Shown here: one piece after another, positions 1-51,493 of the stretch
Position numbering within the stretch: position 1 is the first letter of the stretch
Layout: every line of letters begins with the position of its first letter
Source of the DNA: a virus
Length of the DNA: 51,493 nucleotides
Reading direction: 5' to 3' (one strand)
Virus record (IMG/VR): IMGVR_UViG_3300045955_000245
Span: 1 to 51,493 of that record
The notes under the pieces: model-generated
What the model was told of the DNA's origin: nothing
The model's database searches: none
The model's input: the letters and a program-made list of their open reading frames with translations, nothing else
Translations under genes and position numbers: made by a program

Positions 1-127
1 CACGCCGCGCGGAACTCGTGCCGCGCCCGGAACAGCCGCGACTTCACCGAGCCGATGGTGGTGCCCCACTGCGCGGCCGCCTCGCGGTACGAGCGGCCCT
101 CGAGCGCCGTCTGCGCGAGCAACTCCC
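1..127. repeat. Terminal direct repeat (circular overlap)
   Basis: Bases 1-127 are identical to 51367-51493. An exact 127-base end overlap is what a de Bruijn assembler with k=127 leaves on a circular molecule. Read as circular, the genome is about 51,366 bp, and the sigma factor gene running off the left edge is completed at the right edge. A genuine short terminal redundancy of a linear phage cannot be excluded from sequence alone, but the repeat lies inside an intact gene, which favours the circular reading. Confidence 0.9.
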
Positions 128-617
128 CGTGCCTCGGCGGCAACCCGTCGAGCACCGCCCGCACCTCCGCCGCCACCCCCCCGGCGTCGTCGACCGCTAG
201 CGCCCGTTCCGGGTCGCAGAGCGGGTCGGTGTCGACCGCGATCGCCAGTCCGTTCAGCGCCTCCGCGCCGAATGCCCGTAGGCGCTGCCGCACCTGGCGC
301 CGGCGGGCGTCGTCGATGCACTGTCGCCACGCGATGCGGTACAGCCAGGCCTGGAAGCGCAAGCCCGGCGCCGTATTGGGCAGCGCCAGCCACGCCTTCA
401 CGAACACGTCTTGCAGGATGTCCTCGGCCAGCTCGACGTTGCCCCAGGTCGAGAACAAGACGAACTTGAGCAGCCGCGGCCGGTAGTGCCGGTACAGCGC
501 GTCGAACGCGGCGTCGTCGCCCGCCTGCGCTCGCTCGACGAGCGCCGCCTCGTCCCCGGTGGCTCCCGCTGGTGGCGGCGGCACGGTTCTTGTCGGCTGG
601 TCGGTTTCGGCTAGCAT
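1..617 (-). CDS. ECF-type sigma factor 1 (wraps across the window ends)
   Basis: An RNA polymerase sigma-70 family factor of the short ECF type. Starting at ATG 617-615 the protein shows region 2 (DAAFDALYRHYRPRLLKFV, then AEDILQDVFVKAWLALP and FQAWLYRIAWRQCIDD) and region 4 (LPPRHGELLAQTALEG, SYREAAAQWGTTIGSVKSRL). No stop occurs before base 1; via the terminal overlap the frame continues at 51366 and stops with TGA at 51336-51338, giving about 215 aa. A GAGGAG Shine-Dalgarno lies upstream of the ATG. It sits in the leftward early operon after the Erf-like gene and its stop overlaps the next gene as GTGA, so it probably redirects host polymerase to phage genes. Its target promoters are unknown. 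Confidence 0.9.
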   Translation of the reverse strand, partial: MLAETDQPTRTVPPPPAGATGDEAALVERAQAGDDAAFDALYRHYRPRLLKFVLFSTWGNVELAEDILQDVFVKAWLALPNTAPGLRFQAWLYRIAWRQCIDDARRRQVRQRLRAFGAEALNGLAIAVDTDPLCDPERALAVDDAGGVAAEVRAVLDGLPPRHGELLAQTALEGRSYREAAAQWGTTIGSVKSRLFRARHEFRAA

Positions 618-697
618 TGCCTCAGGCTCCTCTCCTGTGGTGTGGGGTGCGGCCGATGACGAAGCCCGGACGTGCAACCGTCCGGGCTTCGCGGCGT

Positions 698-1312
698 CTA
701 GGACTGGGTGCGCGCCGGAGCGCGCCGGGCCAACTTTTCGTCCTTCTGCTGCTGGTAGTGCGTGATCAGGTCGGCGGCCTTGCCCATCGTCAGGTTGGGC
801 GTGATCACCGTGTGTTCCTCGATGCCGAGGAAATCGAGCAGCGGCTTGAGCAGCCGCACCTGGCCCGTGGTCGCCAGTGACGCCGGCGAGCCGGACGGCG
901 GCGCCGCGTGCCCGTTCCCGTTCCCGTTCTGCGGTGCCGCCGCCGCTGCCGCTGCCGGCGCCTGGTGCCTTCGTGGCGGCTGGAGCAACTCTTCGGCGCC
1001 AGCCAGCCCCTTGTCCGAACCGGGGTAGCCGGCGTTGGCCAGCGCCCTGCCGACTGCCGATGTCTCTCCGCACTCGAACGGCGCGTCGCGCTCGGCCGCC
1101 TGCTTGCTGTCGATCGGCACCTCGGACGTGCCCATAAAGGCGCGGCCGTCCTCGAACGTCACCGTGGCCCGGCACAGGATCGCCGTCCCGATCGGAAAAA
1201 ACTCGGTGGTGATACTCCGAATGTCCTTGGGCCGCCCGGTCGCGCCGCCGTGCGCCGCGTCGAGCCGTTCCTTCACCGTCGCGTAGTCCTCCCCGTGGAT
1301 GTTTACTGGCAT
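698..1312 (-). CDS. Phage recombination-type protein (Erf/Rad52-like candidate)
   Basis: 204 aa. The first ~110 residues contain TTEFFPIGTAILCRATVTF and ECGETSAVGRALANAGYP; the ETSAVGRALANAG signature is common in phage proteins of the Erf/single-strand-annealing type. An Ala/Pro/Asn-Gly linker (about 115-145) follows, and the C-terminus (TTGQVRLLKPLLDFLGI onward) resembles the short helical domain at the end of such proteins. Its place in an early leftward operon next to regulators fits a role in recombination or replication of phage DNA. The assignment rests on one motif and domain order, so it could also be a conserved phage protein of another function. Confidence 0.55.
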   Translation of the reverse strand: MPVNIHGEDYATVKERLDAAHGGATGRPKDIRSITTEFFPIGTAILCRATVTFEDGRAFMGTSEVPIDSKQAAERDAPFECGETSAVGRALANAGYPGSDKGLAGAEELLQPPRRHQAPAAAAAAAPQNGNGNGHAAPPSGSPASLATTGQVRLLKPLLDFLGIEEHTVITPNLTMGKAADLITHYQQQKDEKLARRAPARTQS

Positions 1313-1336
1313 GTGCGTGTCCCCTTTTCTGGCCTG

Positions 1337-1492
1337 CTAGTTCCACCGCCGCCAGTCCCGCCCGTACCGCGCCCGTTCGCTGGTGGCGTACCAGCGCAGC
1401 GCGAACACGCAGCCGAGCGCCAGCGCCGCCACCACGGCCACCACGAACAGCCACAGCGCGGCGCCGGCAAGCGCCAGGTCGAGCACGCTCAT
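1337..1492 (-). CDS. Small single-span membrane protein
   Basis: 51 aa. The ATG at 1492-1490 overlaps the stop of the upstream HTH gene as ATGA, supporting translational coupling. One strongly hydrophobic segment occupies about residues 5-33 (LALAGAALWLFVVAVVAALA), followed by a basic, aromatic tail rich in Arg, Tyr and Trp. No family recognised. Its position between DNA-binding regulators suggests a small accessory membrane factor such as a superinfection-exclusion protein, but that is only inference. Confidence 0.65.
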   Translation of the reverse strand: MSVLDLALAGAALWLFVVAVVAALALGCVFALRWYATSERARYGRDWRRWN

Positions 1493-1860
1493 CCCCTTGA
1501 GTCCGCCGACTCCAGGGCATCGGCTTGCCGCTCAAACCGCTCGGCGATCTGCCGGTGCAGCGCCGCCGTCTCGCGCAGCCATGCAATCTCGTGGCCGCGG
1601 GCCAGCGCCGCCGCTTGCTGCGGTTCCTGCTCCTGTGGCGGCGCCGTCTGCGTCTCGCGCCCGAACGCCGCCACCACGTCGCTGCGGAACCGGCACCGCG
1701 ACTCGGACAGCCACACGCACGGCAACTGGCCGCTGTCTCGCAGCGCCGCCACGCGCTTGCGGTTCAGGCCCAGGTGCGCCGCCGTCTCGGCAATCGTCAG
1801 CAGCGCGTAGGGCAACGTGCCCTGTGCGGTAGTCGTCTGTTGTGCTTGGTTTTGCATCAC
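1489..1860 (-). CDS. Excisionase/MerR-like helix-turn-helix protein
   Basis: 123 aa. Residues about 20-70 form a MerR/excisionase-type winged helix (LLTIAETAAHLGLNRKRVAA, then a sparse wing with SRCRFRSDVVAAF). A Gln/Pro/Ala linker and a C-terminal helix with coiled-coil character (about 85-123) follow. It overlaps the Cro-like gene by 4 bp and is the second gene of the leftward early operon, where excisionases and early regulators usually sit. It may act as a recombination directionality factor for the integrase or as a second early regulator; the sequence does not decide between these. Confidence 0.7.
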   Translation of the reverse strand: MMQNQAQQTTTAQGTLPYALLTIAETAAHLGLNRKRVAALRDSGQLPCVWLSESRCRFRSDVVAAFGRETQTAPPQEQEPQQAAALARGHEIAWLRETAALHRQIAERFERQADALESADSRG

Positions 1861-2138
1861 GGCACCCCAACCACGTTCTCCACGAGCGGTGCTACCACCA
1901 GTCCCGTGCGCGTGCTTCTTGGCACGTCACGCTGCAAAAAAAGGGCAACCGCGCGGGTCATGTCGGGGAACGCGCGCTGGATGCCGCCCAACACGCGCGT
2001 GCCGGGCCGGCGCCGCCCGCGCCGCACCAGGCTCCACATCGCCCGCGACACGCCCAGCCGGCGCGCCACGTCGCCGTCGCTCCAGGCGTTCGCCCGCTGC
2101 AACGACGCCACCGCTTCTACCAAATCCCTATCGCTCAT
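1857..2138 (-). CDS. Cro-like HTH regulator of the lytic switch
   Basis: 93 aa starting MSDRDLVEAV. Residues about 15-50 contain a helix-turn-helix (WSDGDVARRLGVSRAMWSLV). It is divergent from the S24 repressor across a 145-bp region with paired operators, the standard Cro position. The frame is open further upstream to 2387, but that extension would run through the promoter and operators and has a non-protein-like composition, so ATG 2138-2136 is preferred. The predicted transcription start (~2141) leaves almost no leader, so translation may begin on a nearly leaderless mRNA. Confidence 0.82.
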   Translation of the reverse strand: MSDRDLVEAVASLQRANAWSDGDVARRLGVSRAMWSLVRRGRRRPGTRVLGGIQRAFPDMTRAVALFLQRDVPRSTRTGLVVAPLVENVVGVP

Positions 2139-2140
2139 GT

Positions 2141-2176
2141 TGTGACAACTGTAACACCTTTGGGAGCAGAAGTCAA
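2141..2176 (-). promoter_or_regulatory. Leftward (cro) promoter with operator O1
   Basis: On the minus strand, TTGACT (2176-2171) and TACAGT (2153-2148) are separated by exactly 17 bp. The -10 box is covered by the operator TGTGACAACTGTAAC (2141-2155), so repressor binding would block polymerase. The expected transcript start is about 2141, three bases before the cro ATG. Confidence 0.8.
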
Positions 2177-2197
2177 GCGGTTTTGTGCCTTTTCCAC

Positions 2198-2226
2198 TAG
2201 ACAACGTTACAATTGTCGCATAGGAT
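2198..2226 (+). promoter_or_regulatory. Rightward (repressor) promoter with operator O2
   Basis: TAGACA (2198-2203) and TAGGAT (2221-2226) are separated by 17 bp. The spacer holds, in inverted orientation at 2206-2220, a second operator whose minus-strand sequence is TGCGACAATTGTAAC; consensus with O1 is TGYGACAAYTGTAAC. It drives the S24 repressor with a leader of about 50 bases. Confidence 0.75.
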
Positions 2227-2283
2227 AGGAGACGGTACGGCGTTACTGCGGTCACGGGCAGGCGTCCCGATAGGAGCACGACG

Positions 2284-2940
2284 ATGGGCATGCACGAGCT
2301 GGGCGCGTTTCTGCGCCGGGTGCGCGTCGAGCACGGGCTGACGCAGGCCGAGATGGCGCGCGCCGTAGGCGTGGATCGCTCGTACATCTCGCGGCTCGAG
2401 CGCGGCGACGACGGCTACAAAAGCATCGGCGAGGACGTGCTGATCCGGCTGGCGGCGGCGTACCGTAGCACGCCCGAGTACCTGCGCGCCGTGCTCTACG
2501 ACCGCCCGCTGCCCGACGCGCTGGTGGCCGATCCCGAGATGGCGCGCGAGGTGCCGATCGTGGCCCAGGCGACGGCCCGCGAGCGCGGCCAGCGCTACGG
2601 CGGCTTCCGCGCGCATCCAACGGAAGGCTGGCTGTGGGTGGGCGTCTCGGAAACGCGCGGCCGGCTACTGCGGGGCGTGCGCGTTACCGGCTCGTGCATG
2701 GCGCCGCTAATCGAGCCCGGCGACGTGGTGGTGATCGACGAGACCCAAAACCCGAGAGATGGGCAAATCGTGGTGGTGGAGCGCACCGACGGCGACGTGC
2801 TGATCAAGCGGCTCTATCGGGACAACGGCCGGGTGCGCTTGCAGCCCGACAATACCGACGCCGGCGAGCCGATCACGCTGGACGCCGACGACTGCCGTGT
2901 CGAGGGCGTCGTCTTGGAAATCCGGCGGCGCGTCTCCTGA
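2284..2940 (+). CDS. CI-type repressor (HTH plus S24/LexA peptidase)
   Basis: 218 aa. The N-terminal XRE-type HTH is clear (LTQAEMARAVGVDRSYISRL, about residues 20-40). The C-terminal half is a LexA/CI S24 domain with catalytic Ser137 in VTGSCMAPLIEPGD and Lys175 in DVLIKRLYRD, the usual ~38-residue spacing. The protein should hold lysogeny by binding the paired operators at 2141 and 2206, and the S24 domain implies inactivation by RecA-stimulated self-cleavage after DNA damage; the scissile Ala-Gly or Cys-Gly bond is not obvious. An AGGAG-type ribosome site lies upstream of the ATG. Its 3' end overlaps the integrase start. Confidence 0.93.
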   Translation: MGMHELGAFLRRVRVEHGLTQAEMARAVGVDRSYISRLERGDDGYKSIGEDVLIRLAAAYRSTPEYLRAVLYDRPLPDALVADPEMAREVPIVAQATARERGQRYGGFRAHPTEGWLWVGVSETRGRLLRGVRVTGSCMAPLIEPGDVVVIDETQNPRDGQIVVVERTDGDVLIKRLYRDNGRVRLQPDNTDAGEPITLDADDCRVEGVVLEIRRRVS

Positions 2941-4120
2941 CACCGGAGTGCCGGCTCGACACCGGGCACCCGACCACGACGCGCGGCCCACGCTGCTGCC
3001 GTCCGGCAACTGGGGCGTGCGCGTCTCGCTCGGCGGCCGGCGCTACCACCGCACGGCGGCGACGGCCGCGGCGGCCCGCGCGGCGAGAGACGAGCTCAAG
3101 CGCCTGCACCGGCTGGGGTTGCTCAATCCCGAGCCGCCGCCGCCCGAACCACTGGCACCAACGGTGGCCGGCGCGCTCGCCGCTTGGCTGCCGTCCGTCC
3201 GGGATGCCGTCGAGCCGAGCAGCTACGCCCGCTACGCGCTCGAAGCCAGAATCCGGTTGGTGCCCGCGCTGGGCACCGTCCCGCTGCCGGAGTTGACCAG
3301 GGCACAGGTGCGGGCGGCGCTGGAAGCGATGCGCCACCGGGTGAGTGCCAGGACGGTGCGGTACGCCCGCGAGACGCTGCGCCTGGCGCTGCAACGGGCC
3401 GTGGACGACGGACTCCTCACCGACAACCCGGCGGCGGGTGTGCGACTGCCCAAAGAGCGGCGGGCACCGGCGCGGCCATTGGGACCGGCCGACGTGCGGG
3501 CGTTACTCGCGATCGACGGCGGAGACGATCGGTGGCACCCGTTGTGGCTGGTGGCGCTGTACACCGGGATGCGGCTGGGCGAGCTGCTGGGGTTGCCGTG
3601 GTCCCAAGTGGACTGGCAGGGCGGCGTCCAGGTGTGCCAGGTATTGGCCGTGGCCGAGGGCGGCGGCTTCCATTTGCGCGGCTATCCCAAGCGCCAGGCC
3701 AGCGTCAGAAGGATCGACGTGCCGGCCGAGGTGGTCGACGCGCTGCGGGCCGTCGCCGATGGGCAGAACGACGCGCAGCGCCGGCTCGGGCTGGTGTTCT
3801 CGTCACGGGTCGGCACGTGGCTGCTGCCCCGAAACGTCGAGCGCGCGTTCCAGGCGGCGTGCCGGGACGCGGGGATCGTGCTGCGCCGCGGCGAGTCACT
3901 GCACTTGCTCCGGCACACCTACGCGAGCACGCTGCTGGCGGCGGGCCGGCCCATCACGGAGGTCTCGTATCTCCTTGGTCATGGGAATGCCGCCATCACG
4001 TTGGCCATCTACTCGCACTTTGTGGCGGCGCCGACGACGGCCGCGGCGGGTGCGCTGAGCGTGGCCTATTCGGCACCAAACGGCGCAAAAACGGGCGCAT
4101 CCGGGGGTGACTGCCGATGA
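2897..4120 (+). CDS. int: Tyrosine recombinase / phage integrase
   Basis: 407 aa from the GTG at 2897. The catalytic set is complete: Arg226 in YTGMRLGELLGL, His336-x-x-Arg339 in HLLRHTYAS, His362 in LLGHGNAAIT and nucleophile Tyr372 in IYSHF. The N-terminal ~60 residues (LPSGNWGVRVSLGGRRYHRT) look like an arm-binding domain and residues ~75-165 like the SAM-like core-binding domain. It integrates the element into the host chromosome. The start overlaps the repressor by 44 bp, so the two genes are cotranscribed; a start nearer the arm-binding domain is possible. Direct repeats just downstream are candidate recombination sites. Confidence 0.95.
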   Translation: MSRASSWKSGGASPDTGVPARHRAPDHDARPTLLPSGNWGVRVSLGGRRYHRTAATAAAARAARDELKRLHRLGLLNPEPPPPEPLAPTVAGALAAWLPSVRDAVEPSSYARYALEARIRLVPALGTVPLPELTRAQVRAALEAMRHRVSARTVRYARETLRLALQRAVDDGLLTDNPAAGVRLPKERRAPARPLGPADVRALLAIDGGDDRWHPLWLVALYTGMRLGELLGLPWSQVDWQGGVQVCQVLAVAEGGGFHLRGYPKRQASVRRIDVPAEVVDALRAVADGQNDAQRRLGLVFSSRVGTWLLPRNVERAFQAACRDAGIVLRRGESLHLLRHTYASTLLAAGRPITEVSYLLGHGNAAITLAIYSHFVAAPTTAAAGALSVAYSAPNGAKTGASGGDCR

Positions 4121-4329
4121 CGTTGGTACTGCCGCCCGCCGACGGCGCCGCTGACCCGGTTCCCGTATCTGGTATGGGTATCCCGGAAGGAGCAAGACCT
4201 ACGGATTCCCGGTCCGCCGCGATGGGTCTGCGCCGTCCCGCGCCGGGCCGTTTGGGCCACGCCGCTCCTGGGAACGGTGCCCTACGGTGCCGTCGCGGGC
4301 AGCGCATCGGCGTTTTGACTGCCGATGAC
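4108..4329. other. Candidate attP region: 14-bp direct repeats after int
   Basis: The 14-mer TGACTGCCGATGAC occurs at 4108-4121 (over the int stop) and again at 4316-4329, bracketing the only ~235-bp non-coding gap of this region. The second copy also forms a 7-bp inverted repeat (CATCGGC 4305-4311 with GCCGATG 4321-4327). Arm-type integrase sites commonly flank a core next to int. The core sequence itself is not identified, and no tRNA-end match was recognised. Confidence 0.4.
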
Positions 4330-4355
4330 CCATGCCAACGCGCACGTTGCCACCG

Positions 4356-4934
4356 CTATTGCGGCTCCCAGCGCAAGACCGGGAAGTGCCCGTCATGCGC
4401 CGCCTGCTTCCGCTGCTGGACGGTGGTGCGTAACTGCTTAATCAGCGGCACAAGCAGTGCCTCAACCTCCTCGCGGGTGTCGGCGCTGAAGGAGCGTCTG
4501 ACCGTGCTCCCGTCGGGGCGCGAACCCACGGTGAACCGACCGCTCCACCGCCCGGACGGCAGTTGGCAGATGCTCCCGGTGCCGCTCGGGCGGTTCACCC
4601 TTTCGTGCGGCTCCACGCTGCCACCTGGCCTGCGTGGCATGCCCACCAGGCGGCCGGCGAAGAAGAGTTCTGCCCGAAGCAGCATGGCGGGGAGGTCATC
4701 GCAGTCGAACACCTCGCTCCGCACCCGGCGGCACCCGTCGCGGGTGAGCGCCCAAATCGCGCTCGTTTCGTGCGCTCGCTCGCACGGCCAGCAGGCGACG
4801 ATACTCGCGGTCGGCGCCGAGCAGCGGAAGGACGCCAAGCGCCGCAGCGGACCACTCGACCAACCCAACTTGAAGCGGGTGCCCTCGGCTTCCAGGCGGA
4901 TGACGTAGAAGAAGCCGCGGACGGCGCTAGCCAT
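4356..4934 (-). CDS. GIY-YIG/T5orf172-type nuclease fused to an integrase-like arm domain
   Basis: 192 aa. The N-terminal ~95 residues (GFFYVIRLEAEGTRFKLGWS, PLRRLASFRC, HETSAIWALTRDGCRRVRSE) match the T5orf172/Mug113 branch of the GIY-YIG nuclease fold: YVI strand, Arg on the following helix and a later Glu. Residues about 118-165 (GSICQLPSGRWSGRFTVG, STVRRSFSADTREEVEAL) look like the AP2-like, three-stranded arm-binding domain at the N-terminus of tyrosine integrases. It lies convergent to int beyond the direct repeats and shares an operon with a small RHH protein. It may be a homing-type nuclease guided to att-like sites; this is inference. Confidence 0.65.
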   Translation of the reverse strand: MASAVRGFFYVIRLEAEGTRFKLGWSSGPLRRLASFRCSAPTASIVACWPCERAHETSAIWALTRDGCRRVRSEVFDCDDLPAMLLRAELFFAGRLVGMPRRPGGSVEPHERVNRPSGTGSICQLPSGRWSGRFTVGSRPDGSTVRRSFSADTREEVEALLVPLIKQLRTTVQQRKQAAHDGHFPVLRWEPQ

Positions 4935-5082
4935 CGCGCGCCGCCTTCTCTCGGATCGCCGCCAGTACCCACTCCCGTAGGGTCAACCCCTGGGCAACGG
5001 CTCGGCTGTGTACGGTGCGGATAAACGCCTCCTCCTCCGCCCGCAGTTCGATTGTCAGCCGCTTCCGGTACGTTGGCTCCAT
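4927..5082 (-). CDS. Small ribbon-helix-helix DNA-binding protein
   Basis: 51 aa. YRKRLTIELRAEEEAFIRTV followed by GLTLREWVLAAIREKA is the beta-strand plus two-helix pattern of RHH (Arc/MetJ/CopG) repressors. The start at 5082 is chosen because GGGAGG (5097-5092) sits at good spacing; ATG 5112 would add ten residues and would coincide with the predicted transcript start. It overlaps the nuclease gene by 8 bp. The promoter region upstream contains an imperfect inverted repeat, so autoregulation and control of the divergent gene at 5192 are likely. Confidence 0.7.
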   Translation of the reverse strand: MEPTYRKRLTIELRAEEEAFIRTVHSRAVAQGLTLREWVLAAIREKAARDG

Positions 5083-5118
5083 CCGGCGTGCCTCCCGGCG
5101 TTGATTGGACATATTGGT

Positions 5119-5168
5119 AGTATAGCACATCTGGGGTACTTGACAATCTGTGTAGCCTGTGCTACTAT
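5119..5168. promoter_or_regulatory. Divergent promoters sharing one -35 box
   Basis: Rightward: TTGACA (5140-5145), 17-bp spacer, TACTAT (5163-5168). Leftward: TTGTCA (5146-5141), 16-bp spacer, TATACT (5124-5119). The two -35 hexamers overlap in the heptamer TTGACAA. The flanks form an imperfect inverted repeat (TAGTATAGCACA at 5118-5129, TGTGCTACTATA near 5158-5169), a plausible RHH operator covering both -10 boxes. Confidence 0.75.
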
Positions 5169-5191
5169 AGTAGGCGTAAGGAGCACACGAG

Positions 5192-5440
5192 ATGGCGACG
5201 ACAATCGACGCACTCACCCTGGCAGACATCAGTAGCGACGGCAGTGGCACGGACGAGGACGTAGAGCAGTTCAAGGCGGCGTGCCGGGACTACCAGCGCG
5301 TGAGCGGCTGTACCGACCGGGAAGCCATCGAGGCCATCTGGAATGACGGCGACTTCCAGCAGTGCCTGTTCTGGGGCGAAGCCAACTACGCGAAGGCGTT
5401 TCTCGACCGCATCGCCGAACCGCTGCACGGCAAGCCGTAG
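5192..5440 (+). CDS. Small acidic protein of unknown function
   Basis: 82 aa, first gene of a rightward run (5192-7513). The ATG is 8 bp after AAGGAG (5178-5183) and about 17 bp downstream of the predicted transcript start, so the start is well supported. The protein is acidic and helical with a conserved-looking stretch (REAIEAIWNDGDFQQCLFWG) but no recognised domain. It is directly under the shared divergent promoter, so it should be expressed when the RHH repressor is released. Confidence 0.65.
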   Translation: MATTIDALTLADISSDGSGTDEDVEQFKAACRDYQRVSGCTDREAIEAIWNDGDFQQCLFWGEANYAKAFLDRIAEPLHGKP

Positions 5441-5455
5441 CACACTTGGGAGGGA

Positions 5456-5737
5456 ATGGGCACCGTGTTAGACACCCGCCAACGCAGCGCCATCCAGCGT
5501 GCGTTCGCGTCCGGCTTGGTGGACGGCGTGCAACGGGTGGGCTACAACACCTACCGCGTGCCGTCCACCACCCGCGAGGGCGTCGCCTATCTGGTGACGA
5601 CGAACCGCATGGGTGAGAAGTGGTGGTGCAACTGCACCGCGGGCGAGATGCGGCGTCCCTGCACCCACGCAGCGGCGGGATACGTCGCGTGGGTGCGGGA
5701 ACGCACACAGAGAACGAGCAAGCAGGAGGCAGCGTGA
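5456..5737 (+). CDS. SWIM-type zinc-finger protein
   Basis: 93 aa. Residues about 57-80 contain WWCNCTAGEMRRPCTHAAAG, a CxC...CxH pattern typical of the SWIM zinc finger, which binds DNA or proteins. Upstream residues (GYNTYRVPST, VAYLVTTN) form the usual short beta segment before a SWIM finger. A GGGAGG site precedes the ATG. It is the second gene of a run of small zinc-binding proteins and overlaps the next gene by one base (TGATG). Confidence 0.75.
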   Translation: MGTVLDTRQRSAIQRAFASGLVDGVQRVGYNTYRVPSTTREGVAYLVTTNRMGEKWWCNCTAGEMRRPCTHAAAGYVAWVRERTQRTSKQEAA

Positions 5738-6264
5738 TGGCCGTTCGAGAAGCATCCGGTGAGGCCGTCTTGCGCCGGTTCGACGCCGACCGCGAGTGCC
5801 CGAAGTGCGGCACGCCCGACGTGGCGTTCACGTGGTGCCCCGGCCACCAGCGCGCCGGCCATTACGGGCCACTCGATGGCCGGTACGTCTCCTATGGCCG
5901 GTGTCTCAAGGGCGAACACCTGCACCGGCATTGCCAGGCGTGCCACTACGAGTGGCTCGAGGCATGTAGAGCGCGGGCTCTGGACGGCATCGACGACGCC
6001 GGCGGCGCTACCGATCAACCGCCGGTCGAGACACGCGACGACGTGATGGAGGCGCTGCTCGACGCCTACCAGGAGGCCAGGGCCAGGGCCCTGACCGCAG
6101 TCGGGGTGCCGGGGCACGTCGACCCGATGCGGCTGGCCGATCAGTGGGTGGTTGAGCGCCGGTGTATTGTGGCCGACTGCGACGGCTGGCGCGACCGCTA
6201 CCGCGCTGCCGTGCAGCGAGAGATGGCCCGCCTGCTCAACGACCGTGACGGACTCCGGGCATGA
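5737..6264 (+). CDS. Zinc-ribbon-containing hypothetical protein
   Basis: 175 aa from ATG 5737, preceded by GCAGGAGG. Two Cys pairs, CPKCGTPDVAF (about residues 20-30) and HCQACHYEW (about 66-74), form a zinc ribbon with an intervening His-rich stretch. The C-terminal part is helical. Such treble-clef or ribbon proteins in phage accessory runs often modify host nucleic-acid enzymes, but no function can be assigned here. The gene stop overlaps the next start as ATGA. Confidence 0.7.
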   Translation: MAVREASGEAVLRRFDADRECPKCGTPDVAFTWCPGHQRAGHYGPLDGRYVSYGRCLKGEHLHRHCQACHYEWLEACRARALDGIDDAGGATDQPPVETRDDVMEALLDAYQEARARALTAVGVPGHVDPMRLADQWVVERRCIVADCDGWRDRYRAAVQREMARLLNDRDGLRA

Positions 6265-6446
6265 GCGTGCGATTGCGGCGGCGCTCCTGGTTGGGCCGCC
6301 TCCGGCGCTTTCCCGGCGTGGTGTGGCAACACGCGCGCCTGCTGCGCCGCCACGGCAACGGCTGGCCGGCGTCGTTATGGCTGGCGTTCAGGATGTCGCT
6401 GCTTCTGTTGCTCCCAACAGCGTCGGGGAGGGGGAGAAGGCGATGA
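6261..6446 (+). CDS. Small basic hypothetical protein
   Basis: 61 aa, strongly basic (many Arg), with a short hydrophobic stretch FRMSLLLLLPTA near the C-terminus that may be membrane-active. Its ATG overlaps the preceding stop as ATGA and its own stop overlaps the next start as ATGA, so translational coupling supports it being real. No family recognised. Confidence 0.5.
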   Translation: MSVRLRRRSWLGRLRRFPGVVWQHARLLRRHGNGWPASLWLAFRMSLLLLLPTASGRGRRR

Positions 6447-6796
6447 GCACGCGCGTCGCCGTGGGCGAGGTCGTCTGGTGGGGCCTGGACATCCCGTTGA
6501 CCTACATGTGCCGGACGTGTGGCAAGGTCGTCTACAAGGACGTGATGGGTAGGCCGGTAGCTGACGTGTACCCCGGCCCGGTGGTGTGCTCGGACGAGTG
6601 CAACCGGCGCTTTCTCAACTACCTGACATTCGGGGACGAGCGCGGGCCGTTCGGTGATGATCCCGACGACCCGTGCACGGAATGTGGGCGGTCGCTCGGC
6701 CGCCCCATCGAGGACGTGTACGACTGGTGCGACGCCTGCTTTACCCCGCGCGGGCTGCTGGAGGAGGGTGATGGCCATGACATTCCAGCCGTTTGA
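6443..6796 (+). CDS. Double zinc-finger hypothetical protein
   Basis: 117 aa from ATG 6443 after GGGGGAGAAGG. Cys motifs: CRTCGK (about 27-32) with CSDECNRRF (about 52-60), and CTECGRSLG (about 80) with CDACF (about 100). The pattern suggests two treble-clef or zinc-ribbon units. Function unknown. It continues the small rightward accessory run; similar two-finger proteins are frequent in phages but poorly characterised. Confidence 0.7.
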   Translation: MSTRVAVGEVVWWGLDIPLTYMCRTCGKVVYKDVMGRPVADVYPGPVVCSDECNRRFLNYLTFGDERGPFGDDPDDPCTECGRSLGRPIEDVYDWCDACFTPRGLLEEGDGHDIPAV

Positions 6797-7007
6797 TTTG
6801 GATGGTGCCGAGCGTCGATGGCGCGAGGCCTACGAACTGGCGCCACTCGGCGCCGCCGTCGTGGTCGCCCACGTGGTACAAGTCGAGTACCCGGCGGCGC
6901 TGGCCGAAATCCGCCGCCTGCGCTCGGTCGTGACGCAGATGCAGCAGGCCATCGACCGGATGGGTGACGGCATCGAGCCGTTCCCCGGCGAGGACGACGA
7001 TGGCTAG
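6771..7007 (+). CDS. Small helical hypothetical protein
   Basis: 78 aa beginning MAMTFQPFDLDG, after GGAGGAGG. The middle is helical (ALAEIRRLRSVVTQMQQAID) and the C-terminus is very acidic (GEDDD). It overlaps the preceding gene by 26 bp and the following gene by 8 bp. No family recognised; the frame stays open upstream to 6654 but that segment is the shadow of the previous gene. Confidence 0.6.
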   Translation: MAMTFQPFDLDGAERRWREAYELAPLGAAVVVAHVVQVEYPAALAEIRRLRSVVTQMQQAIDRMGDGIEPFPGEDDDG

Positions 7008-7320
7008 CCGCACCGGCGAGTTCGATTGGCTGGAACGCGAGATCGCGGCCGCTGTTACGCCGCTCTGCGAACGGTACGGCTACGGCGCGGTGATGGGCAC
7101 CGCCAGCCGTCTCTGGCGCGAACGCGATTCGGTTGGCGCCCTGGCGATGGACGACGGCGCCGCCCGGCGGGTCGCCGGCGCGCTGCTGCAGTACGCGATT
7201 GGCGACACCGCGGCCGACGACGGGTTGTACGTCGATTGGCGCTACGTGGCCGAGCAGATGGCGGCGGCGCTGGATGGGGGCAAGGATGGGGACGACGAAG
7301 CCGGCACGCCGCCGCTTTGA
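7000..7320 (+). CDS. Hypothetical protein
   Basis: 106 aa from ATG 7000, overlapping the previous stop by 8 bp. Predicted mostly helical, with WLEREIAAAVTPLCERYGYG and YVDWRYVAEQMAAALDG as the most conserved-looking segments. No domain recognised. Part of the accessory run under the divergent promoter at 5.15 kb. Confidence 0.6.
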   Translation: MASRTGEFDWLEREIAAAVTPLCERYGYGAVMGTASRLWRERDSVGALAMDDGAARRVAGALLQYAIGDTAADDGLYVDWRYVAEQMAAALDGGKDGDDEAGTPPL

Positions 7321-7513
7321 CTGCTACGACCGCGCTGGCGTGCGGCGCTGCCGGGTGACGCTCACCGACGGCAGTCTCGAGGGCAGCGTGGTGTGGTATC
7401 GTCCACCCCTGGCCGGCGGGCCGGACGTGCGCCGCGTCGACCGCAGCGAGGCCGCCTGCCTGCTCTGGCGCTGGCGCCACGAGGGCGGGTCGGTGGTCGA
7501 GCTCGCGCGCTAG
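7286..7513 (+). CDS. Small hypothetical protein, end of accessory run
   Basis: 75 aa starting MGTTKPARRRFD; an in-frame ATG at 7274 is an alternative. A beta-rich segment (RVTLTDGSLEGSVVWYRPP) is followed by a helical end (SEAACLLWRWRHEGG). It is the last gene of the rightward run and ends 4 bp inside the convergent ATPase gene. No family recognised. Confidence 0.55.
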   Translation: MGTTKPARRRFDCYDRAGVRRCRVTLTDGSLEGSVVWYRPPLAGGPDVRRVDRSEAACLLWRWRHEGGSVVELAR

Positions 7514-8700
7514 GCCGCCCTCGCCCGAGCCCGCTCGGCCCGCTTCCGGCACGCATCGCATAGGCCATTGGCGTGGACCGGGCGGCCGCAGTCGGGCGTT
7601 TGGCACAGCGCACTCACCGTGGCAGCGCGCTCTGCCACCGGAGCGGCAACCGGCACGACGGGCACGAACGCCACGCACGTCGGCGCACCCGGCGGCCCGA
7701 TGAACTGCGCCGCCACCGACCAGGGTTCGGCCGCTAGCCCGAAGTTGGACTTAGCGTGCGTCACCTGGACGTAGCCGCCCTGGCGCTCGAGCGTGAGCTG
7801 GCTGCGGATTTTGGCGTGCTTCATGAAGCTGCCCACGGCGCCCTGTTCGGTGTGCTTGCCCGTGTGGTCGATGGCGACGACCGGCACGCCCCAACTCTCG
7901 AAGCCGCCCAGTACCCGGTTCCACCCGTTATGGTCGGAGAGCGCCACGCCACGTGCGCCGATCGTCAGCGAGTCGACCAGCACGCAGCCGGCGCGGTGCT
8001 TCCTGACGGCCCGACCAACCAGCGCGATGCCCTCGGGATCGCCGAGCGAGCACTCCACTTGCAGGTAGCGCAAGCCGCGCGGCGGACGTGAGAGGCCGCG
8101 TCCACGAGCCAGCGGCCAGGCACGCCGGCGACACTCCTCGCCCTCCAGCTCGGCGTCGACGTACAGCACGGACGATAGGCGGCGCACCGGGCGGCCCAAC
8201 CAGTCGCCGCCAGTGAGACAGGCGATGCCCAGGTCGAGTAGCATCAGCGACTTGCCCAGTCCACCGGGCGCCACCAGCGCCGTGACGTACCCGCGCGGTT
8301 CCAGCCGGAGCCACAGGCGGCGCGCCGGCGTCGGGCCGTAGGGCACCAGTCCATCGACCAGCCAGGCCCGCGGCGGCGGCTCGCTGCCGATAGACACGTC
8401 CAGCGTCGTCCCACCGTCCCCGGTGCGTCCCCGCGGTGCTGGCCGCCGCCCGCTCGTGGCAGTGGGCAGCACCCCCGGCGTCCCAGGCGTCCCACCGTGG
8501 GCGTCCCCCCTACGGGGGGACGAGCCGGCAGGATGGGACGGGTTGGGACGGCCGTGGGACGCCTGCTCTGCCCCGCCAACGGGTGAGCGGGATGGCGGAC
8601 GAGTGGGCGGGAGACGCATGAACCACCAGTGCCACGCCAGCATCGCCAGCGCGAGCACGCCGAGCCAGAGCGCGGCGTCGGGCGGCCTATCCGCCGGCAT
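7510..8700 (-). CDS. Membrane-anchored RepA/RecA-fold ATPase
   Basis: 396 aa. An N-terminal membrane segment (about residues 10-28, LWLGVLALAMLAWHWWF) is followed by a ~75-residue Pro/Gly/Ser-rich disordered linker and an AAA_25/RepA-type RecA-fold domain: Walker A APGGLGKS at 144-151, SVLYVDAELEGEE, Walker B CVLVDSL and sensor AIDHTGKH. The C-terminus has a Cys-rich zinc-binding end (CQTPDCG...CDACRK). RSF1010 RepA-like ATPases are hexameric helicases and are normally soluble. Membrane anchoring beside a secretion-like module suggests a coupling-protein-like motor, or a tethered replication helicase. It overlaps the RHH gene by 14 bp. Confidence 0.8.
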   Translation of the reverse strand: MPADRPPDAALWLGVLALAMLAWHWWFMRLPPTRPPSRSPVGGAEQASHGRPNPSHPAGSSPRRGDAHGGTPGTPGVLPTATSGRRPAPRGRTGDGGTTLDVSIGSEPPPRAWLVDGLVPYGPTPARRLWLRLEPRGYVTALVAPGGLGKSLMLLDLGIACLTGGDWLGRPVRRLSSVLYVDAELEGEECRRRAWPLARGRGLSRPPRGLRYLQVECSLGDPEGIALVGRAVRKHRAGCVLVDSLTIGARGVALSDHNGWNRVLGGFESWGVPVVAIDHTGKHTEQGAVGSFMKHAKIRSQLTLERQGGYVQVTHAKSNFGLAAEPWSVAAQFIGPPGAPTCVAFVPVVPVAAPVAERAATVSALCQTPDCGRPVHANGLCDACRKRAERARARAA

Positions 8701-8854
8701 CGCCGCGCTTCCGCGCCCTGAGGGCTTCCCGGACGAGTTGCACGACCTGGTAATTCACCGTCCGCGTCTCGCACGCCGCCAGCCGCTTGACCTCCTCCCA
8801 CACGTCCGGCGGCAGGTAGATCATGATGCGGTGCGGCGGCGGGCGCGTGGACAC
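8687..8854 (-). CDS. Ribbon-helix-helix (Arc-type) protein
   Basis: 55 aa from GTG 8854, chosen for the strong GGAGGAG (8867-8861). HRIMIYLPPDVWEEVKRLAA then VNYQVVQLVREALRAR is an Arc/CopG RHH fold. It is cotranscribed with the membrane ATPase and divergent from the secretion-like module. In conjugative systems RHH proteins (TraY, MobC, ArtA types) bind origin DNA; in many others they are autorepressors. The palindromic site just upstream fits either role. Confidence 0.75.
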   Translation of the reverse strand: MSTRPPPHRIMIYLPPDVWEEVKRLAACETRTVNYQVVQLVREALRARKRGDAGG

Positions 8855-8878
8855 GGGCGCTCCTCCGTCCAAGCGTTG

Positions 8879-8901
8879 ATGCTGCATGCTAGCATATGCT
8901 A
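8879..8901. promoter_or_regulatory. Candidate RHH operator between divergent operons
   Basis: The 34 bp between the RHH gene leader and the membrane-protein gene holds nested palindromes: GCATGC, TGCTAGCA and the perfect AGCATATGCT (8891-8900). Repeated GCAT/ATGC half-sites are typical of RHH operators. No convincing -35/-10 pair was fixed, so the promoters here remain undefined. Confidence 0.5.
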
Positions 8902-8916
8902 TCGTGGCGGCGGGCG

Positions 8917-10056
8917 ATGGACGGCCTATCGGACGCGCTCAACGACGCGCTGGCGCAGTTCGGGCACGATCTGCTGCTCCAACTCAACGACGCGCTGCAA
9001 TCGGCGTTCTCGACGTGGATGAGCAACTCGGCACCGTCCCTGTTCGGGCGCCTGCTGACGATGGCGATCGGCGCCCTGGCCCAGTGGCTCTGGCAGGCGG
9101 CCGGCGGCGCCCTGGGCGGGTTCAACCTGTTTACCCAACTGCCGCCGATGTGGAGCTACGAGCTCAGGCCGGCCGTCGAGTTGCGCGACCGGCTCGGCCC
9201 GCTCGCCAAGGGGTTGGTCGGGCTGGCGTTCCTGGCCGGCATCGGCTGGGGCGCCGTCTGCCTGGCGACCGGCCGCACGTTCTCGCGCGTGGTCGGGGCA
9301 CTCCCGACGTTCCTGCTGGCGACGGGCGGGTTGCTGGCGGCCCCCACGCTGTGCAAGTGGTGGATCGACTTCGCCAACGCGGCCAGCGCGTCCCTGATGA
9401 ACCCGTCTAGCGGGTTGCCGGGGTTGGAGCAGGTGCGCGGCTGGGAGTACGAGTCGGCGCTTGGCGTGGTCGCCCTGGTCTACCTCGTGGTCGCCGTGCT
9501 GATGCTCCTGACGCGGCTCAAGCTGGTGGTGATCGTCTGCCTGCTGCTGGTGGTGGCGCCCATCGCCCTGGCATCGGCGGCGCTGCCCGTCCCGCTGGCC
9601 CAACGCTTCTTTTCGTGGTGGCTGGCGACGTTCGCGGGCGCCGTGTTCGTGCAGGTCTTGCAGGCGGTCTGCTTCGGGTTAGGCGCGGCGCTGCTGGCGG
9701 CGCCGTTCGTCACCGGCGGCGTGGAAGGGCCAGCCGAAGCCGTCTTGAGCGCCAGTATCGGCATCGGCTCGTTGCTGGCGGCGATGGCGCTGCCGGGGAT
9801 GCTGCTCGGTTCGCTGGCCCGCGCCGGATTGGCACCGGGCGTGTTGGGTAGCGCGTTGCAGGCGGGGACGCTGCTCGCCGGCTTTGGCCTGCCGCTGGCG
9901 GCCAGCATGGGCGCGGCGGGTGCCGCCGCGAGTGCCGGACGCGCCGCCGTGTGGCCCGTGGCGCCTCCGGCGCTACCCGCACCGAGCACGATGAGCTTGG
10001 CCCCAGTGGGCGGCTACGTGCGCAGCGTGTTGTTGTTGCCCGCACCGAAGGACTGA
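8917..10056 (+). CDS. TrbL/VirB6-like polytopic membrane protein
   Basis: 379 aa from ATG 8917 (ATG 8896, inside the palindromes, would add 7). After an amphipathic N-terminus there are about seven to eight membrane segments, including LVGLAFLAGIGWGAVCLATG, VVALVYLVVAVLMLL, LVVIVCLLLVVAPIALASA and several C-terminal Gly/Ala-rich spans, with the conserved-looking QRFFSWWLATFAGAVFVQ. Size, topology and the APIALA-x-QRFFSWW arrangement fit the TrbL/VirB6 family that forms the inner-membrane channel of type IV secretion systems. First gene of the rightward module to 14351, followed by a VirB2-like and a VirB3-like gene. Confidence 0.75.
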   Translation: MDGLSDALNDALAQFGHDLLLQLNDALQSAFSTWMSNSAPSLFGRLLTMAIGALAQWLWQAAGGALGGFNLFTQLPPMWSYELRPAVELRDRLGPLAKGLVGLAFLAGIGWGAVCLATGRTFSRVVGALPTFLLATGGLLAAPTLCKWWIDFANAASASLMNPSSGLPGLEQVRGWEYESALGVVALVYLVVAVLMLLTRLKLVVIVCLLLVVAPIALASAALPVPLAQRFFSWWLATFAGAVFVQVLQAVCFGLGAALLAAPFVTGGVEGPAEAVLSASIGIGSLLAAMALPGMLLGSLARAGLAPGVLGSALQAGTLLAGFGLPLAASMGAAGAAASAGRAAVWPVAPPALPAPSTMSLAPVGGYVRSVLLLPAPKD

Positions 10057-10074
10057 AAGGGAGGAACCGAGATA

Positions 10075-10308
10075 ATGACTCCTGAGGCAATCATCGCCAA
10101 CCTGACCGCGCTGGTCCAAGCCGTGATGGTGCCGCTCGGCGGCCTCTGCGGCGTCGCCGGCACCGTCCTGTTTGCCAGCGGCAAGGCGACCGACAGCCCC
10201 AACATCATCCGCTGGGGCAAGAACTCGTGGCTCGCTGCCATCATCGCCTTCGGCGGCGCCGCCGTCGTCTCGCTAGCCCAGTACCTCAGTGGCCGCATCT
10301 TCGCCTAA
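10075..10308 (+). CDS. VirB2/TrbC-like small membrane protein
   Basis: 77 aa, preceded by AAGGGAGG. Two membrane segments (VMVPLGGLCGVAGTVLFASG and LAAIIAFGGAAVVSLAQYL) are joined by a short polar loop containing NIIRWGK, the size and topology of VirB2/TrbC pilin-type subunits after processing. There is no long signal peptide, so this would be an unprocessed or minimal form. Located between the VirB6-like and VirB3-like genes. A two-span holin is the main alternative, but context favours the secretion role. Confidence 0.65.
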   Translation: MTPEAIIANLTALVQAVMVPLGGLCGVAGTVLFASGKATDSPNIIRWGKNSWLAAIIAFGGAAVVSLAQYLSGRIFA

Positions 10309-10657
10309 CCAGGCGGTAGTGCCGGATGGCGCGATCGACGAGGCGCGGTTGTGGCACGCCTGCCCGCGACTGGACGCGCCCGCGCGGCTCTTGTTGGGCT
10401 TACCAAGTCACCAGGCGAAATGGTTGCTCGGCGGCGTGCTGCCGGCGCTCGTCTTGGTGGGCGCGTGGTCGGACGCCTGGGGCTCGCCGGCGTGGTGGGC
10501 GTTCCTGCTCGGCGGCCTGCTGGTGGGCATCGTGGGCGCGTTCGTGCGTCCCCACGGCCGGCACCTGGGCCACTGGGCGTCCGCGCTCGTGACGTATTAC
10601 ACCAGCCCGAGGCGGGCGGTGTGGAAGCCGGTAGGGAGGAGGACGCTCGTATGGTGA
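10289..10657 (+). CDS. PrgI/VirB3-like membrane protein
   Basis: 122 aa from GTG 10289, overlapping the pilin-like gene by 20 bp. PRLDAPARLLLGLPSHQAKW followed by two membrane segments (LGGVLPALVLVGAW, WWAFLLGGLLVGIVGAFV) and a basic tail (HWASALVTYYTSPRRAVWKP) is the PrgI/VirB3 layout: short cytosolic N-terminus, hairpin in the membrane, then a segment contacting VirB4. It lies shortly before the VirB4-type genes, as in Gram-positive conjugation operons. Confidence 0.72.
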   Translation: MAASSPNQAVVPDGAIDEARLWHACPRLDAPARLLLGLPSHQAKWLLGGVLPALVLVGAWSDAWGSPAWWAFLLGGLLVGIVGAFVRPHGRHLGHWASALVTYYTSPRRAVWKPVGRRTLVW

Positions 10658-10968
10658 CGGACGCGCTCAACGTGGCCGAGATTGAGAGACGCGCGGCGTC
10701 TCTCGTCCAATCGCCCCGCTTGCATACGCATGGACTAGCAACACAGCGCGTGTTAGAGGTCGACGTACCCGCCCTGGTTGCCGAGGTGCGCCGCCTGCGG
10801 GGCGAGTTGGACGACTGCGCCCGCGACTACCGGGAGGCGTACACCAGACACATCCGCGCCATCGACCTCCTGATTGAGGTCCAGGACTGGCCGCACCTGA
10901 CCCCGCTCGACCCCGGCCTGTGCGACCGGATCGACACGTTCCTGGACGCGGACACAGACGGGCGATGA
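10651..10968 (+). CDS. Hypothetical coiled-coil protein in the secretion-like operon
   Basis: 105 aa from ATG 10651 after GGGAGGAGG; overlaps the PrgI-like stop by 7 bp and the next gene by 4 bp. The central part (VPALVAEVRRLRGELDDCAR, YREAYTRHIRAIDLLIEV) is a likely coiled coil. No family recognised. Tight coupling places it in the same translation unit as the secretion-type genes. Confidence 0.6.
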   Translation: MVTDALNVAEIERRAASLVQSPRLHTHGLATQRVLEVDVPALVAEVRRLRGELDDCARDYREAYTRHIRAIDLLIEVQDWPHLTPLDPGLCDRIDTFLDADTDGR

Positions 10969-11639
10969 GCCTGCTTGCTCGGTGCTTCGCCATCGGCCGC
11001 CTCGCCCGCGCACCCAAGGCGCAGACGGCAGGCAGGATGCTGCCGCCCGCCAGCGTCCAGCGCAGCCAGTTGGGGTTGTCCATGGTGGACGTGCTCAACG
11101 GCGTCGTCACCGTCCGCGGCGGCGAGGTGCGCTGTCTCGTATCCCTGTCGGGGTTCCCGCTGCACCGCGCCGGCCCGCGCGAGGCGGCGGCGTTCCTCGC
11201 CGGGTTCGCCCGTGCGCTCAACGCGCTGCCGGCGGGCGCCGCGTGGATCGTCCGTTCACGGCCCGGTGGGTTGTACGGCCACATCACCAAGCAAGAGCAA
11301 TGGGGACCGGGCAGTACGGCGCTCGCCCGGTTGCGGCACGCGCAGTTGGCGCACGCCCGCTCACAGGAACTCACGGGTGCCGTCAGGGAGACGACCAACT
11401 ACGTCGTCTTTCGGCACCCCAAGGGCGACGTGCGGGCGTTGCTGACCGACGCCGCCGCCGCCATCGGGCAGTTGCGGGCGGCCGGCCTGCGCGCCGAATT
11501 GGTGACGGAGAAACGGTTGGCGGAGGCGCTGGCCGTGAGTTGGCACCCGGCGGCGCAGGAGCACCTGTGGGTGTCGGTGGGCGAGACGACGCTGAACTAC
11601 TCACCGTCGGCGGGCGCACGGGTGAGGTTTGCGGAATGA
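10965..11639 (+). CDS. Split N-terminal (TraC-like) domain of a VirB4 ATPase
   Basis: 224 aa from ATG 10965 (ATGA overlap). VDVLNGVVTVRGGEVRCLVS then FPLHRAGPREAAAFLAGFAR and ALNALPAGAAWIVRSRPGGL match the start of TraC/VirB4 proteins: a beta hairpin reading 'own gene product, norm', then a helix and the LNxLP segment. The remaining residues (RETTNYVVFRHPKGDVRALL, AAAIGQLRAAGLRAEL) resemble the next part of that domain. In known VirB4 proteins this region is fused to the ATPase; here the ATPase (12115) is a separate gene with another gene in between. Confidence 0.7.
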   Translation: MSLLARCFAIGRLARAPKAQTAGRMLPPASVQRSQLGLSMVDVLNGVVTVRGGEVRCLVSLSGFPLHRAGPREAAAFLAGFARALNALPAGAAWIVRSRPGGLYGHITKQEQWGPGSTALARLRHAQLAHARSQELTGAVRETTNYVVFRHPKGDVRALLTDAAAAIGQLRAAGLRAELVTEKRLAEALAVSWHPAAQEHLWVSVGETTLNYSPSAGARVRFAE

Positions 11640-12118
11640 GCACTTGGCACTATCTGCGGTACTTGTGCCGGCACAAGTGGTGGGTATTCGTCTACGCCTG
11701 CAAGATGGGCGTGCCGTGGCGCGGCGTGACGCACGACCTGTCCAAGTTCCGGCCGAGCGAGTTCTTCCCCTACCGAGACTACTTCTACGGCGGCTATCCC
11801 AGAGACGCCAAGCCGCCCGAGGTACAGGCGGCGTTCGACCGGGCGTGGCTGTACCACCAGCACCGCAACAATCACCACTGGCAGCATTGGGTACTCAGGG
11901 AGGACGACGGCGGCACCAAGATGCTGCCGATGCCCGATGCGTGTCGGCGCGAACTACTGGCCGATTGGATGGGTGCCGGACGCGCCATCACCGGCAAGAG
12001 TGGCGGCACAGCCGATTGGTACCGCAAGAACCGGGAGCGGCAGCACATCAACGCCGAGACGCGGGCATGGATTGATGGCGTGTTGCTGTCTGCGCCGCCA
12101 CAGGAATCAATGTCGTGA
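11636..12118 (+). CDS. DUF5662 family protein
   Basis: 160 aa from ATG 11636 (ATGA overlap). Motifs THDLSKFRPSEFFPYRDYF, FDRAWLYHQHRNNHHWQHWV, MPDACRRELLADWMGAGRAI and DWYRKN are those of the DUF5662 family, whose conserved His/Asp residues suggest a metal-dependent (HD-like) hydrolase fold. Its function is unknown. It lies exactly between the two VirB4 parts with 4-bp overlaps at both ends, so it is translated with them. Confidence 0.85.
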   Translation: MSTWHYLRYLCRHKWWVFVYACKMGVPWRGVTHDLSKFRPSEFFPYRDYFYGGYPRDAKPPEVQAAFDRAWLYHQHRNNHHWQHWVLREDDGGTKMLPMPDACRRELLADWMGAGRAITGKSGGTADWYRKNRERQHINAETRAWIDGVLLSAPPQESMS

Positions 12119-14034
12119 GTGCCCTCGCGCTGCGGCGCCCGACGCTGCCACGGTTGCCACACGTGACCCTCGAGCCGGTGCGCCGCCGGATCGCCACGCT
12201 GAGAGAGACGTTACGCGCCGCCGCCCTCGTGGAGTCGGGCGAACGCACGTTGCTCGACGCCCTGGCGCCCGACTGGACAGAGCAGACGAAAGACACGTAC
12301 ACCGTGGCGGCGGACGGGCACGAGCACCACTGCCGGACACTCCTGATTCGGGACTGGCCGCCCAGGGTCAACGCCGGCTGGCTGGCGCCCCTGCTCTTTG
12401 ACTTGGCCGGCGACGTGTCCATCGGACTGCACACCGAACGGCTGGCGAAGGGCGCCGCCGCCAAGCGAGCGCGCAACGCGCGGGTGGTGCAGACGACGGA
12501 CGCGCTCGCGCGGGCGGAGGCCGGCAAGCTGTCAGACCCAGCAACGCAACTGAACGTCGCCAGCGCCGAGCAGATCGCGCTCGACGTGGAGGCCGGCGCC
12601 GAAGCCCTGTACTCGTGTACCGTGGCGCTCACCCTCCGGGCGCCCACGGCAGGCGAGTTGGACACGCTCACCAGGCGGGTGCAGGAGCACCTGGGCGCGT
12701 CGGGCGTGCGCGTGTCGCCAGCCCTGTGGGAGCAACGCGGCGGCTTCCTGTCCACCGTGAGTTACGCCGGCCCAACCCTGGAGCGGCCGCGCACGGTAGA
12801 CACGTCGACGCTGGCGCTGTCGTGGCCGTTTCTGGGGCAGGACTTGGGCACGCGGGATGGCCCGCTCATCGGCATCGCCCTGGCCGACCGGGCGCCCGTG
12901 CACCTCGACCTGTGGGCGCGCGAGGAGGGCTGGAACGCGCCCGGTTTGTGCATCGTGTCGCCGCCGGGCGGCGGCAAGACGGTGACGATCGGCACCCTGG
13001 CGGCGCGGCACCTGACCCAACCGGACGCGCCCGACGTGCTACTCGTCGATCCCATGAAGGGCGATTACCGCCGCCTCGTCAGAGAACTCGGCGGGCAGAT
13101 TGTCAGGCTGTCGACGTCACCCGACGTGGTGTGCAACCCGCTGGATTTGCCGCCGGCGACCATCCTGTCGGGGACGGGCGAGACCAGCGAGCAGAATCCG
13201 GTGACGGAACAGACGCGGTTGGTCACCGGCTTGCTGGCGCTGATGGTGACGGACCCGGGCCCGGACGGCGCACCAGGAAGGATGACGCGAGCCGAACGAG
13301 CCGTCGCCGAGGGCGCCGTGCTCGCCGCCTATGCCGGTGCCGGCATCCTGCCCAACGACGCCGGGACGTGGGACGCGACGCCGGCCGACGTGCCGGCGCT
13401 CCCCGACGTGTTGGCGGCGCTGGAACGGCAGGCGGCCGATCACGGCTCCACGACGGCCAGAAGTGTGGCCGAACGACTGGCGCCCTTTTGCCGCGGGACG
13501 CTGGCGGCGCTCTTCAGCCGGCCGACCACGCTCAGGCTCGACGCCGGGTTGACCAGCTTCGACCTGGAAGGCTTGGACAGCGAGCTCAGGCCGCTGGCCG
13601 TGTGGCTGATCGGGGATTACGTGTGGAAGGTGGCGAAACGTGACCGACGCCGCCGTATCCTCAGCATGGATGAGGTCAAGACGCTGCTCGAGTACCCGGA
13701 GAGCGCCCGACTGGTGGCACACCTGTACACCCTGGGCCGCGCCTACCACCTCTCGGTGTGGAGTGCGACCCAACTGCTCAGCGACTACGGCTCGACGCCG
13801 GAGGGCGAACGGGCGTTGCAGTCGGCCGATACGGTTCTTTTACTCCGTCAAGCGCCTGGCCGCGGCTCAGGAGACGCACAGGCGCGGTACGGGCTGACGG
13901 CGGGCGACCGGGCGTGGCTCGAGGCGTGTGGGCAGGGCGCCGGCGTGCTGCGCACCCCGAAGGGCACTGGGCGCGTGCAGGTCACGCCATCGCCCCTTGA
14001 GTTGGCGCTGATGGGCGGGCCGGAGGCGGCATGA
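12115..14034 (+). CDS. VirB4/TraC-family secretion ATPase
   Basis: 639 aa from GTG 12115 (GTGA overlap). The first ~250 residues carry the VirB4 middle region (HHCRTLLIRDWPPRVNAGWL, DVSIGLHTERLAKGAAAKRA, ALTLRAPTAGELDTL). The motor domain begins with PFLGQDLGTRDG and Walker A PPGGGKT at 283-289, then DVLLVDPMKGDY; Walker B ILSMDEV has Asp519-Glu520, followed by YHLSVWSATQLLSDY, the conserved VirB4 pattern. It would power assembly of, or transfer through, the membrane module encoded upstream. HerA/FtsK packaging motors are distant relatives, but the VirB2/3/6-like neighbours favour a type IV secretion ATPase. Confidence 0.88.
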   Translation: MSALALRRPTLPRLPHVTLEPVRRRIATLRETLRAAALVESGERTLLDALAPDWTEQTKDTYTVAADGHEHHCRTLLIRDWPPRVNAGWLAPLLFDLAGDVSIGLHTERLAKGAAAKRARNARVVQTTDALARAEAGKLSDPATQLNVASAEQIALDVEAGAEALYSCTVALTLRAPTAGELDTLTRRVQEHLGASGVRVSPALWEQRGGFLSTVSYAGPTLERPRTVDTSTLALSWPFLGQDLGTRDGPLIGIALADRAPVHLDLWAREEGWNAPGLCIVSPPGGGKTVTIGTLAARHLTQPDAPDVLLVDPMKGDYRRLVRELGGQIVRLSTSPDVVCNPLDLPPATILSGTGETSEQNPVTEQTRLVTGLLALMVTDPGPDGAPGRMTRAERAVAEGAVLAAYAGAGILPNDAGTWDATPADVPALPDVLAALERQAADHGSTTARSVAERLAPFCRGTLAALFSRPTTLRLDAGLTSFDLEGLDSELRPLAVWLIGDYVWKVAKRDRRRRILSMDEVKTLLEYPESARLVAHLYTLGRAYHLSVWSATQLLSDYGSTPEGERALQSADTVLLLRQAPGRGSGDAQARYGLTAGDRAWLEACGQGAGVLRTPKGTGRVQVTPSPLELALMGGPEAA

Positions 14035-14351
14035 ACCAGGTGCGGGCGCAACTGCTGATCCACGGCGGGCGCGTCGTCGCCCGCGACTGGACGCTCGAAC
14101 GCAACGCCACGGGCGGCTGCCGCCTCACGCTCAACACCGCGCCGCTCACGGCACGCACCTACGGCTCGATTATGTGCTCGCTGATCCTCGGCCGGGCAGA
14201 GTTCCCAATCGTGTTCGACGCGACGATACACGGACGCGGCGTGCACTACGACGGCACGGCGTGGGTGGAGGAGATGACGACGGATTCCGGCCCGCCGGAG
14301 ACGCAGAGGCTCGTGTTCTGCTGGCAGCTGCCGATCGGTGAGCCGCGGTGA
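14031..14351 (+). CDS. Hypothetical protein at end of the secretion-like operon
   Basis: 106 aa, ATGA overlap with the VirB4 gene. Beta-rich, with LTLNTAPLTARTYGSIMCSL and QRLVFCWQLPIGEP; no membrane segment or signal peptide. Not recognised. The 4-bp coupling suggests it is part of the same functional unit, possibly a soluble partner of the ATPase. Confidence 0.6.
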   Translation: MNQVRAQLLIHGGRVVARDWTLERNATGGCRLTLNTAPLTARTYGSIMCSLILGRAEFPIVFDATIHGRGVHYDGTAWVEEMTTDSGPPETQRLVFCWQLPIGEPR

Positions 14352-14500
14352 GTGCAGCCAACCGGACGGTGCCAGCGCCGCCGCCCGGTCAATCCTGGAG
14401 TGGGCGTACCGCCGCCATGCTCGATGAGATGGCGGCCCCTATCACGACGCCAGCATCGTCGCCGCCAGCCAAGCTCCTAGCCCCAAGGCCACCAGATTGA
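14348..14500 (+). CDS. Possible short coupled ORF
   Basis: 50 codons from GTG 14348, which overlaps the previous stop as GTGA. The product is Pro/Ala-rich with no recognisable fold, and its 3' half lies antisense to the small membrane protein at 14442-14579. The coupling is the only argument for it. Confidence 0.25.
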   Translation: MSAANRTVPAPPPGQSWSGRTAAMLDEMAAPITTPASSPPAKLLAPRPPD

Positions 14501-14579
14501 CCCGCGACGGCACGCCCACGGCGGCCAGGATGAAGCACACCAGCGCCAGGATTTGCAGGATGCGCGGCAGCACCAGCAT
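14442..14579 (-). CDS. Tiny hydrophobic protein at the end of the lysis region
   Basis: 45 aa, almost entirely hydrophobic (LQILALVCFILAAVGVPSRV then LVALGLGAWLAATML: two membrane segments). GAGGAGGAG precedes the ATG. It is the last gene of the long leftward programme, after the amidase and a zinc-ribbon gene. Size and topology would suit a holin or holin regulator; there are also larger holin candidates at 16.4-17.4 kb. Confidence 0.65.
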   Translation of the reverse strand: MLVLPRILQILALVCFILAAVGVPSRVNLVALGLGAWLAATMLAS

Positions 14580-14594
14580 CGTCGTTCTCCTCCT

Positions 14595-14801
14595 CTAGGC
14601 CGGCGCCGCCACCCGCCGCGCCGCCACCCGCCGGTAGGTGAGCCCCGCCACGCGCGTGCGACGGCACCGCGCACAGAACACGTCATGCCGCCCGACGCGG
14701 CTGCCGAGGTCGCCCGGTCCGGCAATCGTCCACGACGCGCCGCACGTCTCGCAGCGGTAAACCCGCTCCACGGCGGTAACACCGCGCGACGGGGCGGCCA
14801 T
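14595..14801 (-). CDS. Small zinc-ribbon protein
   Basis: 68 aa from ATG 14801, two bases after the amidase stop; a GTG at 14846 would add 15 residues. YRCETCGASWTIAG and VFCARCRRTRVAG provide two CxxC pairs of a zinc ribbon, followed by an Arg/Ala-rich tail. Function unknown; cotranscribed with the amidase. Confidence 0.65.
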   Translation of the reverse strand: MAAPSRGVTAVERVYRCETCGASWTIAGPGDLGSRVGRHDVFCARCRRTRVAGLTYRRVAARRVAAPA

Positions 14802-14803
14802 CG

Positions 14804-15637
14804 TCAGCCGGTCCAACTCGGCGGCGTGTTGGGTGCGTACACGCACACCCCTCCCTCAAAGACCATCCAGGCACGTCCCGAGCCATCGGGCGCCGCCTGC
14901 TCCGCCGCCTTCGGCAGCCCGCGGTACCTTCCAGAGCGGTACTCGGCAAGGAACGCCTTGTACAGCGCGGCGTCGGGGTTGAGCGGCACGCCGGCGGCCG
15001 CCCACAGCGGGGCAAAGACCCACTCGGTCAACTCCTGGTCGGTCACGATTGGTTCTCCTGGTATCGGGATAGGGATAGGGTGTGGTGCGACGCCGAGAAA
15101 CTCCAGGATGGCCGCGCAATCCGCCGCCGCGACCGTCTCTATCTGGTCGAACAGCACATCGTGATCATCGCCCTGCCCGATGCCGTGCTCGACGATGATT
15201 CCCGGTGTCTGGTCGGTCGTGGCGCGGAAGGCGTAGTAGTCCCACGTGTTCGGGTTGCGCCGCTGGTTGGCGACCGGGATACCGGTCGCCTCGACGTAGT
15301 GGCGCTCCCAGATGGCGATGGCCCGGTCGCTGGCGGCGCCCATCGGGTCGTTGCGGGCACGGTCGGCAAAGCAGCCAGTGTTGTTGCCCGGCCCGTAGAT
15401 AGCGGCGTCGTAGTGCAGCGCGACGAACAACTCCCAATCCTGCGAGCATTGGGGCGGCGGCTTGCGGACCACGCCGTTGCACAGCCACGCACCCACCACG
15501 TCGGCGGCCACACCCGCTGCCACCAACCGGCGGCGCAGGCGTCCCGACAGGTCGAGCGCCCAGTCTGCCTCGCCCGGTGCGCCGCCGCCCCCGCCGCCGG
15601 GGCAGTTGTGCCCCGCCTGAATCAGCACACGCGCCAT
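14804..15637 (-). CDS. N-acetylmuramoyl-L-alanine amidase (endolysin)
   Basis: 277 aa from ATG 15637. Amidase_3-type catalytic features: zinc ligand His in IQAGHNCPGG, second His in FVALHYDAA, and catalytic Glu in GIIVEHGIG. It cleaves the amide bond between muramic acid and the stem peptide of peptidoglycan for host lysis. An IPIPIPGEP linker joins a ~75-residue C-terminal domain of unknown, possibly wall-binding, function. No signal peptide, so a holin is needed. The 5' end was apparently rebuilt when the HNH cassette at 15739 inserted: the original coupled start survives at 16415. Confidence 0.88.
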   Translation of the reverse strand: MARVLIQAGHNCPGGGGGGAPGEADWALDLSGRLRRRLVAAGVAADVVGAWLCNGVVRKPPPQCSQDWELFVALHYDAAIYGPGNNTGCFADRARNDPMGAASDRAIAIWERHYVEATGIPVANQRRNPNTWDYYAFRATTDQTPGIIVEHGIGQGDDHDVLFDQIETVAAADCAAILEFLGVAPHPIPIPIPGEPIVTDQELTEWVFAPLWAAAGVPLNPDAALYKAFLAEYRSGRYRGLPKAAEQAAPDGSGRAWMVFEGGVCVYAPNTPPSWTG

Positions 15638-15662
15638 GTGGCAATCCCTATCTGGCAACAGG

Positions 15663-15738
15663 TAGAATAAGGGAAACGAACACGCCCCCGCGACGCTGGA
15701 ACGTCCGGGGGCACGGCACCAGCAAGGGGGTCTTGCCG
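15663..15738 (+). promoter_or_regulatory. Structured HNH leader RNA, copy 1
   Basis: TAGAAT (15663-15668) is a -10-like box. Hairpin 1 has an outer stem 15684-15690/15706-15712 (GCCCCCG with CGGGGGC), a bulged C at 15691, inner stem GACG/CGTC and loop CTGGAA. ACGGCACC (15713-15720) follows. Hairpin 2 (GCAAG/CTTGC) presents GGGGT, part of the Shine-Dalgarno, in its loop just before the ATG. Copies 2 and 3 at 25986 and 43643 share this plan with compensatory changes. Confidence 0.8.
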
Positions 15739-16362
15739 ATGCAGCCTCAGCGTAACAAGCGGCATGCGCCGCTGCCGCCCACGCAGCGAGTTTGTGAGCA
15801 TTGTGGGCAACTGTTCATCGTCTACCACGCGGACCTTCGGCGTGGCCACAGCCGCTTTTGCGGCAACGCCTGCCATATCGCCCACCGCTACGGTTCGATT
15901 GAGCAACGCTTCTGGAAGAAGGTGGACCAGACTTCCAACCCCGATGGCTGTTGGCTCTGGACTGGGTGGCACGACGCGGCCGGCTATGGGGAAATGTCCA
16001 TTCCTGGAACCGGACGCAACACGAAAGCCCATCGTGTCGCCTACCTGTTGACGAAGGGGCCAATCCCGGACGGCCTGCTTGTGTTGCACCGCTGCGACAA
16101 TCCGCCCTGCGTGCGGCCTGGCCATCTCTTTCTTGGCACCCAGGGAGACAATGCGCGGGATAGGGAAGCAAAAGGCCGCGGGCGGCAACCGCGAGGTGAG
16201 CGGACTGGTCGAGCCAAATTGGACGCCACTCGCGTCTCCGCTATTCGTGCTCGCTATGCGTCGGGCACTGCGTCTCAACCACAACTGGCCCGCGAGTACG
16301 GAGTATCCACCAGCTTGATTAGTCTCATTGTTCGTCGGGAGGCGTGGCGGCACATTTCCTGA
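15739..16362 (+). CDS. HNH homing-type endonuclease 1
   Basis: 207 aa. An N-terminal zinc finger (CEHCGQL...CGNACH) precedes an HNH_3-type nuclease domain: CWLWTGWHDAAGYG, AHRVAYLLTKGPIPDG and LHRCDNPPCVRPGHLFLGT hold the HNH histidines and Asn. The C-terminal helix-turn-helix-like part (RAKLDATRVSAIRARYA, QLAREYGVSTSLISLIV) would recognise DNA. It is free-standing and antisense to the surrounding operon, inserted at the 5' end of the amidase gene. Two relatives lie at 26061 and 43717; this copy alone has the N-terminal zinc finger. Confidence 0.9.
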   Translation: MQPQRNKRHAPLPPTQRVCEHCGQLFIVYHADLRRGHSRFCGNACHIAHRYGSIEQRFWKKVDQTSNPDGCWLWTGWHDAAGYGEMSIPGTGRNTKAHRVAYLLTKGPIPDGLLVLHRCDNPPCVRPGHLFLGTQGDNARDREAKGRGRQPRGERTGRAKLDATRVSAIRARYASGTASQPQLAREYGVSTSLISLIVRREAWRHIS

Positions 16363-16367
16363 CCGCA

Positions 16368-16415
16368 TTACCGCTGCCCCTTTACCGCCAACCGTTCGAC
16401 GTAGGCGGGGGTCAT
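16368..16415 (-). pseudogene. Remnant 5' end of the amidase gene (proposed)
   Basis: ATG 16415 overlaps the stop of the upstream membrane gene as ATGA, the pattern of a genuine coupled start, but the frame ends after 15 codons (MTPAYVERLAVKGQR) six bases from the HNH stop. The amidase further downstream resumes with its conserved VLIQAGHN segment. The simplest reading is that the HNH cassette cut the amidase gene here. Unlike the remnants at 26601 and 44253, there is no sequence duplicate to prove it. Confidence 0.45.
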
Positions 16416-16852
16416 TCTGCGGCCGCCTCCCGCTCGACCCGCTCGACCCGCTCGGTGCGTGCCCGCTCTGCCGCGTACCGCCGCAGCCGCGCGTCGAACC
16501 GGCCATCCTGCCAGATGTGCGCGTCCACCAGGACGGCCAGCAACGCCAGCAGCGCCAACTGCACCACGCCGATGGCGCTGCCCCGTAGTGCGGGCCAGGC
16601 GTAGCCGAGCAGCGCCACCCCAGCGACGATGCCCTTGAGCGCCACAACGCCGAGGTGCATCCGCACCCGCCACAGATTGGCCCAGGCGGCGTAGGTCAGC
16701 GCGCCGTCCGCGCCGCTGGCCCGCAGCCGCCACAGATCGCGCACCGCCCGGCCGTGTAGCCGCGCCGCCAAGAGCAGCCCGTACAACGAGCCGCCGAACC
16801 ACACAATCGTCGTGCCGAGTGCCAGCGCCCGAGTCACGTCCTCGATATCCAC
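16412..16852 (-). CDS. Polytopic membrane protein, holin candidate
   Basis: 146 aa from GTG 16852. Three membrane segments are visible (about 10-32 TIVWFGGSLYGLLLAARL, about 66-90 and about 92-112 VVQLALLALLAVLVDA), ending in a charged tail rich in Arg/Glu. Immediately upstream of the amidase in the operon, this is the classic holin position, though no holin family is recognised. Its start region is a 14-bp tandem repeat in which each unit carries a GGAG and a start-like codon. Confidence 0.7.
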   Translation of the reverse strand: MDIEDVTRALALGTTIVWFGGSLYGLLLAARLHGRAVRDLWRLRASGADGALTYAAWANLWRVRMHLGVVALKGIVAGVALLGYAWPALRGSAIGVVQLALLALLAVLVDAHIWQDGRFDARLRRYAAERARTERVERVEREAAAE

Positions 16853-16892
16853 TCCATCACTCCCACTCCATCACTCCCACTCCATCACTCCC
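16851..16892 (-). repeat. Three perfect 14-bp tandem repeats at a gene junction
   Basis: The unit ACTCCATCACTCCC occurs three times head to tail (16851-16864, 16865-16878, 16879-16892). In the transcribed sense it is GGGAGTGATGGAGT, which contains a Shine-Dalgarno-like GGAG, a TGATG stop-start overlap and a GTG. The array spans the stop of the upstream gene and the start of the holin candidate. Confidence 0.9.
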
Positions 16893-17100
16893 GCCGCAGG
16901 TCCACGTCCTGCCGCAGCCGTTCGAGCGTCTCGCGCGTCTCGCGCGCCTGCCGCTCGATAATTTCCTGCCGCCGGATAATCGATTGCTGCAACTCGTCGG
17001 GAATGTGCCCCCGCGCGGCACGGCCGCCGGTGCCAGCGTCGCCGCTCGGGCCGATACCGAGCGCCCGCACGACCCATGCCCACCAGCCGCCTATAGCCAC
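16885..17100 (-). CDS. Small protein with membrane anchor and coiled coil
   Basis: 71 aa from GTG 17100. An N-terminal short hydrophobic stretch (GGWWAWVVRALGIG) is followed by a Gly-rich linker and a long amphipathic helix (LQQSIIRRQEIIERQARETR, TLERLRQDV). The layout resembles small phage lysis or spanin-like accessory proteins, but there is no lipobox and no family match. It lies between two membrane protein genes of the lysis block. Confidence 0.6.
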   Translation of the reverse strand: MAIGGWWAWVVRALGIGPSGDAGTGGRAARGHIPDELQQSIIRRQEIIERQARETRETLERLRQDVDLRRE

Positions 17101-17137
17101 CCTGGTTGCCTTTTCGTCTTTCGCCGCGCTGCTGTGC

Positions 17138-17389
17138 TTACGGCGCTAGCCGGTCATTGTGCGCCATCTGCTGGCTCACGCGGATGGCATCGCGCGTCAA
17201 ATCCTGCTGCCGTTCCGCGAGTGCCGTGCCCTGCAAGGCCAACCCGCGCCAGAAGTCGCGGTCGCGCTCGACCGCCGCCACGTACCAGCCATACGCCCAC
17301 CACTTGCGGGCGCCCGTCAGCACGACGACGAGCAGCATCGTCACCGGCACGCCGAACCGCTCGACGAGGGGAATCCAGTCGTCAAACAC
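17138..17389 (-). CDS. Small single-span protein, holin or lysis accessory
   Basis: 83 aa from GTG 17389. One membrane segment (about 13-32, FGVPVTMLLVVVLTGARKWW) is followed by a charged helical region (RDFWRGLALQGTALAERQQD). Size and layout resemble one-span phage holins such as the BhlA/UviB type. It precedes the coiled-coil protein, the holin candidate and the amidase in the leftward operon. Confidence 0.65.
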   Translation of the reverse strand: MFDDWIPLVERFGVPVTMLLVVVLTGARKWWAYGWYVAAVERDRDFWRGLALQGTALAERQQDLTRDAIRVSQQMAHNDRLAP

Positions 17390-17456
17390 GGCGCGTGTCC
17401 GTTCCCGCGGCGAGCGTCGTGCCCAGGAAGGTGCCGGCCAGCGTGGCGGTGTTCAC
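17382..17456 (-). CDS. Possible 24-residue coupled ORF
   Basis: GTG 17456 is close to the stop of the tail gene and the TGA 17384-17382 overlaps the start of the next membrane gene. The peptide (VNTATLAGTFLGTTLAAGTD...) is too short to classify. It may simply couple translation between the two flanking genes. Confidence 0.3.
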   Translation of the reverse strand: MNTATLAGTFLGTTLAAGTDTRRV

Positions 17457-17457
17457 G

Positions 17458-18669
17458 TCAGGTGCCCACCGTCGCCACCCACGAGCGGCCGCCGCCGCCC
17501 CTGAGCTCGAGCACCAGTTGGCTCACGCGCAGCGCCGACCCGCTGACGTACTGGTAGCCGTAGGTCTCCTGGTTGGGCACCGTGCCGTGCGCCACGGCGC
17601 TGCGGGCGTAGAAGTAGGTCGTCAGCGGTTGCGCGGACGCGATGGTCGAGAACGACGTGCCGAACAGCACCCGCAGCAGCGCCAACCCACCGAGCGCCGC
17701 CTCGCCCCGCACGAGCGCGCAGAGTTGCCCGTTGTAGCTCAGGATCGAGCCGAGTTGGTCGGCCGGCAGCGGCGGCGCGCCGAAGGTGTACACGTCCTGC
17801 GCGTCGGTGCCGCCGTCGGCCCGGACGTAGGCCGCGTCGTTGTCGGCGATGGTCTCGCCGACCGCCTCCAGATTGGTGGCGGCGCCCACCGGCGTCCAGA
17901 CGACGAAGCCGCCGCCGGGTGTGGCCGGACCGCTGGTGGGCAGGTAGGCCCGCACCGGCCGGTAGCCGGTGAGCTGCGATTCGAACGTCCCGCCGCTGCT
18001 CGTACTCGGCCCCAACAGGTGCGTGTACAGGTCGCACACGTCCACCCGCACCGCGTTGCCGCCGTCCTGGTTGCCGAACCGGACGCGGGTCAGCTGGGGG
18101 TTGGCCATCACCCCGACGTCGACCGGCGTGATGCCGTCCGCGTCGAGCACCGCGTCGCCGTCCACCCGCACCAGCGCCCGGCCGGTCCCCGGCGTGCCGG
18201 CGCCGTCGCCCAGGCGCAGCGCGATCTCCAGAAACACCCAGGTATCGAAGGGCAGCGCGCCGGTCCCGGTGGCCACCACGGTCGTCGGGTCGCTGACGGC
18301 GAACGTGCCGTCGCTGCGTAACCGAATCTGGGTCAACTCGGTGCGCGTGCCCAGCGCCGGCGTGGCGTCGTAGATGCCCTGCACCAGCGCGATCGACGTG
18401 GTGGCGCCCCACGTCCCGGAGTGGACGTACACCGAGCCGCCCCACGCCAGGTAGGTGCGGGCCGCCCCCGACCGGTGGAAGGCGTGCTCGACGCTGGTCG
18501 CGCCGCCGTCGAACCGCAGCGCGCTGCCGGCGGTGCGGCCGTCCACCAGTTGGGGCGTGCCCTGCACCACGGCGTACTTCTGGCCCACGTCGGCCGCCGC
18601 GTAGTGGCTGCACGAGTCCACGAACCAGTCGAGCTGTTGCAGCACCAGCGGGTAATCGGAGGAGGGCAC
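17458..18669 (-). CDS. Tail or receptor-region structural protein
   Basis: 403 aa, beta-rich throughout, with no signal or membrane segment. The N-terminal ~210 residues (SALRFDGGATSVEHAFHRSG, TWVFLEIALRLGDGAGTPG, GRALVRVDGDAVLDADGITP) have the jelly-roll character of concanavalin/LamG-like domains found in phage tail proteins. The C-terminal part (PLTTYFYARSAVAHGTVPNQ) resembles a structural beta domain. It is the last of the tail genes before the lysis block, where fibre or tip proteins often sit. Confidence 0.65.
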   Translation of the reverse strand: MPSSDYPLVLQQLDWFVDSCSHYAAADVGQKYAVVQGTPQLVDGRTAGSALRFDGGATSVEHAFHRSGAARTYLAWGGSVYVHSGTWGATTSIALVQGIYDATPALGTRTELTQIRLRSDGTFAVSDPTTVVATGTGALPFDTWVFLEIALRLGDGAGTPGTGRALVRVDGDAVLDADGITPVDVGVMANPQLTRVRFGNQDGGNAVRVDVCDLYTHLLGPSTSSGGTFESQLTGYRPVRAYLPTSGPATPGGGFVVWTPVGAATNLEAVGETIADNDAAYVRADGGTDAQDVYTFGAPPLPADQLGSILSYNGQLCALVRGEAALGGLALLRVLFGTSFSTIASAQPLTTYFYARSAVAHGTVPNQETYGYQYVSGSALRVSQLVLELRGGGGRSWVATVGT

Positions 18670-18696
18670 CGGATTACTCCACCCCTCTCCCTACCC

Positions 18697-19188
18697 CTAC
18701 ACCGGCCGCAGCCGCAGCGTCAGCGTCGCTAGGTTGATGCCCGACGCACTGCTCACGAAGGGGCGGAGCACCTGGCCCGCACTCAGGAGCGTCGTCCACC
18801 CGGTCATCGGCAGCGCGTCCGAGTCGTTCTTTTGGGCCGCGGTGAGCGACGGCGGCGCCGCCGCGCAGATGGACGCCACCGTCGGGTAGGCCGCGTAGGA
18901 CGCCGCCACCCGCAGGTCGACCGTCAGCGAGCCGGTGGTGTCGGCCAGGAGCGTCCAGCCGACGATCTCGTAGGACCAGGCAAGGTGCAGGTTGGCCTTC
19001 TGCCCGGTCGCCAACTGCGAGCCGCCGCCGTCGAGCACGACGAACAGGTGCTCGACGCGGTGCCGGTCACCCAGGTGCTCACTCACCAAATCCGTGGCCT
19101 GCCGCACCGCTTCGGCGACGGCGCGATCCTGCAACCCTTGTAAGGCACCGGGAAGCCGAGCGAGTTGTTGGTCGAGGTCGACTGCCAT
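18697..19188 (-). CDS. Tail-tip beta-domain protein
   Basis: 163 aa. The N-terminus is helical (QLARLPGALQGLQDRAVAEA). The rest matches a domain common at the ends of phage fibre proteins: EIVGWTLLADTTGSLTVDLR, AAPPSLTAAQKNDSDALPM, TGWTTLLSAGQVLRPFV and SASGINLATLTLRLRP. That domain usually forms an exposed trimeric beta sandwich. It is located next to the baseplate hub, so a minor tip protein is likely. Confidence 0.65.
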   Translation of the reverse strand: MAVDLDQQLARLPGALQGLQDRAVAEAVRQATDLVSEHLGDRHRVEHLFVVLDGGGSQLATGQKANLHLAWSYEIVGWTLLADTTGSLTVDLRVAASYAAYPTVASICAAAPPSLTAAQKNDSDALPMTGWTTLLSAGQVLRPFVSSASGINLATLTLRLRPV

Positions 19189-19197
19189 CTCCGTTGT

Positions 19198-20415
19198 CTA
19201 CGCCGCCGCCCGTTGGGCCACGCCCAAGGTCTGCGTCCAGCGCCCGCGGTCGAAACTCCACGAGATGTGCTCGAGCCAGTAGTGGGCGTCCAACTGGAGC
19301 GTCTCGGGCGCCAGCACCCGTACCGTGTGACCGGGCTCCAACCGGTCACCCCTATACGTAGGGATGCTGCCCCGCGTAATCGTAGAGTTGACCATCGCCA
19401 GGCGGTACTCGGCCTGCTGCTGGCAGCTGCGCCCCTGGCCAGCCGTCCCGGCCTCGCGCTCGAGCCATTGGCTTTCGGTGGCTTCGGTGGCGCTCTCCTG
19501 GCCCGGCGGCAGGATGGCATTCGTCCCGACGGCGGTGTACGTCAACTTGCTCTCGCCGGAGTGCCAGCCGTCCACGCGAGCGCGGTTGGCCACGTGGTCG
19601 CGCTCGTTGATGGTCGAGTCGGCGCCGTCCAGGATGTGCTGGCCCTGTACCAGCGCGGCGAACTCGCTCGCCGCCTCCGGGATGGCGGTCTGGTGCGTGC
19701 GGTAAATCTGCCCGTCGATGCCCTCGTAGGTGCGGAAGGCGCCTGGTTGGCCGCCCACTACCTGGGTAGACACTTCGTCTATCCGCTCGATGCAGTCCAG
19801 CCCGGTTTCGCCCTCCTTCCACACGAAGGGGTTGAGCTTCTTGTCGGCGTTGTAGCCGATGGTGCCCCACAGCGCGCCGGTGCCGCCGATGTTCTCTACC
19901 GTGTAGGGCACCCCGCAGCGGTCGAGGATCAGGCGCACCATCTCGTCGTCCGACCGGCCGGCGCCGCCGTTGCTCAGGTCGGTGCCGCCCTCTTCCAGGT
20001 TGCGATACCACACCGCGCGGTGGAGGCGCCCTCGCAACTCCCACGTCTTGTGCGCCGGCAGCACGCTCCTCTGGAGTTTGACGAAGTACCCGTAGAACCG
20101 GGTGTACTTCTCGGCCTCGGTTGGGCCAACCCGGATTTCGACCAGCTGCCACGGCGCCGGCTCGGGCTGCGCACCGTACTCGCCGTGCACGTCGGCGGCC
20201 ACCGTCACGCTGGCGCGAGCCACGCGCATGTCGAAGCCAAACTCGGCCGACGCCGCCACCGGCAACGTGTGTTGACTGCCGGCAACGTAGACCTCTAAGA
20301 CGGGCGATTGCTCGATCACATCTGGGACGGGCGGCGGTGCGAGCGCCAGCACCAGCGTGCCGCTGCCGGGTTCGCTGCCCGCCTCGCCCAACTCGAACAG
20401 GTCGCCGTCGGCCAT
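19198..20415 (-). CDS. Baseplate hub / phage tail protein (gp27- or gpD-like)
   Basis: 405 aa. Features of the hub family: beta-barrel segments with AAPWQLVEIRVG-type strands, FYGYFVKLQRSVLPAHKTWE, and a central domain beginning DDEMVRLILDRCGVPYTVEN that resembles the contractile and siphovirus hub domain. The C-terminus (TYRGDRLEPGHTVRVLAPET, HYWLEHISWSF) matches the usual closing strands. Position after the tape measure and small tail genes supports the assignment. The start ATG 20415 is preceded by a tandem tetramer array rather than a clear ribosome site. Confidence 0.75.
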   Translation of the reverse strand: MADGDLFELGEAGSEPGSGTLVLALAPPPVPDVIEQSPVLEVYVAGSQHTLPVAASAEFGFDMRVARASVTVAADVHGEYGAQPEPAPWQLVEIRVGPTEAEKYTRFYGYFVKLQRSVLPAHKTWELRGRLHRAVWYRNLEEGGTDLSNGGAGRSDDEMVRLILDRCGVPYTVENIGGTGALWGTIGYNADKKLNPFVWKEGETGLDCIERIDEVSTQVVGGQPGAFRTYEGIDGQIYRTHQTAIPEAASEFAALVQGQHILDGADSTINERDHVANRARVDGWHSGESKLTYTAVGTNAILPPGQESATEATESQWLEREAGTAGQGRSCQQQAEYRLAMVNSTITRGSIPTYRGDRLEPGHTVRVLAPETLQLDAHYWLEHISWSFDRGRWTQTLGVAQRAAA

Positions 20416-20416
20416 A

Positions 20417-20459
20417 CTCGCTCGCTCGTTCGGTCGCTCGGTCGCTCGGTCGCTCGCTC
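20417..20459. repeat. Tandem CGCT/CGGT tetramer array at a gene junction
   Basis: About eleven tetramers of the form CGCT, CGGT or CGTT lie between the stop of the 157-aa gene and the hub ATG; the most regular part repeats GTCGCTCG. In the sense strand it is a run of GAGCGAGCGACC-type units that could supply GAG-rich ribosome contacts. It is one of several different simple repeats placed exactly in gene junctions here. Confidence 0.85.
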
Positions 20460-20467
20460 AAGAACGC

Positions 20468-20941
20468 CTAGGTAAAGAGCAGATAGGCGCCGTACAGGTT
20501 GGGATCGGCCGCGCCGTCGCCGCCGTACCAGCCGATTTGGAGTTGGCAGGCGGCGATCCGTGCGTCGGGCGGCACGTCAATCGCGTCAGTCAGGAACCAT
20601 ACCGTCGCGGTGTGGCTCCCGGCGCTGGTCAGTAGCACCTTCCACCCGGGATCGCTGCTCGCCAGGTTGAGGTTGGTGCTGGTCGGGTGGTAGCGGACTT
20701 GTATCTGGTGCGCCGCCACCAGCGTAATATCTGGGAAGGCGTACAGGCGCACCGTCTGGGTGCCCCGCAGGTCGACTAACCGGCGCTGCGTGGCGTCCTG
20801 GCTGAGCGGGTTGAACTGGCCGGCCGCCGGGTTGCTACACGTCGCCGAGTTGACCCCGTCATTCTCCTTGAGCACCAGCATCCCACCGGCGCCGCCGCCA
20901 CCGGGCACCGCGACGCGCGGGTTGCCACCGAACCCGGTCAT
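20468..20941 (-). CDS. Tail structural protein, unknown type
   Basis: 157 aa from ATG 20941, two bases after the preceding stop. Gly-rich N-terminus then a beta-rich body (VDLRGTQTVRLYAFPDITLV, SAGSHTATVWFLTDAIDVPP, ACQLQIGWYGGDGAADPN). No catalytic signature or recognised family. Cotranscribed with tail genes on both sides. Confidence 0.6.
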   Translation of the reverse strand: MTGFGGNPRVAVPGGGGAGGMLVLKENDGVNSATCSNPAAGQFNPLSQDATQRRLVDLRGTQTVRLYAFPDITLVAAHQIQVRYHPTSTNLNLASSDPGWKVLLTSAGSHTATVWFLTDAIDVPPDARIAACQLQIGWYGGDGAADPNLYGAYLLFT

Positions 20942-20943
20942 GC

Positions 20944-21354
20944 TCAATAATCCCCCGCATCGGCGGCCACGACGACGAAACTCTCGGCCAGGTGGGTACT
21001 CACCTTGATGACGGCCGACGCCGGCAGCACCAGCACCGGCCGGCCGTCCGTCCTGACCCATTCTTCTTCCCACGTCGCCACCGATGCACTCGCGGTGACG
21101 CTATCAACGGTGAACTCATGCACCAGCCGCGTCGTTGAACCCACGGTGACGAACAGGCGCACCATGCCCGCCGACGTGGACGAGCCGTCGCCCTTGGCGA
21201 GCACGCGCTCGATGCGGGCACCCAGCGTGCCGGCGGTAAACAGCGTGCCGTAGGTGCCGGTGATGCCGTCGCGGTTGGTGTTCGCCGTCGAGATGCCCAC
21301 GATCGGCATCTGCGGCGTGTACGGGAAGATCGGGTTGGTGTTGGGCGCGGCCAT
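20944..21354 (-). CDS. Tail structural protein, unknown type
   Basis: 136 aa. Beta-rich with FPYTPQMPIVGISTANTNRD, MVRLFVTVGSTTRLVHEFTV and VLPASAVIKVSTHLAESFVV, typical of small virion decoration or tail proteins. No family recognised. Its context between tail tube/tape measure genes and the hub suggests a minor tail protein. Confidence 0.6.
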   Translation of the reverse strand: MAAPNTNPIFPYTPQMPIVGISTANTNRDGITGTYGTLFTAGTLGARIERVLAKGDGSSTSAGMVRLFVTVGSTTRLVHEFTVDSVTASASVATWEEEWVRTDGRPVLVLPASAVIKVSTHLAESFVVVAADAGDY

Positions 21355-21375
21355 CGCTTGCTCCCTCTCTGTCGA

Positions 21376-21891
21376 TTAAAAGTTGTAGTTGGCGGCGTGA
21401 TAGAGCGCCGCCGCGACGCGCACCCGCCCCGGCACGACAGCCGCGGCCTCGGCATCGAGTCCACCAACCGCACTGGCCCGCAGCACGGCCCGCTCGTTCG
21501 TCTCGTCCGCTTCCAGCGTCAGCCCGGCGCCCTCGACGGCGATGTCCCTGGCCGTTTGGACTACGGCGCCGCCCCGGTAGAAGGCGACCAGGTGGTCGAG
21601 CAACGCCTCGGTGACGACCGGCCGAAAGACGGAGCCAGCGGCGAACGCCTGGGCCGGGAACCGCGCCGCGTCCTCGTTGGCCCTGGTAAGCGTGACCTGG
21701 TTGGCGACGACGGCGGTGCCCAGTGCCAACTCGAACGTGCCATCGGTGGCGTTCTCCAATCTGACCGGGAATACGCCGTCGGTGGGCAGGATGCTGGGGT
21801 CGGTGACGATCGCCGTGGTGTCGCTGTCGCTCAGCGCGACGGCCAGACTGGTGGCCGGGCTATTGCCAATTCCGTAACGGTCGGTGGGCAT
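21376..21891 (-). CDS. Tail-associated structural protein
   Basis: 171 aa. The N-terminal part (SDSDTTAIVTDPSILPTDGV, FPVRLENATDGTFELALG, NQVTLTRANEDAARFPAQAF) resembles the small beta domain that starts many phage tail fibre or minor tail proteins; the C-terminus is a helical/beta stalk. Located within the tail block. Specific role unknown. Confidence 0.6.
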   Translation of the reverse strand: MPTDRYGIGNSPATSLAVALSDSDTTAIVTDPSILPTDGVFPVRLENATDGTFELALGTAVVANQVTLTRANEDAARFPAQAFAAGSVFRPVVTEALLDHLVAFYRGGAVVQTARDIAVEGAGLTLEADETNERAVLRASAVGGLDAEAAAVVPGRVRVAAALYHAANYNF

Positions 21892-21912
21892 CCTTTTTCC
21901 TTACGAGATGGG

Positions 21913-22251
21913 TTAGCCGGTGATCGTGAACCGTAGGCGCATCCGGCGCCACTCGGGATCCCACCAGTTCGCCTCGGTGGCGCTGGTCAACACGGCGCTG
22001 TGCGTGCCGCCCCAGTAGACCAACGTGCCCGACTGGTTCAGGCCGCCGAGTACGCGGTTCACCTGGGTTTGCGTTTGGCAGAGCACGTCCAAGTTCAGAT
22101 GCGGGAGCTGGTTGCCGGCCCGCTGGACGACGACAGTGTTGCCCCAGGGCACGTTGAGCTCGTGCACCGTGGCTTCCTGGCTATACTCCCGGCCGTCGAG
22201 CAGCGCGTCGAACGACGCCTCGACGCCGGGATAGGTGAATGAATCAGGCAT
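21913..22251 (-). CDS. Minor tail protein candidate
   Basis: 112 aa, starting MPDSFTYPGVEASFDALLDG and containing HELNVPWGNTVVVQRAGNQL and LVYWGGTHSAVLTSATEA. Compact alpha/beta protein directly downstream of the tape measure gene, a slot often filled by distal tail or tail-associated proteins. Its ATG overlaps, head to head, a small plus-strand membrane gene. Confidence 0.6.
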   Translation of the reverse strand: MPDSFTYPGVEASFDALLDGREYSQEATVHELNVPWGNTVVVQRAGNQLPHLNLDVLCQTQTQVNRVLGGLNQSGTLVYWGGTHSAVLTSATEANWWDPEWRRMRLRFTITG

Positions 22252-22451
22252 CGTATTGGCTACCTACCCTGCTCGCCGCCGCCGTGGGGTTGGCCGTCGT
22301 CTTTCTCGTGCTAGTCGGCCTGTTCTTGCTGTTCCGCGCCTTCTGGTTGTGGTATTGGAAGCTCGACCGCATCGCCGCCGATATCGAGACGGCCAACGAG
22401 TTGTTGGCCCAAATCCGCGACCTGCTCCGGGCACGCGAGCGCGAGCGGTAG
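22239..22451 (+). CDS. Small plus-strand membrane protein within the tail operon
   Basis: 70 aa. A membrane segment spans about residues 8-35 (LPTLLAAAVGLAVVFLVLVG, LFLLFRAFWLWYW) and a charged coiled coil follows (LDRIAADIETANELLAQIRD). It is on the strand opposite to every neighbouring tail gene and its ATG overlaps the divergent minor-tail gene by 13 bp. The hydropathy and helix are too regular to be chance. It may be a separately controlled cargo (moron) or a holin-like gene; no promoter was fixed. Confidence 0.6.
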   Translation: MNQASYWLPTLLAAAVGLAVVFLVLVGLFLLFRAFWLWYWKLDRIAADIETANELLAQIRDLLRARERER

Positions 22452-22461
22452 TCCATCGCCG

Positions 22462-24087
22462 TCATTCCGTGGGCAGCACGCCGCCGAGCGTGACCGAAGG
22501 CGACGGCTCCGCCTGACTGGCCGCCTCCAAGATGGCCGCCATCACCTGGGCGCCGAGTGCCTCGATCTGCGCGCTGTCGGTGGCGTCGATGCGGGCCACG
22601 GCGACAACCGGGCCGTTGACCGTCACGCCGCCGGTGAACGCGCTCCCGCCGCCGCCCGCCGCGCCAAAGGCGGCGCCCAAGGGCGGCGGCCGTCCCGCCT
22701 GGATGGCCGCCGCCGCCGGACCCAGCGCGGCGCCGATCAGGGGCAGGTTAGAGAAGAAGAGAATCTGGTCCTCGATCATCTTGCGCGTGTTGGCGATCAT
22801 GTCGGCGATGCGCGTCTCGATGGACGCGATGGCGCCCAGGACGGTCGTGACCATGACCGGGATATTCTGCTCAAGCCAGGTCTTCCACTCGATGAACTTG
22901 GCGATCACCACGTCCAGCGCCGCCGGGCCATTGGTCTGGATGAACGCGGCGAACTCCTGAAACTTGCCGGCCGCCGTCTCGACGATGCCCGGCAGGTTGG
23001 CCCGCAGCCACTCGAACCACTTGGGGACGTTCTGCACCAGCCAGCTGCCCAGGGCCTGCAGCGACGTGAACCACTGGTGAAACGTCTGCGCGCTGTTCGG
23101 CCCGAACACCTGGCCCAAGATAATCTCCAGGGACACCAGGCCGGCGTGGAGGAGGTCCAGCCCGTGCGCCTGGGCAATCCGGCCGGTCATCACCAGGAAC
23201 GTCCCGAGCGGCTGGATCAGCGATTGCACGCCCGAGCGGACGCGCTGCACGAAGTCGGTGAACGTCTGCGTCTGCAGGAAGTCCGCCAGGTCGATGGCTA
23301 GACTCTCCACCAGATCAAAGAGCGGCTTGAAGGCGTCCGCCAGCCCGAACCCGACGGCGTCCTTGATATTCGCGATGGCGCCCAGCAGCTTCCTGGCTTG
23401 CTTGGCCATCAGCCCGCCGAAGTTGGCCCGCAAGAACGCCCGCAGCGCCGCCAGGAAGAAGTCCGCGGGCACCTTGCCGGCCTCGATCAGCTTCTGGGTC
23501 TCGATGCCCGTCTTGCCGAGCGCCTCGGCAAGGATCCGTTGGGCCGGGATGCCGGCCTCCGTCAGCTGCAGCAGCTCGTCGCCCTGGACGCGGCCCTTGG
23601 CCTGGATTTGGCCCACGGCGGTGATCAGCCGGTTCAGGCCGCCGGGGCCGAGATTGAGTCCGGCCGCGGCGTCGCCCAGATTGGTCAGCAGCGGGATGAC
23701 GTCGTTGACCGAGAAGCCGAAGGCGAGCAACCGTTGCTGCGCCTCCAGCAACTGCGGCAGCTCGAACGGGGTCGCGATCGCGAACTGCTTCAAGCGGTTC
23801 AACTGGTCGCCGGCCGCCTTGCTCGAGCCGAGCATCGTCTCCAGGGCGAGCGACGAGCCTTCCAGCGTCGAGTTGAGTCCGAAAATCGAGTCGCCCACGG
23901 ACGAGACGACGCCGGTGATGGCGTTCAGCCCGAGCATCCCGCCGACGAAGCCCAGCGCCGTACCGGCCGCGTTGGTCAGGAAGTTGCCCGTGGAGGACAC
24001 GGCGCGGTTGACCCGCGAGAGGCCGCTCAGGGCGGCGGCCACGTCGCTCGTGACCTGCACCTGGAGTTGCGCTGCGCTTATAGCCAT
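22462..24087 (-). CDS. Tape measure protein
   Basis: 541 aa, the longest tail protein. The N-terminus (SAAQLQVQVTSDVAAALSGL onward, TALGFVGGMLGLNAITGVVS, LALETMLGSSKAAGDQLNRL, FAIATPFELPQLLEAQQRLL) contains the TMP domain with its hydrophobic segments; the middle is helical (FFLAALRAFLRANFGG, FTDFVQRVRSGVQSL), and the C-terminus is Gly/Ala-rich. It sets tail length and helps DNA enter the cell. Just downstream of the frameshifting tail chaperone genes, as expected. Modest length implies a short tail. Confidence 0.9.
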   Translation of the reverse strand: MAISAAQLQVQVTSDVAAALSGLSRVNRAVSSTGNFLTNAAGTALGFVGGMLGLNAITGVVSSVGDSIFGLNSTLEGSSLALETMLGSSKAAGDQLNRLKQFAIATPFELPQLLEAQQRLLAFGFSVNDVIPLLTNLGDAAAGLNLGPGGLNRLITAVGQIQAKGRVQGDELLQLTEAGIPAQRILAEALGKTGIETQKLIEAGKVPADFFLAALRAFLRANFGGLMAKQARKLLGAIANIKDAVGFGLADAFKPLFDLVESLAIDLADFLQTQTFTDFVQRVRSGVQSLIQPLGTFLVMTGRIAQAHGLDLLHAGLVSLEIILGQVFGPNSAQTFHQWFTSLQALGSWLVQNVPKWFEWLRANLPGIVETAAGKFQEFAAFIQTNGPAALDVVIAKFIEWKTWLEQNIPVMVTTVLGAIASIETRIADMIANTRKMIEDQILFFSNLPLIGAALGPAAAAIQAGRPPPLGAAFGAAGGGGSAFTGGVTVNGPVVAVARIDATDSAQIEALGAQVMAAILEAASQAEPSPSVTLGGVLPTE

Positions 24088-24363
24088 CTAGGCACCGCCC
24101 CCGCCGCCGGCACCGATCGTTCGGCCGCTCGGAGCCGCCCGCCGCCGGGCCGACGCCTGCGCCCGTTGGTGCTGCCAGCGCTCCTCCCGCTGCCGCCACT
24201 GGAGGAAGCGGCCCCACTCCAGGTACTCGGCGGCGCTCATGCGGGCTCGCAACTCGGCCACCGTCATACTTAGCCGCTCCGCCAGGGCGTACTCGAAGGC
24301 CAGGTCGTTATCCAGCGTCCGCGGGCTGAAACGCGGCGGCGGACGCAGTTTGCTGCGCCGCCG
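24088..24363 (-). CDS. Tail assembly chaperone, frameshift extension (gpT-like)
   Basis: The frame one base forward of the upstream chaperone is open from 24363 to a TAG at 24088-24090. Downstream of the overlap it encodes LDNDLAFEYALAERLSMTVA, ELRARMSAAEYLEWGRFLQW, the signature of lambda gpT-like extensions (tail-chaperone segments with an ELRxRMSxxEYxEW pattern). There is no good start upstream of residue 33 (ATG 24267), while the conserved region begins before that ATG, so production by programmed +1 (or -2) frameshift is likely; CAG-CCC-G near 24328-24322 is a candidate slip site. Confidence 0.7.
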   Translation of the reverse strand, partial: RRRSKLRPPPRFSPRTLDNDLAFEYALAERLSMTVAELRARMSAAEYLEWGRFLQWRQREERWQHQRAQASARRRAAPSGRTIGAGGGGGA

Positions 24364-24724
24364 TCAACCCCGACAACTCTAAGATGGCATCGGTGATGGT
24401 TTGGGCCACCGACGGCTCGAGCGAGTCGAACAGTGACGCCGCCTCGGCCTCCGACTCAATAGGTGGGTGCACGAAGGCGAAGAGCCACGTCAGATGCTCG
24501 GCCCGCTCCAAATCCTGGCCGGGCAACCCTACCTCGGCACGCCGGTTGATCTGGTGCTGCGCGTGCCTCGACAACTGTCGGATGCGCACCCGCACACCGC
24601 CCGCAAGGTCGAGGTCGCGCTCGGCCATCGGCGCCACCGTCCGCAGTTGGTCGAGCGTGGCGTAGCCCGCCTGCCCGTTCTGGCTCGGCGCCGCTGCGTG
24701 GTAGGCCACGGTCGTCTCGCTCAT
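24308..24724 (-). CDS. Tail assembly chaperone (gpG-like)
   Basis: 138 aa from ATG 24724 (a GTG at 24730 is possible). Acidic helical protein with VRVRIRQLSRHAQHQINRRA, LPGQDLERAEHLTWLFAFVH and FDSLEPSVAQTITDAILELS. Size and place, between the tail tube gene and the tape measure, match gpG, which coats the tape measure during tail assembly. Its 3' end overlaps the out-of-frame extension above. The ATG overlaps the previous stop region. Confidence 0.75.
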   Translation of the reverse strand: MSETTVAYHAAAPSQNGQAGYATLDQLRTVAPMAERDLDLAGGVRVRIRQLSRHAQHQINRRAEVGLPGQDLERAEHLTWLFAFVHPPIESEAEAASLFDSLEPSVAQTITDAILELSGLTAAQQTASAAAFQPADAG

Positions 24725-24726
24725 GA

Positions 24727-25053
24727 TCACGTCGCGCTGAACGCCGCCACGGTCACGCCGGTCACACCCGTATAGGTCAAATCAACCTTCCCATCGGCGC
24801 TGTTGAACCGTGCCGTCGGGAACGGACCCACCACGGTCTCGCCGGTACTCGTGATTTGCACCGTAATATCGTGGTCGAATCCTTGATCGCACGCCGTCAC
24901 GCTGTTCGCGGTGACCGAGATGGCGGCGCCGGTGCTCTTGAAATACAGGAAGGTGGTGCCGTTGTTGGTGAAGCGGTCGCCGCCGCCCGCCGCCGACACG
25001 TAGGACACGGTGACGCCGCTCAGCGTCGGCGTCTGGACTGCCAGATCGGCCAT
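24727..25053 (-). CDS. Small virion or tail protein with Ig-like character
   Basis: 108 aa. Beta-rich (VQTPTLSGVTVSYVSAAGGG, RFTNNGTTFLYFKSTGAAIS, ITVQITSTGETVVGPFPTA, FNSADGKVDLTYTGVTGVTV). The pattern resembles small phage proteins placed between major tail protein and chaperone genes. No enzymatic motif. Confidence 0.65.
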   Translation of the reverse strand: MADLAVQTPTLSGVTVSYVSAAGGGDRFTNNGTTFLYFKSTGAAISVTANSVTACDQGFDHDITVQITSTGETVVGPFPTARFNSADGKVDLTYTGVTGVTVAAFSAT

Positions 25054-25078
25054 GCTCGTCGCTCCTTGCCGTAGCGGA

Positions 25079-25507
25079 TTACTGCGTGGTGTTGTCGAGC
25101 GCGCCGCTCACGCTGAAGTCGGCCGTGCCCCGCGCCGCGTCGCCGTCGGCGTCGGTCTCGGCCTCGACGTTCGACCAGTAGACCTCGCAATCGACCTCGG
25201 CCAACCCGGCGCCGGCGCCCTCCGGCCGGTAGCGCAGCGAGCACGCGACGACGCTGGCGCCCTGGTCGATGTGCGAGCGCAGCGCGGCCCAAATCGTCTG
25301 GTCGTACCAGAACTCGATACTCCCCGAACTCTCAGCCGGCCCGACGACGGCGGCGCTGGCGTTGCCGCCGCCCCTTTTCAAGAAGGTCGGCTCGCGGTCG
25401 GTGGTGAACGTCACGCTCGAGATGAATTGCGAATAGTTGGTGAGCGCGCCGCCGGGCGTGGCGTCGAAGTGCAACTCGTAGACATTCGGCGGGACCGGAA
25501 ACGCCAT
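25079..25507 (-). CDS. Major tail (tube) protein candidate
   Basis: 142 aa. NVYELHFDATPGGALTNYSQ, VTFTTDREPTFLKRGGG, SSGSIEFWYDQTIWAALRSH and SLRYRPEGAGAGLAEVDCEV form a beta-sandwich tube-protein pattern (an early Asp/His strand, then the GSIEFWYD strand and a subunit-contacting loop). Located between the terminator and the chaperones, the standard order terminator, tube, chaperone, tape measure. Confidence 0.7.
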   Translation of the reverse strand: MAFPVPPNVYELHFDATPGGALTNYSQFISSVTFTTDREPTFLKRGGGNASAAVVGPAESSGSIEFWYDQTIWAALRSHIDQGASVVACSLRYRPEGAGAGLAEVDCEVYWSNVEAETDADGDAARGTADFSVSGALDNTTQ

Positions 25508-25539
25508 CGCGTGTGCTCCTTACCTAACCTGGACTGGGA

Positions 25540-25968
25540 CTAGTTGGGGTTGGCCTGCACCAGCATTTCATAGAAGCCGCCGCGGTGGTTGACCCGCCGC
25601 CCCTGGGGGAACTCGACCAGCGAGAACGCGCCCACCCGGCGGCACATCAGCACCGAGCCCTCCGGCACCGTGCCCGTGGTGCGGTCGAGCAGCGTGTCGA
25701 TGCGCGACGCGGCGACGTTGCCGTCCCACAAATCTTCGCCCTCGAAGATGACCCGCACCAGATAGGTGAGCCGGGCGGCCGTGCGGACGTTGTTGCCGGC
25801 CAGGTCGTCGCCCGCCGTCTGCAAGGTGATCAGCCCGTGCGGCCGGGTGACGCCCTGCGGCGGCGCGCCGTTGTAGATGCGGTCGATCCACACCGATTGC
25901 AGGATCGGATCGACGTTCAGCCGCCTCCAAAGGAAGGATTCACAAATATCCAATTCGAACGTCGCCAT
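25540..25968 (-). CDS. Tail terminator / head-tail completion protein (gpU-like)
   Basis: 142 aa from ATG 25968. LWRRLNVDPILQSVWIDRIY, GVTRPHGLITLQTAGDDLAG and DGNVAASRIDTLLDRTTGTV fit the alpha/beta tail-terminator fold (gpU family), which caps the tail tube and joins the head. Order with the upstream HK97 gp10-like gene and downstream tube gene agrees. The first seven codons duplicate, with only third-position differences, the first seven codons of the remnant at 26601-26621 on the far side of the HNH insertion. Confidence 0.68.
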   Translation of the reverse strand: MATFELDICESFLWRRLNVDPILQSVWIDRIYNGAPPQGVTRPHGLITLQTAGDDLAGNNVRTAARLTYLVRVIFEGEDLWDGNVAASRIDTLLDRTTGTVPEGSVLMCRRVGAFSLVEFPQGRRVNHRGGFYEMLVQANPN

Positions 25969-25985
25969 CACCACACGCTCCGGTG

Positions 25986-26060
25986 TACAATGAAGGCGCC
26001 AAGACGCCCCCGCGCTGCGTCAACAGCCGGGGGCACGGCACCCAGACTCAGGAGGTCTGA
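25986..26060 (+). promoter_or_regulatory. Structured HNH leader RNA, copy 2
   Basis: TACAAT (25986-25991). Hairpin 1: outer stem GCCCCCG/CGGGGGC (26006-26012/26028-26034), bulged C at 26013, inner stem GCTG/CAGC, loop CGTCAA. ACGGCACC at 26035-26042. Hairpin 2: CAGAC/GTCTG (26043-26047/26055-26059) holds the Shine-Dalgarno AGGAG in its loop. ATG is 70 bases from the start of the -10-like box, as in the other copies (69-76). Confidence 0.8.
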
Positions 26061-26600
26061 ATGCCCAACCAGCGTACCACTCGATCCCACCACGTTTCTG
26101 GCCCTAAGCCACGGCCACTGACCGATCGGTTCTGGGCGAAAGTCCAGAAAACCAAGTCGTGCTGGCTGTGGACCGGGAGCCGCAACGAGCACGGCTACGG
26201 GAGCATCCTGGGCAATGACCGCCGCTTGATCCACGCGCACCGCGTCTCGTGGGAACTGGCGAACGGCCCAATCCCCGCCGGCGTGGACGTGCTCCACAAC
26301 TGCCCCGGCGGCGACAACCCGTCCTGCGTCAATCCGGCCCACCTGTGGCTCGGCACGGCGACGGACAATAGCCGGGACATGGTGCGGAAGGGCCGCCACT
26401 ACGCCCACGCCACGCCCGAGCGCGTCCTGCGTGGCGAGCGGCACGGACACGCTAAGTTGACCGATGCCCAAGTCCGCACCATCCGCGCCCGCTACGCCCA
26501 GGGCGGCGTCACACAAACCGAACTCGGCCGGCAATTCGGCGTCCACGTCAGCCTCGTGCATCTGATTGTCCACGGGCGTATCTGGCGTCATTTGCTGTAG
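26061..26600 (+). CDS. HNH homing-type endonuclease 2
   Basis: 179 aa. LTDRFWAKVQKTKSCWLWTG, HAHRVSWELANGPIPAGVDV and LHNCPGGDNPSCVNPAHLWL hold the HNH_3 nuclease motif (His, Asn/Asp pair, zinc-like Cys residues, His). A C-terminal HTH-like segment follows (HAKLTDAQVRTIRARYAQGG, ELGRQFGVHVSLVHLIV). No N-terminal zinc finger. Antisense to the tail operon and inserted after codon 7 of the tail terminator gene. Confidence 0.9.
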   Translation: MPNQRTTRSHHVSGPKPRPLTDRFWAKVQKTKSCWLWTGSRNEHGYGSILGNDRRLIHAHRVSWELANGPIPAGVDVLHNCPGGDNPSCVNPAHLWLGTATDNSRDMVRKGRHYAHATPERVLRGERHGHAKLTDAQVRTIRARYAQGGVTQTELGRQFGVHVSLVHLIVHGRIWRHLL

Positions 26601-26621
26601 GTCGAACTCGAAGGTCGCCAT
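26601..26621 (-). pseudogene. Remnant 5' end of the tail terminator gene
   Basis: Minus-strand ATGGCGACCTTCGAGTTCGA (MATFEFD) lies immediately after the HNH stop and is the same seven-codon start as the intact gene at 25968 (MATFELD). The 21-bp copies differ at four sites, all codon third positions and only one changing an amino acid. Beyond residue 7 the frame runs into antisense HNH sequence, so it is non-functional. Confidence 0.8.
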
Positions 26622-26665
26622 ATCACATCACATCACATCACATCACATCACATCACATCACATCA
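26622..26665. repeat. ATCAC pentamer microsatellite at a gene junction
   Basis: About nine units of ATCAC between the stop of the HK97 gp10-like gene and the original terminator start. In the sense strand this is a run of TGATG motifs, each a stop-start overlap. Copy number could vary by slippage. Confidence 0.95.
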
Positions 26666-27034
26666 GAGCTTCCCGAGCGCCTGGATTGTGCGCTGCTGGT
26701 ACTTCGGCCACTCTTGGGTGGCGGCCGGCGTCATGTAGGGCTGCGGCGGGATGAAGTTGCCGCTGATCCAGTGGTGGAAGCCGTACTCTTGAAAGACCGA
26801 GTAGTCGAGCGGTGAGTACACCACCCAGGCGACGCTGTGGATGGGCGCCGCGTCCTGCGCCACCGCTATCGAGTTGCGCAGCGCGCCGGTATCCACCGGG
26901 GCCAGCGCTTTGGCCCGCGACTGGATGGCCCTGGCGGACTGCTCGGCCGACTGGAACGCCAGCCCCGGCAACTTCGACAGGATTTCCGGGAAGCGGTTCT
27001 GCCGCACCCGGACGGAGAGCGCGCGTTGGGCCAT
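26663..27034 (-). CDS. HK97 gp10-like head-tail protein
   Basis: 123 aa. SAEQSARAIQSRAKALAPVD, TGALRNSIAV and YSVFQEYGFHHWISGNF are the signature of the HK97 gp10 family, a head-tail connector component. It precedes the tail terminator, as in HK97-like phages. The start overlaps the preceding stop. Confidence 0.8.
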   Translation of the reverse strand: MAQRALSVRVRQNRFPEILSKLPGLAFQSAEQSARAIQSRAKALAPVDTGALRNSIAVAQDAAPIHSVAWVVYSPLDYSVFQEYGFHHWISGNFIPPQPYMTPAATQEWPKYQQRTIQALGKL

Positions 27035-27291
27035 CAGCCGGCATCCTCCCGCGGCGTGCGCGGCTGGCCGCCCACCGGAAACGCCAGGGGTTGCGGCTCC
27101 GGCGGCTGCGTGCGGAGCAGCACCTCGGCCAGGTCGGTGCGCATCGCCTCCACCGTCAGGCGCAGCGCCGCCAGTTCGGCTCGCAGCGCGATCACTTCGG
27201 CCAAGATGACGCCGCCGTCCTCGGCGTATTCAGCGTGTAGCGGCCGCAGCAGTGGGCGGCGCGCCGGCGGGAGCGGATTGCCGGGCATCAT
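27034..27291 (-). CDS. Small coiled-coil protein of the connector region
   Basis: 85 aa from ATG 27291. The centre is a helical heptad-like stretch (VILAEVIALRAELAALRLTV, EAMRTDLAEVLLRTQ), flanked by Pro-rich ends. No family recognised. Its start overlaps the preceding stop (ATGATG) and its stop overlaps the gp10-like gene, so it is coupled to the connector genes. Confidence 0.6.
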   Translation of the reverse strand: MMPGNPLPPARRPLLRPLHAEYAEDGGVILAEVIALRAELAALRLTVEAMRTDLAEVLLRTQPPEPQPLAFPVGGQPRTPREDAG

Positions 27292-27677
27292 CGGCCAATC
27301 TCCTGGCACCAGATGACCTTGTGTACCTCCTCGTTCCGTAGCGCGTCGACGCCGATCACCTCCCAGATACGACCAGCGTTGTTCCCGCTGGCAATGCGCA
27401 CCCGATCGGCCGGCACACAATCGGTGTCCTTCGGCACGACGACGCGCGCCGCAATCTGCGCCGAGATGCCGCCGGCAAATGCCCGCTCAAACGGCGGCTG
27501 GTAGCCCTTCTCGACGCGGCACGCCACCGTGGCGTCGACGCTGTAGGTCGCATCCAGCCCGCCGGACGGTCCGCGCGCCGAGAGCACCGGCAGGCGCAAG
27601 ATTTCGCACGTACCGTCCATTGCGCTCCCACTGAGTGCGGTCAGGTTGGCGAGTGCAGCAACGGGCAAGACTGGCAT
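27288..27677 (-). CDS. Head closure / head-tail joining candidate
   Basis: 129 aa. ATVACRVEKGYQPPFERAF, AQIAARVVVPKDTDCVPADR and SGNNAGRIWEVIGVDALRNE fit the small beta-barrel head-closure (stopper) proteins that follow the adaptor in siphovirus operons. Assigned by position and strand pattern rather than by a family motif. Confidence 0.6.
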   Translation of the reverse strand: MPVLPVAALANLTALSGSAMDGTCEILRLPVLSARGPSGGLDATYSVDATVACRVEKGYQPPFERAFAGGISAQIAARVVVPKDTDCVPADRVRIASGNNAGRIWEVIGVDALRNEEVHKVIWCQEIGR

Positions 27678-27687
27678 CGTCGTCCTC

Positions 27688-28374
27688 TCAGGCGAACACC
27701 AGTGGGCGCGGCAGCAGCGCGATCACGTCGTCGGGGATGCCCAGCAGCCCACGCTCGGCCGTGCTGGCAATACTGCTCGCCGTCGGGCTGCCGTAGGAAA
27801 TGCGCACGTCGCCCACCTGGTAGCTGGTGGCGGCGCCGCCACTGGCGGAGAGCGCACCGATGCCCGTAAGGGAGCCGCGCATCCAGTAGGCCACCAGCTT
27901 GGTGGCCGCCAACTCGATGCGCGGCGGCACGCTCACCGCCGGCGTGTAGCTCACCAGCGCCAGCCAGCCGCCGTAGCCGTTGGCCACGTTGAGCAGCCCC
28001 TGCTCCGCGTCAAGCAGCTCGTACTGCGTGCCCGCCGTCAGCGCTTGCAGCGTCGAGCCGATGGCGCTGGTTCTCACGGAGACGGATTGGATGGACGCTA
28101 CCGGCCTGGTGCGGAGTTGGAGCGTGGCCGGCGGGTACCACGACAGGTCGTACACCACGTCGACGGGCGAGGAGCCCTCAGTCCACGGCGCCGCCCGCAC
28201 CACGTAACTCTCGGCCGCCACTGCCGAGACGGTGCCCCAGACGCGGCCGGTTTTGTCGTCGATCCACTGCTCGGCCACCGGAATCAGCAGCGAGCACTCG
28301 GCCCGCTGCGCGTCCGTGAACGTCAGCGGGTTCAGCGAGTGCTCGACCCGATCGACCGTGGTGTAGCCAGGCAT
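27688..28374 (-). CDS. Head-tail adaptor candidate
   Basis: 228 aa from ATG 28374. Helical start (YTTVDRVEHSLNPLTFTDAQ, LLIPVAEQWIDDKTGRVW) with later beta segments (PATLQLRTRPVASIQSVSVR, YELLDAEQGLLNVANGYGGW) and a helical end (RGLLGIPDDVIALLPRPL). This alpha-helical bundle and beta domain mix is typical of phage head-tail adaptors (gp6/gp15-like). Start overlaps the glycosyltransferase stop by 1 bp. Confidence 0.65.
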   Translation of the reverse strand: MPGYTTVDRVEHSLNPLTFTDAQRAECSLLIPVAEQWIDDKTGRVWGTVSAVAAESYVVRAAPWTEGSSPVDVVYDLSWYPPATLQLRTRPVASIQSVSVRTSAIGSTLQALTAGTQYELLDAEQGLLNVANGYGGWLALVSYTPAVSVPPRIELAATKLVAYWMRGSLTGIGALSASGGAATSYQVGDVRISYGSPTASSIASTAERGLLGIPDDVIALLPRPLVFA

Positions 28375-29894
28375 CAGGCGGCCACTCCTACCGGCTCCGG
28401 CTCGGTGGGTTCGGCCGCCGGTTGCGCGGCGGCGGCACAGCGGCCGAGCACCCGCCGGTAGAGCGCCGCGTGGCGCTCGGCCACCAGCCGCCACGAGTGG
28501 AACTCTTCGACCCAGGCGCGGCCGTTGTGCCCGTAGTCGGCGCGCATCTGGGGGTACGTCGCCAGCAGCACCATCTGCCGGTAGAGCTCGTCGGCGGTGC
28601 GCGCCTGCACGATGGGCGGCAACTCGCCCAACCCACCCGAGTCTAGGCACCAGCGGTGCACCTGGGGATCGAGATGGGTGATCACCGGCCTCCCGCAACT
28701 CAGGGCTTCGACGGTGGTAGTGCCGAAGCTACCGACGCTCCAATCGAACTGGTCGAGGATCACGTCGGCCGCGTGGTACAGGCGACGCATCCGGGGCTTG
28801 CTCGAGCAGGCCGCCCACAGGAAGCGACCGCCGTGCTTGAAGCCTAACCGCTCCATCAGGTCGGCCGTGTCCCGCGTTTCAAGCCCCCAGTACGACAGGA
28901 TCAGCACCGCCTTGGGCGCGCCCTGCGGTTCCGCTTCGTCGACGTAGCGCCGGAACGCGTGCAGCACCCGATCGTTGCGCTTGCCGCCCGCGACACCGGG
29001 AGCGGCCTGCCGGGCCGGTTGCCAGAAGATGACCTCCGCATCGCGGGTGGCGTCGCCGCCAGGCTCAAGCATCTGGCGGCGGAGTTGCTGCGCCGCCGCC
29101 ACGTCGCCGGCCGAGACGCACGGCGCAAAGCGGTCGGTATCCACCGGGTGCGGGATGAACAGCCGCCGGTCGGCGCCGCCCTCGTGCAACCCGAGCGCCC
29201 AGGCGGCCTCGGCACAGTCGGCGTTGGTCAGCACGTTGGCGTCGGCGTGCCGGTAGGCCAGCGCGATCAGCCGATGCTCGGGCGTGTTCTTGCTCGGCGC
29301 GTGGCGCATCGTGGAGTGCTCGAAGGTGACATAGGGCACGTCGGGCGGGAACAGCACGCCATACGCGGCCATCGGGCCGAGCAGCACAGTCAGGTCGTAG
29401 TTGGCCGCCAACGTGAGGATCGAGCGGACGGCCGGGTAGTCCTGGAGGTCGGCAACCGCCTGCTCCTGCTCGCCGGCATCGAGCCGCGAACGGGCGAGGA
29501 GCGTGCGGACGTGGGCGTCGCGTACCTGGCGGTGCTCGCCCGGCAGGGTGATGAACCGCGCCGCGCCGTAGAACCGCGCCAGGTCGGCCTGGAATGCCTC
29601 CTGCGTGTCGTACCACGGCTCGGCGCCGTCCGCGCCCAGGATTTTGGCCCACGGCGGCCGCGCCACCTCCCACTGCCGGGCGGGCGTCAGCCAATCGTAG
29701 TGGTCGGGGTAGATACCGCCGGTCTCGACGTCGAAGTCGGCCAGCTCCCAGTAGGGCACCCACATGGCGGTACCGCCGCCCAGGTCGAACGAGTCGGCCT
29801 CGATGCCTTGCCCGGCTGGCCGGTCCAGGCGGCGCAGCGCTTGCGCCAGCAGGAAGGCGTTTTGGGCGACGTTGCCGATGAGCGCCACGCGCAT
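28374..29894 (-). CDS. GT-B-fold glycosyltransferase
   Basis: 506 aa. N-terminal MRVALIGNVAQNAFLLAQAL is a Rossmann-type start; the centre has YVTFEHSTMRHAPSKNTPEH, ANVLTNADCAEAAWALGL and RRLFIPHPVDTDRFAP (the IPxPVDTxxF motif of family 4-type transferases); the C-terminal domain has VILSYWGLETRDTADLMER, LYHAADVILDQFDWSVGSFG and TTTVEALSCGRPVITH, which binds the nucleotide sugar. It is embedded with 1-bp overlaps between connector and capsid genes. It may glycosylate virion proteins or host wall polymers; the sequence gives no substrate. Confidence 0.85.
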   Translation of the reverse strand: MRVALIGNVAQNAFLLAQALRRLDRPAGQGIEADSFDLGGGTAMWVPYWELADFDVETGGIYPDHYDWLTPARQWEVARPPWAKILGADGAEPWYDTQEAFQADLARFYGAARFITLPGEHRQVRDAHVRTLLARSRLDAGEQEQAVADLQDYPAVRSILTLAANYDLTVLLGPMAAYGVLFPPDVPYVTFEHSTMRHAPSKNTPEHRLIALAYRHADANVLTNADCAEAAWALGLHEGGADRRLFIPHPVDTDRFAPCVSAGDVAAAQQLRRQMLEPGGDATRDAEVIFWQPARQAAPGVAGGKRNDRVLHAFRRYVDEAEPQGAPKAVLILSYWGLETRDTADLMERLGFKHGGRFLWAACSSKPRMRRLYHAADVILDQFDWSVGSFGTTTVEALSCGRPVITHLDPQVHRWCLDSGGLGELPPIVQARTADELYRQMVLLATYPQMRADYGHNGRAWVEEFHSWRLVAERHAALYRRVLGRCAAAAQPAAEPTEPEPVGVAA

Positions 29895-30274
29895 TACGGC
29901 GCCGCCTTCCGTGGGCGAGTGCGGGCCGGGCGCGGCTTCGGCCGTGGACGCGGGACCGGCGCCTTGACTGCCTTGTTTTCGGGCGGGCCGCTCAGCATCT
30001 TCGACTCTGACGCGGGCTCGACGTTCGGTTCTGGTTCTGGTTCCGGTTCGACAACCGACACCGCCGGCGGCGGGGCAGGTTCCGCCGCCGGCGGCTCGGC
30101 TTCGGCTGCGCTCCCGGCGAGGTGGCGCAACCCGTACCGCTCCACATCCGCCGCCGCCACCTCGCCGCCCTTGCCCGCGAGCAGGAAGGCGGCGCGCGGG
30201 TCGCCTTCCTCGACGAGGGTGGACCAGTCGCGCGTCACGTACAGCCGCCGCGGCGCCCGGTAAACCTCCGGCAT
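29894..30274 (-). CDS. Small capsid-region protein with Pro-rich tail
   Basis: 126 aa. The first ~55 residues are globular (YRAPRRLYVTRDWSTLVEEG, AAFLLAGKGGEVAAADVERY); the remainder is a low-complexity Pro/Glu/Ala then Arg/Pro/Lys-rich extension. This composition is common in small head proteins that precede a connector. No known family. Confidence 0.6.
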   Translation of the reverse strand: MPEVYRAPRRLYVTRDWSTLVEEGDPRAAFLLAGKGGEVAAADVERYGLRHLAGSAAEAEPPAAEPAPPPAVSVVEPEPEPEPNVEPASESKMLSGPPENKAVKAPVPRPRPKPRPARTRPRKAAP

Positions 30275-30319
30275 CGGTATCCTGCCCTGCCCTTCCTCGA
30301 GCGTTCTCGGTCTGCTCCG

Positions 30320-30859
30320 TTACGTTTGCGCCGTCCAGGTAGGTGATCCAGCGGTCGTGCTGGTGTTGGCGTAGAGCGTGCCGTTGTCCGTGCGCACCAG
30401 CAGCGAGCCAGTGGCGGCGCCCCGATACGTCGCGTCGACGCCGGCTACGCTCTCCGTCACGCTCAAGGTAGGACTGGTGCCGGTCATGTCGTTGCGGTGG
30501 GCCACGATGGCATTGTGCGCCTTCTTGGCCAGCGAGCCGGCGAACGTGACGGAGACGTTGCCGACCCCCGCGGTCAGGGTGCCGCCGGCCGCCGTCGTCA
30601 CGCCGCCGGTGCCGATACTGGGCAGCGCCTCGAGCGCCGCGTCGATGCTGGCCACCAGGCTGGTGTTGGTCGAGCTCCAGGCAATGGCACTGGTGACGAA
30701 GCCCTCAAACGAGAGCCGGAAGGTGGACGCGGCCTCCTGCGACGGCGTGCCGCCAATGACGATGCTCTGCCGCTCGTCGGTGCCCGCGACGGGCGCTCCC
30801 GAGACGGCAATGGGGCCGATTGACCCCTCGATGACCTGGCCGCCAACTATCACGCTCAT
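30320..30859 (-). CDS. Virion beta-structural protein
   Basis: 179 aa from ATG 30859. Thr/Ser/Gly/Val-rich (SVIVGGQVIEGSIGPIAVSG, ERQSIVIGGTPSQEAASTFR, VTFAGSLAKKAHNAIVAHRN, LLVRTDNGTLYANTSTTAGS). This pattern, ending in a 'textual' beta domain (NGTLYANTSTTAGSPTW), is seen in phage decoration and fibre-like head proteins. Located next to capsid genes. Confidence 0.6.
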   Translation of the reverse strand: MSVIVGGQVIEGSIGPIAVSGAPVAGTDERQSIVIGGTPSQEAASTFRLSFEGFVTSAIAWSSTNTSLVASIDAALEALPSIGTGGVTTAAGGTLTAGVGNVSVTFAGSLAKKAHNAIVAHRNDMTGTSPTLSVTESVAGVDATYRGAATGSLLVRTDNGTLYANTSTTAGSPTWTAQT

Positions 30860-30861
30860 CG

Positions 30862-31200
30862 TTAGACGTACTCCTTTCGCACCGCCACCCGGACGCTGCC
30901 CGACGTGAGCGGCTGAACCGTGAAGTGCAGCGCCGAGATCGACGACACGCCCATCGGCAGGTAGAACTGCCCCGGCGCCGTGGTCGAGAGCGCCAGCGTG
31001 CCGTCCGTCACCCGCTGCAAGCCCAGCGGCCAGCGCCGCGACCACTCCGGGTCGAGCGACGCCTGCCACGTCAGCGTGCCCACGAAGTTGCCGGTCACGT
31101 TCACGGTGAGGCGCGACCAGCCGGCCATATCGGTCGAGCCGATCGCGCCCGCCTGGCTCGTCTCCAGCACCACCTGGTACTCACTGTTGCTGATCGGCAC
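30862..31200 (-). CDS. Small capsid-associated protein
   Basis: 112 aa. Beta-rich (YQVVLETSQAGAIGSTDMAG, WSRLTVNVTGNFVGTLTWQA, APGQFYLPMGVSSISALHFT, SGSVRVAVRKEYV), compatible with a decoration protein on the capsid. Directly downstream of the major capsid gene. No enzymatic motif or membrane segment. Confidence 0.6.
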   Translation of the reverse strand: MPISNSEYQVVLETSQAGAIGSTDMAGWSRLTVNVTGNFVGTLTWQASLDPEWSRRWPLGLQRVTDGTLALSTTAPGQFYLPMGVSSISALHFTVQPLTSGSVRVAVRKEYV

Positions 31201-31223
31201 GGCTTATATCCCGGCTCTGCCCA

Positions 31224-32513
31224 TCAGATGCCCGTGCAGGTGCAAAAGGCCGATGGCCTATACACGGCAAGCGCTAATCTTGACTCAGCCAAGATGGCCA
31301 CCTTGTTGTCGATGAAATAGGTAGAGTGCTCGGTACTCAGGGTGACGGTGATGCCCTCGCGCCGCAGCACCTCGGCGTAGGGCCGGAACGCACCCACCAG
31401 GCCGGTGCCGGACGTGATATTCGTCGTCTGCCGCACCGGCAAGCCCCAAATCCGATCGGGGCCCTCGTCCGACGGGTTGCCCCAGATGTAGATGCCGTCC
31501 GTCGTCCGCAGCAATTTGATGTCCGTCCAGTCGCCGGGGTGCACCACGAACGCCGTGGGCTCGGCAAACCCACTGCCGGCGCTGCCTCGGACGAGCTGCA
31601 TGGCCTTGTACACCGTGTCAGGCGTCGGATCGGCGCCCTTGGCCTGCGTCTGGATGCCGGTGCGGTTGATAATGCCGTCCAGGTTGGGCGCGACGCCGTC
31701 GCCCACCAGCACCTGCAACTCTTCCCGGCGGCGGACGTTCGATGCCATCCGCCCCCGGAGTTGCGACTCGAGGAAGGGCACGTCGTCCAGCGCCTCTTTG
31801 GTGGCGGGTATCCAGGTCGGGATTTTGCGCACCGGTTCCGTCCGCAGCGTGAACCCTTCGGCGCTCTCCGGCTTGCTGACGCCCTCCGCTGTTTCTGCGG
31901 CGGCGTTCGTGACCGTCGTCTCTTCGTAGTACTCGACGCTGTTGCTCATGGTCTCGCCCTGGAGCATCAGGTCGGTGGTGGTGCGCTCCTCGACGGCCAT
32001 TGCGACGAGTGCGCGGCGGTCGGCCTGCGGCGAGATGTCACTGAGCGTGACCAGCGTCTTGAAGTCGAGATAGGGCAACTCGATTTCGACGGTGCCGCGG
32101 TTCGCCTGGCGAAACGCCTTGTACTCCTTGTGCTCGAGCAGGAAATGGCGCAGCGACTTGGCGGCGGGTTGCCCGTAGCCGTAGCCGTAGCCGTAGCCGC
32201 CGGAACCGTTCAGTCCAGCGGCGTGGCCATTCCCGTTCGGCAGCGGCACGTTGGGCACCGGCTCAGTCAAGGCCCGCACCTTGAGCGCGTTGTTCTGGTT
32301 AATCAGCCACAGGTTGTGCAGCCGGTCGAACTCGATGCCCAGCGCCTCGAGCTCGTCGTTGCGGCGTTTGATCTCGCCGGCCTTGTAGTGCGTGTCGCCG
32401 TCGAGCAGCGTCACCTTGGACAGGTCGAGGTCCGGGCCGGCCTCCTCGAAAATCTTGTGGAGCTGCTCCCGCTTGGCCGCCAACTCCTCGCGGACCTCGG
32501 CAAACGATGGCAT
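31224..32513 (-). CDS. Major capsid protein (HK97 fold)
   Basis: 429 aa from ATG 32513. A helical N-terminal delta/scaffold-like region (FAEVREELAAKREQLHKIFE, RNDELEALGIEFDRLHNLWL) is followed by a Gly-Tyr repeat segment, GYGYGYGYG, then the HK97 core (LPYLDFKTLVTLSDISPQAD, KIPTWIPATKEALDDVPFLE, ELQVLVGDGVAPNLDGIINR, TAFVVHPGDWTDIKLLRTTD, WGLPVRQTTNITSGTGLVGA). The order protease then capsid, with a 19-bp gap, is typical. The Gly-Tyr stretch is low complexity and of unknown purpose. Confidence 0.92.
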   Translation of the reverse strand: MPSFAEVREELAAKREQLHKIFEEAGPDLDLSKVTLLDGDTHYKAGEIKRRNDELEALGIEFDRLHNLWLINQNNALKVRALTEPVPNVPLPNGNGHAAGLNGSGGYGYGYGYGQPAAKSLRHFLLEHKEYKAFRQANRGTVEIELPYLDFKTLVTLSDISPQADRRALVAMAVEERTTTDLMLQGETMSNSVEYYEETTVTNAAAETAEGVSKPESAEGFTLRTEPVRKIPTWIPATKEALDDVPFLESQLRGRMASNVRRREELQVLVGDGVAPNLDGIINRTGIQTQAKGADPTPDTVYKAMQLVRGSAGSGFAEPTAFVVHPGDWTDIKLLRTTDGIYIWGNPSDEGPDRIWGLPVRQTTNITSGTGLVGAFRPYAEVLRREGITVTLSTEHSTYFIDNKVAILAESRLALAVYRPSAFCTCTGI

Positions 32514-32532
32514 CGCTGTGGTACTCCTCTCC

Positions 32533-33711
32533 CTATCCGGGTACTGGGGGCTGCGGGGACGGCGGGGCAAGGTCCGCGAAGCGCCGCGCAAACTGGGCGT
32601 AGCGCCGGTGCAGTTCGTGGGGATGCAGCGCCGCCGGATCGTCGGCTCGCTTGAGCGCGCCGTCCAACTCGGCCCGCACCGCCTGGAGACGGCGCAGCAG
32701 GCCGCCGGCGTAGTCCTTCACCGCTAAGGCTTCGTCGTCCGAGGCGTTGGCCAGCCGCGCGGCGTACTCGTCCAGATCGGCCAGCACATGCTCGCCGGCG
32801 TCCAGGATGGACAAGCCCGCCGCCTTGAGTGGCGGCGGCTCCCTACTGCCGTCACGAAGATGGCGGGCCAGGTGCGCCCACACGCCTTGCCGATCCGAAT
32901 CAGGAATGGTCGTACCCGAGCGGCCGCCATTCAGGACGGCAATCCCGGACGAGCAGGCGGTCAGGTTGGCGGCGCCGACGCTCCCGCTACCGGAGACCTC
33001 GTGGTGCCCGAATTTATAAGTCGCTTTGGCCGCCGGGTCGCCGTCGCCGTCCATCCAGGCGTGCGCCCTTCTTAGGGCCGCCGCGTCGTTGGGTAGCCGG
33101 CGCTCGTTGGCCGGGCCGTCCCAACTCCCCGTAGAGGTGCCAGTGGAGTGGGCGCCGATCGCCCGCTTGGTGCCGGCTGCTGGCTCGACTTCCGGCGGCG
33201 GTTCGGCGTCAGGAGTGGGCGCCGCCTTGATGCGGGCGGTGCCGGTGCCGATGCCGGCGCCCAACAGCACCGGCGAGACCTCGAACACGTCCAGCCCCTC
33301 GAGGAAGCGCACCTTGGCGCCGTCGTGCTGGCCGACCGACCACTTGGTGATGATGAAGCCGTAGCTCCACTCCTGGAGATCACCGAGCTGCTTGACCGTG
33401 CGGTACGTATCGGCGCCGGCCGCCGTGTCCAGAAAGAAACTGCCGTCCACCCAGGCCCGATGGGAGTCGGCGTGGATAGTGCCCTTGCCGACCGGCAGCA
33501 CGCCCCAGTTGTGGCCCCACGCCGCGATGCGCACCGCCTGGTTTTGGGTGAAGGCGCCGGCGACGGTGACGTCGCCGTCCCAATCCTTTGTGCCGAACGT
33601 GGCGAACGTGGCGCGGAAGTCACCCTCGGCGGCGCCGGCGGTGCCCGCCTTGAGCTCGAGCGGACTGCGGTAGGTCTTGCGCTGGCCTTGGTCCAACAAA
33701 ACGGCCTCCAC
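32533..33711 (-). CDS. HK97-type prohead protease with long C-terminal extension
   Basis: 392 aa. Residues ~25-145 are the S78 protease: FRATFATFGTKDWDGDVTV, WGHNWGVLPVGKGTI (catalytic His) and LQEWSYGFIITKWS (catalytic Ser). The rest carries a second domain with RLPNDAAALRRAHAWMDGDG, ATYKFGHHEVSGSGSVG and VLNGGRSGTTIPDSDRQGVW that recurs in phage head proteins and may assist packaging or scaffolding. GTG 33711 is assumed; TTG codons five or six residues in lie after the GGAGG and are alternatives. Start and ribosome site lie inside a hairpin (33703-33731). Confidence 0.88.
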   Translation of the reverse strand: MEAVLLDQGQRKTYRSPLELKAGTAGAAEGDFRATFATFGTKDWDGDVTVAGAFTQNQAVRIAAWGHNWGVLPVGKGTIHADSHRAWVDGSFFLDTAAGADTYRTVKQLGDLQEWSYGFIITKWSVGQHDGAKVRFLEGLDVFEVSPVLLGAGIGTGTARIKAAPTPDAEPPPEVEPAAGTKRAIGAHSTGTSTGSWDGPANERRLPNDAAALRRAHAWMDGDGDPAAKATYKFGHHEVSGSGSVGAANLTACSSGIAVLNGGRSGTTIPDSDRQGVWAHLARHLRDGSREPPPLKAAGLSILDAGEHVLADLDEYAARLANASDDEALAVKDYAGGLLRRLQAVRAELDGALKRADDPAALHPHELHRRYAQFARRFADLAPPSPQPPVPG

Positions 33712-33731
33712 CCGGCTTAGCCGGGGAGGCC
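33703..33731 (-). promoter_or_regulatory. Hairpin sequestering the protease start
   Basis: A near-perfect inverted repeat: outer arms GGCCTC/GAGGCC and inner arms CCCGGC/GCCGGG with a three-base loop (TTA) at 33717-33719; a two-base bulge separates the arms on one side. The Shine-Dalgarno-like GGAGG and the GTG start of the protease gene are inside the 3' arm of the RNA, so this RNA structure should reduce initiation unless opened. It lies about 110 bases downstream of a Com-like zinc-finger gene. Confidence 0.8.
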
Positions 33732-33840
33732 CATCAGCACACCGCCACGAAGGGCGCGCGGGACCGCGCGGGGAGTATGCGCTTTACGTCAGGTGTGGCG
33801 TTTGGCGTTCAGTCTAGCATACGTCCTGGTGACGCCGGCA

Positions 33841-34044
33841 TCAGGCCGGTGAGTTGGTCGTTTTGCGGCACCATTTGCACTGGATCGACCAGGGCCGCGC
33901 CGCCTTCCACGCCAGCGGATGGTCGCAGAACTGGCAGCGCGGCGCGTGGTCGATCACCTGGATACCGGCGGCGCTGGGCGGCAGCGCACACCGCTCCTCG
34001 CGCGTCTCCAACCGCTTGCGTTCGATGCGCGCCACGCCTGTCAC
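33841..34044 (-). CDS. Mu Com-like zinc-finger protein
   Basis: 67 aa from GTG 34044, GTGA overlap with the sigma factor. PRCQFCDHPLAWKAARPWSI and QCKWCRKTTNS reproduce the Com family layout: CxxC, an aromatic/hydrophobic segment, then CxxC followed by K(T)TN. In phage Mu, Com binds its mRNA and opens translation of mom. Here the next gene is the protease whose start is in a hairpin; no mom-like gene is present. The upstream 40 residues are basic and may contact RNA. The target is inference. Confidence 0.7.
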   Translation of the reverse strand: MTGVARIERKRLETREERCALPPSAAGIQVIDHAPRCQFCDHPLAWKAARPWSIQCKWCRKTTNSPA

Positions 34045-34604
34045 GCCGCGGCCTGCCGTGCGTGGCGCCGCGCCCGCTGCACCGCCCGGTACCGCAGCGA
34101 CTTGACGGCCGTCCAGTGCACGCCGCTCCCGGCGGCGAGTTGCCCTTGCGATTGCTCCAGGGCAAGCATGTGCCACGCCGCCCACCGTTGCTCCCGCGTC
34201 AGGCCGGCGAGCACGCGCGTAGCCGCGGCGTGGGCGTCGTCCACGTCGATGCGGCGGAAGTAGGCGGCCTCGGGTTCGTCGTGCTCGGCCGCCCGGTGCA
34301 GGTCGTCGTGCGCCGGCGGGTCGTAGGCGGTCCACGTCAGCAGGCGGTTGTGGCGCCACACGTCCAGCGCCCGGCGCTCCGTGACGTGGAACAGCCAGCC
34401 GCGGAGCGCGCCGTCCACGCTCCCACCCGGGACGGTAAACCGCGGCAGCGCCGCCCACGCCCGCAGGAGCGCGTCCTGCACCACGTCCTCGGCCTCGCGT
34501 TCGCCCACGATGCGGGTGGCCGCTCGCAGCAGCGCCGCCCGGTTGTCGGTGGCGGCGGCGCAGAACCGCTCTGCCAACGAGCCGCCAGACAGGTCGAGCG
34601 TCAC
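34041..34604 (-). CDS. ECF-type sigma factor 2
   Basis: 187 aa. Region 2: NRAALLRAATRIVGEREAED, VVQDALLRAWAALPRF and RGWLFHVTERRALDVWRHN; region 4: LAGLTREQRWAAWHMLALEQ, SQGQLAAGSGVHWTAVKSLR, YRAVQRARR. It lies between portal and Com-like/protease genes and overlaps both neighbours by 4 bp, a very unusual slot for a sigma factor. It may time late gene expression, in addition to ECF factor 1. Sequence similarity between the two phage factors is low outside the motifs. Confidence 0.87.
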   Translation of the reverse strand: MTLDLSGGSLAERFCAAATDNRAALLRAATRIVGEREAEDVVQDALLRAWAALPRFTVPGGSVDGALRGWLFHVTERRALDVWRHNRLLTWTAYDPPAHDDLHRAAEHDEPEAAYFRRIDVDDAHAAATRVLAGLTREQRWAAWHMLALEQSQGQLAAGSGVHWTAVKSLRYRAVQRARRHARQAAA

Positions 34605-36097
34605 CGCGCCAACTCCACCGTCTTGACGTGCCCGTTGCGCCTGGCACGCGCTCGCCGCTGCATCGCTTCGTCGTCGTCCTCTTCGTCGTCACCGGGCGGC
34701 GGCAGCGCGGGTAACGGCTCCGGTTCCTCCATGGGCAGCGCCAGCAGGTCGGCGGGCGCCGTCGCGGTGATAGTCGCCGGGACGTAGACCACATCGCCGT
34801 CCGGTTCGGGCATCGGGTCCAGCCCGATGGCGGCGCGCGCCTCGTTCAGCGTCACCATGCCGGCCAGCAGGTCGGCCCGCATCCGCTCGTGCAGCGCGTT
34901 CTGGTCCTCCTGCAACACCCGTACCTGGGTCAGGTCAAACGCCACCTTTAATCGGGACGGGTCGCCGAAGTCCGGCACCAGCTGGCTGTTCACGTCCGCC
35001 GCCAGCGAGCGTTGCATCGGCACGAGCAGCGATTCGTACAAATCTTCCCGCGCCTCGGCCATGTTGCTGTACGTCGATCGGGCAAGGCCGGCGCCCAGCC
35101 CGACGACGATGGCCGGCGTGCCGAACACCGCCGAGATGCGCTCCTCGGTGATCTGCCGCAACTCGCGCAGCACCATCTGCTGCGGGTTGAAGGCCAAGAC
35201 GGACACCTGGGTCTTGGCCGCCATCACTAGCGGCTCGCCCACGCGGTCGCCGCCGAACCTACTGGAGAAGCTGGCTTTAATCAGGTCGGCGTTCTCCTGG
35301 GTGAACTCGGCGTCGTCGCCCGGCGACAGCACCACGCCGGGCACGCCCAAATTCCTGAGAAGGGAAGCCGTCCAGTTGGCGGCGCTGTTGTCGGTGGCAA
35401 TCTCTCGGAACAAGCTCGCAAGGGGCGACAACCCCTTGCGCACGTTGTCCGGGTCCAAGCCATCCCGGAAGTGCACTACGTCTTGCGGCGGGATGCGGTA
35501 GTCGTTGCCGCCGACGCGGTACTCGTAGTGCGAGATGAACGTCGTACCGTCGCCGCCCCGCGACTGCTCGGGCCACTTCGGCTCGAGCATCGTCGATGGC
35601 ACCCACCACAGCTCGACGACGGTGCCGGCGGCGGCCCGCACCTTGAGCCAGTAGGCGTTGCCGGTCAAGACGTAGTCGGCCAGCGTGCCGGCCCACAAGA
35701 GCAGCCCGGAGTAGTACGGGTTCGGCCGTTCCAACACGGTTTGTAGCCGGTTCTCCGGCCGCGCTACCCACTCAGGATTACCGGGCGGCGCGCCGCCCCT
35801 GCCGTCCCGCCGGAAGTAGACGGTGCACGGCGCTTCCGGGAACGTGCGCACGATCTTGCGCATGCAGGCCATCACTACGGCGTTGCCGCGGCCGTCGCCC
35901 ACCTCGGCGGCATACTCGCGGCGGGTTGCACCCAACTGGCTGGCCCACCACCACGAGCGCGGCTGGCCGGTGGCGAAGCGCATCTGGAAGGCTTTCCAGC
36001 TGGCCCGCGCGGCGGCGAGCGTGCGCCGCACCAGCACGAACGGGACTCTTGGCGCCTCAGTGGGCGGCGCCGGATTAGCGGCCAGGTAGGTGCTCAC
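34601..36097 (-). CDS. Portal protein
   Basis: 498 aa from GTG 36097 (GTGA overlap with the terminase stop); an ATG at 36112 adds five residues. Portal (HK97 gp3/SPP1-like) features: VVMACMRKIVRTFPEAPCTV, NPYYSGLLLWAGTLADYVLT, GNAYWLKVR, YRIPPQDVVHFRDGLDPDNV, RKGLSPLASLFREIATDNSA and ERISAVFGTPAIVVGLGAGL. It forms the dodecameric channel for DNA packaging. The Asp/Glu-rich end (PPGDDEEDDDEAMQRRA) is a flexible tail. Confidence 0.93.
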   Translation of the reverse strand: MSTYLAANPAPPTEAPRVPFVLVRRTLAAARASWKAFQMRFATGQPRSWWWASQLGATRREYAAEVGDGRGNAVVMACMRKIVRTFPEAPCTVYFRRDGRGGAPPGNPEWVARPENRLQTVLERPNPYYSGLLLWAGTLADYVLTGNAYWLKVRAAAGTVVELWWVPSTMLEPKWPEQSRGGDGTTFISHYEYRVGGNDYRIPPQDVVHFRDGLDPDNVRKGLSPLASLFREIATDNSAANWTASLLRNLGVPGVVLSPGDDAEFTQENADLIKASFSSRFGGDRVGEPLVMAAKTQVSVLAFNPQQMVLRELRQITEERISAVFGTPAIVVGLGAGLARSTYSNMAEAREDLYESLLVPMQRSLAADVNSQLVPDFGDPSRLKVAFDLTQVRVLQEDQNALHERMRADLLAGMVTLNEARAAIGLDPMPEPDGDVVYVPATITATAPADLLALPMEEPEPLPALPPPGDDEEDDDEAMQRRARARRNGHVKTVELAR

Positions 36098-37311
36098 GCC
36101 AACACCCGCCATTGCTTGGTGCGCATCCCTAAGAGTTGGCACGCGCCGGAGAGCGCGTCCACCTGGTCGTCGTGGGCACCCTGCGGAAACGCCTCGACCT
36201 CGGCCAGGAAGTCGCCCGTCCACGCACCCCGAACGAGTGCCACTTTGCCCTGCTCGGCCTTGGCGATCCACGGCTGCGCCCGCGCCAACTTGTCCCTGTC
36301 CACGGTCACCGGCCGTACCGGGGTCTTGACCGCCGCCACGTCCCTGAGAATATCTTGGACCGCCGCCAACTGGAAGCCGGCTTGCTCGATGCCCACGGGC
36401 GTCTCCGGTTCGGCCGCCATCGTCTCCAGGATCACCCGGCGGGCGTCGGGCCACTCCCACCGGCCGCGGCGGATGTCGGCTACCCATACCATCCCGTCCG
36501 TAGAGAGGGCCGCGCGGCAGCCAACGGTGTAGTCGGCGCTTTCCTTGGTGGACGCCGCCAGGTCCCAGTAGCGGCACCACTTGAGCGGCTCGCCGAAGGG
36601 CGGCGCGTCCACCAGCCGGAACCACTCGCGGCGGATCACGCCGGCGCCCAACGTCACGAACTCGCCGGCGAGCTCCTGGCGCGCGAACTCGCTCGAGTAC
36701 TGCGTCTGTAATGCCTGGCTGAAGTCCTCGTCCACGAACGGGTTGGCGGCCGTGCTGGTCTGGTAGATGGCCGTCATAGCATCGGCGCGCTGCACGAACA
36801 CGTCGTAGACCCAGTTGAAGCCCCGCGGCGTCGTCGTCACCCAGCAGCGGCCGGTCACGCCGCCCTCGCGCAGGACGCCCAGCAGCACCGGCCACGTCTG
36901 TGCGTCGCAGTGCGCCGCCTCGTCGATCCAGGCCCACGACGCGGATGGTCCCCGCAGGCGGTCGGGGTGCTCGGCCGAGCGAAACAGGACCTCGTGCCCG
37001 CCGCGCACGCTCAGGCGCATCTCCGACTGGTTGACGTGGTCGAGCAGTGGTGCCCACACGTCCAGGGCGACTCGCCAGGTGGCGTCCCGCAGGATCGGGT
37101 AGGTAGGCGCCACCACAATGCCCAGCGACGGCCGCCCGAACTCCTGCACCAGCGCCTTGGCGGCGCCGGCCATCGTCTTGCCCGAACCGCGCCCGCCGAT
37201 GAACGCGCAGAAGCGGTGCTGGTCTGACACGAAGCGGTACTGCGTCCCGGACAGCGCCAGGGCGGCGCTGTTGCCGGCGGCGGCGCTAGGACGCGCTCGG
37301 GACTCGATCAT
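36094..37311 (-). CDS. terL: Terminase large subunit
   Basis: 405 aa from ATG 37311. ATPase: Walker A GGRGSGKT at 39-46, APTYPILRDATWRVALDVWA, Walker B WAWIDEAAH with RCWVTTTPRGFNWVYD coupling motif. Nuclease: YWDLAASTKESADYTVGC (first Asp) and AHDDQVDALSGACQLL (last Asp). It packages DNA into the prohead. Overlaps the small subunit by 26 bp. The frame remains open upstream to 37371, but those residues are the shadow of the small subunit. Confidence 0.95.
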   Translation of the reverse strand: MIESRARPSAAAGNSAALALSGTQYRFVSDQHRFCAFIGGRGSGKTMAGAAKALVQEFGRPSLGIVVAPTYPILRDATWRVALDVWAPLLDHVNQSEMRLSVRGGHEVLFRSAEHPDRLRGPSASWAWIDEAAHCDAQTWPVLLGVLREGGVTGRCWVTTTPRGFNWVYDVFVQRADAMTAIYQTSTAANPFVDEDFSQALQTQYSSEFARQELAGEFVTLGAGVIRREWFRLVDAPPFGEPLKWCRYWDLAASTKESADYTVGCRAALSTDGMVWVADIRRGRWEWPDARRVILETMAAEPETPVGIEQAGFQLAAVQDILRDVAAVKTPVRPVTVDRDKLARAQPWIAKAEQGKVALVRGAWTGDFLAEVEAFPQGAHDDQVDALSGACQLLGMRTKQWRVLA

Positions 37312-37726
37312 CGACCACCCGCACCGTGAGCGCAAAGGGCAGCGGCGCGCCGCCCGGTCCGCTGTGCTCAAACGCGCCGCGCTCCTTGTACTTGTCGGGC
37401 GCCCGCCCTTTCAGCAGGAAGATGAGGAGGGTATCGCTGTACTTGGTCTCGACGATGCGCTCGAGCATCTCGCCGTTGTGGTACACGCCCCGCTCCGACT
37501 GCACGCCATCGGTGGCCCGCCGCCACGCCTCGGCCTCCAGGTATTCGGTTGCCTCGATTTCGGCCTGCTTGAATGACAGGGCGAAGGCGTCGTCGTGCTC
37601 CTGCCACTGGTACACGTCGGTGCGGTTGGGGATGCCGGCCTGGCGGCAGGCGGCGCTGACGTTCCCGCAGCGGGCGAACGCCTCCAGAAACGCCTTTTTC
37701 AGGTGTCGTACCTGTCGCCGGGTCAT
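37286..37726 (-). CDS. terS: Terminase small subunit
   Basis: 146 aa from ATG 37726 (ATGA overlap with the previous gene). A HTH at the start (FLEAFARCGNVSAACRQAGI, TDVYQWQEHDDAFALSFKQA) recognises the packaging site; EYLEAEAWRRATDGVQSERG follows, then a helical oligomerisation part (TLLIFLLKGRAPDKYKERG). Immediately upstream of the large subunit. Confidence 0.88.
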   Translation of the reverse strand: MTRRQVRHLKKAFLEAFARCGNVSAACRQAGIPNRTDVYQWQEHDDAFALSFKQAEIEATEYLEAEAWRRATDGVQSERGVYHNGEMLERIVETKYSDTLLIFLLKGRAPDKYKERGAFEHSGPGGAPLPFALTVRVVDDRVPSAS

Positions 37727-38061
37727 ACCGGGTTCCGTTCCACCACCAGGCCCCACGGCGTGCTCGCCGCCGTCGGAGTGGTCGTCGCCAGCGCGCAGTC
37801 CCACCTACCGTCCTCGCCACTCACGGGTACCACGTCCACGTACAACCTTCCGGCGCTCTCCTCCACCAACGTCCCCGGATAGGTGTACGTCACGCTCGTT
37901 CTGAACCCTGGACTGGCCGCGTCGGGCTTGGTCACCGTCAGCGTAGCCGCCGCCGGCGTCGTCGCCACGCCGGCGGCGTTCGTCAGCGCGGTGCGGTCGG
38001 TATTGGCGTGGTTGCCCAACCTGAGCGTCTGCCCAATCGAAAAGGGGCCAGCGAGGGCCAT
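37723..38061 (-). CDS. Beta-rich protein of the fibre-terminase junction
   Basis: 112 aa. Ig/beta-domain pattern (NHANTDRTALTNAAGVATTP, AATLTVTKPDAASPGFRTS, TYTYPGTLVEESAGRLYVD, WDCALATTTPTAASTPWG). Proteins like this, with a small Ig-like polar domain, occur near tail-fibre genes in siphoviruses. Its stop overlaps the start of the terminase small subunit. Confidence 0.6.
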   Translation of the reverse strand: MALAGPFSIGQTLRLGNHANTDRTALTNAAGVATTPAAATLTVTKPDAASPGFRTSVTYTYPGTLVEESAGRLYVDVVPVSGEDGRWDCALATTTPTAASTPWGLVVERNPV

Positions 38062-38065
38062 GGCG

Positions 38066-38245
38066 TTACGTCCCTACTCCGCCGCGCAGGCTGCCCACTT
38101 TCGAGGCGCCGCCCTGGAAGCCGCCCCCAACTACGAGGGATGCGCCGCCCCGGAGCGCGCCGCGCACATCGGTGGGAATGCCGCCCACCTTCGGAAAATA
38201 CCGCAGCGGGTAGTAGCGGCTGGCGAAGTACCTGGCGTTGAACAT
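38066..38245 (-). CDS. Small Arg/Tyr-Gly-rich phage protein
   Basis: 59 aa from ATG 38245. MFNARYFASRYYPLRYFPKV then a Gly-rich tail (GGASLVVGGGFQGGASKVG). Short proteins starting MFNARYF-ARYxPxYF are common in phage fibre regions and usually have no annotation. Coupled to neighbours by 5 to 13 bp gaps. Confidence 0.7.
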   Translation of the reverse strand: MFNARYFASRYYPLRYFPKVGGIPTDVRGALRGGASLVVGGGFQGGASKVGSLRGGVGT

Positions 38246-38258
38246 GGCTCCGTGCTCC

Positions 38259-39365
38259 CTACGATGCGTCCAACGTCACGGCCGTCCGGTTGCCGTCGGG
38301 GTCGACGCTCGCCGTCACCCGATTTTTGGTGTCGCCCACGTCCCTAATCGTGACGGTATTCGTCGCCGCGCCCGACAGTTTGCCGGCCAGCGACGACAGC
38401 ATCACGCGCATCGACTGGCGCAGCGTCCAGCCGGTCTCGACGCCGGCGGCCCGGTCCAAGAGCGCGTCGGCGTTCTGGGTCGCCGTGGGGATGTCCCCCG
38501 TGGCCGCCGGACTCGCCGGCAGGTTATCCGTCTTGGCCTTGATGGCCGCCACTTCGGTATCGACAAAATCGTCGATGGTGTCCACGCTGGTCTGCGTGGC
38601 CCTCGACGAGATGGTCGCGTTCACGTTATCCACCAGCAGCTTGCCGACGCTGTTCGCCGTCGAGAGCGCCGAGGTGAGCGCGTCCCACACCGCCTGCACC
38701 CCCGCTGCGGACAAACTGTAGCCGCTCTTGTCGTTGTTGGTCGCTACCGTCACGGTAAAGCCAAACGCCGAGAGCGTCCTAGTCGACGACGACCACACCT
38801 TATCAGCCGCCGCCTGGGAGAACTCGCTCGCGCCGATGGCGTCGGTGGCAATGGCGGCGGCATCGATGGCGCCCGCGGCGAAGGTGGCGGCCGTAATGGC
38901 GCCATCCGCAAGTTCGGCCGCGCCGATGGCGTCGGTGGCAATGGCGGCGGCATCGATGGCGCCCGCGGTGAACGCGGCCGCCGTAATCGCGCCGTTCTGG
39001 AAACTGCCGACCTCGACACCGCCCGAGGCGTCCACGTCCATGCTCCTGCCCGACGTGGCGGGATAGGCCAGGTCGTCGGGCACCCGCGCGTGGACACGCC
39101 ACTGGAGGTTCACGCGCTTGACGCCGGTGGCGCTCAGGCTCACCGTCAAGACGCCCAGGGTATCGGTGTGGCTGCTCGACAGGGTGAGCGCGTAAAACCC
39201 GTTCTCGCGCTCGCTCACCGTGACGGTCATGGCCGCGAAGGCGGCGCCGCCCTTGCTGATGCGCTTCGTCCAGTCGCCGTCGACCTTGCCGGTCACGCCG
39301 TCGCCCGACGCGTCGAACGCAAACACGACCACGTCGAGGCTGGTCGATTGCTTGCAGGGAAACAC
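38259..39365 (-). CDS. Tail fibre-like protein with repeated AI-DGAI motifs
   Basis: 368 aa from GTG 39365. The N-terminus (QSTSLDVVVFAFDASGDGVT, GDWTKRISKGGAAFAAMTVT, GFYALTLSSSHTDTLGVLTV) is a BppU-like baseplate attachment domain. Residues ~125-180 are a repeat (GAITAAAFTAGAIDAAAIAT, DAIGAAELADGAITAATFAA), and a helical/beta stalk and end domain follow (TVATNNDKSGYSLSAAGVQA, DNLPASPAATGDIPTATQNA). It should contribute to host recognition. Shares its N-terminal plan and repeats with the larger protein at 39605. Confidence 0.75.
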   Translation of the reverse strand: MFPCKQSTSLDVVVFAFDASGDGVTGKVDGDWTKRISKGGAAFAAMTVTVSERENGFYALTLSSSHTDTLGVLTVSLSATGVKRVNLQWRVHARVPDDLAYPATSGRSMDVDASGGVEVGSFQNGAITAAAFTAGAIDAAAIATDAIGAAELADGAITAATFAAGAIDAAAIATDAIGASEFSQAAADKVWSSSTRTLSAFGFTVTVATNNDKSGYSLSAAGVQAVWDALTSALSTANSVGKLLVDNVNATISSRATQTSVDTIDDFVDTEVAAIKAKTDNLPASPAATGDIPTATQNADALLDRAAGVETGWTLRQSMRVMLSSLAGKLSGAATNTVTIRDVGDTKNRVTASVDPDGNRTAVTLDAS

Positions 39366-39367
39366 GG

Positions 39368-39598
39368 CTAATTGATCCTCCGCCACAGCCCGCCGAACAC
39401 CAGCCGGTGGAACGACCGCTCGATGGCGGCCAGTGCGAACCCACCCGGCGCCGCCGCCGCGATGCCGCTGTACAGGTAATCGGTGTGCAGGCGTTGCGCC
39501 GCCGACAGGTCGCTGCCGTCCGGGATCACCCCCGGCCGGTTCCACGGCGTGGCCAGCCCGATACAGCTCTTACGCTTCTCCGCCGTGTCGATGGCCAT
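39368..39598 (-). CDS. Small structural protein between fibre genes
   Basis: 76 aa. MAIDTAEKRKSCIGLATPWN then AAAPGGFALAAIERSFHRLV. The N-terminal pattern MxIDTAxKRxSxxG is familiar from small phage proteins in fibre regions. Function unknown. Confidence 0.65.
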   Translation of the reverse strand: MAIDTAEKRKSCIGLATPWNRPGVIPDGSDLSAAQRLHTDYLYSGIAAAAPGGFALAAIERSFHRLVFGGLWRRIN

Positions 39599-39604
39599 CG
39601 TTCG

Positions 39605-41293
39605 TTACGCAAACTCGCCGCGAGTGTGCAACGTCCCCGAATCCGAATGGGTCGACGTCGCCAGCGTCGTGCTCCCGTCGTCTTTGAACAGCGTTTGGGT
39701 CGTCGCGTCCTGCGTGATCTTGTTGCGCGCCAGCGAGAACGCCCACGTCAGCGCCTCGAGCGTCGTGCCGGTCACGCCGGGCACCGCCGACAACTCGGTC
39801 ATGGCCTTGGCCCACACCGCATCGCGTATCTCGTTGGCGGCGTCACTGGCGATCGCCGCCGCATCAATCGCGCCGGCCGCGAACGTGGCCGCGTCGATCG
39901 TCCCGGCGGCCACCTTCGCCGCCGTAATCGCATCGGCGGCGATGGCCCCCGCGTCGATGGCGTTGTCCGCAATGACCGTCGCGGTAATCGCGTCGGCCGC
40001 AAACGTGGCGGCGGTAATGGCGCCATCGGCGAGCGCGTCGGCGTCGATGGCGTCGGTGGCGATCTTCGCGGCGGTAATGGCCCCATCCTGGATTGAGGTA
40101 GACGTGACGCTGTTCGCCGCGAGCGTGGCAACCGTCTGCACCAGCCCGCCCGCCAACGCGCTCGGGGCACCCCCGAGCCACAGCGCGAGGTCGACGCGGC
40201 CGGACGGCAGCAGCGCGAAGGTGCTGGTGGCGTCCGGGTTGGTGGCCCAGTTGGGCGTGACGTTGGCCACTTTCGACGAGCCGGTGTAGTCGCTCACCAG
40301 GCGCACCTGACCGGCCCCGGTGCCGCCGGTGAGGTAGACCAGCGCGTCGTTGTAGAAGTCGTCGGTGGCGCTCGCGCTCGCATCCAACGTAATCGTGCCG
40401 GCGGCGCCCGCCTGGGCGGTGTTGCTCCTGATGCTCTGCAAACCCGTATCGGCCGCAAAGGTAGCGCGGTCGATAGCGCCATCGGCAATCTTGGCGGCGG
40501 TGATCGCGCCGTCCGCCAATTCGGACGACGTGATGGCGTTCGCCGCGATGGCCGTGGCGTCAATCGCCCCGGCGGCAAACGTCGCCGCGTCGATCGCGCC
40601 GTCGGCAATCTTGGCGGCCGTAATCGCATCGGCCGCGATCTTCGCCGCCGTAATCGCGTCGGTCGCAATGGCCGTAGCATCAATGGCGCCGGCCGCGAAC
40701 GTCGCAGCGGTAATCGCGCCGTCCGCCAATTCATTGGCTCCGATGGCGTCCGTGGCGATGGCGGCGGCGTCAATCGCCCCGGCCGCGAAGGTGGCCGCGT
40801 CGATGGCCCCATCCGCGATCTTGGCGGCCGTGATGGCGTCGGCCGCGATGGCGGTCGCGGTGATGGCCCCCGAGGCAATGGCCCCGGCGCTGGCGTCCAC
40901 CCGGCCGGACACGAGCGCGTTGGGCGCGCTCCCTAACCACTGCGTCACGTCGACCTGGAGCAGGTCGGTCGCGAGGTACGAGTCCCACACCTGCGACGGC
41001 ACGACTAAGAACTCGCGCCACACCGGCAGCGCGCCGGACTCGTGCACCGCCACGACGAGCACCCCCAGGGTGTTGGTATCGGTGGCGTCGAGCGTGACCT
41101 CGTACCAACCGTTCTCCTCGTGCGTGAGCGTTTGGGCCGCCGCCTTCTGCGCCCAGTTGCCGGCGTTTTTCTTTAGGCGCACGTCCGGCTGCGTAATCGT
41201 GAGCCCGGTCTCGGCGGTCTTGCCGTCCGTGTCATCGAGGAACGGGCCGAGTGGCACGTCGACGCTCGTGGACTGGCGCAGCCAGGTGGCCAT
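39605..41293 (-). CDS. Large repetitive tail fibre protein
   Basis: 562 aa. N-terminal ~140 residues: BppU-like head (SVDVPLGPFLDDTDGKTAET, GWYEVTLDATDTNTLGVLVV, PVWREFLVVPSQVWDSYLAT). Then ~135 residues of repeats such as AITAAKIADGAIDAATFAAG, AIDAAAIATDAI, with a second block after an inserted domain (FYNDALVYLTGGTGAGQVRL). The units of 10 residues alternate A-I/x-A-D/G and imply a beta-helical or coiled trimer stalk. Codons differ between units, so the repeat is old and selected, not a recent slip product. Confidence 0.82.
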   Translation of the reverse strand: MATWLRQSTSVDVPLGPFLDDTDGKTAETGLTITQPDVRLKKNAGNWAQKAAAQTLTHEENGWYEVTLDATDTNTLGVLVVAVHESGALPVWREFLVVPSQVWDSYLATDLLQVDVTQWLGSAPNALVSGRVDASAGAIASGAITATAIAADAITAAKIADGAIDAATFAAGAIDAAAIATDAIGANELADGAITAATFAAGAIDATAIATDAITAAKIAADAITAAKIADGAIDAATFAAGAIDATAIAANAITSSELADGAITAAKIADGAIDRATFAADTGLQSIRSNTAQAGAAGTITLDASASATDDFYNDALVYLTGGTGAGQVRLVSDYTGSSKVANVTPNWATNPDATSTFALLPSGRVDLALWLGGAPSALAGGLVQTVATLAANSVTSTSIQDGAITAAKIATDAIDADALADGAITAATFAADAITATVIADNAIDAGAIAADAITAAKVAAGTIDAATFAAGAIDAAAIASDAANEIRDAVWAKAMTELSAVPGVTGTTLEALTWAFSLARNKITQDATTQTLFKDDGSTTLATSTHSDSGTLHTRGEFA

Positions 41294-41304
41294 GCGTCAG
41301 CGCC

Positions 41305-42039
41305 TCACGCCGCCCGCCGCGGGCGGTACTGCGCCCAGACCTGCGGCACCGCGTCGCCGGCGGCCGCGGCCGCGGTATACGGCGCCTCGCCGTCCTCGTA
41401 CACGCCCCATTCCCAGGTGATCGCTGGCCCGTCGGTGGTCGCCAGCGTGCCGCTGCTCGACAGCGCCAGCGACGCCGGCGCCCCGTTGGTCGTGTCCGTG
41501 TGCTTGAATAGCGGATACCAGCTATTCAGGTTGGTGAACCGGGTCGGCGTATACGTCCGCATCTCGACGGCGATCTCCGTGGCGCTGAGCGCCGCGTCCC
41601 AGATCTTGATGGCCGCGATCGAGCCGTTGAAGTTGTCGCCGTCGTTCCCGCGCAGGAAGCGGATGTTCTGCTCGGTCTGGTTGCTGTTCATGTTGGTATG
41701 GCTGAGGTCGAGCACGCCGTTGAAGTAGCCCAATTGCGTGCTGCCGCCCGGCCCCAACCCAGGGCAGACCATCGCCACGTGGTACCACGTCCCATCGGTC
41801 ATACTGGAGCCGGTGCCGCTCAGGCCGTGGTCGGAGTTGAACAGGCGGAACAGGTGGCCCGAGGTCATCAGGCAGGTGACGTAACTGCCGGAACCCCAGT
41901 CGATGTTAAAGAACGAGGCGTGGCCCCCCGTCAAACTCCCGCCCGGCCGCACCCAGGCCATGATGGTGAACGACGCGATGTCCGGGACGCTGCTCGCCCG
42001 AAAGAACTCCTCGCCGTCGGCGTCAGCCCTGGCCGCCAC
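41305..42039 (-). CDS. LamG/concanavalin-like fibre protein
   Basis: 244 aa from GTG 42039. FTIMAWVRPGGSLTGGHASF, MTDGTWYHVAMVCPGLGPGG, GYFNGVLDLSHTNMNSNQTE and GSIAAIKIWDAALSATEIAV are the strands of a LamG_3 sandwich, which binds glycans. Located among fibre genes, it may bind the host surface. No signal peptide. Confidence 0.8.
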   Translation of the reverse strand: MAARADADGEEFFRASSVPDIASFTIMAWVRPGGSLTGGHASFFNIDWGSGSYVTCLMTSGHLFRLFNSDHGLSGTGSSMTDGTWYHVAMVCPGLGPGGSTQLGYFNGVLDLSHTNMNSNQTEQNIRFLRGNDGDNFNGSIAAIKIWDAALSATEIAVEMRTYTPTRFTNLNSWYPLFKHTDTTNGAPASLALSSSGTLATTDGPAITWEWGVYEDGEAPYTAAAAAGDAVPQVWAQYRPRRAA

Positions 42040-42065
42040 CTCAACGCTCCCTGGTCCCTGGTGCG

Positions 42066-42584
42066 CTAGGCATCCGCGTACTGAAACTCAATCGACGTGA
42101 GCAGGAAATTGCCGGTGTACGTCGTGCCGCTGGCGTCGATAGCGAGATACCCGTATACCTCGTCGTCCACTGCGTAGTCGCCGGCCGTCAGCGTGATGCT
42201 GGTGGCATACAGATCCTCGTTACTGTACGCGCTGCCGGTGCCGCCGATGTCGGTGTTCTGCGTCGTCTGCTCGGCGTCGAACGTGCCGTCGGCGCTCTCG
42301 TTGTCGGCCACGGCGCGCTTGCGGAAGCTGAACCCCAGGTCATCGCCGTTGCTCGGTGCACCGTCCAGGATGCCGCGGATCACGACGGCGGGGCTGCCCA
42401 CGTAGTTCTTGGGGATGGTGAAGCGGCAGTACACGCCCTCGTCGCTGCCGCCGTCGGCGAGCACGTAGCAACGCAGGTTGCCCACGCTCGGTGCCGTCGC
42501 TGCCGTGATCTGGTTGCTGACCAAATCCAGCGGCACCCCGCTGTCGGGCTGGTCGATGCGCACCGGCTTGCGGAACGTGGCCAT
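42066..42584 (-). CDS. Fibre-region structural protein
   Basis: 172 aa. Beta-rich (VSNQITAATAPSVGNLRCYV, YCRFTIPKNYVGSPAVVIRG, DLGFSFRKRAVADNESADGT, VYGYLAIDASGTTYTGNFLL). The pattern resembles phage fibre-associated beta sandwich proteins, in particular the VYGYL-IDASGT strand. No family recognised. Stop and next start overlap by one base. Confidence 0.62.
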   Translation of the reverse strand: MATFRKPVRIDQPDSGVPLDLVSNQITAATAPSVGNLRCYVLADGGSDEGVYCRFTIPKNYVGSPAVVIRGILDGAPSNGDDLGFSFRKRAVADNESADGTFDAEQTTQNTDIGGTGSAYSNEDLYATSITLTAGDYAVDDEVYGYLAIDASGTTYTGNFLLTSIEFQYADA

Positions 42585-42859
42585 CAGACGTGGGCCAGCT
42601 TCCAGGACAGGTAGCCGGCGTAGAGCTTGCGGGCCAGCGCCTGGCTGTCCGCGTTCTGCGGGATGCCCAACGCCGCCTCCATGTCCGCGCGGAACAGCCC
42701 GAACGCGGTCACCGTGCGATCCTCGGCCGCCTGCATGGTCGTCTTGAGCGTGCCCTCGGGCGGCAGCGTGGCGAGCTGTTGCAACTCCTCTTTGCCGAAG
42801 CCCTTGCGGTAAACGTACTCGCGGATTTCCTTGTAGTCGGCGTTGCCGAGCGTGGCCAC
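42584..42859 (-). CDS. Small helical protein of the fibre region
   Basis: 91 aa. YKEIREYVYRKGFGKEELQQ, LATLPPEGTLKTTMQAAEDR and AFGLFRADMEAALGIPQNAD, then a helical end (LARKLYAGYLSWKLAHV). Short protein typical of the region upstream of fibre genes; function unknown. Confidence 0.62.
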   Translation of the reverse strand: MATLGNADYKEIREYVYRKGFGKEELQQLATLPPEGTLKTTMQAAEDRTVTAFGLFRADMEAALGIPQNADSQALARKLYAGYLSWKLAHV

Positions 42860-42872
42860 GGCCTACAGCTCC

Positions 42873-43217
42873 CTACGGTTCGGGCGCCGGCGGCGGTGCG
42901 GGCGCGTCGGGCACGGCCGCGTCGAGCGCGTCCCTGGCGGCCGATAGCCGGCCGGTAATGGCGTCGAGTTGGGCCACCTCGTCGGACAGGTCGACGCCGG
43001 TCACGGAGTCGAGCGCCTGGCGCAGCTCCTCCAACTCGGCGACGGCTGCCGCCACCTGTTGCTCGACGCCGCCCACCGCAGAGAGCACGCCCCCAATGGA
43101 CGCCTGTAGGTTCGCCTCTTGTTCCTGATTACTCACCCGCATCGCCTCCAGTTGCTCGAGCACCGGCGCCAGCAGCCAATCCCGCAGCGCACCGCTGATG
43201 CTCTGCGACCCGGTCAT
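42873..43217 (-). CDS. Coiled-coil protein
   Basis: 114 aa from ATG 43217. Nearly all helical: LRDWLLAPVLEQLEAMRVSN, GVEQQVAAAVAELEELRQAL, LDAITGRLSAARDALDAAV, ending in Pro-rich PAPPPAPEP. Likely an oligomeric structural or tail accessory protein between the transglycosylase and fibre genes. No family recognised. Confidence 0.65.
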   Translation of the reverse strand: MTGSQSISGALRDWLLAPVLEQLEAMRVSNQEQEANLQASIGGVLSAVGGVEQQVAAAVAELEELRQALDSVTGVDLSDEVAQLDAITGRLSAARDALDAAVPDAPAPPPAPEP

Positions 43218-43278
43218 GGCTGGTTGTCCCGGGCGGTAGTGTAGCACCGCGGCGGGATGGCGGCGCACGCCATCGTGA

Positions 43279-43659
43279 CTACCGACACGCCCAGTGGCGT
43301 GCGTAGCCGTTGGCGAGCGCCCATCCCGCCACCTGCGCCGCGGCGACCGGGTCATACGGCGATGCGCCGCCCCACCCCGCCTGCCAACTCATCCACCGCC
43401 AGGTGGCCGCGGAGAACTGGTACAGGCCGGCGTGCCCGCCGCGCGACGTGACCCACGGTTGATAGCGGCTTTCACAGGCCGCAACGCTCAGCAGCCACTG
43501 CTCACTCACCCCATGATCGACGGCTGCCTGGTGGATCGCCTCGGCCACTTCAACCGACTGGGCATTTCCAGCAGTAAAGCTGGCTCCCCAAACACAGCCG
43601 AGACCCAACCCCGCCGTGAACCAGATCACCAGGAGCAGTCGGTACAATAAGGGCAGCAT
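43279..43659 (-). CDS. Secreted SLT/Rpf-like lytic transglycosylase
   Basis: 126 aa from ATG 43659. A signal peptide or anchor ([20 protein letters not shown]) precedes a lysozyme-fold domain: catalytic Glu in [14 protein letters not shown], then [20 protein letters not shown] and [19 protein letters not shown]. It cleaves the glycan strand of peptidoglycan, as a second wall enzyme to the amidase, possibly for DNA entry, lysis or wall opening for a secretion-like system (VirB1-like). Its 5' ~60 codons are a replacement: the original 5' end survives at 44253-44456 beyond the HNH insertion. Confidence 0.8.
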
Positions 43660-43716
43660 GTGGCCCCGGCGGCGCACGAACGCCCCGGGGCCTGGCACCG
43701 GAGCTGGAGGCTCACG
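43643..43716 (+). promoter_or_regulatory. Structured HNH leader RNA, copy 3
   Basis: TACAAT (43643-43648). Hairpin 1: outer stem GGCCCCGG/CCGGGGCC (43662-43669/43685-43692), bulged C at 43670, inner stem GGCG/CGCC, loop CACGAA. TGGCACC at 43693-43699. Hairpin 2: GAGC/GCTC (43701-43704/43710-43713) holds GGAG in its loop. The leader overlaps head to head the start of the transglycosylase gene (ATG 43659). Confidence 0.8.
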
Positions 43717-44250
43717 ATGCGCTTCAAGGATACCCCTGACTTTCGCGATAGGTTCTGGTCCAAGGTGGACCGCCGTGGCGGCCCGGATACGTGTTGGCCG
43801 TGGCTGTTCGCCAGAGACACCAAGGACTACGGCTCGCTTGGTAATGGGTGGGGCAAGACCATCCGCGCCCACGTCGTGTCCTACGAGTTGACCTACGGCC
43901 CCGTCCCTCGTGGCCTGTACGTCTGCCATGCCTGCGATAACCCACCCTGCGTCAATCCGCGGCACTTGTGGCTTGGGACTCCAGCCGAGAACTCGGCGGA
44001 TATGTCCGCAAAGGGTCGAGCGCGAGGTCGCATCTACCGGGGCGACGAACACTGGACCCGCCGACATCCCGAATGGCTCCTGCGGGGCGGGGCGGCCACC
44101 AGCGCAAAGCTGACCGAGGCGGATGTGCGAGCCATCCGTGCCTTGCGCATCCAAGGGCTTTCCCTTGAAGCGATCGGCACGCGATTTGGCGTGACGTTCT
44201 CGACCGTGAGCAATATCTGCCTCGGTCGAACCTGGCGCCACGTTCGCTGA
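43717..44250 (+). CDS. HNH homing-type endonuclease 3
   Basis: 177 aa. [39 protein letters not shown] and [20 protein letters not shown] hold the HNH_3 motif (His in AHVVSYEL, Asn and His in [13 protein letters not shown]); the C-terminal helices ([36 protein letters not shown]) give a helix-turn-helix. Plus strand, antisense to the transglycosylase operon, inserted just before the catalytic ACES motif. Closest in plan to HNH copy 2. Confidence 0.9.
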
Positions 44251-44252
44251 GA

Positions 44253-44456
44253 TCACCACGCAACCCGCCTGAGCCACGCCTCAGAGACGCCGTGCTCCTG
44301 TGCCGCCGTGCTGATGGCGGCCGCCACTTCCACCGAAGGCGATTGTGCGTGCCCGTTGGTCGCCGCCATGCCGATGCAGCCGCCGACGTAGCCCGCGACG
44401 AAGCCCAGCGCCACTAGCACGCAGACCCGCACGCCGCTGCGCGTCACCAGGCCCAT
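44253..44456 (-). pseudogene. Truncated 5' end of the transglycosylase gene
   Basis: 67 aa from ATG 44456, which overlaps the preceding DUF1064 stop by 13 bp, a coupled start. It has a signal peptide (VCVLVALGFVAGYVGGCIG) and SVEVAAAISTAAQEHGVSEA, then WLRRVAW and a stop three bases from the HNH stop. The equivalent of the intact gene is [26 protein letters not shown] then ACES: 18 of 26 residues agree. So the old gene was cut just before the catalytic motif. The peptide may still be made and exported but lacks an active site. Confidence 0.85.
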
Positions 44457-44806
44457 CGCTCACTCCCGTCCGGCTTGACGATGAGCAACCGCACCAGCGG
44501 TGAGCGGTGCCGTAGCAATTTCACGCGCATCCTGAACGCCTCCGTTTCCGGGCCCTTGACCTCGACCCAGTAGTCGCCGTGCGTCTGATGCCCGAACACC
44601 CAGAAGTCGGCGGTATAGCGCAGCCCCCAGCCGGGCCACTCGCACTCCAGCAGGCTGACGCCGGTGGCGCGCGTCCACCGCTCGATGACGCCGCCGGCTT
44701 GCAGCAAGTCCAGGTGCCGCGCGTACTCCGCTTCGGCCTTGCTCGGATACGTCTGGCCGTTGTAGACCGTGCGCCTGGCGGCGTACTTGTGCGTCCTAGT
44801 CGCCAT
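44444..44806 (-). CDS. DUF1064 (PD-(D/E)XK, Holliday-junction resolvase-like) protein
   Basis: 120 aa. THKYAARRTVYNGQTYPSKA, EAEYARHLDLLQAGGVIERW, LRYTADFWVFGHQTHGDYWV, EVKGPETEAFRMRVKLLRHR: the SKAEA, Y-x-A-D-F and E-V-K residues are the active site of the DUF1064/PDDEXK family, found in phages as recombination or repair nucleases. Ends in ERWAW. Lies between the methyltransferase and wall enzyme genes. Confidence 0.85.
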   Translation of the reverse strand: MATRTHKYAARRTVYNGQTYPSKAEAEYARHLDLLQAGGVIERWTRATGVSLLECEWPGWGLRYTADFWVFGHQTHGDYWVEVKGPETEAFRMRVKLLRHRSPLVRLLIVKPDGSERWAW

Positions 44807-44857
44807 CGTTGCCTCCGCCGACCAGTCGGCCGGTCGACGTCCACCGCTTCGGCTTGC

Positions 44858-44950
44858 TCATCCGGCCGCCACCTCGTCGAGCGCCAGGGGCAGCGTGGCC
44901 CACACCCGGCCGTCGCGCGCCCGCCCGCCTTGGCGCTTCCCGCTAGCCAT
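44858..44950 (-). CDS. Tiny coupled ORF (plus another at 44796-44861)
   Basis: 30 aa from ATG 44950 (MASGKRQGGRARDGRVWATL...), overlapping the methyltransferase stop by 8 bp; its stop overlaps, as ATGA, a further 21-aa ORF (44861 to 44796) that overlaps the DUF1064 start. The two chained overlaps suggest translated peptides or a translational bridge. No family. Confidence 0.4.
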   Translation of the reverse strand: MASGKRQGGRARDGRVWATLPLALDEVAAG

Positions 44951-46271
44951 CGCTCGCCCCCAAGTCGCAGCCGAGGAAGCGGTAGCCCAATCGGCGGGCC
45001 ACATCCCGCGTCGTGCCGCTGCCCGCGAAGGGGTCGAGGACCGTCCCGCCGTCCGGGCAGGCGTGACGCAACACCCGCTCGACCAGCGCATCTGGGAAGG
45101 GCGCGAAGTGGCCGCGGGCGGCCCCCTTGCGCCCGACCGGGATGGCCCACACGTCCGCGTGGTCGTCGCCCCGCTTGAAGTAGGCGTGCGTACTGCGCGT
45201 CAGGACGTAGATGGGTTCCCACGCCTGGGTGAGCCGGTCGAACACGTTCTCCGGTTGGTGCCCGACCTTATGCCAGACGATTTTTCCTGAGAGACGCCAG
45301 CCGAAATCGAGCACCAGGCGCAGCACGACGGTTTCGGGAATGAGGCAGAAACTTTTGTCGGGCACGTCCAATTCGCGGGCAGCCGGTGCCGATGACGCCG
45401 CCGCGATGGCGAGGTTGGAGATGCCGCGCGCCCGCGCTGGATCGCCCCGGTAGCGCCCCGGCTGACTGCCGAGCGTGTCGCCCAAGTTGAGGAACAGGCA
45501 GCCGGCCGGGGTAAGCACGCGCCCGACCTCGGCCAGGATGGCGCACAGGTTGGCGGCGTACTGCTCCGGCTCCGGCTCCTGGCCCAACTCGCGGGGATCG
45601 CCGTTGGTGTACGTGCGCTTCGCCCAATAGGGCGGCGACGTGAGGCAGGCATCCGCGGTGCCGTCGCGCAGCCAGCCGAGGTAGGTCAGCGCGTCGGCCC
45701 GCGCGATGCGGTCGAGTAATTCGGGCGGTTGCGGCTGCGGCGGTCGAGCGGCCACCCGAGCCTCAGACGCCGCGGTGCGCTCCTCGTGCGCCGCGGCGTG
45801 GCTTTTGGCCCGACGTTTCGGTTCAGGCTCCGACTCGGGTTCCTGGTCCGGCTCTTGTTCTGCTACCGGCCCCGGCTCCACTGATGCATTTGCATCATCC
45901 TCGGGAGTCTCGTCTTCTGGAGTCTCGTCCGTCGACGATGCATTTGCATCGCGCACGACCGTCGATTGATCGACTCCGAGGACGGACGCCGCTTCTCTCG
46001 TGGTCAGGCCGTCCTCGGTGAGTTCCTTGACGGCCTCCCGCCGGTCCTCGATCGACAGGCGCACGTAGCCCCCGAGGCGCTGGTCGACCCACTCCCTGGT
46101 GGTCAGCCCGAGGGCCTCGGGCACCCCGAGGCGGCGGCCAAGGGCCACCTGGCGCCAACCCCCGGCCACGACTTGGCCGAGCGCCTGCGTGTATTCCTCG
46201 GCCTCCTCACGGGAAAGGCGGGGAGGAGCATCCTCCCACGGCAGCGGTTGTTGGGCCAAGGTCGCGTTCAC
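44943..46271 (-). CDS. DNA methyltransferase (N4/N6, beta class) with N-terminal ParB-like/HTH part
   Basis: 442 aa from GTG 46271 (GTGA overlap, AGGAGGGG ribosome site). The first ~120 residues hold a ParB/HTH-like part (EEYTQALGQVVAGGWRQVAL, RLSIEDRREAVKELTEDGLT, TREAASVLGVDQSTVVRDAN), then an acidic Glu/Pro/Asp/Asn linker with repeats (DANAS, ETPED). Catalytic domain: ADACLTSPPYWAKRTYTNGD (motif IV), VGRVLTPAGCLFLNLGDTLG, and C-terminal DGGTVLDPFAGSGTTRDVAR (SAM-binding motif I). The circularly permuted order is that of beta-class enzymes. It may protect phage DNA or modify the switch. Confidence 0.88.
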   Translation of the reverse strand: MNATLAQQPLPWEDAPPRLSREEAEEYTQALGQVVAGGWRQVALGRRLGVPEALGLTTREWVDQRLGGYVRLSIEDRREAVKELTEDGLTTREAASVLGVDQSTVVRDANASSTDETPEDETPEDDANASVEPGPVAEQEPDQEPESEPEPKRRAKSHAAAHEERTAASEARVAARPPQPQPPELLDRIARADALTYLGWLRDGTADACLTSPPYWAKRTYTNGDPRELGQEPEPEQYAANLCAILAEVGRVLTPAGCLFLNLGDTLGSQPGRYRGDPARARGISNLAIAAASSAPAARELDVPDKSFCLIPETVVLRLVLDFGWRLSGKIVWHKVGHQPENVFDRLTQAWEPIYVLTRSTHAYFKRGDDHADVWAIPVGRKGAARGHFAPFPDALVERVLRHACPDGGTVLDPFAGSGTTRDVARRLGYRFLGCDLGASDG

Positions 46272-46687
46272 CGCGTCGTTCCCCTCCTGAGTGCGGACTC
46301 CCACTCGCCAAGCGCCGCCCAATCCGCGCAGTCGGCCACCGGTTCGAGGCGCACGATCGGCGGTGACGGACGCCAGTCGCCGCCGTGGTAGGCCAGCACC
46401 CGGAACGGCCCGGTCTCGGCGTCGCGTGCCTCAACGACGAAGATGGGCACCAACCGCATCAGCGCGTTGTAGGCGATGACCTCGGCAAAACTGAGCGGTT
46501 CTCCCGGTTGCTTGCAGTCCAGGATGGCCACAATGCCGGGAGGCGCCTTGCGGATCAACACCAGATCGAGGTCCGATGCCCAGAACCCCGGCCCCAACTT
46601 CGCCTTATGGGCATGCTTGAAGGCATCCCGACGAGGGCTGCCCCGCAGCGAGAGCGCATGCTTGAAGTCGTCTACCCGCAACGGCAC
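46268..46687 (-). CDS. PD-(D/E)XK nuclease-like protein
   Basis: 139 aa from GTG 46687. HALSLRGSPRRDAFKHAHKA, WASDLDLVLIRKAPPGIVAI, LDCKQPGEPLSFAEVIAYNA. The Asp of SDLD and the D-x-K (LDCKQ) are the PD-(D/E)XK active-site pattern, with a helical end (LEPVADCADWAALGEWESAL). It starts just after a truncated methyltransferase piece in the same operon and stops at the next methyltransferase start (GTGA). It could be a restriction-like or homing nuclease; the start codon is uncertain (the frame is open to 46876). Confidence 0.65.
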   Translation of the reverse strand: MPLRVDDFKHALSLRGSPRRDAFKHAHKAKLGPGFWASDLDLVLIRKAPPGIVAILDCKQPGEPLSFAEVIAYNALMRLVPIFVVEARDAETGPFRVLAYHGGDWRPSPPIVRLEPVADCADWAALGEWESALRRGTTR

Positions 46688-46788
46688 GCGTTCACCCCCA
46701 AGGGCGACGTACACACCACATGCACGCTGGCCGGCTCCATCGCGGCGAGCACGTCGACCACGTGGCCGGTGAGCACGCGCGTCGTCAT
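46672..46788 (-). pseudogene. Truncated DNA methyltransferase N-terminus
   Basis: 38 codons from ATG 46788 (ATGA overlap with the upstream gene). MTTRVLTGHVVDVLAAMEPA and SVHVVCTSP match the start of beta-class N4/N6 methyltransferases (VLxGDVLDVLAALPxxSVxxVVTSPPYW). The frame breaks right after TSP, where motif IV PPY would follow, and ends at 46672. The PD-(D/E)XK gene begins at this break. A short accessory peptide is unlikely, given the sharp match. Confidence 0.65.
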
Positions 46789-47147
46789 GCCCCCGGCTCC
46801 TGCCCGTAGATGGTCGAGCGATAACACTCGTACCGGTGCGCGTGTTTTCCGGGTTGGGCCGATGGACGCGTCGCACCCGTGCGGACGATCCAGCCCCGCT
46901 TGAGCGCCCGCTGCCACACGGCCCCCATCGCGTTTCCAGATACCGGGTGCCACTCCAGCGCCGCCGCCAAATCGTCGGTGTGCACGTAGCGATTGCGCCT
47001 GCACACCCGCTCGAGCACGTCCAGCGCGTACTCGCCCCACGCGGTGCCCGCCTGCGCCGCCGCGAGGTCCATCCCGCATTCCTTGCGCCGCTCGCCTTCC
47101 GGTGCGTCGAACAGCGGGAGTTGGCGTAGTCGTTGGCGCAGTCTCAT
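46785..47147 (-). CDS. Winged-helix phage protein
   Basis: 120 aa. ALDVLERVCRRNRYVHTDDL, AAALEWHPVSGNAMGAVWQR, ALKRGWIVRTGATRPSAQPG: this helix-turn-helix with AMGAVWQRALKRGWI resembles a small winged-helix family in phage replication regions, related to proteins that bind ssDNA or accessory replication factors. SD AAAGGA at 47162-47157. The 5' leader contains pentamer array A. Confidence 0.65.
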   Translation of the reverse strand: MRLRQRLRQLPLFDAPEGERRKECGMDLAAAQAGTAWGEYALDVLERVCRRNRYVHTDDLAAALEWHPVSGNAMGAVWQRALKRGWIVRTGATRPSAQPGKHAHRYECYRSTIYGQEPGA

Positions 47148-47188
47148 GTCCGCATCGTCCTTTCCGCCGCGTGTTCTGTCGGTGTGCG

Positions 47189-47372
47189 TCCCTGCCTGGC
47201 CCTACCCGACCTTGCCACGCCTGACCGCACCCAGCCGAGCCCTCCCGGACCCAACCTTGCGCTACCCTGCCCAGCCTTGCCTGGCCCTACCCGACCTTGC
47301 CCGGCCCGGCCGCACCCAGCCGAGCCACACCGCGCCCTACCCGACCCAACCTGGCCCGACCCAGCCCTGTGG
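47189..47372. repeat. Pentamer array A (GGNNN in the sense strand)
   Basis: About 36 consecutive pentamers with a CC dinucleotide at the same phase (for example CTGCC, CAGCC, TTGCC). In the transcribed sense the phase is GG-NNN, so GG pairs recur every 5 bases, a pattern with two-tetrad G-quadruplex potential. It fills the whole gap between two minus-strand genes and is followed (in the sense) by a conserved block ending in the ribosome site of the next gene. Confidence 0.85.
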
Positions 47373-47377
47373 CCCGA

Positions 47378-47851
47378 TCACATCATCCCGTTGGCCCGCA
47401 GGATGTCCTCGATGGCATTCAGGCGCTGCTCGTGGGCGTGGGCAAACGCCGCCAGCGTGCCCAGGATTTTCCGTTGGGCATCGAACGACGCGAGTTGTTC
47501 GCCGGTCAACCGACTCAAGTCGGTCACGTTGGAGACGGTGAGTGCCGATTCGTACTGGCGGCGCGCCTTGCTCTTGTGCTGGTTGGCAACGCTCAGGTGC
47601 TCGACCGCCTGGATGACGCGGTAGCCCCTGCCCGGCAGCGCCACCAGCCAGCGCCGCCGCTGCTCCCCGAACTCCTTGCGTGCCCGGTAGATGGCGTGGC
47701 GCGTCCGCTTGACCTCCTCGACCGACTTCTCCAACACGTCGGCCAATTGGTCGTAGGTGATCACGTCGCCAAACTCGGCCCCGCTCAGCAAGTGGTCGAA
47801 GATCAGCCGCCACTCGGCGACCTCGCCCTTCGGCTCGAACAGCGTGCTCAT
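47378..47851 (-). CDS. Winged-helix regulator-like protein
   Basis: 157 aa. WRLIFDHLLSGAEFGDVITY, DQLADVLEKSVEEVKRTRHA, IYRARKEFGEQRRRWLVALP, GRGYRVIQAVEHLSVANQHK: a winged helix of the transcription-regulator type (RGYRV end), with a C-terminal coiled coil (ASFDAQRKILGTLAAFAHAH, EQRLNAIEDILRANGMM). It may regulate early genes. SD AAAGGGAAC, start ATG 47851. Flanked on both sides by pentamer arrays. Confidence 0.7.
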   Translation of the reverse strand: MSTLFEPKGEVAEWRLIFDHLLSGAEFGDVITYDQLADVLEKSVEEVKRTRHAIYRARKEFGEQRRRWLVALPGRGYRVIQAVEHLSVANQHKSKARRQYESALTVSNVTDLSRLTGEQLASFDAQRKILGTLAAFAHAHEQRLNAIEDILRANGMM

Positions 47852-47900
47852 CGTCGTCGTTCCCTTTCGCCCCTGCGTCCTGCCTGTTGCGTATGGGTAT

Positions 47901-48070
47901 CCCTGCCCTGCCCAACCAAGCCATGCCTAGCCCTGCCGCGCCCAACCAAGCCACGCCTGGCCCCGCCGCGCCCCACCAAGCCCCGCCGAGCCACGGTCTG
48001 CCTCGCCCTGCCCCGCCTCGCCGTACCTCACCACGCCTCACCAAGCCACGCCAAGCCGCGGCCTGCGCCC
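47901..48070. repeat. Pentamer array B (GGNNN in the sense strand)
   Basis: About 34 pentamers with consensus CCNNG on the plus strand (for example CCAAG, CCACG, CCTCG), the same phase as arrays A and C, between the 192-aa gene and the winged-helix gene. The arrays are related in design but differ in most positions. Confidence 0.85.
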
Positions 48071-48073
48071 CGG

Positions 48074-48652
48074 CTAATGCGCGACGACCACCGTGAACCG
48101 GCCGTAGCCCAACTTGCGGGCGTCGCACAGGCCTTCGGATCGGCCAGCTTTCTCCGCGATCCGCACGAAGTCGTCGGGGTCGAGCACGTCCTCCTGGAGT
48201 TCGAGCTCGACCGTCAGCGACCAGCGGCGGAAGATGGGCCGCATCCGCATCACCTTGCCCCGCTGGATACCCACGCTCTTGCGGAAATGGAACTCCGGCG
48301 CCGCCCACAGTTTCAGCGGCTCGCGCGGGCCGTCGTACACCAGCGGCACGCGGTCGCTGACGACGGCGACGGCGCGAATCAGCGTGGCTCCCTGGCGCGT
48401 CAGCGTCGCGCCCCGCTCGAAGCACTTCACGACGTTGGCGGTCGGCACGTGGACGCCCATGTCGGCGTCGTGGTACAGGCCGCCCAGGAACTCCAGTCGC
48501 TCGATCTCGGCGTCGTCGGCCTCCGTCCGGTGCCGGCTCCCCTTGTCGGTCAGCTTCGCGATCTCCTTGGCGAAGCCGTTGGTCTTATCCGCCAGCTGCA
48601 CGTTGTGCATCACCAGCCCGGTCGTGCCGGTCAATTCCACGATGGTCCTCAC
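48074..48652 (-). CDS. Conserved phage protein of unknown function
   Basis: 192 aa from GTG 48652 after GGGAGGAAAC. LVMHNVQLADKTNGFAKEIA, DDAEIERLEFLGGLYHDADM, HVPTANVVKCFERGATLTRQ, MRMRPIFRRWSLTVELELQE and AEKAGRSEGLCDARKLGYGR match a family I recognise from phages and prophages (MHNxQLADPxNxxxKxxxxLT, EFxGGLY, MRTRPIF) that has no established function. It lies downstream of the replication initiator, suggesting a role in early DNA or RNA metabolism. Arrays B and C flank it. Confidence 0.7.
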   Translation of the reverse strand: MRTIVELTGTTGLVMHNVQLADKTNGFAKEIAKLTDKGSRHRTEADDAEIERLEFLGGLYHDADMGVHVPTANVVKCFERGATLTRQGATLIRAVAVVSDRVPLVYDGPREPLKLWAAPEFHFRKSVGIQRGKVMRMRPIFRRWSLTVELELQEDVLDPDDFVRIAEKAGRSEGLCDARKLGYGRFTVVVAH

Positions 48653-48785
48653 GTCGTTTCCTCCCACGATGTCGTGTTCTGCGAGTGGTGCCCGCCCGTA
48701 GACAGGCCAGTGGTTGTGGCGTGGGGGTCCGACCCCAGCCAAGCCCAGCCTGGTCCCTCCTTTCCGCCGCGTACTTTCCGTGTGT

Positions 48786-48860
48786 CCCTGCCTTGCCCAG
48801 CCCTGCCGAGCCCGGCCCTGCCTGGCCCCGCCCGGCCTGGCCCGGCCGCGCCAAGCCCTG
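48786..48860. repeat. Pentamer array C (GGNNN in the sense strand)
   Basis: About 15 pentamers (CCNNG on the plus strand) after the stop of the initiator gene. It is followed, in the sense, by a block (CGGAAAGTACGCGGCGGAAAG) nearly identical to the ribosome-site block beside array A (47152-47190). Here that block leads to no immediate start codon; the 48652 start is 110 bases away. Confidence 0.8.
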
Positions 48861-49835
48861 TCATGCGGTGAACTTCTTGCCCAGCTTCTCCGCCGCCGCC
48901 CGCATCGTCTGGTGGAACCGCTGCCGCTCCGCGTCTGTCGGTGGCACCAAGTCTGGCCGATCGGGCACCCGGATGGGCACGTACCGATCGACCTCGGGCG
49001 GCGCGCGGCCGTTTCCCTGGGCGCGCCGGGCCGCGTCGGCCGCCGCGCGCTCGTCCAGCCGCGCCAGCCGATCCGCTTCGGCCTTGTCCAACCAGTTGAC
49101 CAGGAAGCGGTAACTACACCGCTTCTGCCGGTGGCGCGGCTCACGCAGCCACTCGGCGATCTTCTCCGCCTCGATGGGCAGGTCGAGCAACGGGTAGCGC
49201 GTCCCCAGCTTGCGGAGTTGGGCGGCGTCTACCGCGTACCCCTGCTTGCCGAAGCCCGAAAGCGTCTCGTGGAAGTTCTGGAGATCGCCGTCGGACGCCG
49301 TGGTGCCTTCGGACGCGTCAGCGTCCAGCACCGCCGCCTCGCGCGAGACGGCGGTCCGGTTAGGTCCGGTCCGGTTAGGTCCGGTAGGCGCGTTACTTAG
49401 CGTTACAGGTGCGTTACTAACGCGTTTGTAACGCGTTACGTTTGCGTTACTCGCTTCCTGTAGGGAGGAAGTGTCCTGGTGGCGTTCGCGCCAGTGCTGC
49501 ACGCGTTGACGCGTTTGCTCGCGCACCCGGTCGCGTCGCTCAAGCAGGCGCCCTGCGTACTCGTACCAGTCGTGGATGGTGTTGTCCGCATCCACGAACC
49601 CGCACCGCAAGAGGGCCGCCGACAGCGCGGCCGGATCGCCGTCCCACAGACACGCGGCGGCGACGTCGCCCGTATCGCTGTTCGACAGGTCGCCGTCCGG
49701 TGCGTAATCGAGCGCCCACCACCACAGCAAGTGCAGATGACCGATGGTGGCGGGGACCGAAACGCCAAGCGCACGAGCCAATCGCAGCGTCTTGGGGTGC
49801 CTCGCTAGCGTGGTGTGGGACTCTATCCAAGCCAT
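48861..49835 (-). CDS. Replication initiator with internal iterons
   Basis: 324 aa from ATG 49835. The first ~120 residues (WIESHTTLARHPKTLRLARA, VSVPATIGHLHLLWWWALDY, ALSAALLRCGFVDADNTIHD, WYEYAGRLLERRDRVREQTR) match the phage replisome-organiser/initiator family. The middle is low-complexity (SNANVTRYKRVSNAPVTLSN) and is encoded by the iteron array; the C-terminal part (YPLLDLPIEAEKIAEWLREP, CSYRFLVNWLDKAEADRLAR) is helical and would recruit helicase. Its own promoter (49848-49876) gives a ~6-base leader with no Shine-Dalgarno. The origin inside the initiator gene is as in lambda O. Confidence 0.82.
   Translation of the reverse strand: MAWIESHTTLARHPKTLRLARALGVSVPATIGHLHLLWWWALDYAPDGDLSNSDTGDVAAACLWDGDPAALSAALLRCGFVDADNTIHDWYEYAGRLLERRDRVREQTRQRVQHWRERHQDTSSLQEASNANVTRYKRVSNAPVTLSNAPTGPNRTGPNRTAVSREAAVLDADASEGTTASDGDLQNFHETLSGFGKQGYAVDAAQLRKLGTRYPLLDLPIEAEKIAEWLREPRHRQKRCSYRFLVNWLDKAEADRLARLDERAAADAARRAQGNGRAPPEVDRYVPIRVPDRPDLVPPTDAERQRFHQTMRAAAEKLGKKFTA
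49353..49382. repeat. 15-bp tandem duplication in the initiator gene
   Basis: GGTCCGGTTAGGTCC occurs twice in a row (49353-49367 and 49368-49382), in frame, encoding GPNRT twice. It lies at the left edge of the iterons and may be part of the origin structure. Confidence 0.9.
49390..49450. other. Candidate origin: helically phased GCGTTAC iterons
   Basis: GCGTTAC begins at 49390, 49400, 49411, 49433 and 49444; GCGTTTG at 49422 is a degenerate sixth unit. Spacing is 10-11-11-11-11 bp, so every unit is on the same helix face. 49428-49439 is a perfect palindrome (GTAACGCGTTAC). The set lies inside the initiator gene, like the lambda O iterons, and is likely bound by that protein. Confidence 0.75.
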
Positions 49836-49847
49836 GCTACTACTAGT

Positions 49848-49876
49848 ATTTTACTAAGCCATACGTATGTCAGCAA
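49848..49876 (-). promoter_or_regulatory. Promoter of the replication operon
   Basis: TAAAAT (49853-49848) with TTGCTG (49876-49871), 17-bp spacer. Transcription should start near 49841, six bases before the ATG. On the other strand, GATAAT (49891-49896) is a -10-like box for the divergent HTH gene. Confidence 0.65.
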
Positions 49877-50891
49877 GTGTCGTTTCGTGCGATAATGGCG
49901 TGGATGTCGCACGAGCAGGAGCGGAGTGATCATGGGGACCGTTGTCGACGTGAAGTTGGTTGACCACCGGCGCCGCCGGTACATGACCCAGGTGGAGTTG
50001 GCCGCCGCCGCCGGCGTCACGCCCTCGACCATCTTCAAGTTGGAGAAGGCCGGGCACCGGCCCCGCCTGTCCACCATGCGCCGCATCGCCGCCGCCCTGG
50101 GCGTCGAGCCGCTCGACGTCGACGAGTTCGCCAGGGCCGTCGAGCGCGAGCGGTAGCACCTGCTGGCGCAGCCGGTTGGCGGCGATGGCGCAGTTCTGCT
50201 CAAGCAGTTCCACGCCGATGGCCCACAGGCCGCGTTGCTGCGCCGCCACCAGCGTCGTACCGGTCCCGGCGAACGGGTCGAGTACGACGCCCCCAGTGGG
50301 GACGATTGCCAGCAAGTCCACCATCAGCGCCGTGGGCTTGCCCGCAATGTGCCACTTGTCGGCCTGGCGCACGACGTAGCGGTAGAAACCGGGCAGGCAG
50401 GCGCCAGCATCGGCCATCGGACCGTTGCTGCCCCACACCACGTACTCGCACTGATTGCGATAGCGCCCCTTCTGCGGTCGGGCGGCCTCGCTTTTGTCCC
50501 ACGGCACGACGCCGCGCCACACCCACCCGCCGGCCTGTAGCGCGTCGGTCGTGGTGGGCAACTGCCGCCAGTCGGTGAACAGACAGCAGATGCCGCCCGG
50601 TTTCGTGACGCGCAGGCACTCCGCCAGCCACAGGGCACACCAGTAGCCGTAGGCCCGCTGGTCGCGCGTGTCACCAGCGAACTCGGCCCGCTGCACGGCG
50701 GGATCGGAGAGGTACTTCACGCTCGGCGGCGGCAGCCGGTCGCCGCGCACCATCCCACCAGACGAGTAGGGCGGGTCGGCGACGACGGCGTCGACGCTTG
50801 CATCCGGGAGCGATGCGAGCACGGCCAGCGCATCGCCGTGGTACAGCGTCACCCCGCCGTGGTGGTAGTAGGGCGGCGGCAACCCGTTCAT
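49854..50891 (-). CDS. DNA methyltransferase 2 (DPPY type), possible overlapping 3' end
   Basis: 345 aa from ATG 50891 (ATGA-type overlap). Beta-class order: ASVDAVVADPPYSSGGMVRG (motif IV), ECLRVTKPGGICCLFTDWRQ, then VVLDPFAGTGTTLVAAQQRG (motif I). The methyltransferase proper ends near CAIAANRLRQQVLPL (about 50165); the frame then remains open for about 100 more codons antisense to the XRE gene. The extension has no recognisable content and may be untranslated in effect or a fusion tail. It would methylate adenine or cytosine in phage or host DNA. Confidence 0.82.
   Translation of the reverse strand: MNGLPPPYYHHGGVTLYHGDALAVLASLPDASVDAVVADPPYSSGGMVRGDRLPPPSVKYLSDPAVQRAEFAGDTRDQRAYGYWCALWLAECLRVTKPGGICCLFTDWRQLPTTTDALQAGGWVWRGVVPWDKSEAARPQKGRYRNQCEYVVWGSNGPMADAGACLPGFYRYVVRQADKWHIAGKPTALMVDLLAIVPTGGVVLDPFAGTGTTLVAAQQRGLWAIGVELLEQNCAIAANRLRQQVLPLALDGPGELVDVERLDAQGGGDAAHGGQAGPVPGLLQLEDGRGRDAGGGGQLHLGHVPAAPVVNQLHVDNGPHDHSAPARATSTPLSHETTLADIRMA
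49932..50156 (+). CDS. Small XRE-family HTH protein
   Basis: 74 aa from ATG 49932 (GTG 49926 possible), ribosome site AGGAG at 49918. MTQVELAAAAGVTPSTIFKL and RPRLSTMRRIAAALGVEPL form a full XRE helix-turn-helix. It is divergent from the replication operon and likely regulates it. It lies antisense to the open 3' part of the methyltransferase frame. Confidence 0.8.
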   Translation: MGTVVDVKLVDHRRRRYMTQVELAAAAGVTPSTIFKLEKAGHRPRLSTMRRIAAALGVEPLDVDEFARAVERER

Positions 50892-51082
50892 TCGCGCGGC
50901 TCCGTTTGGGCGCGCGTCCGTAGCCGGTACCGCCGCTCCTCTTCGCGGTGCTTCACCCGCCGGCACGCCGTCGCCTTGCAGTACCGCGCCCCGGCGTAGC
51001 GCAGCGGGTAGCCGCAGACGACGCACACGGCACCGGATGCGGCGCACGCGGCGGCGTAGCGCGTCGGGAGACTGGTACTCAT
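50888..51082 (-). CDS. Small zinc-finger-like protein
   Basis: 64 aa from ATG 51082 (ATGA overlap). CVVCGYPLRYAGARYCKATA with CRRVKHREEE is a short treble-clef-like pattern (CxxC, CxxxxC), and the C-terminus is basic. Cotranscribed with sigma factor 1 and methyltransferase 2. Confidence 0.65.
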   Translation of the reverse strand: MSTSLPTRYAAACAASGAVCVVCGYPLRYAGARYCKATACRRVKHREEERRYRLRTRAQTEPRE

Positions 51083-51339
51083 CGCCCCGTCCTTTCGGCC
51101 GCCGAGCGTACCCGCCGCCGGTACGCTGGCTCGTCCAGCAAGCGCCGCGCGTCCATCCGGCGCACTATCTCCCTGAGCCGGGTCTCGTCTGCCAGCCGCT
51201 GGCGGCGCATTCCCTCGGCAATCCACTCGCGCCGCTCGTCCTCCCGCGTCTGCCGCCAGCAAAGGCACGTGGCGACGAACGCGCCCAGCCACCCGGCGGC
51301 GAAGCCGAGCAGGGCCTCGGCCAACGCGAACGCGCTCAC
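51079..51339 (-). CDS. Small membrane-anchored protein
   Basis: 86 aa from GTG 51339 (GTGA overlap with sigma factor 1). One membrane segment (about 4-26, FALAEALLGFAAGWLGAFVA) is followed by a charged helix (TREDERREWIAEGMRRQRLA, RLREIVRRMDARRLLDEPAY). Cotranscribed with an ECF sigma factor, it might be a membrane anti-sigma-like partner, but it lacks a known anti-sigma domain. Confidence 0.65.
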   Translation of the reverse strand: MSAFALAEALLGFAAGWLGAFVATCLCWRQTREDERREWIAEGMRRQRLADETRLREIVRRMDARRLLDEPAYRRRVRSAAERTGR

Positions 51340-51493
51340 GCCGTTGCCCCCGCTGCCCGCGCCGCCCACGCCGCGCGGAACTCGTGCCGCGCCCGGAACA
51401 GCCGCGACTTCACCGAGCCGATGGTGGTGCCCCACTGCGCGGCCGCCTCGCGGTACGAGCGGCCCTCGAGCGCCGTCTGCGCGAGCAACTCCC
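51336..51493 (-). CDS. Sigma factor 1, C-terminal part (continues at 617-1)
   Basis: This is the right-hand copy of the region 4 end of the ECF factor; 51367-51493 duplicates 1-127. The unique part, 51336-51366, supplies the last codons and the TGA (51336-51338) that overlaps the next gene's GTG. See the entry at 1-617 for the motifs and context. Confidence 0.88.
   Translation of the reverse strand, partial: ELLAQTALEGRSYREAAAQWGTTIGSVKSRLFRARHEFRAAWAARAAGATA

Follow-up and report, generated by a model that had tools for sequence, protein, structure and literature searches.

Why should three HNH endonuclease genes of one virus begin behind the same RNA structure, and which of the two DNA strands does that structure serve? 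The window, meaning the whole stretch of 51,493 nucleotides analysed here, is an IMG/VR virus record. An 80-nt leader with one common plan precedes each of its three HNH_3 genes and ends at the gene's ATG; by alignment, the products of genes 2 and 3 are 52% and 44% identical to that of gene 1. The original prediction took these leaders for protein-binding, autoregulatory hairpins of the HNH mRNAs. All three were found at their predicted positions (15663, 25986 and 43643), each reaching the ATG of an HNH_3 open reading frame (ORF), and their plan was as described: TANAAT, an outer stem of 7–8 bp, a bulged C, a 4-bp inner stem, the six-base loop CNNNAA and GGCACC. The inner stems of the three leaders use different bases and keep the pairing.

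The description of the remaining parts needed revision. The second hairpin with the Shine-Dalgarno (SD) sequence was present, although it is longer than claimed, at about 10–11 bp on the opposite strand, and closes over the start codon. The supposedly constant GGCACC was also present but is one arm of this second hairpin rather than a separate element, and the conserved element is not confined to the leader but continues into the gene as far as an ANNNTAYC box. We refer to the large (first) hairpin as SL2 and to the second hairpin, over the SD and start codon, as SL1. The sense −10 box of HNH gene 2 has a weak −35 partner, TCGCCA, with an 18-nt spacer. Directly after the stop codon of the same gene, at 26622–26665, lies a perfect tandem repeat of ATCAC (8.8 copies).

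A covarying structure in viral and bacterial genomes

A covariance model (R1) built from the three leaders recovered the element at full length in other viral contigs, with E values down to 1e-12, both in contigs fetched by HNH protein and in contigs fetched by DNA pattern alone. We then considered a gene-blind IMG/VR pattern, CCCGCGNNGCNNNAACNNCCGGG, which leaves two inner base pairs free and sets no condition on genes. Among the matches listed, both free positions were Watson-Crick pairs in 68 of 75 distinct matches and occurred in 10 combinations; 10,000 shuffles of the matches gave a mean of 12.5 and a maximum of 25 with both paired, all counts being without phylogeny correction for copies that are not phylogenetically independent. 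The selected, covarying RNA structure that had been proposed for the start of HNH translation is thus well founded. In 37 aligned copies, 8 out of 11 SL2 pairs changed on both sides, a biased count that serves as illustration only, since the rows had been pre-selected for pairing.

A search with a related pattern in one genome per bacterial or archaeal species returned 100 stretches spanning Actinomycetota, Planctomycetota, Chloroflexota, Myxococcota, proteobacteria and others, judged by record titles. As anticipated, the element is not a named motif: Rfam 15 gave no family above its gathering score, and at E values up to 1 there were chance-level hits elsewhere, none of them relevant. Phages carried one to five copies, and the extra copies that the model found in multi-copy records again stood mostly before HNH-like genes. 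We also considered whether apices have been selected to diverge between copies in one phage. This was unsupported, as the differences were no greater than chance (identical apices in 1 of 40 within-genome copy pairs versus 1.7% of random pairs).

The structure evolved on the opposite strand

A C·A on one strand is a G·U on the opposite strand. We compiled 178 copies and counted stem exceptions, that is, non-Watson-Crick pairs; SL1 was tested sequence by sequence because MAFFT could not align it. On the gene strand, the ratio of C·A to G·U was 21:0 in SL2 and 111:1 in SL1, versus 322:191 in controls in which each half of the same sequences had been shuffled. The opposite strand gave the better fold in 95.5% of the 178 copies, with a mean gain of 5.5 kcal/mol, and shuffled SL1 controls showed no fold bias toward that strand. 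Since both the wobble pairs and the better fold lie on the opposite strand, selection acted on RNA made from it: the structure tracks the opposite-strand RNA, not the sense mRNA. A wobble-pair strand test can therefore reverse the reading of a “leader motif”.

These data bear directly on the idea that the structure belongs to the HNH mRNA as its 5′ leader and is bound there by the HNH or another protein for autoregulation or for control of the ribosome-binding site (RBS) in cis. Such a leader would fit the location of the SD within or next to the second hairpin and the recurrence of the bulge and the CNNNAA loop throughout (the search itself demanded both). It would also fit the sense TANNNT box, which 77 of 169 copies have 20–36 nt ahead of the bulge (46%, versus about 6% in control windows). 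However, the wobble pairs exist on the opposite strand only, and the conserved −10 box inside the gene, described below, would be left unexplained. The element also precedes many unrelated proteins, and given this diversity HNH binding cannot be its general function. On strand and target diversity together we rejected a protein-binding HNH mRNA leader as the main reading, and we regard it as very unlikely. An RBS-sequestering sense hairpin of the homing-endonuclease type was rejected as well, because by wobble strand and by fold the structure does not evolve as sense mRNA.

A promoter box and a tail define predicted antisense RNAs

The ANNNTAYC motif is conserved inside the gene; on the sense strand, its TA follows the first base of the ATG by about 11–15 nt. 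The spacing between ANNNTA and the hairpin is nearly fixed, and the box was present there in 86% of 196 copies, compared with 5.5% in control windows. Read on the opposite strand, the motif is GRTANNNT and supplies T-12, A-11, T-7 and G-14. These are the key bases of a sigma-70 −10 box, G-14 being that of the extended −10. Copies of the box are found in each of the three codon phases (89, 24 and 12), and it is therefore no protein motif; the preference among phases may in part reflect selection against in-frame stop codons. Its middle is GC-rich. The accompanying −35 signal is weak, with at least four of six matches in 23% of copies versus 8–18% at all but one control offset, and that offset, −30, outscored the real spacing (34% versus 23%).

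The A-rich 5′ flank of the hairpin on the gene strand corresponds to a U-rich 3′ tail on the opposite strand, a weak U-tract mostly with 3–5 U in the last 9 nt. A simple terminator scan of the window did not call SL2 itself as a terminator. The conserved promoter −10 box and the U-rich tail, both on the opposite strand, also speak against reading the structure on the gene strand, as had been done originally.

We set the RNA start 7 nt after the antisense −10 box and built a second covariance model (R2) on the antisense strand, with copies 1 and 2 of the window in the training set and copy 3 outside it. In the window, R2 matched exactly three places, the three leaders, all on the minus strand (Table 1). 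Each predicted RNA folds as two clean stem-loops. SL1 has about 10–11 bp in all three, starts at RNA nucleotide 1, includes the complement of the start codon and carries a C-rich anti-SD in or beside its loop; in the predicted fold, the GGCACC of the leader is explained as the SL1 arm that would pair, with one wobble, to the start-codon region. By sequence and structure, the predicted RNA lies opposite its target and overlaps the SD and the start codon. Moreover, each sense mRNA is predicted to begin where its antisense partner has its 3′ end, and its leader would thus be covered over the full length.

Table 1. Positions in the window of the HNH genes, their sense promoter boxes and the predicted antisense RNAs
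Feature	Position	Strand	Evidence
HNH_3 endonuclease gene 1	15739..16362	+	Pfam E 4e-12
Sense −10 box TAGAAT, HNH gene 1	15663..15668	+	Sequence; predicted mRNA start ~15675
Predicted antisense RNA 1, 68 nt	15675..15742	-	R2 match 15675-15756, 71.5 bits (training copy); −42.1 kcal/mol, z −4.57
RNA 1 SL1, 11-bp stem including anti-start codon, anti-SD in loop	15716..15742	-	Fold
RNA 1 SL2, terminator-like GC hairpin, 6-nt apex UUNNNG, bulged G	15684..15712	-	Fold, family alignment
RNA 1 U-containing tail after SL2	15675..15683	-	U enrichment across family
Putative antisense −10 box 1, GTTACGCT, inside HNH gene 1	15749..15756	-	Family motif, ANNNTAYC on sense strand
HNH_3 endonuclease gene 2	26061..26600	+	Pfam HNH_3
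Sense −10 box TACAAT, HNH gene 2	25986..25991	+	Sequence; predicted mRNA start ~25998
Predicted antisense RNA 2, 68 nt	25997..26064	-	R2 73.1 bits (training copy); −39.1 kcal/mol, z −3.38
RNA 2 SL1 with anti-SD	26038..26064	-	Fold
RNA 2 SL2, terminator-like hairpin	26006..26034	-	Fold
Putative antisense −10 box 2, GGTACGCT	26071..26078	-	Family motif
HNH_3 endonuclease gene 3, helix-turn-helix at C-terminus	43717..44250	+	Pfam HNH_3
Sense −10 box TACAAT, HNH gene 3	43643..43648	+	Sequence; predicted mRNA start ~43655
Predicted antisense RNA 3, 67 nt	43654..43720	-	R2 54.9 bits, E 6.5e-16 (non-training copy); −44.5 kcal/mol, z −4.83
RNA 3 SL1 with anti-SD	43695..43720	-	Fold
RNA 3 SL2, terminator-like hairpin, 8-bp outer stem	43662..43692	-	Fold
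Putative antisense −10 box 3, GGTATCCT	43727..43734	-	Family motif

Genes that start under the element

The RNA from the opposite strand could be real and yet chiefly serve the gene next to it on that strand, as a leader or as an attenuator with SL2 as the regulated terminator. The layout of the window lends itself to this view: the HNH genes sit between minus-strand frames, and one such frame opens just left of each leader. Across the family, however, the strands of the upstream neighbours were split 27:27, from which it follows that the RNA belongs to the downstream gene and is no leader of a divergent gene, and an ORF with its SD and start codon in register lies downstream in 161 of 178 copies. 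We rejected the attenuator on the neighbour strands and consider it extremely unlikely. The AAAG before the hairpin had raised the thought of an ssDNA-transposon end, which would leave the registers of SD, start codon and −10 box unexplained. ANTAR target RNAs have two hairpins with six-base loops that carry A at position 1 and G at position 4; here the loop reads CNNNAA in sense and UUNNNG in antisense and the other loop is C-rich, and this candidate was also dropped.

Our survey of targets covered 100 non-redundant proteins of viruses, including seven that had been obtained through HNH-based searches or belong to the window. HNH_3 was matched by 35 of them, and further targets matched HNH, HNH_5, endonuclease VII and GIY-YIG-type families (family counts can overlap; PHROGs agree). 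Homing-type endonucleases thus make up roughly half of the viral targets. The remainder includes integrase, serine recombinase, primase, helicase and RadC proteins and small proteins of unknown function, and the targets in bacterial genomes include HTH_36 proteins, ArdC-type proteins and integrases.

By the original prediction, a lack of the leader in most homologous HNH genes would count against it, and this was partly the case. Among 50 viral records fetched by HNH protein alone, a full-length match to the element was present in 12 and lacking in 38, although several of these loci had different upstream hairpins in the same architecture, some with the element's −10 box. In five of them (L020, L033, L038, L052 and L058), an SL1 over the SD and a long terminator-like hairpin, different from that of the family, preceded the HNH gene, and ANNNTA also followed the start codon in L020, L038 and L058. 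The class is therefore wider than the sequence family. No empty sites without the HNH gene were found in the just two contigs retrieved, which were 100% identical in the neighbouring protein.

Proposed mechanism

We consider it likely that the element is a cis-encoded antisense RNA gene lying across the region where translation of a mobile DNA-cutting gene is initiated, and that its RNA would block this translation. Transcription, termination and repression by the predicted RNA, and the copy-number rationale, are what we infer from these sequence features. A promoter in codons 4–6 (GRTANNNT on the opposite strand) would start an RNA of 62–72 nt (about 68) at about the start codon. SL1 would present the complements of the start codon and SD, its loop containing or adjoining the C-rich anti-SD. 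SL2, a bulged GC hairpin whose apex is UUNNNG, would together with the U-rich tail end the RNA close to the point at which the sense mRNA starts. The product would be complementary to the entire 5′ leader of the endonuclease mRNA. Pairing would probably begin loop to loop, at SL1 (SD) and at SL2 (variable apex), and would block ribosome binding, so that the endonuclease might be kept low as copy number rises in the replicating phage. To judge from its sequences, the family looks like a widespread off-switch for selfish DNA-cutting genes.

Alternatively, the RNA might act mainly in trans, its exposed CCUCC-like anti-SD loop titrating the SD sequences of other phage or host mRNAs. Most copies do show a C-rich anti-SD within the SL1 loop or adjoining it, but the remainder of SL1 differs from locus to locus and is a perfect complement of the gene it overlies, and nearly every copy of the element lies over a start codon; we think this use quite unlikely. 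As for the antisense RNA in cis, one extension of it seems to us rather doubtful, namely that it is a portable cassette of phages and other mobile elements in many bacterial phyla, placeable over any start codon. In this reading, five variable apex letters would serve each copy as an address, allowing control that senses copy number separately for each, and an incoming phage could have the same gene silenced by the resident copies. If the address reading were true, several selfish endonucleases in one phage would be under separate control.

Relation to known systems

Among the selfish genes of phages, free-standing homing endonucleases are common, and to our knowledge little is known of how their expression is restrained outside T4-like phages. 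A conserved antisense RNA on a good share of them would offer a general answer. The family would also provide a large number of natural pairs of antisense RNA and target in which the apex varies, and would serve as a marker for mobile endonuclease cassettes in metagenomes. Antisense control as such is known, but this RNA family, the way it is built and its link to phage homing endonucleases appear to be new; in the literature searched, which was covered in part, antisense RNA on phage HNH genes was not described.

IS10 RNA-OUT is an antisense RNA of 69 nt; its first 35 nt form the complement of the translation-initiation region in the transposase mRNA, and it works mainly at high copy number (PMC5006887). 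The predicted RNAs are alike in being antisense RNAs of about 69 nt opposite the start of a mobile-element DNA enzyme gene, covering its translation-initiation region, with convergent promoters, here predicted ones, at the gene start. They are unlike RNA-OUT in their targets, mainly phage HNH endonucleases, in the spread of the family over many phages, in being built of two hairpins, one with an anti-SD loop and the other the terminator-like SL2, and in that repression is here a prediction. We know of no sequence relation between the two.

The Asr9 antisense RNA of ISPpu9, likewise complementary to the structured 5′ UTR of a mobile-element gene, aids translation of its target by opening that UTR (PMC8450116). 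Since Asr9 helps expression, the sign of the effect on HNH genes is not certain. An antisense RNA over the start codon and RBS that holds down a nuclease also recalls the type I toxin-antitoxin systems SymE/SymR and RalR/RalA: SymR lies over the start codon and RBS of the nuclease gene symE, and RalR is a prophage DNase (PMC4147584). The targets here are diverse, and a role of the HNH proteins as toxins or in an addiction module would be speculative. In T4-type homing endonuclease genes (I-TevI, segB and mobE), hairpins in the sense mRNA sequester the RBS and restrain translation (PMC2988022). The phage HNH genes would similarly be held low at translation by RNA structure at the RBS, but the structure evolved on the antisense strand.

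Further copies of the element

In Streptomyces genomes (L331, L334, L350, L359 and L367), the element precedes a family of helix-turn-helix proteins (MRIHRI...), and these copies are perhaps on integrative or plasmid elements. In the isolated Arthrobacter phages Richie and Zucker (L318:2490-2562 and L526:1495-1567), it stands before the first rightward gene, opposite the leftward genes on the integrase side, a site that is a possible control point between lysis and lysogeny. Four loci (L205, L247, L274 and L295) are ordinary-looking terminators with GAAA...TTTC stem ends that share the hairpin core and apex of the element and seemingly lack the gene-start register; possibly they reuse its hairpin, or they arose by convergence. 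Phage G051 carries two identical copies (L488 and L489) on two different, related HNH-type genes, which suggests a recent duplication of the cassette.
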